DNA of 38,329 nt from an uncultured Brachyspira sp. (lineage in GTDB: Bacteria; Spirochaetota; Brachyspiria; Brachyspirales; Brachyspiraceae), in NCBI RefSeq assembly GCF_944390845.1, contig NZ_CALXRM010000027.1, positions 1-38,329 of the forward strand, given 5' to 3'. Below, one piece after another: positions 1 to 38,329 of this stretch; the stretch's first letter is position 1, and each line of letters begins with the position of its first letter. The notes beneath the pieces were generated by a model. That model had not been told where the DNA came from. It searched no databases and worked only from the letters and a program-made list of their open reading frames with translations. A program made the position numbers and the translations under genes.

Positions 1-51
1 TTAAATTATGATACACCTATGTTATACTTTAAAAAACTAAGGAATACTTAA
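1..51 (+). CDS. 3' end of a gene entering from the left, possible lipoprotein paralog (partial)
   Basis: Frame 1 is the only + frame open from the edge; it reads LNYDTPMLYFKKLRNT and stops at TAA 49-51. The tail resembles the C-terminus of the convergent lipoprotein at 211-819 (IDSPMLYIEL), sharing D-[TS]-P-M-L-Y, and the underlying DNA is also similar (CCTATGTT in both). I infer a + strand paralog arranged tail to tail with that gene. Only 16 codons are visible, so this is tentative. No start or domain can be judged. Confidence 0.4.
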   Translation, partial: LNYDTPMLYFKKLRNT

Positions 52-140
52 TGCAATATGTCTGGCTCCTGTGCAAAGATTTCTTTTTAATTTTGATAAC
101 ATCATAAAATTATCAATTAAAAAATAATGATAATTTTAAT

Positions 141-182
141 AATTTGTTCAGCTTTATAAACAACAAAAAAGCTGAACAAATT
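141..182. terminator. Hairpin between convergent genes
   Basis: Perfect 15-base inverted repeat: 141-155 pairs with 168-182, with a 12-base A-rich loop. It lies between the stop at 51 (+) and the stop at 211 (-), so it could terminate both. Neither side has a long uninterrupted U-run, so its strength is uncertain. Confidence 0.6.
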
Positions 183-210
183 AAATTTGATACTATATAT
201 TTTTAATAAT

Positions 211-819
211 TTATAACTCAATATACAACATAGGACTGTCTATTCCTGAATACATAGGTATCTCTATTAAAAAAGAATCCTTCAAATCATAAACATTTAC
301 ATCTTTTACTTCATCATAAGAAGAAAGATAACAAGAACTTATTGAAGGTATATAAGACTTTGAAACAATCAATTTCATTTTTAAAGAACTAAACATAGAA
401 GCATATTCTTTATAATCTGAAGTATCACTGCTGTAATTGAAAGGAGTAAAAATAAATTTATTTCCGTCTCTTATAGGAACTAAAGAACTGTTATCTTCTG
501 TTAATTTATTTTCATTGATAAGCCCATTTATATAAAGACCTATTTCATTGTCATTATTTATCTTTTTAAATTTAAAATTTCTAGGATATGACTCTCTTGC
601 ACTGTCTTCCATCTCTCTTAATATATCATCATAATAATAGTCTGGTACGCCATTTTCATAACCTTCTGAGTAAGCACCTAATTCTACAATAGATTTTGAC
701 ATTGTAGCTATTGCAACAACTGTGATGTTCTTATCATCGTCTATAGTTACATATTGAGTATAGTCTAAGCAGCTGATAAAAAATAAAGAAAAAATAAAAC
801 AAATTGCGATCTTTTTCAT
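211..819 (-). CDS. Predicted lipoprotein, 202 aa, unknown function
   Basis: The protein starts MKKIAICFIF, followed by a hydrophobic stretch ending F-I-S-C. This is a relaxed spirochaetal lipobox, which predicts lipidation on Cys about residue 17 and export to the periplasm or outer surface. The mature part is polar, rich in Ser/Asp/Tyr, and has no domain I recognise. A longer frame begins at a TTG at 825. I chose the ATG at 819 because AGGG lies 8 bases upstream of it. The gene is monocistronic: the hairpin at 141-182 follows it and a promoter-like pair precedes it at 850-878. The C-terminus resembles the gene fragment at 1-51, suggesting a paralogous pair in inverted orientation. Confidence 0.8.
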   Translation of the reverse strand: MKKIAICFIFSLFFISCLDYTQYVTIDDDKNITVVAIATMSKSIVELGAYSEGYENGVPDYYYDDILREMEDSARESYPRNFKFKKINNDNEIGLYINGLINENKLTEDNSSLVPIRDGNKFIFTPFNYSSDTSDYKEYASMFSSLKMKLIVSKSYIPSISSCYLSSYDEVKDVNVYDLKDSFLIEIPMYSGIDSPMLYIEL

Positions 820-849
820 AAACAAAACCCTTAATAATTAATTGTGTAC

Positions 850-878
850 ATTCTACTATAAAAGAAAATAAATAACAA
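850..878 (-). promoter_or_regulatory. Candidate promoter of the lipoprotein gene
   Basis: On the - strand, TTGTTA (873-878) is followed after 17 bases by TAGAAT (850-855), 31 bases before the ATG at 819. Both hexamers deviate from consensus. Confidence 0.4.
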
Positions 879-933
879 TCCATTATAAAAATATAAACAA
901 GATTTTTTACATATACGGTATTTAGGTATATTA

Positions 934-962
934 TTTACTTTTATAATGGTTTATGATATTAT
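934..962 (+). promoter_or_regulatory. Promoter of first ankyrin gene (TTTACT / extended TGA-TATTAT)
   Basis: TTTACT (934-939), a 17-base spacer, then TATTAT (957-962) preceded by TG at 954-955 (extended -10). The same architecture is found upstream of the second ankyrin gene, the macroglobulin and the DUF4132 gene. TTTAGGTATA at 921-930 lies just upstream and recurs in intergenic repeats elsewhere in the window. Confidence 0.65.
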
Positions 963-991
963 AAAAACAAATTTCCAAAATAGGTGTCAAA

Positions 992-2164
992 ATGAAAATC
1001 ATAATCGCATTATTAATGATAACAACTTTTCTATATTCAAATACAATAAATGAAAGTAATAACAAAAAGATAAAAAACACATCAATTACAAATGAAATAA
1101 TAATGCCTAGTAAAGAATTATTAAAACTATTAGAAAAAAATAAAAAGAAAACAGGCGTTGCGGAAATGATTGAATTAATAAATAAAGGCGGTATAAATGC
1201 TGCTTCAAAAGATCAACTTATTATAGGCGATGTTACACACTATACTAATTCTACCCCTTTAATGATAGCTTCATTATACGGGCATTATGATATAGCAAAA
1301 GCTTTGATTGATAATGGGGCTTTGGTTAATTTAAGAGCAGACGATGGATTTAATGCTTTAATGGAAGCTGTAAGAACTGATAATATAGAGATAGCAAAAT
1401 TACTAATAAACAATAATTCTGATATAAATATAAAAAATAAAGATGGTGAAAATATGATTATGATTGCATGCGAAAACGGCAATGAAAAAATGTTTAATTT
1501 ATTAGTAGAAAATAATGCAGATATAAATGAAAAATCATCTTGGGGAGCATCTGCACTTATTTATGCTTCTAAAAAAGGCAATATCAACATAATGAAATAT
1601 TTAATAGATAATGGAATAGATGTTAATGGAAAAGCCGATTATAATGGGGATACTCCATTAATTTGGGCTGTTACAGGAAAAAATCCTTATGAAGCTTCAA
1701 AACTTTTAATAGAAAATGGTGCCGATGTAAATGCTACAAATGATGGCGGAGTTGCTCCTGCTACTATACTTGCCGGATCTGTTCCTAAAGTAGTTAAACT
1801 TTTAAAAGATAATGGTGCCGATTTAGATACAAAATTTTTAGATTATTATCCTCCTATAGCAATTGCTGCAGGTGAGGGTAATTTGGAAATAGTTAAAGCA
1901 TTAGTTGAGAATGGTGCTGATGTGAACTATTATCCTAATGACATAAACTATACTGCGATATTTCATGCTATAGACCAACATAATTATGAAGTTGCTGAAT
2001 ATTTATTTAAAAATGGTGTTGATTTAAATATAAAAATGAAACCTGATAATGACTATGGCAGAAGTATAAAAGAAAGCTACAATGTTTTAGAATATGCCGA
2101 GGCTATTCAGGATAAAAAAATGATTGACATAGTAAGAAAATATTATAATAATAACAATAAATAA
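992..2164 (+). CDS. Secreted ankyrin-repeat protein, 390 aa
   Basis: Residues 1-16 are a short signal peptide (MKIIIALLMITTFLYS), so the protein is probably periplasmic or secreted. From about residue 85 there are eight consecutive ankyrin repeats of about 33 residues, each with the helix-helix-turn pattern and a G-A-D-V-N type turn (for example LLIENGADVNATN). They are flanked by a partial N-terminal repeat near MIELINKGGINAAS and a C-terminal cap near residues 360-385. Ankyrin repeats are protein-binding scaffolds; the partner is not evident. ATG 992 is preceded by AGGTG. The gene 83 bases downstream is a close paralog, and 105 bases (1283-1387) are identical between them. No catalytic domain is present. 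Confidence 0.88.
   Translation: MKIIIALLMITTFLYSNTINESNNKKIKNTSITNEIIMPSKELLKLLEKNKKKTGVAEMIELINKGGINAASKDQLIIGDVTHYTNSTPLMIASLYGHYDIAKALIDNGALVNLRADDGFNALMEAVRTDNIEIAKLLINNNSDINIKNKDGENMIMIACENGNEKMFNLLVENNADINEKSSWGASALIYASKKGNINIMKYLIDNGIDVNGKADYNGDTPLIWAVTGKNPYEASKLLIENGADVNATNDGGVAPATILAGSVPKVVKLLKDNGADLDTKFLDYYPPIAIAAGEGNLEIVKALVENGADVNYYPNDINYTAIFHAIDQHNYEVAEYLFKNGVDLNIKMKPDNDYGRSIKESYNVLEYAEAIQDKKMIDIVRKYYNNNNK
1283..1387 (+). repeat. 105-bp exact duplicate shared with 2734-2838
   Basis: Positions 1283-1387 and 2734-2838 are identical base for base, inside equivalent ankyrin repeats of the two tandem genes. Identity is much higher than in the flanking codons, indicating recent duplication or gene conversion. 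Confidence 0.9.
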
Positions 2165-2191
2165 TTATAATTTTAATGTATACTTAAAATT

Positions 2192-2220
2192 TTTACTAAA
2201 AATATATTATATGATATTAT
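2192..2220 (+). promoter_or_regulatory. Promoter of second ankyrin gene
   Basis: TTTACT (2192-2197), 17 bases, TATTAT (2215-2220), with an extended -10 TG at 2212-2213. This matches the form upstream of the first ankyrin gene, so the two genes can be transcribed independently although they are tandem. Confidence 0.6.
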
Positions 2221-2247
2221 TAAAACATTAATATTAAGGAACGTATT

Positions 2248-3612
2248 ATGAAAAATAAAATCATTCTCATTCTGATGACAACTCTAATTACAGTAATAAC
2301 TTTATATGCGGCAAATAATGAAAGCAATAATGATAAAGTAAAAGACAGCATTATAAATAATACAGAAACAACAGATAATATAGAAAATACAGAAGACATA
2401 CAAATAGAAGATAATACATTAGTAGAGCCAGACAAAGAAGCTGATGAATATACAGAAAATGAAAATATAAAAGAAGAAACAAAAGATAATAGCACTTTTA
2501 ATAAAAGTAATAATGAAAAGTTCAAAAACACATCAATGACAAATGAAATAATAATGCCTAGTGAAGAATTATTAAAACTATTAGAAAAAAATAAAAATAA
2601 AACAGGTGTACCTGAAATGATTGAATTGATAAATGAGGGCGGTATAAATGCTGCTTCAAAAGATAAAATTGATATAGAAGACATAATATGCCACACTAAT
2701 ACAACATCTTTAATGCTAGCATCAGCATTTGGCCATTATGATATAGCAAAAGCTTTGATTGATAATGGGGCTTTGGTTAATTTAAGAGCAGACGATGGAT
2801 TTAATGCTTTAATGGAAGCTGTAAGAACTGATAATATAAAGATGGCAAAATTATTAATAGAACATGACTCTGATATAAATATAAAAAATAAAGACGGCAA
2901 AAATATGATTATAATTGCATGCGAAAAAGGCAATGAAGAAATGTTTAATCTATTAATAGAAAATAATGCAGATATAAATGAAAAATCATCTTGGGGAGCA
3001 TCTGCACTTATTTATGCTTCTGAAAAAGGAAATATTAATATAATGCAATATTTAATAGATAACGGAATAGATGTTAATGGAAAAGCCGATGATAATGGTG
3101 ACACTCCATTACTTTGGGCTGTTACAGGACAAAATCCTTATGAAGCTTCAAAACTTTTAATAGAAAATGGTGCCGATGTAAATGCTACAAATAATAGCGG
3201 AGTTGCTCCTGCTACTATACTTGCCGGATCTGTTCCTAAAGTAGTTAAACTTTTAAAAGATAATGGTGCTGATTTAGATACAAAATTTGCAAATGGTGAT
3301 CCTCCTATAGCAATTGCTGCAAGTGTTGGTAATTTAGAAATAGTTAAAGCATTAGTTGAAAATGGTGCTGATGTGAACTATTATCCTAATGATATGAATT
3401 ATACTGCAATATATCATGCTATAGATCAAGGCTCTTATGAAGTTGCTGAATATTTATTTAAAAACGGAGTAGATTTAAATATAAAATTAAAACCTTCTGA
3501 TGTTTATGGAGGTGCTATAAAAGAAAGCTACAATGTTTTAGAATATGCCGAGGCTATTCAGGATAAAAAAATGATTAACATAGTAAGAAAATATTATAAA
3601 AAGAAAAAATAA
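2248..3612 (+). CDS. Secreted ankyrin-repeat protein, 454 aa, tandem paralog
   Basis: Residues 1-21 form a signal peptide (MKNKIILILMTTLITVITLYA). Unlike its upstream paralog it then carries an acidic, low-complexity linker (about residues 22-90, rich in Asn, Asp, Glu and Thr) before the shared part, which begins near MTNEIIMPSEELLKLLEKN. About eight ankyrin repeats follow, nearly identical in places to the 992-2164 product. AAGGA at 2236-2240 supports ATG 2248. The stop codon is only three bases from the stop codon of the convergent membrane-protein gene, leaving no room for a separate terminator. The linker looks like a spacer or surface-exposed stalk; that role is inference. Confidence 0.88.
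   Translation: MKNKIILILMTTLITVITLYAANNESNNDKVKDSIINNTETTDNIENTEDIQIEDNTLVEPDKEADEYTENENIKEETKDNSTFNKSNNEKFKNTSMTNEIIMPSEELLKLLEKNKNKTGVPEMIELINEGGINAASKDKIDIEDIICHTNTTSLMLASAFGHYDIAKALIDNGALVNLRADDGFNALMEAVRTDNIKMAKLLIEHDSDINIKNKDGKNMIIIACEKGNEEMFNLLIENNADINEKSSWGASALIYASEKGNINIMQYLIDNGIDVNGKADDNGDTPLLWAVTGQNPYEASKLLIENGADVNATNNSGVAPATILAGSVPKVVKLLKDNGADLDTKFANGDPPIAIAASVGNLEIVKALVENGADVNYYPNDMNYTAIYHAIDQGSYEVAEYLFKNGVDLNIKLKPSDVYGGAIKESYNVLEYAEAIQDKKMINIVRKYYKKKK
2734..2838 (+). repeat. 105-bp exact duplicate shared with 1283-1387
   Basis: Second member of the exact repeat described at 1283-1387. Confidence 0.9.
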
Positions 3613-3615
3613 AAA

Positions 3616-4785
3616 TTAAAAAGCATTATAAAATAAAGGCATTATAAAACATACTATAAAAGCTATAATACCATAAACATATACATAATAGCTTCTATTG
3701 TTTGTTAATATAATGTCTTTTATATTTTTTATACTCTCTAATTTTTTTAATGATTTTATATTATCTAAAATTATCAAAATAAAATGAATAAGCATTATTA
3801 TATTTGTAAAAATCAAAGTTAATTTATTTGGACTTATTCCATATTCTTTTATTCTGTATATTGTAGAAGTTAAAATTATTATGTTAAAAATAAATGCTAT
3901 TACTGAAAACACAATATAAACTAATTTAGTGAATATGCTTGATTTATAATCCATTCTTACAAAAAATAAATTTACTGCACCTATAGCAAGAGCAACATTA
4001 TAAATTATAAAATTGACTCTAATATCATAAGGACTGCTATAAGCAATCATTGGCAATATTATAGAAAATAAATGCTTCACTATATTATATAAACTTATAT
4101 ACATTATTATTCTTGAAAAGTATATTGATATATTTTTTACATCTTTTTTATAAATAAAATAAATTACAAAAGGAGTAAAAGCAAATATATAAAATACAGC
4201 TAATATAAAAATATAAAAAATAATAGTTGTATCAGGCAATATATTTATAATAATTCCTTTAAATAAATTGATTACTCCAGCAAAAATCATCATAAACATC
4301 AAAGAAATAATTGCAGGTATAATAGAAGTTATTATCATTATATTAGCACTGAAGGTAAATGCCTTATTAATATCTTTATAATTTCTATACTGATTAAATG
4401 ATAAAGCAAACATTATAAAAAATATAATATCTAAAAATAAATTCTTATTCAAAATAGTATGAACAAAGAAAATTAATTTTTTATCTATATATATAATATC
4501 TTTAAATGTAAACTCTGAAGAAGGTATAAAAACGCTAAGAATACCTATAAACAAAAATATTAAAAAAGTTATAAATATATTTTTCTTATTATCTAAATTA
4601 AATATCAAAGAAAAACAAAATAAATAAAAAATCTTAAAAGCAAAAAAATAAGAGGTTATATCAGTAATTCTATAATCAGAATTAATACTTGAAGCAAAAA
4701 ATAAAAAATATATGGTAAAAGGCAAAACAGAAATCAATGCCGATACTATAATATTTTTTTGTAACGGTGTTTTTAAACTATTCAT
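3616..4785 (-). CDS. Polytopic membrane protein, 389 aa, unknown function
   Basis: Almost entirely hydrophobic, with about 11 predicted membrane segments separated by short Lys/Asn/Tyr-rich loops. No transporter, kinase or channel motif is recognisable. It is a paralog of the next gene upstream (4841-6121). Shared stretches include the C-terminus (VYGIIAFIVCF here, VYGVWAFIVCF there), a loop LFFVRMDYKSSIFTK / LFFVRPDYKSSIFTK, and the segment EYGISPNKL / EYGITPNKI. ATG 4785 is preceded by only a weak purine-rich AAGAAAAG site. The 55-base gap from the upstream paralog suggests cotranscription from the promoter at 6165-6193. Tail to tail with the second ankyrin gene. Confidence 0.82.
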   Translation of the reverse strand: MNSLKTPLQKNIIVSALISVLPFTIYFLFFASSINSDYRITDITSYFFAFKIFYLFCFSLIFNLDNKKNIFITFLIFLFIGILSVFIPSSEFTFKDIIYIDKKLIFFVHTILNKNLFLDIIFFIMFALSFNQYRNYKDINKAFTFSANIMIITSIIPAIISLMFMMIFAGVINLFKGIIINILPDTTIIFYIFILAVFYIFAFTPFVIYFIYKKDVKNISIYFSRIIMYISLYNIVKHLFSIILPMIAYSSPYDIRVNFIIYNVALAIGAVNLFFVRMDYKSSIFTKLVYIVFSVIAFIFNIIILTSTIYRIKEYGISPNKLTLIFTNIIMLIHFILIILDNIKSLKKLESIKNIKDIILTNNRSYYVYVYGIIAFIVCFIMPLFYNAF

Positions 4786-4840
4786 AATTCTTTTCTTGCT
4801 ATTTATTTTTTATAGATTATCTATTCAAACAAATAAAAAA

Positions 4841-6121
4841 TCAACCAAATAAACTATATAATACAGGTATTACAAAACATACTATAAAAGCCCAAACTCC
4901 ATAAACATATATATAAAACATTGATTTAGTATCTCCAATAGTGATTTCTTTTATATTGGAAATACCATCAGATTTTTTAAATATTATAAGTATAGATTTT
5001 ATATTGAAAAAGGTTATAAAAATCAAATTACCAAGCATAATTAAATTTGTACCTACTAAAACTATTTTATTTGGAGTGATACCATATTCTATTAATCTGT
5101 ATAAAGAAGAAGTTAATACTAATATATCAAAAATAATAGCTATTATAGGAAGTACAATATATAAAGCCTTAGTAAATATACTTGATTTATAGTCAGGTCT
5201 TACAAAAAATAAATTTAATACAATTACAGCAAGCATAATATTATAAAGTACGAAAGTCACTCTATTATCATAAGGTCTTATATCAGGCATTAATAAAAGA
5301 AGCAAAAGTACAAATATAAATAATAAACTAAAAGGCATTAATATTCTTGATAAATATATAGAAATTTTAGTTTTCATTTTTATATAAACTGTATATACCA
5401 AAAAAGGAAATATTGAACTTAAAAATGATATTGATAATAATATTAATTTAAATATAATTTTTTCGTCTAAGCTGCTGATAAGATCTTGTATTAATAATAA
5501 AACTATTACTATAAATACTCCAAATACTGATGATACTACAGCTGCTATTAAACCTGCAAATATTGATATATCGGCAGAAAATGTAAAGAACTCTGAAATG
5601 CTTTTTGAATTCAATACTTGAAAACCGTTATATGATAAGGCTATTATTATAAAAAATATGATAACAAAAAATAAATATTTAATATAATAGAACTGTGAAT
5701 ATACTCTTATGTTTTCAATGGTACCAATTGCTGCAAAGAAAATAGTACTTAAATTGACAATTGATACAAATAAAAAAGATAAAAATATTATAACAATATT
5801 TTTTAAATTAAACTTTGAATTAATATTAAATATCAAACTAAAACAGAAAAAATAAAATATATAAAAATAAAAACTATCTATAAAAAAAATATTCAAATCA
5901 CTAACAGAATCAACAATATCAATTAATTTAGAAATACTTAAATAAGAATATATAGTCATTGCTAATGATGCAATAAAACCTATAGCAATAATAATTAAAT
6001 TTGATATTAAATTATTTTCTAATATTTTGCCTATTTTTAAGTTTATATTATTTATTGCATTTATTTTTTCATTAGTATTGTTTGTATTGTTATTTTGAAT
6101 ACTATTTTCTTCTATACTCAT
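4841..6121 (-). CDS. Polytopic membrane protein, 426 aa, paralog of 3616-4785
   Basis: An Asn-rich cytoplasmic-looking N-terminus (about 35 residues starting MSIEENS) is followed by about 11 membrane segments. The C-terminal half aligns throughout with the downstream paralog. The frame is open to a TTG at 6193 and an ATG at 6184. I chose the ATG at 6121 because a near-consensus promoter (TTGACT 6188-6193, TATAAT 6165-6170) overlaps the upstream codons and would start the transcript near 6158, downstream of both alternatives; the Asn-rich start also fits better. A GGGG/GAG-type ribosome site precedes it. Function unknown; the pair may be a small lineage-specific membrane family. Confidence 0.8.
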   Translation of the reverse strand: MSIEENSIQNNNTNNTNEKINAINNINLKIGKILENNLISNLIIIAIGFIASLAMTIYSYLSISKLIDIVDSVSDLNIFFIDSFYFYIFYFFCFSLIFNINSKFNLKNIVIIFLSFLFVSIVNLSTIFFAAIGTIENIRVYSQFYYIKYLFFVIIFFIIIALSYNGFQVLNSKSISEFFTFSADISIFAGLIAAVVSSVFGVFIVIVLLLIQDLISSLDEKIIFKLILLSISFLSSIFPFLVYTVYIKMKTKISIYLSRILMPFSLLFIFVLLLLLLMPDIRPYDNRVTFVLYNIMLAVIVLNLFFVRPDYKSSIFTKALYIVLPIIAIIFDILVLTSSLYRLIEYGITPNKIVLVGTNLIMLGNLIFITFFNIKSILIIFKKSDGISNIKEITIGDTKSMFYIYVYGVWAFIVCFVIPVLYSLFG

Positions 6122-6164
6122 AATCTCATAAACCCCATTATAGTAAATCATAAAATTGAAAATT

Positions 6165-6193
6165 ATTATAAATTCAATAAGCATAAAAGTCAA
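6165..6193 (-). promoter_or_regulatory. Promoter of the membrane-protein pair
   Basis: TTGACT (6188-6193), 17-base spacer, TATAAT (6165-6170) on the - strand. This is near consensus, and predicts a start near 6158 and a leader of about 37 bases before ATG 6121. Confidence 0.75.
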
Positions 6194-6427
6194 TGATTAT
6201 ATATGTTCCATAACAAAACAATAAAAACTTATTTGTGGTTTTTATATGTAAAGATTATGGGGTAAAATTTGAAGCTTCATAATATAAGTATTAATCTTAA
6301 TAAATATAGAATATTACCAATGCAAATATATTTGAAGAATTACTTACATACCCCGCCCTTTATTCCTTAAAACTTTATTTTGAAATTTTAGCTTTTATTA
6401 TATTTAATACTTACACAGAAATTACAG

Positions 6428-6548
6428 CACCCGCCCAAGATTTTTTTAAGTTTAAAACTTTACTTTACGCACGGTTAGCAAAATTTCAAATATAATAAAA
6501 ATTATAATTCAAATTAATATATATTTATAATTTCATTCTGCGTGCGGT
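6428..6548. repeat. Dispersed intergenic repeat, family B, copy 1
   Basis: The 756-base gap 6122-6877 has no credible gene. It holds GC-rich islands in AT-rich filler: CACCCGCCCAA (6428-6438), ACGCACGGT (6467-6475) and ATTCTGCGTGCGGT (6535-6548). The same islands recur at 21967-22087 with spacings of 38 and 69 bases, against 39 and 68 here. CGCACG (6468-6473) is complementary to CGTGCG (6541-6546), and an AT-rich inverted repeat sits inside the loop. Outlying parts may include CCCCGCCCTTTA near 6351 and GGGTGGG at 6577-6583 and 6653-6659. Copies lie upstream of one - strand gene and downstream of another in both cases. Confidence 0.7.
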
Positions 6549-6713
6549 GAATAGATTATAAAGTTAAATAAAATTTTGGGTGGGTTTTATAATTGCAGTA
6601 TTATTTTTAAAGAAATATAAAGTAAAATAACAAATAAAAGTTTTAAATATATAGGGTGGGCAAATGTAAATAGATTAAAAAGAATAAATTATACTGAATT
6701 TTTTTAATTAGTA

Positions 6714-6728
6714 TATACCTAAACAACT
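6714..6728. repeat. 15-base motif shared with the repeat at 19629
   Basis: TATACCTAAACAACT here is identical to 19629-19643, and its first ten bases occur inverted at 921-930 and 16781-16790. Nothing else of the long repeat is present here, so this is either a fragment or an independent regulatory motif. Confidence 0.5.
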
Positions 6729-6818
6729 TATTTTCCTAATTATTTACTACCAACATTATAATTCAAAAAATACCAATTTAATAATATCATTGTATAATAT
6801 TAATTGAATATTCAATAT

Positions 6819-6852
6819 AAAAAAGGCGATACCTCATAAAGATACCGCCTTT
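6819..6852 (-). terminator. Rho-independent terminator of the macroglobulin gene
   Basis: AAAGGCGGTATC pairs with GGTATCGCCTTT on the - strand, followed by a U-run (A-run 6819-6824 on the + strand). Two positions that mismatch on the + strand are G-U pairs on the - strand, which sets its direction. It lies 25 bases after the stop at 6878. Confidence 0.9.
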
Positions 6853-6877
6853 AATTTTATAAAATTATTGTTTAGAT

Positions 6878-9800
6878 TTATTTAGCTTCTATAACAACTT
6901 TATGCTGTCCGTCATAACCGAATACTTCACTGTTATACATCTCTTCAGCTTTAGTAGCAGGAAGTAAATATTCACCAGGAGTAACAGCACGAACTACATA
7001 TCTATATTCATGCTCGCCGTCGCTAAGCATATCAGCGAATAATAACACTTTGTCATTATAGTTTTCAGTGTGATTGAATCCGCCCCACCACCAAGTAGGT
7101 TTGCCGGCATTTCCAGTTAAGTTTTTAACTTCGCTGCTTTCTGTAGCAAAGCTAGCATTCAATATTCTCATACCTGCTGCAATAGGTGTATCAACTACAA
7201 CGAAATGTCTTTCAAAAGGAGCTGTAACTTTTACTACAACAACATATTCCTCGCCTTGTTTGAATTTATCTTTAGTTAAGTCTAATACTCTGCCGTCTTT
7301 AGTTTCGTATCTTCTTTCAACTTTTATTCCAGCATCTCTATTAACTGCTAAATCGCGAGGCGCGTAAGTAAGTCTAACACCATAATAAAGTCTTCCATCT
7401 CCATTACGTTTTATATTAGCTAAAGCAGCTCTAGTATTTAAGTTGCTCAATTTTTCGTCCATAAACTCGCTTAAATCATAATTCTTAGTTAAGCTAGGCT
7501 GAGTTCTTGCAGTAAATGTTTCTTCAAGTAAAGTTTTTCCTTGATATATAAACTCTGCTTTGAAATTAGGATTAACATTTTCATATTTTTTATAATACAT
7601 ATTCATAGCAGCGAATACTGAAACATTGTCCTGAGTATTTAAATATCTGCCGTTTTTTCTTGACTGAACTAACCAACGAACCACTTTTTCATTGATAGCA
7701 TTGTCATAACCAGTTTCTATTAAAGCATATAAAGCAACAGATGTATCTCTTACTGAAGAAGAGTGTATCCAATAAAGATTAGCATATCTTCCTTCAAGCT
7801 CATAATGTGCTGTGTTAGGATCTTCTTTAATAGTGTTAAGTATATACTGTCTAACTTCAGTTAATGCTTTATTATCATATTTATTGTAATACATAGCTCT
7901 CATTAATTGAACCTGTCCGTAGAAAGGTATATTATTAACTTGAGGATATATTCTGTCTATTATAGTTTTTACATCATTAGCATTGTATCCGCCTTCAGAA
8001 AGAACTGCAGCGATATATGCTATAGATGAAAGATTTATATATTCATCTTGCCAGAAGCTAGGTTTTTCAGCCTCTCCGCTCTTAGCATAATTATTGATGT
8101 ATTCTAATGCTAATCTTAAAGAATTTTCATCAACTGTATATCCTTCTTTTTTAGCTTTAATCATAGCATCAGCAGCATAAGCAGTAAGCCATGGAGATAT
8201 CCAAGTTTTGCTAGGCCAGTAAGAAAATCCGCCGTCAGCACTTTGATATGTAGGCATAGATTTTAAGAAATCTTGTACTGTTTTATCTAAACTTTCCTCA
8301 GCTATATCAGTAAGCTTCATGTCTACTAATAATCTCTTACTTGTTATTATAGGATAAACTCTTGATAACTGCTGTTCCAAACAAAGGTAAGGATAATTTA
8401 TAAGATAATTTATACCGCCTGTAAGTTCACTGAATGCACTAGGTGACATATAAACCTCTAAACTTCCAGCACCTTTATATGCTTCTGTTATATTAGGTAC
8501 TCTAAGCATTAAGTCAGTATTATTATTTGTAGTGCTTGAGAACATAGCAACAGATTCTGTAGTCATAGGAATATTAACATTGAATGTTTTTTCTACAGCA
8601 TCAGTATATTCTCCGCCTTTAGCAAATATAGTAACTTTAGCTTCTCCCCTATTTGTAGCTACAATATCAAATCTTACATCAGCATTGCCGCCTTTAGGAA
8701 CTTTTATTGTCTGAGCAGCATTTTCTATCATAGCATTAGAAGCAACAGCCTGAACTTCTATTTCTAAATCCTGATCAGAATAATTGTATACTATACTTCC
8801 AGCTTTAAATTTATCTTCAACATAAGCGAATTCCGGTAAAGTAGTCATAAGCATAATATTTTTCTTAACTACAACAACATCATCAGAAGCACCGAAATAA
8901 CCATCTTGATTTATAGCAGAAGCCATTATTCTAAATGATGTAATATTATCAGGTAAATTGAATGTAACTGTAGCTTTACCATTAGCATCAGTTTTTACTC
9001 TGCCTTGATAGAATGCAGTTGTTAAGAAATTCTTTCTTATGCTGAATACGTCCATACCCATAGCTTCAGCTTTAGCCATCATCATATCATTAGCAGCTCT
9101 CATACCGTCACCGCCAGGAGTATCGCCTTTCTCGCCATAGTTTCTCTGTCCTATTAAGTGTATTCTTGTATCGGCACTTGCTACACTCAATGGTCTTTGT
9201 CCATAGAAAGTATTGAACCAGTTAGGAGTTTTATAACCTATTAAATTTAATACTCCAACATCAACCACGCTTAACATGATTTCTGTTTCCATAGGTTTGC
9301 TTTCTTTAGTTTCAACATATAAATCCACTGTCATTTCATCACGAGGTTCTAAACTGTCAGCAGATTTTGTTATTTTTACATTAAGTTCTTTTTCACGAGG
9401 TGATACTGAAAGTCCTGCATAACCAATTTTAAATGATGGTTTACCTTCATCAGTTGCATAATTAGTATAAGCTTCATTTTCAACTCTACCCTTGACAAGT
9501 GAAACACCTACATAAATATTAGGTAAATATTCTGGTTTTATAGGTACTTCTATTAAAGCGGTAGAACCTTCAATATTTGTAACATAAGAATCTATTACAT
9601 ATTCCCTTTCAACTGTTACTAAAGCAGTAGCAGATTCATAAGGAGATTTTATCATTATCTTAGCTGTTTCGCCTGGTTTATATTCTTCTTTTTCTGTGAT
9701 AAGCTCTAACAAATCATCATCAAACATAGCCCAAGGAGCATAATCCTTACCTATAACATACATATATTCATCAGCAGCAACTTCTCTGTTTTTAGAGTCT

Positions 9801-12652
9801 TTTGCTCTTGCTAATATTATGTAAAGTCCTGAATTTGTAGGAGTAAAGCTGTATGCAACAGGATCTTTTTTTGTTGTTACTGTAGTAGTTTCAACAACAT
9901 CATCTATTTGTTTTGATTCCCATTCAAATCTTCCGCCTGTTATAGCTTTTCTTACTGATTCCCAATGTCTTCTTATAACTTGAACTTCTATTTGTTTGCC
10001 TTCAAGTCTGTTTCCTTCTGTATCAACAGCAATGAATTCTAATTGTGTAGGCTTATCAGTTTCTAAGAAATAACCTTGTCTTTTTATACCTATATAATAA
10101 TCACTACCATGAACTAATACGCTTTTTGTAGTGCTTACTCTTTGAGAATCCTCACCTGATACAGTTGATTCTATAGTAACATAAGCAGCATGTATTGAAC
10201 GGCTTGCATCTATAGTTGGAGCATAAGCATATTCACCATTTTCATCTAATGCACCAGTACCATTTGCTATCATAGAATAATAATTATTATAATAAACATC
10301 TTCAAACCAGCTTAATTTTGTAAATCTGAAACCTGCATTATTAGGAGGAGTGAAGAAAGTTTCATTCATAGAAATATTATAGCTAACCTGATTAGATATC
10401 ATAGGCTCACCGAATAGATACCAGCCTGACATCTTAATAGGCATTGTATCGCCTAAATAATAATTCTTATCTTCAACCCATAATCTGCTTTCATATTCTA
10501 AAGGTTTAAATTCCTCTACTCTGAAGCTTTGAGATAAGCTGTATGAACTGCTATCTTCTCTGTCATTATTTGATTCGCTTCTAAACTCAGCATTTACACT
10601 GTAATATCCAGTAGGAGCATCAGCTGGTAAAGTAAAATCTATTAAATAAGAACCATATTCATTTAAAGTAATAGTTCCTTTATGTATTTCTTCGCCTCTT
10701 GAATTATTTATTACAAATGTACCATTTTTCAAATCATTAGGTATTTGCCAATTTCCTATTTTATTTTCTCTTATAACACCTTTTATATGTACTTCTTCGC
10801 CAGGTTTATAAAGTCCTCTTTCTGTGAACATAGAACCATTATAATCTTTATCAGAAGGAGAATAATCATAGCTTATATCCATTCTCCAAGGTGAAACGCC
10901 TGTACCCCAATCGCTGTTTATGAAAGATACGTCATCGCCTTTTGTAACTATAGCCCATTGTCTTGGTGTATCCCATCTGCTTGCTCTTTTTATTCCTAAA
11001 GTTCTAAATCCTTTAGTAGTTGCTATTCCGTTTTCATCTGTAGTTGCTTTTTCTAATACTCTGTTAAAGTCATCTCTTATTTCTACAGTAGCTCCTTCAA
11101 CCGGCATTCCTGTTTTTAAATCTGTTACAAATATAGTATTTGAATCGCCAGAGAATTTACCTGTTACTCCCATAGAAGTAATTTGTATTTGAGAAGCTGT
11201 TGAATAATCATATTGGTTCTGATATCCTGTTTTAGTTTTAAACTCTATAGACAATAAACCATATTGCTTATTATTCATATAATTAGTTAAATATAATGCT
11301 GTTGTGATATATCTGTTTCTTTCAACGTTAGGAGTATATTCTGTAGTATTATTATATCCGAATAATTTTCCATATTGATTAGTATAATTTCTAAATTGAG
11401 CACTTTCATCATATCTATATACTTGTTTATTTACAAATAGGAAAGGTATGATATTTTCTTTATCAACATATCTGCTTTGTATATTTATAGTATTAGGGTT
11501 CATTACCTGTACTGGAAGTTTTATTCCTTCATAAGCTTCAACAACTCCCATTCCTGAAGGTATAGAAACGCTTGGGTTATAGTCTGTAACATTTAAAGTA
11601 ATATTTTGTTCTTTAGCCAAAGTTTGACCATAAGAGTCTTTTAAACTTCCATTGATTTTTATATTATAAGTAATATTAGGATTGAATCTTAATGAATAAA
11701 GCGAAAATTCTTTTGAAGACCAAGAATTCTGCTGAATTTCTTCCTCTGTAGGAAGCTGAATTGCAGGGGTAATTTCCATATTTCTTATCAAATCTGACCA
11801 TTCAACTCTTGTACTGAATCTTATTGTAGGAGCTTTAGGAGAATATGAAGCTGTTACTGTCTGTTCGCTTTCTCCGCTAAAATAGAAGTCATCATGTGTA
11901 GAAAAATTAAAACTATCATTATCTGCTGTTCCCAAATTACCATTAACGGCAGCAAGTCCTTCTTTTATATATACTGTTATTTTATCATTTTTAGCTAATG
12001 CAGCTTTAGGCTTTATAACTAATACCTGTTCTAATTGGTATTCGTTAGTTTCCCATTCTCTTAAATCTTCTATTTTGGCATATCTTACATCAAAATCTAT
12101 AGCAGTATTATTATTGCTTGTAATTAATTGTATTTTTTCTTTTGCACTTTGAAGATATATAGGCATGTTATAGTAAACAACTATATTAACATCTGTAGGA
12201 AGTTCTGACTGCCTATCATAAGGAGAAGTTTTCTGCATTATAGGTCTTAAAGTATTAAAACTCCAAGTATAATCGTTTTCCAATATATCGCCTGTTAATT
12301 CGCTTTTTATTCCTTTTTTTAGTGTAACATCTATTTTTGTGTTGTCTGGCAAAGGTTCACTAGGATAAAAAGCCAATGTATTAACAGAAAGCCATTTATA
12401 CGTACCTTTAACATCTATATTAAAATTGAAGTATTGATTAGTAACTTCTTTAATAGCCTGCAAAGCAACCATCTGCTGATTGAAAGTTACTGTTATTGCT
12501 TCATAATTATTTCTCGAAGTGTTTTCTCCGATTGGAGATGTTCTGTCAATAGCTATTGCCGCAAACATAGTAACTCCTGTTATCATTGTTAAAATTAATG
12601 ACATTATCATAATACAATAAAGAGTTTTTAGTTTTACAATAAGTTTTCTCAT
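6878..12652 (-). CDS. Bacterial alpha-2-macroglobulin, thioester type, 1924 aa
   Basis: A large protease-trapping protein of the bacterial A2M family. It starts with a basic N-region and a hydrophobic signal segment (about residues 12-36). There is no lipobox cysteine as in E. coli YfhM, so it is probably soluble in the periplasm or tethered by an uncleaved signal. In order: an Ig-like/Big_5-type N-terminal domain with TSPIGEN; successive MG domains; the YKPGEEVHIKG motif near 612; the A2M core near 1130-1225 (TVTFNLPDNITSFRIMA); the thioester CLEQ with Cys 1424 and Gln 1427 inside NYPYLCLEQQLSRVYP; an alpha/alpha toroid (about 1400-1700); and a C-terminal domain ending AEEMYNSEVFGYDG. ATG 12652 has GGAG five bases upstream; the longer frame to a TTG at 12748 would run through the promoter at 12687-12714. 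No pbpC partner is adjacent, unlike many proteobacterial loci. Confidence 0.94.
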   Translation of the reverse strand: MRKLIVKLKTLYCIMIMSLILTMITGVTMFAAIAIDRTSPIGENTSRNNYEAITVTFNQQMVALQAIKEVTNQYFNFNIDVKGTYKWLSVNTLAFYPSEPLPDNTKIDVTLKKGIKSELTGDILENDYTWSFNTLRPIMQKTSPYDRQSELPTDVNIVVYYNMPIYLQSAKEKIQLITSNNNTAIDFDVRYAKIEDLREWETNEYQLEQVLVIKPKAALAKNDKITVYIKEGLAAVNGNLGTADNDSFNFSTHDDFYFSGESEQTVTASYSPKAPTIRFSTRVEWSDLIRNMEITPAIQLPTEEEIQQNSWSSKEFSLYSLRFNPNITYNIKINGSLKDSYGQTLAKEQNITLNVTDYNPSVSIPSGMGVVEAYEGIKLPVQVMNPNTINIQSRYVDKENIIPFLFVNKQVYRYDESAQFRNYTNQYGKLFGYNNTTEYTPNVERNRYITTALYLTNYMNNKQYGLLSIEFKTKTGYQNQYDYSTASQIQITSMGVTGKFSGDSNTIFVTDLKTGMPVEGATVEIRDDFNRVLEKATTDENGIATTKGFRTLGIKRASRWDTPRQWAIVTKGDDVSFINSDWGTGVSPWRMDISYDYSPSDKDYNGSMFTERGLYKPGEEVHIKGVIRENKIGNWQIPNDLKNGTFVINNSRGEEIHKGTITLNEYGSYLIDFTLPADAPTGYYSVNAEFRSESNNDREDSSSYSLSQSFRVEEFKPLEYESRLWVEDKNYYLGDTMPIKMSGWYLFGEPMISNQVSYNISMNETFFTPPNNAGFRFTKLSWFEDVYYNNYYSMIANGTGALDENGEYAYAPTIDASRSIHAAYVTIESTVSGEDSQRVSTTKSVLVHGSDYYIGIKRQGYFLETDKPTQLEFIAVDTEGNRLEGKQIEVQVIRRHWESVRKAITGGRFEWESKQIDDVVETTTVTTKKDPVAYSFTPTNSGLYIILARAKDSKNREVAADEYMYVIGKDYAPWAMFDDDLLELITEKEEYKPGETAKIMIKSPYESATALVTVEREYVIDSYVTNIEGSTALIEVPIKPEYLPNIYVGVSLVKGRVENEAYTNYATDEGKPSFKIGYAGLSVSPREKELNVKITKSADSLEPRDEMTVDLYVETKESKPMETEIMLSVVDVGVLNLIGYKTPNWFNTFYGQRPLSVASADTRIHLIGQRNYGEKGDTPGGDGMRAANDMMMAKAEAMGMDVFSIRKNFLTTAFYQGRVKTDANGKATVTFNLPDNITSFRIMASAINQDGYFGASDDVVVVKKNIMLMTTLPEFAYVEDKFKAGSIVYNYSDQDLEIEVQAVASNAMIENAAQTIKVPKGGNADVRFDIVATNRGEAKVTIFAKGGEYTDAVEKTFNVNIPMTTESVAMFSSTTNNNTDLMLRVPNITEAYKGAGSLEVYMSPSAFSELTGGINYLINYPYLCLEQQLSRVYPIITSKRLLVDMKLTDIAEESLDKTVQDFLKSMPTYQSADGGFSYWPSKTWISPWLTAYAADAMIKAKKEGYTVDENSLRLALEYINNYAKSGEAEKPSFWQDEYINLSSIAYIAAVLSEGGYNANDVKTIIDRIYPQVNNIPFYGQVQLMRAMYYNKYDNKALTEVRQYILNTIKEDPNTAHYELEGRYANLYWIHSSSVRDTSVALYALIETGYDNAINEKVVRWLVQSRKNGRYLNTQDNVSVFAAMNMYYKKYENVNPNFKAEFIYQGKTLLEETFTARTQPSLTKNYDLSEFMDEKLSNLNTRAALANIKRNGDGRLYYGVRLTYAPRDLAVNRDAGIKVERRYETKDGRVLDLTKDKFKQGEEYVVVVKVTAPFERHFVVVDTPIAAGMRILNASFATESSEVKNLTGNAGKPTWWWGGFNHTENYNDKVLLFADMLSDGEHEYRYVVRAVTPGEYLLPATKAEEMYNSEVFGYDGQHKVVIEAK

Positions 12653-12686
12653 AAAGGCTCCGTAAACGATATTTTTGTATTGTAAT

Positions 12687-12714
12687 GTTATATCATAAAT
12701 AATTTTAAAGTAAA
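12687..12714 (-). promoter_or_regulatory. Promoter of the macroglobulin gene
   Basis: On the - strand TTTACT (12709-12714), 16 bases, then TGA-TATAAC (hexamer 12687-12692). Together with the upstream TTTTTACTTTTA it closely matches the region before the DUF4132 gene (16358-16386), giving about 60 bases of similar upstream sequence. Confidence 0.65.
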
Positions 12715-12871
12715 CTATTAAAAGTAAAAAATACTTTATATTCAACAATACAGTTTTACTTAAAAATTACATATAGTTATATAAAACTAAAGTAAAACAA
12801 AAAAGTTGTATATTTTATTTAAACTATTGTTATAATTTTCAATATTGCCAATATTCTTTGATAATTCTATT

Positions 12872-12915
12872 AAAAAAGAGCCTTAATAAAAATTAATTTA
12901 TAAAGACTCTTTTTT
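12872..12915 (-). terminator. Terminator of the DUF4132 gene
   Basis: On the - strand AAAGAGTCTTTAT pairs with ATTAAGGCTCTTTT, with small mismatches and an AT-rich loop, followed by U residues. It lies directly after the stop at 12925, so the macroglobulin gene downstream depends mainly on its own promoter. Confidence 0.75.
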
Positions 12916-12924
12916 ATTATTTTT

Positions 12925-15900
12925 TTATATATTATTCTTTATTATACTATAAACAGAATTAATAAACCTTTGATTTAATTTTAAAGGATTTGTTTTTACC
13001 GGCTGCAGCTCATCGCTTTCATCATAGAAAATAATACTATTTAAATTAATATCTTCATCAGGCTCAATTCCAAAATACATATATTCAAATGTAATATGTG
13101 CTGAAATTTTTAAATAAGTATCTTTTAAAATATATTCACTATAGCTTCCTCCGTCTTCTGCTTCTCCTCTTGCAAAATCATATTTATTTGCAAATGACAT
13201 CAAAGTTCCGGCTTTAACAGTTATTCCTTCAAATGCAGTTAGCTCATCATTTTGAATATCTTTTTCTTCTATAGTTTCATAATTAAAATTAAGCTGTTCT
13301 ATAGGCTGATTAATTTCATAATCTGTCAATTGCTGTTTCCATTTATTTAAAGTATTTTCATCTAATTCCATAGGGTGAACTAAACTGATATTTTTCGCAG
13401 TTGTATCTTCAAGTTTATATTCTTCTTCATCGGCAGTATTGAAAGTGCCGTCTTCCATATATCTGAAACTTTCAATTAATTTATTATCATCATCATAAAC
13501 ACCCCAAATTAATTTTAAGGCAAATATATTCATAATACTATTATTTACAAATACATTCTTGAAACTTTCATAATTCCATTTTCTGCCGTTCATTAAAACC
13601 CTTTGAAGTCTTATTTTTTGAGATTGTATTAAAGTTTTAATTTCTTTTTTTAGATTACTAAATTCTTTTTTAACTGAATCTGCCGCTCTCTTATCATCTT
13701 TGCTGTTTGGTGCTGGAAGTGATTTTATAATTTTATTTTTTTCATCGTCTTTAATTGTTAATTCTAAATTATTATTGATATTTAAAGTAAATGTTCTGTT
13801 TACCTCTCCTCCATAACTTAGGACTTTATTTCCTTTTCTGTCAAAACCAAAATCAGGAATAATTCTGTCAGAAAGTTCATCAGTAGAAATCTCTAAAATA
13901 TCTGCAGCATTTTTCATAGTTTCGTTTGCAGTTTCTTTAATTTTTGCAGTAGGTGCTTTTCTTGTTAGATTATCAACCAATATTAAAGCATAATTTTTGC
14001 CGTTTAATGCAATACATTTTACAATAAATGCTCCTAATATAGTTCTTGATCCTTTAGCAAATTCTTTTATTAATGTATATACTGCATCAATTTTTGAATT
14101 ATCAGAATATATACAATAAGGCATTAATATATTTTTTTCTTTGCTGTCATAATTAGTATCTTTCCAATAATTGAATATATTACTCAATACTTTTTCAAAA
14201 GAGTTAATTTCTAATAAATCCGCCAGTATGTCGCAGTCTTTAAGTCTTGCAGGCTCTGTTAGATTCATATACTCCATTAAAATATATTTAATGATTCTTT
14301 CATCTGCCTCATTTCCATTTTTATATAATACTTTATTTAATTTTATATTCTCCAAAAACTTAATGCTGTTTTCATAACTTGTATTATAGTATGTATTAAT
14401 AAATTCAATTGCTTCATCAACACTATTAAATTTATCGCCGTATTTTTTTAAGTTCCAATTTTTGAGTATTGTTTTTAAAGCTCCTTTTAAATCTGAAGCT
14501 TTTACCTTATCAATAGCTTTTTCAACATATTCCCTTGTTATATTTTCATTATTAGATATGAGTTTTAAACAAACTCTTTTAACTTCTACTTTTTTAGTGC
14601 TTTCAAGAACTGTATAAACTAAATTAAAATTATTATAATTGAAATTAGGATTATATGCCCATTTTAATATATCTAAAATAGCCAATTTTTCATTGCTTAA
14701 TTCTTTTTTAATGAAATTTGTATCATCTAATATATTTTTTAATTCTTCACTGTAATTTTCTATTAATAAATCTTTTAAAGTTTTTGCATTATCTTTTTCA
14801 TCTATTAAATCATTATATAATGATGGAGGCGGCACATAGTCGTTACCATAATCATAATAGTATGAAAGAAGTACTTCTTTTAATGTTATATTTAATTCTT
14901 CATTATTTATAAGCGAATCAACAATTTCTCTGAATGTTTTTGAAGTTAGGGCATATTGTGTTTCTATGTATTTTCTAATTCCAAGCTGTATGGTTAAATG
15001 TTTTAATGCATCTATACAGAATTTTTTTGATGATTTTGTTTCTTCGCATAAATCTTCAAAATTGAATAAGGCAAATACATACATTATATCTGTATTCAAA
15101 CTAATTTCAGGATAAGTTGCTCTAAATCTGTAAAGTCTGTCTGAAGATTTTTTTCCTGTAAAATAGTCTATTAAATTATTAAATGTTTTATTTTTATCTT
15201 TATCAAATACCTCTTCTAAATTTTTAATGTTATTAGATATTTTATTAATATCTCCTCCATCTTGCTTTTTAAGACATTTTAAAATTACATTAGGTATTAT
15301 TTGATAGCATAATTTAAATGTTTCTAAATCAAAATTATTATCATTATGCTCTAATAAAATTGCACTGAATAAAATAAATATGATTTTTATATCTTGTCTT
15401 ATAATATATCTTTCTGATTTTAAGAGATTATATAATTTATAAAAAGATTCTTTATCATTTAAATAAAGTTTTTTGAAATTATGAACTTTATCTATATAAA
15501 AATAATCATTAAAATGTTTAGCAATAACTGAAAAATAATTTGGAAAATCAAGTTCTTTATATCTTTTATCAATCATTTTATATCTATCTGAAAAAGAATC
15601 TCTATTTACATAAGTTCCAAAGTCTATATTAATTTCTATAATTAAAGATTCATCATTGTTTAATATTTCTACAAATTTATCTCTTAATGATTTATGTTTA
15701 TTTATAATAGGAGCAATAACATTTAAAGCATCAATTTTATTCGGCATATAGTCTAATGCTTTGATAATAATGTCTATATATTTATCTTCAGTGTTTGCCA
15801 TAGCACATAATGCAAATAATGGTATAACTGCATCTCTATCCATATTTTTAAATATTTTTTCTGCATCTTTAGAATTTATTATATCTACATATTTATTAAC

Positions 15901-16314
15901 ATATTCAGTAAACTCTTTATTGAAATACTCATTTAATAATTCAAATATTTTATGTATAGGTCTTTGAAAAGCCATTAGTCTGCATACAGGTGATTTATAT
16001 GTGCTGTAATTTATATTCTCTAATGCTTTTTCTAAATTTCCAAATAATATTAAAGATGGAAGTACAAGACTTTCTCTGTGCTCTTTTTTATTATGTTCAT
16101 TATAATAATATATTTTTAATAAATGTTTATATCTGTCTTTTAATTTTTGATTGTCTTCTTCTATTTCAAAGTAGCATTTAATTATATCATTCATTCGATA
16201 AGATAATGAATATCCCAAAATAGGTATTGATGTGAAATTTGTATTTGCTTCAGCCTGCTTCATAGGCATTCTTACATCAATATAAAATTCTTCCAATTTC
16301 TTTTCTAAATCCAT
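12925..16314 (-). CDS. DUF4132-domain (MolR-like) protein, 1129 aa
   Basis: The C-terminal third carries the DUF4132 signature: a Trp/Phe-rich approach (RKWNYESF near 905), LIWGVYDD, FRYMEDGTF, LVHPMELDENTLNKW, and the closing block with QLTDYEINQPIEQL. The remaining about 850 residues are helical and Asn/Lys-rich, with HEAT/ARM-like spacing, and have no catalytic motif I can name. DUF4132 proteins are of unknown biochemical function. No signal peptide, so cytoplasmic. ATG 16314 is preceded by AAGGA. It shares its promoter form with the macroglobulin gene downstream, suggesting coregulation rather than a shared transcript, since a terminator lies between them. No WGR or MoxR partner is adjacent. 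Confidence 0.82.
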   Translation of the reverse strand: MDLEKKLEEFYIDVRMPMKQAEANTNFTSIPILGYSLSYRMNDIIKCYFEIEEDNQKLKDRYKHLLKIYYYNEHNKKEHRESLVLPSLILFGNLEKALENINYSTYKSPVCRLMAFQRPIHKIFELLNEYFNKEFTEYVNKYVDIINSKDAEKIFKNMDRDAVIPLFALCAMANTEDKYIDIIIKALDYMPNKIDALNVIAPIINKHKSLRDKFVEILNNDESLIIEINIDFGTYVNRDSFSDRYKMIDKRYKELDFPNYFSVIAKHFNDYFYIDKVHNFKKLYLNDKESFYKLYNLLKSERYIIRQDIKIIFILFSAILLEHNDNNFDLETFKLCYQIIPNVILKCLKKQDGGDINKISNNIKNLEEVFDKDKNKTFNNLIDYFTGKKSSDRLYRFRATYPEISLNTDIMYVFALFNFEDLCEETKSSKKFCIDALKHLTIQLGIRKYIETQYALTSKTFREIVDSLINNEELNITLKEVLLSYYYDYGNDYVPPPSLYNDLIDEKDNAKTLKDLLIENYSEELKNILDDTNFIKKELSNEKLAILDILKWAYNPNFNYNNFNLVYTVLESTKKVEVKRVCLKLISNNENITREYVEKAIDKVKASDLKGALKTILKNWNLKKYGDKFNSVDEAIEFINTYYNTSYENSIKFLENIKLNKVLYKNGNEADERIIKYILMEYMNLTEPARLKDCDILADLLEINSFEKVLSNIFNYWKDTNYDSKEKNILMPYCIYSDNSKIDAVYTLIKEFAKGSRTILGAFIVKCIALNGKNYALILVDNLTRKAPTAKIKETANETMKNAADILEISTDELSDRIIPDFGFDRKGNKVLSYGGEVNRTFTLNINNNLELTIKDDEKNKIIKSLPAPNSKDDKRAADSVKKEFSNLKKEIKTLIQSQKIRLQRVLMNGRKWNYESFKNVFVNNSIMNIFALKLIWGVYDDDNKLIESFRYMEDGTFNTADEEEYKLEDTTAKNISLVHPMELDENTLNKWKQQLTDYEINQPIEQLNFNYETIEEKDIQNDELTAFEGITVKAGTLMSFANKYDFARGEAEDGGSYSEYILKDTYLKISAHITFEYMYFGIEPDEDINLNSIIFYDESDELQPVKTNPLKLNQRFINSVYSIIKNNI

Positions 16315-16357
16315 AAAAATCCTTCTTACTAATATTGATAATATTGAAATAAATGAA

Positions 16358-16386
16358 GTTATATCACAAATAATTTTTTAAGTAAA
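16358..16386 (-). promoter_or_regulatory. Promoter of the DUF4132 gene
   Basis: On the - strand TTTACT (16381-16386), 17 bases, TGA-TATAAC (hexamer 16358-16363). An additional TTTTTACTTTTA lies about one helical turn upstream of the -35, as before the macroglobulin gene. Confidence 0.65.
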
Positions 16387-16448
16387 TGATAAAAGTAAAA
16401 ATATTTTTTATACTCACTTTTTGTTATATCATTATTTAGTTTAAAAAG

Positions 16449-16472
16449 TCTGATACTTATTACTTTATGAAT
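16449..16472 (+). repeat. 24-bp direct repeat, left copy
   Basis: Identical to 16812-16835 (TCTGATACTTATTAC, then TTTATGAAT). The two copies flank 339 bases of repeat-rich, non-coding DNA between the DUF4132 and hemH genes. Confidence 0.85.
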
Positions 16473-16482
16473 ATGAAAAAAT

Positions 16483-16584
16483 TATACTAAAAATTTTTAA
16501 CTTTGTAAATTTTTTGTTGTTCTTTTTCCCGCCGCACGCCACAGGCGGACAGCGTCAAAGAACCAAAAAGTGCAAGTAAAAAAT
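16483..16584 (+). repeat. Non-coding repeat block related to 19898-20030
   Basis: TATACTAAAAATTTTTAA with TTTGTAAA and, further on, TCAAAGAACCA, GCAA and an A-run match the order of elements at 19898-20030 (TATACTGAAAATTTTTAA, TTTGTCAA, TCAAAGAACCA). This copy also contains a CCGCC-GGCGG hairpin (about 16530-16553). Both blocks are degenerate and contain no gene. Positions 16591-16689 show nothing further that I recognise. Confidence 0.55.
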
Positions 16585-16689
16585 AGTGATAAACAGTACT
16601 AAATATATTTTACATGTAGCATAAATTTCTAAATTGGGTCTAAAATATAGCCTTTCGCAAAGCGTATCCGAGTTTATCGAGGATATAAG

Positions 16690-16790
16690 CTTCTTTGTGG
16701 CAACAAAAGAAGTGGGGTCTGGGGCAAAGCCCCAGATATAAAAAATAAACTATAATTTTATTTTTGACAAAATATAGTAGTTTAGGTATA
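16690..16790 (-). repeat. Dispersed structured repeat, family A, left copy (inverted)
   Basis: Read on the - strand from 16790 it begins TATACCTAAAC and TATATTTTGTCAA, then AT-rich filler, then two hairpins. Hairpin 1 (16718-16736) is TCTGGGGC-AAA-GCCCCAGA. Hairpin 2 (16690-16712) has a 9-bp stem, a single bulged base and a four-base loop. The copy at 19629-19730 lies in the opposite orientation with the same layout. No reading frame is conserved between them. Confidence 0.8.
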
Positions 16791-16811
16791 TTATTATTCA
16801 CTTTAAAAAAA

Positions 16812-16835
16812 TCTGATACTTATTACTTTATGAAT
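16812..16835 (+). repeat. 24-bp direct repeat, right copy
   Basis: Second copy of the repeat at 16449-16472, ending 21 bases before the hemH stop codon. Confidence 0.85.
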
Positions 16836-16856
16836 GTAAAAAGCTATTTATATTTT

Positions 16857-17843
16857 TTAAACTATTTTTCTATTATAGTAAATATTTTCTATTTTATTGT
16901 TTGATAATGAGAGTATAGTTTTTACAAATGATATATTGTCATTTAAACAAGGACATACTATAAAATCTTTAATATTATATTTATTTATAGCTTCTTCTCT
17001 ATATTCAATATCTATTTCATAAATCGTTTCTGAATTATCTATTGTGAATGCTAAAGGATATATTATTAATTTTTCGCCATTGTATTTTTTTATTGTATCT
17101 ATAGTTGATGGTTCAAGCCATTCAATTTTTCCTATTTTTGATTGATAAGAAAGCAATACATCTTTAAAATATAAACCTGATTCTTTTAATTTTTCTTTTA
17201 ATATATTCACGTTCATATTACATTCATATTCATAAGGATCGCCATTATCTACATACATTTTTGGTATAGAATGAGCAGAGAAAATTAATATATACTCTTC
17301 ACTATTTTTATCGCCTATACTGTTTTTTATTAAATTTACAACTGAATCATTATAATATTCATTGTCATAGTATCTGTCTATTATATTGACTGTAGGATTA
17401 TATTTTAATTTTTTCATAGCCTTATAAACATTTTCTAAAGATGATTTTACTGTAACTTCTGAGTACTGAGGATACATGCTAAATAAAGTAATTTCTTTTA
17501 CATCATTGTTTTTTAATTCTTTTAATACATCATAAGAATAAGGAGGCGTATAATTCATTATGTATTTATAATCTTTTGTATTGTCCATACTATTTAATTT
17601 ATTTATCAATTTCTCTGTATATTCATTTATTGGAGATTTTCCTCCTATTGCCTCATAATGTTTAATAACATTAGGTTTTATTTTATTGACAATCTTTTTA
17701 GCTACCATACCTCTTATAATGCTGTTTTTTATATTTAATATATAGTAATCATTAAACATATTCACTAAAAATGTATTTATTTCATCAAAATTTCTAGGTC
17801 CGCCCATATTTAGAAGTATAATTGTTTCTTTTTTACTGTTCAT
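16857..17843 (-). CDS. hemH: Ferrochelatase, 328 aa
   Basis: Inserts ferrous iron into protoporphyrin or coproporphyrin; the substrate branch cannot be told from sequence here. Family motifs in order: ILLNMGGPRNFDEI (9-22), SMYPQYSEVT (122-131), FSAHSIP with the catalytic His 191, SYQSKIGKIEWLEPST (232-247), and YPLAFTIDNSETIYEID (262-278) containing Glu 272. The usual D-H-x-E-T has Asn 270 in place of His; the Glu remains. Length is typical for the cytoplasmic bacterial enzyme. ATG 17843 has AAGGA upstream, and a strong promoter lies at 17878-17906. It is divergent from katA, a heme enzyme, suggesting heme supply for catalase. No other heme-synthesis gene is in the window. Confidence 0.92.
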   Translation of the reverse strand: MNSKKETIILLNMGGPRNFDEINTFLVNMFNDYYILNIKNSIIRGMVAKKIVNKIKPNVIKHYEAIGGKSPINEYTEKLINKLNSMDNTKDYKYIMNYTPPYSYDVLKELKNNDVKEITLFSMYPQYSEVTVKSSLENVYKAMKKLKYNPTVNIIDRYYDNEYYNDSVVNLIKNSIGDKNSEEYILIFSAHSIPKMYVDNGDPYEYECNMNVNILKEKLKESGLYFKDVLLSYQSKIGKIEWLEPSTIDTIKKYNGEKLIIYPLAFTIDNSETIYEIDIEYREEAINKYNIKDFIVCPCLNDNISFVKTILSLSNNKIENIYYNRKIV

Positions 17844-17877
17844 AATATATAATCCTTATTAGTAATATTTATTATTA

Positions 17878-17906
17878 AGTATATAATTTTTTTAGTTATT
17901 AGTCAA
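17878..17906 (-). promoter_or_regulatory. Promoter of hemH
   Basis: TTGACT (17901-17906), 17-base spacer, TATACT (17878-17883) on the - strand, 35 bases before ATG 17843. Confidence 0.75.
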
Positions 17907-17961
17907 TACTTATTATCTTTTTTTATTATTTAATATTTTTTATTAATAATTTTTTAATATT

Positions 17962-17976
17962 TTATAATAATTTTTA
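17962..17976. promoter_or_regulatory. Possible PerR/Fur-type operator before katA
   Basis: TTATAAT-A-ATTTTTA resembles the PerR box TTATAATNATTATAA in 12 of 14 defined positions and sits ten bases upstream of the katA -35. The surrounding DNA is extremely AT-rich, so chance similarity is a real possibility. Confidence 0.35.
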
Positions 17977-17985
17977 TTATTACAC

Positions 17986-18013
17986 TTGAAATAAAATATT
18001 TATTTAGTATAAT
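17986..18013 (+). promoter_or_regulatory. Promoter of katA
   Basis: TTGAAA (17986-17991), 16-base spacer, TATAAT (18008-18013). AAGGAG at 18039-18044 is the ribosome site for ATG 18052. Confidence 0.75.
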
Positions 18014-18051
18014 ATATTTATTGATAATAAATACTATTAAGGAGTTTTAAT

Positions 18052-19506
18052 ATGTCAGATAAAAAATTAACAACTGAATTCGGTGCTCCGGTTGAAAATA
18101 ATCAGCATTCTATGACAGCAGGTGCCAGAGGACCTATGCTTTTACAAGATGTATGGTTTATGGAAAAGATGGCACATTTTGATAGAGAAGTTATACCTGA
18201 AAGAAGAATGCATGCCAAAGGTTCAGGTGCTTATGGTACATTCACTGTAACTCATGATATTACACAATACACTAAGGCAAAAATATTCTCAGAAGTTGGA
18301 AAGAAAACTGATTTATTTGTAAGATTTTCTACAGTGGCAGGTGAGAGAGGTGCAGCAGATGCTGAAAGAGATATAAGAGGTTTTGCTATTAAATTCTATA
18401 CTGAAGAAGGAAACTGGGATTTAGTTGGAAATAACACTCCAGTATTCTATTTCAGAGATCCTTTAAAATTCCCAGATTTGAATCACGCTGTAAAAAGAGA
18501 TCCAAAAACTAATATGAGAAGTGCTCAAAATAAATGGGACTTCCTCACTTCTTTGCCTGAAGCTATTCACCAAATAACTATAGATATGAGCGACAGAGGT
18601 ATACCTTACAGCTACAGACATATGCATGGATTCAGCAGTCATGCTTATAGTTTCATAAATAAAGATAATAAAAGATTCTGGGTAAAATTCCATTTCAAAA
18701 CTCAGCAGGGAATTAAAAATTTAACAGATGAAGAAGCTGCAGCAATCATAGCAAAAGACAGAGAAAGTTCTCAAAGAGATTTATTTGACGCTATTGAAAG
18801 AGGCGACTATCCAAGATGGAACATGAAAATACAAATAATGACTGAAGAACAAGCAAATGCAAGCAAAAGAAATCCATTTGACTTAACAAAAACTTGGTCA
18901 CAAAAAGAATATCCTTTAATCGATGTTGGTGTTTTAGAATTAAATAAAAACCCTGAAAACTATTTCGCTGAAGTAGAACAGTCAGCATTCAGTCCTTCTA
19001 CAATAGTTCCTGGTATAGGATTCTCTCCTGATAGAATGCTTCAAGGAAGATTATTCTCATACACTGATACTCAAAGATACAGATTAGGTGTTAATTATTC
19101 AAGCATACCTGTAAATGCTCCAAGATGTCCATTCCACTCATTCCATAAAGATGGTTCTATGAGAGTTGATTCTAATAATGGTTCTGCTGTACAATATGAA
19201 CCTAATTCTCAAGGAGAATGGAAAGAACAAAAAGAATATTCTGAGCCGCCTTTGAAACTTTTCGGAGATGCTTACAGATATGATCATAGAGAAGATGATG
19301 ACGATTACTACACAGATGCAAGAGCTTTATTCAATCTTATGACAGATGCTCAAAAACAAGTATTATTTGAAAATACTGCAAGAGATATGGAAACAGTTAC
19401 TAAAGAAGTAAAATTGAAACATATTAAAAATTGTATGAATGTTGATAAAGCTTATGGTCTTGGCGTTGCTAAAGCTATGGGTATAAATGAAAACGAAATA
19501 CAATAA
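18052..19506 (+). CDS. katA: Monofunctional heme catalase, 484 aa
   Basis: Disproportionates hydrogen peroxide to water and oxygen. Length and sequence fit the small-subunit clade. Visible motifs: the active-site block [20 protein letters not shown] with catalytic His 54; the [11 protein letters not shown] block; the distal Asn pair in VGNNTPVF (127/128); and the proximal heme motif [14 protein letters not shown] with heme-ligand Tyr 337. No signal peptide, so cytoplasmic. An ideal AAGGAG lies seven bases before the ATG. A promoter and a possible PerR-type site lie upstream, and a clear terminator follows at 19528-19568. Divergent hemH suggests linked control of heme completion and catalase. 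Codons are somewhat richer in G/C than the neighbours, as expected for a highly expressed gene. Confidence 0.97.
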
Positions 19507-19527
19507 AATATAGTATATAAATAAAAT

Positions 19528-19568
19528 GCAGTTAATATATTAAAACAATATATTAACTGTATTTTTTT
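19528..19568 (+). terminator. Terminator of katA
   Basis: GCAGTTAATATATT (19528-19541) pairs with AATATATTAACTGT (19547-19560), with one G-U at the base, a five-base loop and a following T-run. It lies 22 bases after the katA stop. Confidence 0.92.
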
Positions 19569-19628
19569 ATTAATATTTATATGACAAGTATTACATATCT
19601 CCTACTTTAGAAACATTACAATTTTGTA

Positions 19629-19730
19629 TATACCTAAACAACTATATTTTGTCAATTTTTGTTTTTTCAATTTTATTGTTTGTGGTGGCTTTGCCCCCAC
19701 ACCCCCAGTTCTTTTGTTGGCACAAAGAAC
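19629..19730 (+). repeat. Dispersed structured repeat, family A, right copy
   Basis: The gap 19507-20050 holds the katA terminator and then repeats, with no credible gene. This copy begins TATACCTAAACAACT and TATATTTTGTCAA, then has hairpin 1 (TGTGGTGGC-TTT-GCCCCCACA, 19681-19701) and hairpin 2 (19708-19730: a 9-bp stem with one bulged T and a TGGC loop). Relative to the left copy, pairs near the base of hairpin 1 and at the base of hairpin 2 are swapped on both sides (C-G to G-C), which preserves pairing. Its reverse complement lies at 16690-16790. Confidence 0.8.
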
Positions 19731-19823
19731 CAAAAAGACTGCATTTTTAGTTTAAATCTAGGTTATACCATACATTTAATACATATATTTTTTAATATAA
19801 AGTTCTAGCAATTGCGTTTTTTG

Positions 19824-19961
19824 CAACTTTTTTGTGCGGCAAAAAAGTTGATAATATTACATAATGTGCAGTAGTTGGCAAAATGAAATCGTTTCAGTAT
19901 ATACTGAAAATTTTTAAATTTGTCAACTTATGCACTTTATATATAATTATCAACTTTTTTG
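19824..19961. repeat. Long nested palindrome with alternative hairpin
   Basis: Three nested arm pairs share one centre (19900.5): the perfect 16-base outer arms 19840-19855 and 19946-19961; the 14-of-17 matched inner arms 19867-19883 and 19918-19934 (one base either way); and a perfect 18-base apex palindrome 19892-19909 (TTTCAGTATATACTGAAA). The left outer arm can instead pair with CAACTTTTTT at 19824-19833 to form a local 10-bp hairpin around GTGCGGC. The right half overlaps the block related to 16483-16584. Confidence 0.8.
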
Positions 19962-20050
19962 ACGTGACTTCATCAAAGAACCATACGAAGTACTCCTACA
20001 GCAAAAATGCAAATTAAAAAATTTATAAAATATAATCTTATTATCATTTC

Positions 20051-21802
20051 TTATTTTTCTATATACCAAGAAGGAGGATTACTTTCTATAGGCGAATTTG
20101 AAAAAGCATATTTCATATTAACATTTTCTCCTAAATTCCAAGATTCCAAATCCTGATTAAAATTAATACAATAGGCAAAGGCAAATGATATATCTTTTAC
20201 ATTAGAAAGATTCCATTTGTCTAAAGGCTGATTGAAACTTGAAGCCCCTTTAAACATTCCGTGTATAGATTCAATATTACTCATATCCCAATCATTCAAA
20301 GGCTGATTAAAACTTTTAGCTTCCTCAAACATAGAATATAATTTTTTTACTTTGCTTATATTCCATTTGGAAATATCCTGATTAAATGAATATGCATTTT
20401 CAAACATCCTTTCCATATTTTCAACATTAGAAACATTCCAATTACTTAAATCACTGTCAAAACTTGAACAATAAACAAACATAGAAGCCATATACTTTAC
20501 ATTAGAAACGTTCCAATTATTAAGAGGCTGATTGAATCTAGTACACCTGTAAAACATATATCTCATATTAATAACTTTAGATACATTCCATCTTTCTATA
20601 TTATGATTAAAATATAAAGCATTATTAAACATATTATGCATATCTTCTACGTTTGAAGTATCCCAAGTTTCTATGCCGTCAAATTTTTTAAGTTTTGAAT
20701 TCTGAAATAATCCTGACATATCAGTTATTAATCTAGTATCTATTTTATTAAATTTTACTTTTTCTTTTATCAATTTTAATAATTCTGCTTTGTCTTTAGG
20801 TTTATACTTTTCATCATCTTTTAATTCTATTTTTTTAGATTTTGATTTTTTATATTCTTTTATTATACTTTCTTTATTTTCAATTAGTTCTTTTAATTCA
20901 TCATAATAAGTATTTTCAAGTTTATTAATAAAATCTTTAAGTTTATTATATTTAATAACTTCTTTATACACTTCTTTTATATCACAGTTTTCAAGCATAT
21001 TTAAAAGTTTTTTCCTATCATTTACTTTTTTAGATATAAAATAAATATTTAATATAGATTTTATGTCTTTAAAAGAAGAAGCACCCGAAAAAAATTCCCA
21101 AATAGAACAGCCTTCATTAATGATCCAATTTTCTATAGAATAATTAAAACTTTCAGCACCGCTAAACATATGAGCAATTCTTCTTACATTAGAAACATTC
21201 CAACTATTGATATCCTGATTAAAACTTTTAGCTTCCTCAAACATAGCAGTCATCTCTTCTACTTTACTTACATTCCAATTATTAAGAGGCTGATTAAAAT
21301 TATAAGCTTTTGAAAACATACTTTCCATATTTTCAACATTAGAAGTGTCCCAATTATTTAAATTCTGATTAAAATTTATAGCTTTATAAAACATACATCT
21401 CATACTAAGTACATTAGAAGTATTCCATTTATCTAAAGACTGATTAAAACTTTCAGCTTCAGAAAACATAAACTCCATATCTTTTACATTAGAAACGTCC
21501 CAGTCATTTAAAGGCTGATTAAATTTTTTAGCACTTGAAAACATACCAGACATATTAGTAACTTTTGAAACATTCCAATTATTTATGTTTGAATTAAAAT
21601 AAGAAGCTCCCATAAACATTTCAGACATATCTGTAACATTTGAAGTATCCCAATTTTCTATGCCGTCAAAATTTTCTCTCTTGCTATTTGCAAATAAATA
21701 TTTCATATCGGTAATTAAACTTGTATCTATATCACCCAAATAAATATTTTCATCTTTTACTAATTCTTTTAATTCATCTTTAATTTGAGGTTTATATTTC
21801 AT
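20051..21802 (-). CDS. DUF285/BspA-like 25-residue-repeat protein, 583 aa, internally duplicated
   Basis: Two homologous halves. Each opens with a YKP...ELxxL(I/V)K segment and ID(T)xLITDM...LFxNSK...FDGIExWDTSNV, then has seven full 25-residue units of the form W-[ND]-[VT]-S-x-V-x-x-M-x-x-MF-x-x-A-x-x-FNQ-x-L/I and one degenerate unit. The halves (about 1-245 and 320-583) are joined by a Lys/Glu/Asn-rich helical linker. This repeat type is known from Brachyspira, mycoplasmas and other gut bacteria, and is described there as a horizontally spread amphipathic repeat. No signal peptide, lipobox or anchor is visible, so either it is cytoplasmic or it is exported by an unrecognised route. AAGGAA precedes ATG 21802. 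No terminator is evident after the stop. Confidence 0.88.
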   Translation of the reverse strand: MKYKPQIKDELKELVKDENIYLGDIDTSLITDMKYLFANSKRENFDGIENWDTSNVTDMSEMFMGASYFNSNINNWNVSKVTNMSGMFSSAKKFNQPLNDWDVSNVKDMEFMFSEAESFNQSLDKWNTSNVLSMRCMFYKAINFNQNLNNWDTSNVENMESMFSKAYNFNQPLNNWNVSKVEEMTAMFEEAKSFNQDINSWNVSNVRRIAHMFSGAESFNYSIENWIINEGCSIWEFFSGASSFKDIKSILNIYFISKKVNDRKKLLNMLENCDIKEVYKEVIKYNKLKDFINKLENTYYDELKELIENKESIIKEYKKSKSKKIELKDDEKYKPKDKAELLKLIKEKVKFNKIDTRLITDMSGLFQNSKLKKFDGIETWDTSNVEDMHNMFNNALYFNHNIERWNVSKVINMRYMFYRCTRFNQPLNNWNVSNVKYMASMFVYCSSFDSDLSNWNVSNVENMERMFENAYSFNQDISKWNISKVKKLYSMFEEAKSFNQPLNDWDMSNIESIHGMFKGASSFNQPLDKWNLSNVKDISFAFAYCINFNQDLESWNLGENVNMKYAFSNSPIESNPPSWYIEK

Positions 21803-21966
21803 TATTATGTTTCCTTATTGTTTTTTATATTCTATATTTTTTGCTATATTTTTCAATTTTTTATTATTCTATTTAATTTTATTTTCACCTACCCACCCTT
21901 TAAACTTGCTAATTCAATTTGATATTTATACATTATTTTTCTTTTAAACCTAATCTGAAATTCTAA

Positions 21967-22087
21967 CACCCACCCAAATGTTAATTAAACTTATAACCTA
22001 ATCAACGCACGGTAAACGCATTTTTATAATAAATTATAATTGTATTAATAATTAAAATTATATTTTCAGCATTATTCTGCGTGCGGT
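21967..22087. repeat. Dispersed intergenic repeat, family B, copy 2
   Basis: The gap 21803-22181 contains CACCCACCCAA (21967-21977), ACGCACGGT (22005-22013) and ATTCTGCGTGCGGT (22074-22087), in the same order and nearly the same spacing as 6428-6548, while the AT-rich filler has diverged. CGCACG 22006-22011 can pair with CGTGCG 22080-22085. A related CCCACCCTTTAA lies near 21893. The LysM terminator follows; nothing else is seen in the gap. Confidence 0.7.
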
Positions 22088-22121
22088 TAGATAAACAAAT
22101 TTTATTTTGAAAACATTTAAT

Positions 22122-22159
22122 AAAAAAATAGCCATGCATGAATTAATCATACATGGCTA
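22122..22159 (-). terminator. Terminator of the lipoprotein-LysM operon
   Basis: On the - strand TAGCCATGTATG pairs with CATGCATGGCTA around a short loop, then a U-run. The single + strand mismatch becomes a G-U pair on the - strand. Confidence 0.92.
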
Positions 22160-22181
22160 CTTAATTTCTAATTAACTAATA

Positions 22182-24035
22182 TTATTGAGCAGTTTGTGCA
22201 GGTTCTGTATCAGTAGCTGTAGTTGCATTGCCTTCAGCAGCTGTATTTTGTTGCTGTTGATTTCTCAATATCATAGCTTCATCATAAGTTATGTATTCCA
22301 TATTAGGATCATAAGTACCAGATCTTTGTTCACCGTTCATACTAGGTATAGTTAATACTTGACCAGGTAATATTAAGTCTGGATTATTAGGATCTCTTAA
22401 TATATTTCTGTTAGCTTGATATAATCTGTACCATTGTATAGGATCATTGTATATGAATGAATAACCAGCTATTCTCCATAAAGCATCAGTTAAAGGAGTT
22501 CTTTGTACAACTGTATAATACATAGGAAGTACAGTAACTTTACCTTCAGTATTAACTGTTTGACCAGTAGTACCGTCTATTATCTGACCTTTTTCACCAT
22601 CGCCGTCACCTTCTACTAAATCACCATCACCAGGTCTCTTAGGTCCCATTTCATATATAGCATTCATAGTGTTGTTAGCTTCTTCAAGTTTTTCTCTAGC
22701 TAAAGCATTATCATTATTAGTTAATGCATCTTCAGCTTCTTTTATAACTTGAGAAAGATTTTGATCTTCTTCACTATCAGGGATTATATAACCATCATCA
22801 ACAAGCTGCTGATATCTAGCTTTAAGATCATCTAATTGTCTTTGATTTTCTTCTCTAGCTATAGTATCGTTCATATTGTTAACTAAATCGTCCATAGCTT
22901 TAGAAGCTTCTAATGCTTTTTGACTAGCAGCAGCAGGATCAGTTTCAGCTAACTTATTAGCATCAGCTAAAAGAGTAGATATATTTTGATCTGTTTCATC
23001 ACCTTTAGTAATAGTGTTATCATTTACAAGAGTATCATATTTTTCTTGTGCATTAGCAATATCTTGCTTAGCTTTAGCAATAGCATCTGCTTTTTCTTTA
23101 GCAAGAGCTTCTTGTTCAGCTTTCTTTCTAGCTTCTTCTTCAGCTTTTTTCTTAGCTTCAGCTTCTGCTTTAGCTTTAGCCTCTGCTTCAGCTTTTCTCT
23201 TAGCTTCAGCAGCAGCTTTTGCTTTAGCCTCTGCTTCAGCTTTCTTCTTAGCTTCAGCAGCAGCTTTTGCTTTAGCTTCTGCTTCTGCTTTTGCCTTAGC
23301 AGCAGCGGCAGCTTTCTCAGCAGCAGCTTTTGCATCTGCTTCTGCTTTAGTTATACCAGCAAGAGCAGCAGCAACATTTTGCTGTACACTAGCAAAGTTA
23401 TCAGATTTTAAAGCTTCATCAGCTTTAGCTAAAGCACCAGAAACAGTTTTATCATTATTGTCACCAGCTTTTATACTTTTACCTAAAGCAGCATTATACT
23501 TACCTCTAGCATCAGCTATAGCTTTAGAAGCAGTATCTCTTTCTCTGCCTAAATAACCTTCTTTAACAGTATTAGCAGATGCTAAAGCATTGCTATAAGA
23601 TGTTAAAACAGTAGTAAAAGTATTAGAAGCTGCAGTAAATTCTTCATCAGTTTTAGCAGTAGCGTCTGCAGCAGGTATGCTTCCTATATTAGAGTTACCT
23701 TCTTCAAAATATTTTAAAGCTTGTTCATAAGTAGCTTTAAATTGATTATCAGTAGAAGCACCCATTTGATTTATTTCAGTTATTGCATTATTAGCATCAT
23801 TTTTAGTCTTATTAATTCTAGCATTCATAAGTCTGTAGAATAATGCCATTTGAGCTTTATCTATACTTAAAGATGCCTCTTGAGACTTATCATAAGATTG
23901 TTGATATTGACCTTGGTTTTGAAGATCATCAGCTTCCTGAGTTATTCTAGCAGCATCTTCATAAGTTTGTGCCGGTAAAATAGACCAAGTAAAAGATAAT
24001 AATGCTACAGTAGCCATTATTTTTTTTATTTTCAT
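22182..24035 (-). CDS. Exported coiled-coil LysM-domain protein, 617 aa
   Basis: The signal peptide ends near SILPAQ (about residue 23). A helical region with repeated A/K/N/D patterns follows, then an extended Ala-Lys-Glu coiled coil (about 235-325) built of AEAKAKAAAEAKKKAE-type units, as in TolA-like periplasmic spacers. Two DELEA-type helical repeats come next. A C-terminal LysM domain lies at about 505-565 (YYTVVQRTPLTDALWRIAG to LILPGQVLTIPSM), expected to bind peptidoglycan, and a Gln/Thr/Ala-rich tail ends the protein. ATG 24035 is chosen over the GTG at 24038 because AAGGAG lies six bases before the ATG. It is 15 bases downstream of the lipoprotein gene, in one operon. The likely role is an envelope spacer between peptidoglycan and a membrane. 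The layout recalls the treponemal TmpA/TmpB pair, but homology is not claimed. Confidence 0.87.
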   Translation of the reverse strand: MKIKKIMATVALLSFTWSILPAQTYEDAARITQEADDLQNQGQYQQSYDKSQEASLSIDKAQMALFYRLMNARINKTKNDANNAITEINQMGASTDNQFKATYEQALKYFEEGNSNIGSIPAADATAKTDEEFTAASNTFTTVLTSYSNALASANTVKEGYLGRERDTASKAIADARGKYNAALGKSIKAGDNNDKTVSGALAKADEALKSDNFASVQQNVAAALAGITKAEADAKAAAEKAAAAAKAKAEAEAKAKAAAEAKKKAEAEAKAKAAAEAKRKAEAEAKAKAEAEAKKKAEEEARKKAEQEALAKEKADAIAKAKQDIANAQEKYDTLVNDNTITKGDETDQNISTLLADANKLAETDPAAASQKALEASKAMDDLVNNMNDTIAREENQRQLDDLKARYQQLVDDGYIIPDSEEDQNLSQVIKEAEDALTNNDNALAREKLEEANNTMNAIYEMGPKRPGDGDLVEGDGDGEKGQIIDGTTGQTVNTEGKVTVLPMYYTVVQRTPLTDALWRIAGYSFIYNDPIQWYRLYQANRNILRDPNNPDLILPGQVLTIPSMNGEQRSGTYDPNMEYITYDEAMILRNQQQQNTAAEGNATTATDTEPAQTAQ

Positions 24036-24050
24036 CACTTACTCCTTATA

Positions 24051-24671
24051 TTAATTCTGTTCCTGTTCAAAGGCTTCAACTTCTTGCATCATTTTTTCTA
24101 ACTGAGCTAAACGCTCTTTAACTAATCTTAAAGCCTCATCACTTTTATCAAATTGCTCTTTAGTTTTATTATACAAATCTGTATATGCAACTTTAGCTTG
24201 ATAAAGCTTGTCTACCATAACTCTATAGTCTTTAGTTTCAGCAGTATACATTGCATTAGCTTCCTGATATACAGTATCAGCACTAGCAAACTCATCTGCA
24301 TACATTACGCTGGCTTTAATTTCTATAGCGTTAGTAGCACTTTCATCAGTTTGTTTTTTCAAGATTTCAGAATAAGGTGGTAAACCCTTGTCTAAAACTA
24401 TGTTGTAATTAGTTTCAGCAGCTAATAGTAATTCTTTAGCTTTTGCAGCCTCATCCTTATTTTCTTCTTTCATGATAATATCAGCTTCAGCATAACCTTT
24501 TTCTGCTATGTCAAAATCTTCTGGAGCAAATGTTTTTATCTCAGAATATTTGTTTACCACGGTATCTCTTAGGGCAGTTACCCTTTCGTATTCTTTTACT
24601 GGTAAACCGCCGCATGAAATAAGCATCAAAGCTATTAAGGTGATAAAACCAATTTGTACCTTTAATTTCAT
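24051..24671 (-). CDS. Lipoprotein, 206 aa, helical, cotranscribed with the LysM protein
   Basis: The signal sequence ends L-I-S-C-G-G (Cys 20), a good lipobox. The mature protein is alpha-helical with heptad-like spacing and ends in a Glu/Gln-rich coiled coil (LAQLEKMMQEVEAFEQEQN). Motifs such as FAPEDFDIAEKGYAEADIIM and ASADTVYQEANAMY look like repeated helical hairpins of a kind found in spirochaete envelope proteins annotated only as hypothetical. GGAGG lies 12 bases before the ATG, slightly far. A long leader (about 115 bases) follows the promoter at 24794-24821. First gene of a two-gene operon. It probably forms an envelope complex with the LysM protein (inference from the operon). Confidence 0.85.
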   Translation of the reverse strand: MKLKVQIGFITLIALMLISCGGLPVKEYERVTALRDTVVNKYSEIKTFAPEDFDIAEKGYAEADIIMKEENKDEAAKAKELLLAAETNYNIVLDKGLPPYSEILKKQTDESATNAIEIKASVMYADEFASADTVYQEANAMYTAETKDYRVMVDKLYQAKVAYTDLYNKTKEQFDKSDEALRLVKERLAQLEKMMQEVEAFEQEQN

Positions 24672-24793
24672 AATTAGATTAATCCTCCCAATCTTTATTT
24701 TATAAAATATATTTTATGGCTTACTGAAAATAAAACCATAATTATTAAAATAAGAAAAAAATTAATTATAAAAAAACTATAATTATGTTAACT

Positions 24794-24821
24794 ATATTAT
24801 TATTAACGGTATAAAAGTCAA
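24794..24821 (-). promoter_or_regulatory. Promoter of the lipoprotein-LysM operon
   Basis: TTGACT (24816-24821), 16 bases, TAATAT (24794-24799) on the - strand. The start would be near 24787, giving a leader of about 115 bases in which I see no riboswitch-like structure. The rest of 24672-25012 holds only AT-rich DNA and the gltD terminator. Confidence 0.55.
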
Positions 24822-24947
24822 GTTCTTTTACAACTTTTTGTAGATTTATACAATTAAGACATCACAAAATGATGAAAAAAATGAATTTTATAAAATATTT
24901 TTTGTTAATTTATATTTTTTTAAAAAATTAGTATTAAATATAAAAAT

Positions 24948-24978
24948 AAAAAAGGAAGCTAAAAAGCCTCCTTTTTTT
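24948..24978 (-). terminator. Terminator of gltD
   Basis: AAAGGAGGCT pairs with AGCTTCCTTT on the - strand with a four-base loop and a U-run. One pair is G-U only on the - strand. Confidence 0.9.
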
Positions 24979-25012
24979 ATTACTTATTAGTAATTTAATT
25001 TATTATTTTTAA

Positions 25013-26413
25013 TTATTTATTAGACAAATATTTATCTATACCAGCAGCAGCTCTTTTACCATCACCAATAGCAAGAATAACTGTAGCAGAACCACGAGCA
25101 GCGTCACCGCCTGCAAATACACCTTCTAAAGAAGTAGCACCTGTTTCTTCATCTATAACATAAGTGCCTTTTTTAGTAGTTTGTAACTCTGGTACTTTTC
25201 TTGAGATAAGTGGGTTTGGAGTAGTACCTATAGCAATAATAACTGCATCAACTTCTATATCTTCAGTTTTGCCTTCAACAGCAACTGGTTTTCTTCTTCC
25301 GTCAGCATCTGCTTCTCCAAGTTCCATAACTTGAGTTCTTACTGCTTTTACATTGTCGTTTTCATCGCCAAGAACTTCTAAAGGAGCTCTTAAGAATCTG
25401 AAATCAACACCTTCTTCCATAGCGTGATGTACTTCTTCTACTCTTGCTGGAAGTTCTTTTTCAGTTCTTCTGTAAATACAGTAAACTTTTTCAGCGCCTA
25501 ATCTAACAGCAGTTCTGCAAGCATCCATTGCTACGTTACCGCCGCCTAATACAGCTACTTTTTTATGTTTAATAATAGGAGTATCTACTTCAGGGAATTT
25601 ATAAGCACCCATTAAATTAACTCTAGTTAAATATTCATTAGCAGAATATACTCCGCAGAAGTTTTCACCAGGTATTTTTAAGAATACTGGTAAACCAGCA
25701 CCAGTACCTAAGAATATAGCATCATACTCTTTTCTTAACTCTTGGAAATCTAAAGAAATACCAGCAACTTCATTTATTTTGAATTTTACGCCATCTTTCT
25801 TAAGGTTTTCTACTTCATGAGCTACTAATTCTTTTGGTAAACGGAATTCAGGGATACCATACATTAATACTCCGCCAATTGTATGTAAAGCTTCTAATAC
25901 AGTAACATCATAACCTAATTTGATTAAGTCGCCAGCACAAGCCAAACCTGCAGGACCAGCACCTATTATACATACTTTTTTACCGTTTTTTTCTACTTTT
26001 AAATCTTCATGCTGAGCATGTTTTCTTTCATAATCAGCAACAAACATTTCTAATTTACCAATAGCAACTGGTTCGAATTTTTTACCAACAACACATCTTT
26101 GTTCGCATTGTTCTTCCTGAGGACATACTCTTCCGCAAGCAGCTGGCAATGCATTAGTTTCTTTAATTTTTTTAGCAGCTTCTAAGAATTTCTTTTCAGC
26201 AATAAGACTAATAAATTCTGGAATTTTTACCTTAGCAGGACAACCTTCCATACAATGAGGTACTTTACAATCTAAACATCTTAAAGATTCAGTATAAGCC
26301 TGCTCTTCTGTATATCCCAAAGGTACTTCTTTAAAATCTTTACTGCGTTCCTCCGGACTTCTAGTAGGCATTTGTTGTCTAGGTATTTCACCTAATTTTG
26401 ATCTTGGTGGCAT
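25013..26413 (-). CDS. gltD: NAD(P)H-dependent glutamate-synthase small-subunit-type flavoprotein, 466 aa
   Basis: N-terminal domain with two cysteine clusters for [4Fe-4S] centres (Cys 46, 49, 54, 58 and Cys 93, 97, 103, 107). Then comes an FAD site (GAGPAGLACAGDL near 152), an NAD(P)H site (GGGNVAMDACRTAVRLGAEKV) with YRRTEKELPARVEEV, and the C-terminal FAD motif GGDAARGSATVILAIGDGKRAA. Length fits the single-chain GltA/GltD-like family. No glutamate-synthase large subunit or NfnA-type partner is adjacent. It may therefore be a stand-alone NADPH oxidoreductase, pair with a subunit encoded elsewhere, or act in electron bifurcation. AGGAG precedes ATG 26413. It has its own promoter and terminator, so it is monocistronic. 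Confidence 0.9.
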   Translation of the reverse strand: MPPRSKLGEIPRQQMPTRSPEERSKDFKEVPLGYTEEQAYTESLRCLDCKVPHCMEGCPAKVKIPEFISLIAEKKFLEAAKKIKETNALPAACGRVCPQEEQCEQRCVVGKKFEPVAIGKLEMFVADYERKHAQHEDLKVEKNGKKVCIIGAGPAGLACAGDLIKLGYDVTVLEALHTIGGVLMYGIPEFRLPKELVAHEVENLKKDGVKFKINEVAGISLDFQELRKEYDAIFLGTGAGLPVFLKIPGENFCGVYSANEYLTRVNLMGAYKFPEVDTPIIKHKKVAVLGGGNVAMDACRTAVRLGAEKVYCIYRRTEKELPARVEEVHHAMEEGVDFRFLRAPLEVLGDENDNVKAVRTQVMELGEADADGRRKPVAVEGKTEDIEVDAVIIAIGTTPNPLISRKVPELQTTKKGTYVIDEETGATSLEGVFAGGDAARGSATVILAIGDGKRAAAGIDKYLSNK

Positions 26414-26467
26414 ATATCTCTCCTATTTAGGTATTTTTAACTTCATTTAATTAATTTACTTGCAAAT

Positions 26468-26495
26468 ATTATACTACAATTCTAAATATAATCAA
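26468..26495 (-). promoter_or_regulatory. Promoter of gltD
   Basis: TTGATT (26490-26495), 16 bases, TATAAT (26468-26473) on the - strand. Confidence 0.7.
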
Positions 26496-26574
26496 TGGCT
26501 ATATAATTTTTTATTTCTCTATAAGGATATAAAAATTATATAAAAATACAATAAAAAAATATATTATAAATCTA

Positions 26575-26603
26575 TTGACTAGAATAATTTTTTATAATAT
26601 AAT
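26575..26603 (+). promoter_or_regulatory. Promoter of rpmB
   Basis: TTGACT (26575-26580), 17 bases, TATAAT (26598-26603). An overlapping TATAAT at 26593-26598 would give only a 12-base spacer and is less likely. Confidence 0.7.
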
Positions 26604-26653
26604 TCTATAATTAAAACTTTAAATTATTATTATCATTTCATTGGAGGAAAATT

Positions 26654-26845
26654 ATGGCAAGAGTATGTGAAATATGTGGCAAAGGTAAACAAAATGGTCA
26701 TAGCGTAAGCCACTCTAATATAAAAACTAAACGTTCTTTTAATGCTAACCTACAAAATATCAAAATTGAAGTAAATGGCTCTGTAAAAAAAGCATTAGTT
26801 TGTACTAAATGCATTAAAGGCAACAAAGTAGTTAAAGCTAAATAA
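26654..26845 (+). CDS. rpmB: Ribosomal protein bL28, zinc-binding form, 63 aa
   Basis: Starts [22 protein letters not shown], the standard bL28 beginning, and has the conserved basic core with [11 protein letters not shown]. Two CxxC pairs (CEIC at 5-8 and CTKC at 51-54) show the zinc-ribbon C+ form. GGAGG at 26643-26647 lies six bases before the ATG. It is a large-subunit ribosomal component. The IspH-fusion gene starts 31 bases after its stop and is probably cotranscribed. Confidence 0.97.
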
Positions 26846-26876
26846 TAATTCAAATTAAAAATCAACAAAATGAACA

Positions 26877-28622
26877 ATGAACGTAGATATAGGTAAATTT
26901 GCTGGTTTCTGTGATGGTGTAAAACATGCTGTAGAGAATACTTTTTCTCAAGCAGCTAAAAGTAATGATGAAATATATGTTGACGGACATTTAATACATA
27001 ATCCTCAGACTCTTGATATGTTGGAAAGCTCAGGCGTGAAAACTTATGAAGATGATGAGGATATGTCCGTTTTAAACGGAAAAACTGTTATTGTTAGGGC
27101 TCATGGAATATCTCCTGAAAGAAGAGAAGCCCTATCAAGTCATGCCAAAAAAATAGTAAATCTTACCTGTAAATATGTGGCAAAAATTCAAGGGCTTGTA
27201 AAAAAACATAGTTCATTAGGTTACAGAGTAATAGTTATAGGCAATCCAAAGCACCCGGAAATTATAGGTGTATGCGGATATGCTGACGATGTTTATGTTG
27301 TATACAAAGATGAAGACATAGATAAATTACCTAATGATAATAAAAAAACTCTAATAGTAGCTCAAACAACTTTACAAAAATCCATATTCGATAAATACAC
27401 AAATTTAATAAAAGAAAAATATCAAAATACTGAAATAATAATTAAAAATACTATTTGCGAAGCTACAGAACAAAGACAAAATGAAGTATTAGAAATAGCA
27501 AAAAGAAATGATGTTGTTCTTGTAATTGGAGGTTCAGAAAGCTCTAATACAAGAAATTTATATAATATAGCATCATCTATAAAACCGGCTTTTTATGTTG
27601 AATACAAAGAAGATTTAGATAATATAGATTTATCAGGATATAAAAATGTTGGTATTATGGCTGGGGCCTCTACCCCAGATTGGCTTATTGAAGATGTAGC
27701 ACAAACAATAAAAGATAAATATTCAAAACCTATTACAAGATTTATATCAAGAATATTTGACTTTCTTAATTATGGTTATATATTCTTTTCTGTTGGTGCC
27801 TTCTTAATGTCTTATGCAATATATGATATATTATCACAAAGTTTTCAATACAAAATAGGAATTATAATAGCAGCATACTATTTATATATGAGTTTAGGAA
27901 ATGGATACAGTAATTATACTATTAGAATAAGCGACAAGAGAAGATACCTATTCTATCAAAAGAATAAAGTATTCTTTATGGGATTAATAGCTATAAGTGC
28001 ATTATTAATGTTCTACTTTGCATATACAATAGACATTGGAATATTAATGCTCACAATACTATCAAGTCTTCTTGGTATAGGATACAATATAAGTTTTGAA
28101 AAACAATCAAGATTTGAAAGCTCATTATTCTTTAAATTATTTAGAAAACTTATACCATTTAAAGCAATAGTTATATCAGTGGCAGTTACTGTTTTATTAA
28201 ATGGTTCTATATTTCTAACTAATAGAGAAATAATAAAAGAAAAGCCATTCTCATATCTATTTTCAACAAGTATAGTATTTCTATTTATGTTTATAAGACA
28301 AGCATTAATAGAAATAAAATTCTCTCAAAGCGACAAAATAGCTGGTGCTGTAACTTTGACTACCTACATAGATTCAAATAAGTTAGCTGTAATAACAGGA
28401 ATAATACCAATGATTCTAGTTCTAATTATGTTAGCAGGAATTATAGCTGGAAGATTTCCATTAGAAGCAAATAGATTAAAATATTTTATACCAATAATCT
28501 ATAGCAGTATAATTTCGTTTGTAGTGATGAAAAAGAAGATTATAACAAGCAGACATTTATTTTCTATATTAATAGACTCGCCGCTTTATATATTATTTTT
28601 AGCAGCATTAATTAACATTTAA
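26877..28622 (+). CDS. ispH: IspH (LytB) fused to a UbiA-like nine-helix membrane domain, 581 aa
   Basis: Residues 1-280 are 4-hydroxy-3-methylbut-2-enyl diphosphate reductase, the last enzyme of the MEP isoprenoid pathway. The iron-sulfur cysteines Cys 12, 98 and 194 are present, as are the substrate-site residues His 41, His 76 (RAHG), His 126 and Glu 128 (HPEIIG), NTICEATEQRQ, GGSESSNTRNL and AGASTPDW. Residues about 295-581 form nine hydrophobic segments. Between segments 2 and 3, NYTIRISDKRR occupies the place of the UbiA NDxxDxxxD motif; after segment 6, IEIKFSQSDKIAGAVTL parallels the second UbiA Asp-rich motif. Both are degenerate, so prenyl-transfer activity is doubtful. Usual IspH length is about 280-320. 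The start fits the family, but no clear Shine-Dalgarno site precedes it; an overlapping eight-codon frame begins at 26870. Confidence 0.9.
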   Translation: MNVDIGKFAGFCDGVKHAVENTFSQAAKSNDEIYVDGHLIHNPQTLDMLESSGVKTYEDDEDMSVLNGKTVIVRAHGISPERREALSSHAKKIVNLTCKYVAKIQGLVKKHSSLGYRVIVIGNPKHPEIIGVCGYADDVYVVYKDEDIDKLPNDNKKTLIVAQTTLQKSIFDKYTNLIKEKYQNTEIIIKNTICEATEQRQNEVLEIAKRNDVVLVIGGSESSNTRNLYNIASSIKPAFYVEYKEDLDNIDLSGYKNVGIMAGASTPDWLIEDVAQTIKDKYSKPITRFISRIFDFLNYGYIFFSVGAFLMSYAIYDILSQSFQYKIGIIIAAYYLYMSLGNGYSNYTIRISDKRRYLFYQKNKVFFMGLIAISALLMFYFAYTIDIGILMLTILSSLLGIGYNISFEKQSRFESSLFFKLFRKLIPFKAIVISVAVTVLLNGSIFLTNREIIKEKPFSYLFSTSIVFLFMFIRQALIEIKFSQSDKIAGAVTLTTYIDSNKLAVITGIIPMILVLIMLAGIIAGRFPLEANRLKYFIPIIYSSIISFVVMKKKIITSRHLFSILIDSPLYILFLAALINI

Positions 28623-28713
28623 TTTAAGAGAGCCAACAAACCAAAAACAGAAAAATTAATAAAGTTATTTATATTAATTAATGCTACTTTCAAATATTAT
28701 TTACTAATAATTT

Positions 28714-29544
28714 TTAATTCTTTTTTAGGAAAAGAGAAGATGAAGATCCTGCAAGATGATTTCTTCTCAAATCGATAAGTTCGAATATAGTTGCAGAAGA
28801 CAAACTCTTTCTTAAAGATTCAGGAGATTTAAGCAATTTGATTATTTCCTCGTTAACCATCCATTCTTCATCATAAACATTGCTTATAGAATCTCTAGGA
28901 GCATATATCATATTACTTCTAGCTAATACTATAAATCTATTATTTTCATCATAGAAACCTAATTCGCCAATAAAATAAGCATGAGGTAAAGCTAAATTTA
29001 TATATCTATCACCATAAATGTAATTTACTTCTACTTCTTTATGCATTTCACCATTAGTTATATCATATCCAAATACATGGAATATTCTTACAGATATTCT
29101 TTTACCATTTAAAGAATATTTAGAAATATCACTGTCAGATATATCCCAATAGAAGAAACACCATTCTGGGTCACGCATCATAAGAACTAATTTTGTTTCA
29201 TTATATCTATCTGGTAATTCTCTAACAATATCAACTTCATCAGGTATATATTCTTCTTTTTTAGCTTCTTCTAATTCTTCTTCCTCTAGTTCCTCTTCTA
29301 ATTCCTCTATATCTTCTTCTTCAAGTTTTTTCTTTGAAGTTGCTTTTTTAGTAGTAGCTTTTTTAGCAGTAGTAGTAGTTTTTTTAGTAGAAGTAGCTGA
29401 TTTTACTGTAGCTTTTTTAGCTGTAGCTGATTTTTCTTCTGTTTCATCAGCTTTTTTAGCGGTAGTAGTAGTTTTTTTAGAAGCAACTGCTTTCTTTTTA
29501 GTGGTATCTTCAGTTGCTTTTTCTGTTTTTTTAGTAGTAGCCAT
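28714..29544 (-). CDS. DUF4912 protein with Lys/Thr/Ala-rich histone-like tail, 276 aa
   Basis: Residues 1-80 are built of Lys, Thr and Ala (KKTTTTAKKA-type units), like the C-terminal tails of histone H1-like bacterial proteins. Residues about 80-100 are a run of Glu (EELEEELEEEELEE). The rest is a DUF4912 domain with LPDRYNETKLVLMMRDPEWCFFYWDIS and a beta-rich core. DUF4912 function is unknown. ATG 29544 has GGGAG seven bases upstream; a longer frame to a TTG at 29577 is rejected because the promoter at 29580-29607 would start transcription near 29573. Cytoplasmic. The basic tail could bind DNA, RNA or an acidic polymer (inference). It is divergent from the 29702 gene. Confidence 0.83.
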   Translation of the reverse strand: MATTKKTEKATEDTTKKKAVASKKTTTTAKKADETEEKSATAKKATVKSATSTKKTTTTAKKATTKKATSKKKLEEEDIEELEEELEEEELEEAKKEEYIPDEVDIVRELPDRYNETKLVLMMRDPEWCFFYWDISDSDISKYSLNGKRISVRIFHVFGYDITNGEMHKEVEVNYIYGDRYINLALPHAYFIGELGFYDENNRFIVLARSNMIYAPRDSISNVYDEEWMVNEEIIKLLKSPESLRKSLSSATIFELIDLRRNHLAGSSSSLFLKKN

Positions 29545-29579
29545 TAAATATCTCCCATAAAATTTATATTTTCCCAAAT

Positions 29580-29607
29580 ATTATAGAATAAATACTTTTA
29601 TTGTCAA
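29580..29607 (-). promoter_or_regulatory. Promoter of the DUF4912 gene
   Basis: TTGACA (29602-29607), 16 bases, TATAAT (29580-29585) on the - strand: both hexamers match consensus. Confidence 0.85.
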
Positions 29608-29701
29608 TAACTAATACAAACTTTTTTACTTTTTTGATTTTACTAGATTTTTATTATTACGATAATAAGAATATAATAAATAAACATAATTTGGAGAGAA
29701 T

Positions 29702-30235
29702 GTGAGAGTAAAAATAATTTTAGCAATACTTTTATGTACTTTAATATCTTTTGGTCAGGAAGCTTTAGAAGTACCTATAACCCCAAGTGACGATCAAGAA
29801 TTAGACAGAATAGCTGGATATGCAAGAACATTGCAAAATTTTGATGGAAGTCTTAATTCATATACAAAATTAAAAGCGTATATAGGTGTTTTAGACTCAA
29901 AGGGAATGGTAGCATTAAAAAAACACCCATCATATCCTAAATTGGGAGATGTTTATATGTATGGTGCTATGTATTTAGAAAAAGAATTTAAAGAAGATAA
30001 AATAATAGAACTATACAAAAAAGCTTTGGAATTAAGAGCTGAACCAAATTCTAATTATAAATTGGCTACTAAATATAAGTCTAAATATGATAAAGCTGTA
30101 AAAAATAATGATATTGAAAAAGAAAAAGAATATGGAAAAAATGTGTATGAATATCTAAATACATATTTGATTCTTTCAGGCAATAAATCAGCAAAATATG
30201 CTCAACTATTAGAATATTTCAGCATATATAAATAA
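29702..30235 (+). CDS. Small exported helical protein, 177 aa, unknown function
   Basis: It starts at GTG 29702 with GGAG (29693-29696) five bases upstream. The first in-frame ATG lies far inside and would remove the signal peptide. Residues 1-18 (RVKIILAILLCTLISFG) form a signal sequence, probably cut before QEA by signal peptidase I. The mature part is alpha-helical with TPR-like spacing (LGDVYMYGAMYLEKEF, IIELYKKALELRAEPN), but I cannot assign a family. An inverted repeat TTATTAT-N4-ATAATAA at 29651-29668 lies upstream, next to a TATAAT at 29672-29677 that lacks a clear -35. Confidence 0.78.
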   Translation: MRVKIILAILLCTLISFGQEALEVPITPSDDQELDRIAGYARTLQNFDGSLNSYTKLKAYIGVLDSKGMVALKKHPSYPKLGDVYMYGAMYLEKEFKEDKIIELYKKALELRAEPNSNYKLATKYKSKYDKAVKNNDIEKEKEYGKNVYEYLNTYLILSGNKSAKYAQLLEYFSIYK

Positions 30236-30270
30236 AAAATAAAAAAAATTTAAAAAAATATATTTAGCCT

Positions 30271-30298
30271 ATTGACATTTATTATCATTATGCTATAA
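30271..30298 (+). promoter_or_regulatory. Promoter of tRNA-Asn
   Basis: TTGACA (30271-30276), 16 bases, TATAAT (30293-30298): exact consensus hexamers, 25 bases before the mature tRNA. Confidence 0.9.
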
Positions 30299-30323
30299 TA
30301 ACTAGACATTAAATGAAAAACAA

Positions 30324-30396
30324 TCCGAGATAGCTCAGTCGGTAGAGCAGGTGACTGTTAATCACCGGGTCGCAGGTTCGAGCCCTGTTCTCGGAG
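30324..30396 (+). tRNA. tRNA-Asn (GTT)
   Basis: 73-base cloverleaf: acceptor TCCGAGA/TCTCGGA, D arm GCTC/GAGC, anticodon stem GGTGA/TCACC with loop CTGTTAA (anticodon GTT), a five-base variable loop, T arm GCAGG/CCTGT with TTCGAGC, discriminator G. The 3' CCA is not encoded (CAT follows). It decodes AAY. It has its own promoter and terminator. Confidence 0.98.
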
Positions 30397-30403
30397 CATT
30401 TTT

Positions 30404-30428
30404 AAGCCTCCGTTAAGGAGGCTTTTTT
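30404..30428 (+). terminator. Terminator of tRNA-Asn
   Basis: AAGCCTCC (30404-30411) pairs with GGAGGCTT (30417-30424), followed by six T. Opposite is the 3' end of the ubiB-family gene (-), which it may also help to stop, though its - strand side lacks a T-run. Confidence 0.93.
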
Positions 30429-30443
30429 ATTGCTATTATCTAT

Positions 30444-32120
30444 TTATTTCTTCTTAACGTATTTCTTTATGAATCTGCTTATTATCATAATGAATCCCAT
30501 TATAGCTGATATTACAAAACCTATCATTCCTACAATAGAAGTACCATGAAATAATGGAGGCATTTTACTTGCTATGATTAAAGCACTTGCCATTATAAGA
30601 GAAGCTAAAACTATAGAATAACTTAATCTGTCTGCTAAACCATCTAATGTATTAGCTAATGATTCTAAGTTTTTATGCTCTAGTTGAATTTTCATGCTTC
30701 CTTTCTTCATAACAGAAACTAAATCACCAAAATCTGCTGGAAGTTCTCTTAATATATGAGAATAATCAACTATTAATTTTTTTGCCTGTTTCAAAATATT
30801 ATTTGGCTTTATCTGTTCTTTTACATATCTGAATGCAAAAGGCTTAATATGTTCTATTAATTTAACATCTTTATCTAAATTTCTTGCTACACCCTCAAGA
30901 ACTATCAAAGATTTCATTAAAAGCATTATATTGCTAGGTAAAGTTAATCTAAAATCTCTTATTATACTTATAAGCTCATTAAATACATCTTCTATATTAA
31001 TATTATCCAAAGACATATCTATATATTTATTAACTAATATAAATATAGCCATATTAAATTCATCTATATTCTTAATCTCGCTATGATAACATAAATCAAG
31101 TATAGACTTAGATAATGCCAAATAATCTGCAGAACTTATACTCATAATCAAAGCAGAAAAAGCATCTTTAGAATTCGGAGGTATAAAGCCTATCATTCCA
31201 AAATCTAAAAAACATAAAACATTATTTTCTAATGCCATCAAATTACCTGGATGCGGATCAGCATGGAAAAATCCAAGCATAAATATTTGCTCTAATACAG
31301 CATCAATACCAATAGAAACAAGTTTTTTTCTGTCGTATCTTTCATCATCTGGAGATATATCTGATATTTTTACACCATCTATATATTCCATAGTTAATAT
31401 GCTTTTTGTACTGTATTCTTCATATATTTTTGCTATCTTTATATTCTTATTATCTTTAAAATATCTTGCAAATTTTAAAGTATTATTCTTTTCAAAATTA
31501 AAATCTAATTCCTGTAAAAGCTGACTTTTAAAAGCAGCTATCAATTTTTGAGGCTGCATCAAAGCAAATTCTTCATTATATTTTTCTATGATATTTGAAA
31601 GCCATATTATAACTTCTATATCTTCTAATATATTTTCTTCTATATTTGGTCTTTTTACTTTAACTGCTACCTTCTCTCCATTTTTCAAAATACCAATATG
31701 TACCTGAGATATAGAAGCACTTGCTTTTGGTTTGGTATCAAATGATTCAAAAACTTCATCTATCTTTTTGCCAAGCTCAGTTTCTATTATATTAATAGCT
31801 TCTTTTTCATCAAACGGCTTAACATGATTTTGAAGCTTACTTAATTCATCTGTAATGTCTTTAGGAAGTATATCATTTCTATTTGAAAGTATTTGTCCTA
31901 ATTTAATAAAAGTAGTACCCAAATCCTCACATGCCATTCTTATTCTTTCGCCTCGGCTGAAATTTCTTAGGTCTACACCTTTATATTTTATATTAATTTT
32001 ATCTATTGGATTTTTTATTATTTTTAAAATTGGAGTCATGGCTATGATATCTCTAAAACCATAAGCCATTATTATAGAAATTATCTCTCTAGCTCTATTT
32101 ATATATCTCATATTATTCAT
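30444..32120 (-). CDS. UbiB/ABC1/AarF-family atypical kinase, 558 aa
   Basis: Kinase-like fold of the UbiB family. KLGQ (73-76) in the N-terminal extension; the Ala/Ser-rich loop ASASISQVH (133-141); VAVKVKRP with the ATP-site Lys 154; LTMEYIDGVKISD; HADPHPGN (286-293); and LDFG (305-308). Two hydrophobic helices at the C-terminus anchor it to the membrane. The family acts in ubiquinone or other isoprenoid-lipid metabolism as an ATPase/kinase; the substrate here is unknown. ATG 32120 has an AGGGA site. It follows the phasin-like gene but is separated from it by a strong hairpin (32137-32182), so readthrough or an unseen promoter must supply it. Confidence 0.92.
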   Translation of the reverse strand: MNNMRYINRAREIISIIMAYGFRDIIAMTPILKIIKNPIDKINIKYKGVDLRNFSRGERIRMACEDLGTTFIKLGQILSNRNDILPKDITDELSKLQNHVKPFDEKEAINIIETELGKKIDEVFESFDTKPKASASISQVHIGILKNGEKVAVKVKRPNIEENILEDIEVIIWLSNIIEKYNEEFALMQPQKLIAAFKSQLLQELDFNFEKNNTLKFARYFKDNKNIKIAKIYEEYSTKSILTMEYIDGVKISDISPDDERYDRKKLVSIGIDAVLEQIFMLGFFHADPHPGNLMALENNVLCFLDFGMIGFIPPNSKDAFSALIMSISSADYLALSKSILDLCYHSEIKNIDEFNMAIFILVNKYIDMSLDNINIEDVFNELISIIRDFRLTLPSNIMLLMKSLIVLEGVARNLDKDVKLIEHIKPFAFRYVKEQIKPNNILKQAKKLIVDYSHILRELPADFGDLVSVMKKGSMKIQLEHKNLESLANTLDGLADRLSYSIVLASLIMASALIIASKMPPLFHGTSIVGMIGFVISAIMGFIMIISRFIKKYVKKK

Positions 32121-32136
32121 TTCTTATTCCCTACAA

Positions 32137-32182
32137 AAAATGCATTATTAAATATAATAAATATATTTTAATAATGCATTTT
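32137..32182 (-). terminator. Terminator after the phasin-like gene
   Basis: Perfect 16-base inverted repeat: 32137-32152 with 32167-32182 (AAAATGCATTATTAAA), with A residues at 32135-32140 that give a U-run on the - strand. Confidence 0.85.
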
Positions 32183-32205
32183 AATTATATTTTATAAAAT
32201 TTTTA

Positions 32206-32523
32206 TCATTGTTGCTGCTGATCATTTTTCATAGATGCTTTTAATTCATCTAATTCTTTTCTCATAGAATCGTATTCATCTTTTTTTACATAACCCATTT
32301 TATCTATAACTTGTTTTATTCTGTCATCTATAAATTGAGTAACTTCTTCTTTTGTTTCTGAAGCCTTATTTACCATATCTTTAACAAACTTCTCACCTTC
32401 TTCAGCACTAACATTTTTATCTTTGATAAATTCGCGTGCTGCTTCTTCTAATTTCTCTTTTCCTTTTAGCATCATACCAATGCCTGCATAAAATCCTGAT
32501 TTGATATCATCTGATAAGCCCAT
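32206..32523 (-). CDS. Phasin-like coiled-coil protein, 105 aa
   Basis: A short amphipathic helix (LSDDIKSGFYAGIGMMLKGKEKLEEAARE) is followed by a SAEEGEKFVKDMVNKA turn-helix and a Lys/Glu coiled coil ending in GYVKKDEYDSMRKELDELKASM and four Gln. This is the pattern of small proteins annotated as phasin family in anaerobes; no polyhydroxyalkanoate genes are nearby, so granule binding is not implied. AAGGAG precedes ATG 32523. Cytoplasmic. Its neighbour is the UbiB-family kinase. Confidence 0.78.
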   Translation of the reverse strand: MGLSDDIKSGFYAGIGMMLKGKEKLEEAAREFIKDKNVSAEEGEKFVKDMVNKASETKEEVTQFIDDRIKQVIDKMGYVKKDEYDSMRKELDELKASMKNDQQQQ

Positions 32524-32556
32524 TTTTATTCTCCTTTAATTTTATAATATTTATTA

Positions 32557-32585
32557 ATTATTAACCTTATAATAAAAAAAGTCAA
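32557..32585 (-). promoter_or_regulatory. Candidate promoter of the phasin-like gene
   Basis: TTGACT (32580-32585), 17 bases, AATAAT (32557-32562) on the - strand. Good -35, weak -10. Confidence 0.45.
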
Positions 32586-32646
32586 TATGTATACTAATAT
32601 ATAAACCTATTATATATAGAATAAATAAAATAAATGCCTCTTTATT

Positions 32647-32865
32647 TTACATCTTTTTATCAATAGCATCAAAATAACAAGCCATAAAATCGCCTTCTCC
32701 ATTTTCAAAATCTTTAACCATAGAAGCAACTTTTTTATTAAGCTCTTTTATCATAATATATGCTATTTCCTGTGCTTTGCTTTCAGTTATATCTGCATTA
32801 TTTGCTCTAATACATTTAATAACTTTATTAATATCCACTCTTTTATATACGCCGTCACTATCCAT
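32647..32865 (-). CDS. Small protein, 72 aa, unknown function
   Basis: Begins MDSDGVYKRVDINKVIKCIRANN and is helical, with no signal or membrane segment. AGGAG lies seven bases before ATG 32865, and the start is only 23 bases from the stop of the TM2 gene, so cotranscription is likely. I recognise no domain. Good codon use and ribosome site argue that it is real. Confidence 0.7.
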   Translation of the reverse strand: MDSDGVYKRVDINKVIKCIRANNADITESKAQEIAYIMIKELNKKVASMVKDFENGEGDFMACYFDAIDKKM

Positions 32866-32888
32866 TTATAAACTCCTGTAAATTAAAA

Positions 32889-33659
32889 TTAAACATATCC
32901 GCCATTCTTCAAAGTAGTTTTCAATACATCTATATCGCTATTTATATCCATTAAATTATCTTCCTGTATCTTTGTTAATACAGACTGTAGAAATTTGATA
33001 ACAGAAAGTATTGAATCTTTTATACCTAATTTTACATTAGAAACATTAAGACTATCAACAGTGTTTGAAGATAAATCTATATAAGAATTTATAAGTTTTA
33101 ATGTTGTAGGTATATTATAATCCAGCATTTTATCCAAATCTTTTATAATAGATGATTTTTTATTACTATTATTAGCCATATCAATAATATCTTTAAATAA
33201 ACCATTTAATTGTCTTACATAAGACGAAAATTCATAGTCTTTTATTGAAATAATAGTATTTTCAATTTCTTTATGATACTTCAAAGCCATACTAATTACA
33301 TCATCTTCTTTATTAGATGAATAATTATTTACATCATCTTTTTTGGAATTTTCATCAACATAAGTATATTCAGCTTCCACAGTATTATCAAATCTATGAG
33401 CATAAACCTCCTCTATTTTATCTTCATATAATTCTTTATTAACATATTCTTTATTATATTTTAAATTGAAGCTTTTATCACTCATAAATATAAATTTAAG
33501 CAAATCAACTATACAAAGCAAATAAGGAATACCAGTCCAAAAAAACAGAACATATAATAAACCTCTTTTTGTCTGACCTAAATAAAACTTTTGTATGCCT
33601 ATTCCGCCTAACAATAAAGACAATGCGGAACATATTATGGCTTTAATTCTAGTTTTCAT
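32889..33659 (-). CDS. TM2-domain membrane protein, 256 aa
   Basis: Residues about 5-55 are a TM2 domain: two membrane helices around the GGIGIQKFYLGQTKRGLLYVLFF signature (broken here as GGIGIQKFYLG, then QTKRGLLYV), followed by PYLLCIVDLLKFI. The remaining 190 residues are a soluble, helical, Asn/Asp-rich region. ATG 33659 is chosen with AGGA nine bases upstream; the longer frame to a TTG at 33704 would overlap the promoter (33695-33723). TM2 proteins are of unknown function. First gene of a run with the 72-residue gene. Divergent from the methyltransferase, sharing a palindromic control region. Confidence 0.83.
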   Translation of the reverse strand: MKTRIKAIICSALSLLLGGIGIQKFYLGQTKRGLLYVLFFWTGIPYLLCIVDLLKFIFMSDKSFNLKYNKEYVNKELYEDKIEEVYAHRFDNTVEAEYTYVDENSKKDDVNNYSSNKEDDVISMALKYHKEIENTIISIKDYEFSSYVRQLNGLFKDIIDMANNSNKKSSIIKDLDKMLDYNIPTTLKLINSYIDLSSNTVDSLNVSNVKLGIKDSILSVIKFLQSVLTKIQEDNLMDINSDIDVLKTTLKNGGYV

Positions 33660-33694
33660 TGAAAAAAATCCTGTATTATAATTAATCGCTATAT

Positions 33695-33723
33695 AATATA
33701 TCAAAGTATTTATATTTTAACAA
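33695..33723 (-). promoter_or_regulatory. Promoter of the TM2 gene
   Basis: TTGTTA (33718-33723), 17 bases, TGA-TATATT (hexamer 33695-33700) on the - strand. The -35 lies inside the left arm of the inverted repeat 33717-33748. Confidence 0.6.
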
Positions 33724-33748
33724 GTAATTTTTATTTGCTACTTGTTAA
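33717..33748. promoter_or_regulatory. Inverted repeat carrying both divergent -35 boxes
   Basis: TTAACAAGTA (33717-33726) and TACTTGTTAA (33739-33748) are exact reverse complements with a 12-base gap. Each arm contains TTGTTA read outward, matching the -35 of the TM2 gene (left) and of the methyltransferase gene (right). It is a candidate operator or a coincident pair of strong -35 elements. Confidence 0.6.
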
Positions 33749-33769
33749 TAAATATTTATAGTATATATT
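33742..33769 (+). promoter_or_regulatory. Promoter of the methyltransferase gene
   Basis: TTGTTA (33742-33747), 16 bases, TATATT (33764-33769), mirroring the TM2 promoter. Confidence 0.55.
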
Positions 33770-33812
33770 ATTTAATAAATTTTATAAATATCAAGATAAA
33801 GCGATTAGAAAA

Positions 33813-34553
33813 ATGAAGAAAAAACTAGAATTACAAACTACAACATTATGGGACTATCCGTCTCAGCAATACTTAAAAAGTGAAGAAGAAAAGCATAAGC
33901 ATTATATAGGAGCAACACCTTCATATATAATATGGAATTTATTAAATAGATACACTAAAGAAAAAGATTTAGTAGTTGATCCAATGGCTGGAAGCGGCAC
34001 AACTGTTGATGTAGCAAGAGAATTAAACAGACGTGCTTTAGGATACGATATAAATCCAAAAGCATTACAAAGAAAAGATATTTTTAAAGCTGATGCTAGA
34101 AAAATACCAATAGAAGATGAAAAAGTTGATTTTGTATTTATAGATCCGCCTTATAGTACGCATATAAATTATTCTGATGAAAAAAATTGTATAGGGAAAT
34201 TAACTGCTAAAGAAAATGAATATTATGAAGCTATGGAAAAAGTTATAAATGAAATATTTAGAATAATGAAAAAAGACAGATATATGGCTTTATATGTTTC
34301 TGATTCTTATGAAAAAGGTTTTCCTTTTATGCCTATAGGTTTTAAACTATTTGAAATTATGAGTAAATATTTTATGCCTATAGATATAGTTTCTGTTGTT
34401 CGTCATAATAAAACTTTAAATAAAGGCAATTATCATATAGCAGCTGCTGAAAATAATTTTTATTTAAGAGGTTTTAATTATCTATTTATAATGTACAAAA
34501 AAGGGAATAAAACAATTGATAATAATGGAAAAGTTCATTTAAGAAATTTATAA
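33813..34553 (+). CDS. Solitary DNA methyltransferase (N4/N6-amino type), 246 aa
   Basis: A class I methyltransferase. N-terminal TTTLWDYPSQQY and GATPSYIIWNLLNRY, then motif I DPMAGSGTT (56-64, S-adenosylmethionine binding), YDINP acidic loop, ADARKIP, and catalytic motif IV DPPY (111-114), which indicates amino methylation of adenine or cytosine. Motif I precedes motif IV. A small protein with no obvious large target-recognition domain. No restriction enzyme is adjacent, so it is an orphan enzyme with a possible regulatory or epigenetic role; an RNA substrate is not excluded. The ribosome site before ATG 33813 is weak (AGAAAA). Bidirectional terminator downstream. Confidence 0.85.
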   Translation: MKKKLELQTTTLWDYPSQQYLKSEEEKHKHYIGATPSYIIWNLLNRYTKEKDLVVDPMAGSGTTVDVARELNRRALGYDINPKALQRKDIFKADARKIPIEDEKVDFVFIDPPYSTHINYSDEKNCIGKLTAKENEYYEAMEKVINEIFRIMKKDRYMALYVSDSYEKGFPFMPIGFKLFEIMSKYFMPIDIVSVVRHNKTLNKGNYHIAAAENNFYLRGFNYLFIMYKKGNKTIDNNGKVHLRNL

Positions 34554-34578
34554 TTTTTAAAAACTTTCATAAAAATAA

Positions 34579-34612
34579 AAAAGAGCAGAATTATTAAAAA
34601 CTCTGCTCTTTT
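34579..34612. terminator. Bidirectional terminator
   Basis: AAAAGAGCAGA (34579-34589) pairs perfectly with TCTGCTCTTTT (34602-34612), flanked by A-runs on the left and T residues on the right. It lies between the convergent stops at 34553 and 34634. Confidence 0.93.
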
Positions 34613-34633
34613 AATTTATTTTAATTAATAATA

Positions 34634-37600
34634 TTATCTTACATAATACATATCTTTAGGTATATAATCGTCTATTACAGTTGCTTCTTTCAAATTCCTT
34701 TTAGCCTGCATAGACATAATATTATATGTAGCAGCACCTATATTCTGATCTTCAACTAATACAGTTCTTTTTTCAGCTTTCTCCAAATCTACATTTGAAG
34801 TTCTAATCTGATCAAAATACTCACTAGCCAATACAAAATGTTTAAATGCTTGCTGTTCATTCACAATAGTATTTGTAACAGTAGAGTTATAAGCATAAGA
34901 AACACCTATATTGTTATAAAGACTAGCTAAATAACTAATAAGTATAAAGTCTCTTTCTGTACGCATTTCCAACTCACCTAAACTATTACGCTTAGCTAAT
35001 ACCTGACTTAAAGCATTTCTATAGAAACCATTAGCCAAATTAGCTTTATCTAAATGTAAAAGCGAATTACCTAAAGCATAGGAAACAACACTGTTGCTAG
35101 GATTTTTCTGGAATAAAGCATTGAATCCTTCAAAAGCACTGTCATATTCTTCATCGGCATAATATATCCAAGACAAATTATATAGAAGCTGATCACTTCT
35201 TAAGCTTGGAGGTAAATTATCATAAGCCATTTGATAATACTCTTTAGCCTTTGCATAATCTTTATCTTTATAGAAATAAACATTACCCAAATTATAGTTA
35301 GCATCTGGATATACTTTATTAATAGCCAATGCCTCATTAAAGTTTCTTACAGCGTTTCCATACTCTCCTAAATTATAATATATCTGACCTAGCATATTAT
35401 ATACATACTCTTTACCTTTGTAGAATGGATTAGATTCATATAAAGGCAATGCTGCTGTATTAAGTATTTCCATAGCTCTGTCATAATGTTTTAATCTAGT
35501 TTCATAGTCAGCATATCCAACAACTGATTCCAAATTATTAGGATAAGTTGTCAAAAGCTTTTCAAATAATACTCTAGAGCCATAAAAATCTTCTTTATCC
35601 AACAAATACTGAGCCAATTTAGGGTAAACTTCATCATCAATATAACCTGGTTTCAATAGTTCTATATGATCCTGAAGTGCCTTAACATGCTTATAATTAT
35701 CTTGATAAATTCTTATAAGCATGGCTCTCTTTCTAGGTACTACGCCATCGCCAAAGAAATTAACCATATCACTATAATTAGTATATGCGATATTATAATA
35801 TTCAGGCTCAGACATATTTCTAGCTCTGCTTATCATAAGAAGACCGCGTTCATCATATATAGTTTCTTTTTCTTTCTTCTTCTCAGTGTAAACTAACATA
35901 TCATTGTATAGTTCTTCACCTAATATATAGTCTTCTTCTGATAATTCTTTTTCACCTTTCTTTCTATAATAATAGCCAAAAGTAATTCTAGTTTCAAAAT
36001 CTCTTGGCTTAAGATTCAAAGCACCTTGTATCTTAGTAAAAGCCTCATTAAAAGTTTCTCTAGCTATATATGCTCTTGCATACTTATTGTACCATTTTAT
36101 TTGTTTAGGGCGAAGTCTTTCACCTTCAGCAAAATTACGTTCTGCCTCATCATAAGCACCATTAGATATGCTTGTTAATCCCATATTATAGTACTTATTG
36201 GCCATTACTGGTTTATAAATAAATTGGAAAGAAAGCAATACTATAGCCACAAATAATACTAAGAATATTGCTGCAACCCTTATTATTCTAGCATAATCTT
36301 TCAATGAATTAGGTATAGGTATAAGGTCTATTACATTTTTTCTGCCCTCTTCTTTAATGCCTAATCCTAACTCTTTATTTAAAAGATCCGTAATAGCTTC
36401 ATTAGATTCACCTCTCTCTAAAGCATTGAGCAGAGTTTCCATTGAATCTTTATCTATCTTCTCATTAAGAATAGTATCTAAAACATGATATTGAGTAAGA
36501 GGAGAAAGATGTTTAATAACATTTATAACTTTATCCTGATCTATATCTTTGTCTACATCTTCATATTTAGAAGCAGGCAAATTATCAGCAGTTTCCGGAG
36601 GAGGAAGTGTTGTACCGCCCTCTATTATATTAGAAGAAGGCTTATCACCCTGCTCTTCCAATTCTTTTGATAAATCATCTAAATCAGGAAGTAATTCTTC
36701 TTTCTTAGTTTCTGTTTTTGGCTCTTCTTCTGCATCATCTAATGATAAGTTGCCTAAATCTATATCTTCATCTTTAGCTGATACTGGCTCTTCTTTATTA
36801 GCCTTTGGTTCTTCATCTGTATCATCTAAAGACAAGTTGTCTAAATCTATATCTTCATCTTTAGCTGATACTGGCTCTTCTTTATTAGCCTTTGGTTCTT
36901 CATCTGTATCATCTAATGATAAGTTGTCTAAATCTATATCTTCATCTAATACCGGTTCTTCTTTCTTATCTTCTGCTTTTGGTTCTTCTTCATCAACTGA
37001 AGTTTCACTCAATAAGTTATCCAATCCTAAATCATCATCTACTGGTAATGGTTTTGGCTCTTCTTTTTTAGCCTCTGCTTTTGGTTCTTCTTCATCAACT
37101 GAAGTTTCACTCAATAAGCTATCCAATCCTAAATCATCATCTACTGGTAATGGTTTTGGCTCTTCTTTTTTAGCCTCTGCTTTTGGTTCTTCTTCATCAA
37201 CTGAAGTTTCACTCAATAAGCTATCCAATCCTAAATCATCATCTACTGGTAATGGTTTTGGCTCTTCTTTTTTAGCCTCTGCTTTTGGTTCTTCTTCGTC
37301 AGCTGAAGTTTCACTCAATAAGTTATCCAATCCTAAATCATCATCTACTGATAATGGTTCTTCTTTCTTATCTTCTGCTTTTGGTTCTTCTTCGTCAGCT
37401 GAAGTTTCACTCAATAAGTTATCCAATCCTAAATCATCATCTACTGGTAACGGTTCTTCTTTCTCATCTTCTGATTTTGGTTCTACTTCATTAATGCCAT
37501 TCTCTTTTAATATATCATCTAAATTTTCAGATATATTACTAATATCTAAATCATCGTCTTTTAATGAAGTTTTTCCATAATCATCGTCTATATTAGGTAA

Positions 37601-38329
37601 AGTATCTGGTAATGGCAAATCGTCTAATGTAGGCAATTTTTCTGAATGAATATCATCTTTATCATTATCAGAATCTTTAATATCTTTTGCTATCTTTTCT
37701 TCTAATTCTTTATCTTCAGGTAAGTCCAATCCGTCATCATCTGGTAATTTATTATCTTCATCTAATCCTAAATCTTCTGGCAAACCTAAATCATCAGCTG
37801 CTGGTAATGCATCTTCATCTAATCCTAAATCTTCTGGTAAGTCCAAATTATCATCATCTGTTGATAATTTATCTTCTTCATCTAATCCTAAATCTTCTGG
37901 TAAGTCCAAATTATCATCATCTGTTGATAATTTATCTTTTTCATCTAATCCTAAATCTTCTGGTAAATCCAAATTATCATCATCTGTTGGTAATTTATAT
38001 TCTTCATCTAATCCTAAATCTTCTGGTAAATCCAAATTATCATCATCTGTTGATAATTTATCTTTTTCATCTAATCCTAAATCTTCTGGTAAATCCAAAT
38101 TATCTATATCTGCTGATACTTTTTCTTCATTATCCGGTAAGTCCAAATTATCTATATCTGCTGATACTTTTTCTTCATTATCCGGTAAGTCTAAATTATC
38201 CAAGTCTGCTGATACTTTTTCTTCATTATCCGGTAAATCCAAATTATCTAAATCTGCTGATACTTTTTCTTCATTATCCGGTAAATCCAAATTATCTAAA
38301 TCTGCTGATACTTTTTCTTCATTATCCGG
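34634..38329 (-). CDS. Membrane-anchored TPR protein with long acidic repeat tail (5' end beyond the window)
   Basis: The frame stays open to the right edge, so the start is outside; 1231 codons are visible. The N-terminal about 600 residues are acidic and repetitive, with four tandem blocks: 16-residue PDNEEKVSAD units; 21-residue LPEDLGLDE units; 32-34-residue PVDDDLGLD units; and 29-residue DEDIDLDNLSLDD units. A helical pre-membrane stretch (VINVIKHLSPLTQYHVLDT) follows, then one membrane helix (IIRVAAIFLVLFVAIVLLSF), then about ten TPR-like repeats (for example YYNLGEYGNAVRNFNEALAI and YNLGNVYFYKDKDYAKAKEYY). The acidic tail is expected in the cytoplasm and the TPRs in the periplasm. This suggests an assembly scaffold linking the two; the partner is unknown. 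A bidirectional terminator follows. Confidence 0.85.
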   Translation of the reverse strand, partial: PDNEEKVSADLDNLDLPDNEEKVSADLDNLDLPDNEEKVSADLDNLDLPDNEEKVSADIDNLDLPDNEEKVSADIDNLDLPEDLGLDEKDKLSTDDDNLDLPEDLGLDEEYKLPTDDDNLDLPEDLGLDEKDKLSTDDDNLDLPEDLGLDEEDKLSTDDDNLDLPEDLGLDEDALPAADDLGLPEDLGLDEDNKLPDDDGLDLPEDKELEEKIAKDIKDSDNDKDDIHSEKLPTLDDLPLPDTLPNIDDDYGKTSLKDDDLDISNISENLDDILKENGINEVEPKSEDEKEEPLPVDDDLGLDNLLSETSADEEEPKAEDKKEEPLSVDDDLGLDNLLSETSADEEEPKAEAKKEEPKPLPVDDDLGLDSLLSETSVDEEEPKAEAKKEEPKPLPVDDDLGLDSLLSETSVDEEEPKAEAKKEEPKPLPVDDDLGLDNLLSETSVDEEEPKAEDKKEEPVLDEDIDLDNLSLDDTDEEPKANKEEPVSAKDEDIDLDNLSLDDTDEEPKANKEEPVSAKDEDIDLGNLSLDDAEEEPKTETKKEELLPDLDDLSKELEEQGDKPSSNIIEGGTTLPPPETADNLPASKYEDVDKDIDQDKVINVIKHLSPLTQYHVLDTILNEKIDKDSMETLLNALERGESNEAITDLLNKELGLGIKEEGRKNVIDLIPIPNSLKDYARIIRVAAIFLVLFVAIVLLSFQFIYKPVMANKYYNMGLTSISNGAYDEAERNFAEGERLRPKQIKWYNKYARAYIARETFNEAFTKIQGALNLKPRDFETRITFGYYYRKKGEKELSEEDYILGEELYNDMLVYTEKKKEKETIYDERGLLMISRARNMSEPEYYNIAYTNYSDMVNFFGDGVVPRKRAMLIRIYQDNYKHVKALQDHIELLKPGYIDDEVYPKLAQYLLDKEDFYGSRVLFEKLLTTYPNNLESVVGYADYETRLKHYDRAMEILNTAALPLYESNPFYKGKEYVYNMLGQIYYNLGEYGNAVRNFNEALAINKVYPDANYNLGNVYFYKDKDYAKAKEYYQMAYDNLPPSLRSDQLLYNLSWIYYADEEYDSAFEGFNALFQKNPSNSVVSYALGNSLLHLDKANLANGFYRNALSQVLAKRNSLGELEMRTERDFILISYLASLYNNIGVSYAYNSTVTNTIVNEQQAFKHFVLASEYFDQIRTSNVDLEKAEKRTVLVEDQNIGAATYNIMSMQAKRNLKEATVIDDYIPKDMYYVR
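36761..36960 (-). repeat. In-frame 87-bp tandem repeat block
   Basis: The segment TATATCTTCA recurs at 36761, 36848 and 36935, a period of 87 bases (29 residues, DEDIDLDNLSLDD type). Part of the acidic tail of the TPR protein. Confidence 0.85.
36961..37480 (-). repeat. In-frame 102/96-bp tandem repeat block
   Basis: CCAATCCTAAA recurs at 37021, 37123, 37225, 37327 and 37423: three steps of 102 bases (34 residues) and one of 96. The middle units are nearly identical. All steps are multiples of three, so copy changes keep the frame. Confidence 0.88.
37832..38107 (-). repeat. In-frame 63-bp tandem repeat block
   Basis: TTCTGG recurs at 37895, 37958, 38021 and 38084, with a 63-base period (21 residues, LPEDLGLDE type). 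Degenerate units extend to about 37720. Confidence 0.88.
38109..38329 (-). repeat. In-frame 48-bp tandem repeat block, continuing past the edge
   Basis: TCTGCTGATAC recurs at 38109, 38157, 38205, 38253 and 38301, exactly every 48 bases (16 residues, PDNEEKVSAD type). The array is cut by the window edge, so the full copy number is unknown. Confidence 0.9.

Follow-up and report, generated by a model that had tools for sequence, protein, structure and literature searches.

The fusion gene and its IspH half

The window, i.e. the whole 38,329-nucleotide stretch of DNA analysed here, comes from the gut spirochaete Brachyspira and has B. innocens as its closest named relative (89%). Its list of open reading frames contains a single intact frame of 581 codons, with an ATG start, lying exactly at 26877-28622 on the plus strand. 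Its product begins with a complete IspH (residues 1-283) and continues as a hydrophobic, polytopic C-terminal domain (CTD) of 298 residues (284-581). The gene and its two halves are as follows.

26877..28622, plus strand: IspH-UbiA fusion gene, 581 aa (ORF list; similar frame in 26/26 Brachyspira genomes)
26877..27725, plus strand: IspH (LytB) domain, residues 1-283, with Fe-S ligands Cys12, Cys98 and Cys194 (PF02401, TIGR00216, alignment to 3dnf/4h4c)
27726..28619, plus strand: C-terminal polytopic membrane domain, assigned to the remote UbiA superfamily, residues 284-581 (profile-profile comparison, PF01040 in orthologues, structural matches)

All 26 Brachyspira genomes searched carry the fusion as one open frame. 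This, together with a dN/dS of the CTD equal to that of the IspH half (see below), shows that the fusion is no artefact of assembly or frame.

The IspH half matches PF02401 (LytB/IspH) over residues 7-279 with an E value of 2.4e-81 (273 bits against a Pfam cut-off of 24.5), and its NCBIfam score with TIGR00216 is 266, above the cut-off of 187.9. Alignment to the Aquifex (3dnf) and E. coli (4h4c) enzymes shows retention of the ligand and substrate residues C12, C98, C194, H41, H76 and H126/E128 (HxE), as well as of the blocks QTT 163-165 (T165), SSN 222-224 and AGAS 262-265 (S265). The initial annotation had described this half as an intact IspH with all Fe-S cysteines and substrate residues, and both the family models and the alignments agree with it. 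PF02401 has only one match in the source genome, located in the fusion; IspH is thus single-copy and, as judged from sequence, the fusion is the only candidate for the HMBPP reductase here. Elsewhere in the phylum, genome G040 has a second, stand-alone IspH gene in a 330-aa frame besides its fused one (L090, L125), and G055 encodes a distant IspH-like protein (L157, about 4464-5430, minus strand; LYTB E 1.2e-9) that does not have the usual N-terminal cysteine motif.

UbiA ancestry of the membrane domain

AF2 modelling of the CTD alone and of the whole protein, from a 14-sequence Brachyspira alignment, gave poor models: mean pLDDT was 47 for the isolated CTD, and values in the full-length model stayed below 50 across most of the domain. 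In the CTD, the low-confidence AF2 secondary structure contains about nine helices long enough to cross the membrane, and six distinct stretches exceed a strict Kyte-Doolittle cut (19 aa, 1.6); nine hydrophobic segments had been proposed at first.

Several null results would suit a polytopic family unrelated to UbiA. The CTD of the window has no match in Pfam and noise alone in NCBIfam, even at E 10, and searching PDB sequences with CTD profile A1 returned no UbiA and only a chance light-harvesting match. Searching the source genome with PF01040 at E 0.001 found nothing, including in the fusion CTD, which does not reach the curated cut-off. At the fusion locus of 12 of 29 Brachyspiraceae genomes (ten Brachyspira, G026 and G027), PF01040 gives sub-threshold matches (E 3e-6 to 6e-4). 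Against an unrelated family, two fusions from other spirochaete families score above the PF01040 cut-off of 34.2 bits (38.9 bits at L080 and 38.5 bits at L087). In profile-profile comparison (hhalign), the Brachyspira-type CTD matches the CTDs of other spirochaetes with an E value of 2e-22. These bridging CTDs in turn score 54.9 against canonical UbiA, compared with a maximum of 29.8 over 20 block shuffles and 19.8 for the reversed alignment. The Brachyspira-type CTD itself scores 32.0 against canonical UbiA, above both the maximum over 20 block shuffles (23.7) and the reversed alignment (22.9).

The best three structural matches (VIA) of the pLDDT-47 CTD model, 7bpu, 8j8j and 4od4, are all domain-wide and all from the UbiA superfamily (Z 9.6, 8.4 and 7.6), although Z values of 7.6-9.6 by themselves do not prove kinship for a helical bundle. 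Foldseek gave no significant match for the same model, with ApUbiA ranked first at E 4.5. Through the homology chain, the shuffled controls, the structural matches and the motif register described below, a remote UbiA homology of the CTD is supported, and an origin from an unrelated polytopic family appears extremely improbable.

Motifs and conserved residues

The counterparts of the two UbiA aspartate-rich motifs, and other conserved positions of the CTD, were tabulated over 33 spirochaete fusions, 16 from the Brachyspira branch and 17 others.

27900..27935, plus strand: UbiA motif 1 counterpart, residues 342-353, NGYSNYTIRISD (canonical NDxxDxxxD; column table of 33 spirochaete fusions)
28074..28085, plus strand: invariant G400...Y403, closing a CTD helix and paired in the alignment with canonical UbiA's conserved Tyr (hhalign, column table)
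28296..28346, plus strand: UbiA motif 2 counterpart, residues 474-490, RQALIEIKFSQSDKIAG, with invariant R474, the acid E479, Q484, D486 and G490 (profile alignment, column table)
28575..28577, plus strand: conserved acid D567 in the last helix, Asp/Glu in every fusion reaching that column (column table)

Motif 1 of the window reads NGYSNYTIR, in which Asn342 is retained, Asn346 stands at the first acid position and Arg350 at the second. Asn342 is invariant across the 33 fusions. At the first acid position, every one of the 16 Brachyspira-branch CTDs has Asn, and 11 of the 17 others have Asp/Glu. At the second, the Brachyspira branch carries Lys/Arg (one Thr), and no acid occurs among the other 17. 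Motif 2 takes the form [E/D]479-x6-D486-x3-G490, such that its acids are 7 apart rather than 4 as in the canonical DxxxD, with the last Asp and the following Gly retained. The invariant R474 lies five residues upstream of the first of these acids. Remnants of both motifs had been proposed from the start to lie at the right places, and the profile alignment places N342, E479, D486 and G490 in register with canonical UbiA. A UbiA descent with altered Asp motifs is supported by the column table, the relatives above the PF01040 cut-off and the shuffled controls.

Only N342, G400, Y403, R474, D486 and G490 are invariant in an 18-sequence alignment of CTDs (positions converted to source numbering by adding 283), and most of these fall at or beside UbiA motif positions. 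The retention of N342, Y403, R474, [E/D]479, D486 and G490 at 27-85% identity suggests that a pocket has been selected, not an anchor alone; such a pocket in turn suggests ligand binding. In the established UbiA mechanism both motifs serve in binding Mg-diphosphate. Given the altered motifs, the Brachyspira form is unlikely to carry out ordinary catalysis; some catalysis could conceivably persist, two acids remaining in motif 2.

Selection, distribution and natural loss

Within the genus, across 19 pairs whose dS is not saturated, median dN/dS is 0.069 for the CTD and 0.070 for IspH, which indicates that the CTD is selected as strongly as IspH at this depth. In distant comparisons the CTD changes faster than IspH, e.g. 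dN of 0.40 versus 0.15 for G010. The possibility that the CTD is a decaying remnant was considered and is rejected by dN/dS. The term degenerate, used in the initial annotation, should be read with caution: the domain is under strong purifying selection and keeps invariant residues of its own in the sampled spirochaete fusions.

A broader profile detects the CTD in up to 70 of 393 Spirochaetota genomes, and almost every one of these CTDs lies in a frame of 430-660 aa; the 70 include partial hits or ones with no visible IspH (G139, G073, G194 and G329). All 15 weak CTD matches of the first profile proved on reading to be IspH fusions, one interrupted by a contig end, and two further IspH fusions (G037 and G060) had been missed by that profile. 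Trees of IspH and of the CTD concur in two groups, Brachyspiraceae with families f2 and f12 versus the rest.

A natural loss is evident in G028, a Brachyspiraceae genome of 1.8 Mb from the same genus as G026. Its IspH frame of 309 aa ends at the fusion junction (L154:5459-6388), with the DUF4912 neighbour directly behind it. Since profile searches of the genome found no CTD elsewhere in G028, and its IspH nests among fused relatives in the tree, the CTD has been lost in this lineage. Presumably the G028 IspH works without it. As G028 lives with IspH alone, the CTD is not essential everywhere.

Genomic context and isoprenoid setting

In 20 spirochaete genomes from five families (f20, f41, f28, f46 and f9) the fusion closes a type II secretion (T2SS) pseudopilus operon, in the order gspG-H-I-J-K-L-M, gspN-like gene, IspH-UbiA, often with overlapping gene ends (loci L075-L080, L082, L084, L085, L087, L089, L155 and L169-L176; outer genes are missing at some contig ends). 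PF21687/PF03934 identified GspK and PilM_2 identified GspL, and a T2SSM match below threshold pointed to GspM; the names of GspG to GspJ and of the gspN-like gene come from position and similarity. The fusion lies outside a T2SS operon in families f38, f31 and f27, and GspK was not detected in Brachyspiraceae, f2 or f12, all of which have the fusion. The arrangement may be an old operon placement of an essential gene and not a sign of shared function.

The source genome encodes one trans-polyprenyl synthase and one cis-prenyltransferase as likely isoprenoid users. PF01040 gave no match outside the fusion in the source genome or in any of 29 Brachyspiraceae genomes, indicating that the family has no canonical UbiA; canonical UbiA is present in f2 and f12. 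Brachyspiraceae are therefore probably without quinones, and a literature search found no paper on Brachyspira quinones.

Other genes of the window were also inspected. An ABC1/UbiB-like atypical kinase (30444-32120, minus strand) occurs in all Brachyspiraceae sampled, despite their lack of a canonical UbiA. It was rejected as an operon partner of the fusion, being far away in several Brachyspira (about 90 kb in G007) and in other Brachyspiraceae. The divergent neighbour of the fusion (25013-26413, minus strand) carries Fer4_20 and Pyr_redox_2 domains of the glutamate synthase small-subunit type and is adjacent in some Brachyspira only. At 20051-21802 (minus strand) lies a 583-aa protein composed largely of DUF285 repeats in five stretches.

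A proposed membrane-anchored IspH and alternative readings

The combined data may point, with a probability of roughly 0.45, to a membrane-anchored IspH whose UbiA domain is probably non-catalytic and binds prenyl phosphates. The N-terminal domain, as the only IspH of the cell, would carry out the last step of the MEP pathway, from HMBPP to IPP/DMAPP, and the UbiA-superfamily bundle would place it on the cytoplasmic face of the inner membrane. The CTD probably no longer performs Mg-dependent prenyl transfer, and its old active-site cavity may still bind a prenyl phosphate or diphosphate. Such binding could keep IspH close to the membrane processes that consume IPP (FPP and undecaprenyl-diphosphate synthesis) and so permit channelling; alternatively, it could tune IspH activity to the pool of long-chain products as a form of feedback. 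Plausible, if on the unlikely side, is a regulatory role in which the CTD, derived from UbiA, acts on IspH as a prenyl-phosphate receptor: a membrane sensor made out of a former prenyltransferase, providing product feedback on the last MEP step, retained by several families of spirochaetes and with one loss, in a reduced genome.

It is unlikely that the protein is a bifunctional enzyme, with the CTD as a working prenyltransferase whose rewired active site transfers DMAPP, FPP or a longer donor onto an unspecified acceptor, as in the proposal of Rao et al. (PMC4746011) on the fusions of sulfate reducers. Strongly conserved pocket residues, purifying selection, the two acids of motif 2, the first motif-1 acid retained by 11 of the 17 non-Brachyspira-branch fusions and the two DXXXD repeats of sulfate-reducer versions (PMC4746011) would fit such an enzyme. 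With no other UbiA in Brachyspiraceae, any UbiA chemistry in the family would also fall to the CTD. Against this, the whole Brachyspira branch lacks both motif-1 acids and all 33 tabulated spirochaete fusions lack the second; in the established mechanism of UbiA enzymes, Mg-diphosphate is bound through both motifs. A partial search indicated no acceptor pathway. Similarly doubtful is a plain tether, in which the CTD only localises IspH, e.g. near a membrane-bound electron donor or IPP-using enzymes, and conservation of the pocket reflects folding. IspH needs reduced ferredoxin or flavodoxin, a reason for proximity to a donor, and the loss of the motif-1 acids, the faster change of the CTD in distant comparisons and the retention of IspH by G028 after loss of its CTD are all compatible with a tether. 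Yet phylum-wide conservation of Asn, Tyr, Arg and two acids at ancestral active-site positions would be unexpected in a domain that only anchors, as would a within-genus dN/dS as low as that of the enzyme half.

The conserved T2SS gene order in 20 genomes could also mean that the CTD assists the secretion machine in other spirochaete lines, and that Brachyspira retained the gene after losing the system. As an essential housekeeping gene can occupy an operon without a common function, and as the fusion lies elsewhere in three families and accompanies no detectable GspK in Brachyspiraceae, f2 and f12, this link is very unlikely.

Animals have no IspH, which is an essential target for drugs; swine dysentery and human intestinal spirochaetosis are caused by members of the genus Brachyspira. 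If IspH is indeed membrane-bound through a former prenyltransferase that binds prenyl phosphates, the supply of isoprenoid precursors would be linked directly to lipid-carrier pools, and the CTD would be a natural case of a membrane enzyme converted into a receptor or scaffold. The G028 species, which has no CTD, and the forms within T2SS operons offer natural comparisons for the membrane-bound reading.

Comparison with known systems

The initial annotation gave known IspH fusions as involving ribosomal protein S1 and not UbiA. This does not hold, as IspH-UbiA fusions were published in 2015 with the same idea of membrane localisation and local supply: Rao et al. (PMC4746011) described 47 of them, 'all in sulfate-reducing bacteria', in which they noted two DXXXD repeats and predicted nine helices, and proposed membrane localisation with local provision of IPP/DMAPP. 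Both these fusions (also CDD PT_UbiA_5) and the Brachyspira form join IspH and then a UbiA-like domain in one polypeptide, in anaerobes. The sulfate-reducer fusions sit beside a separate UbiA/MenA (PMC4746011), whereas the Brachyspira fusion is the sole UbiA-type protein of its family. Set against the published description, the Brachyspira form has also lost the motif-1 acids and has [D/E]-x6-D in motif 2 in place of two DXXXD. The text of PMC4746011 makes no mention of spirochaetes, loss of motif-1 acids, absence of other UbiA, a T2SS link or CTD loss, and a literature search found no paper on spirochaete IspH-UbiA. What is new here is a conserved, altered form of a known fusion type across spirochaetes.

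IspH-RPS1 fusions of Clostridia and Fusobacteria (NF000907/PRK00087) likewise have IspH as the N-terminal half, but their partner consists of ribosomal protein S1 repeats rather than a membrane domain. The best NCBIfam score of the N-terminal half described here is with this IspH-RPS1 model, below the model's cut-off.

Canonical UbiA proteins, represented by ApUbiA (4od4), DGGGP synthase (7bpu) and the membrane phosphoribosyltransferase 8j8j, show remote sequence similarity and, as judged from the low-confidence model, a putative fold similarity over the CTD, and have in common with it the motif-1 Asn, a Tyr, and the last Asp and Gly of motif 2. The CTD differs from them in that both motif-1 acids are replaced, the motif-2 acids are 7 and not 4 residues apart, Arg474 is invariant and the domain is fused to IspH.
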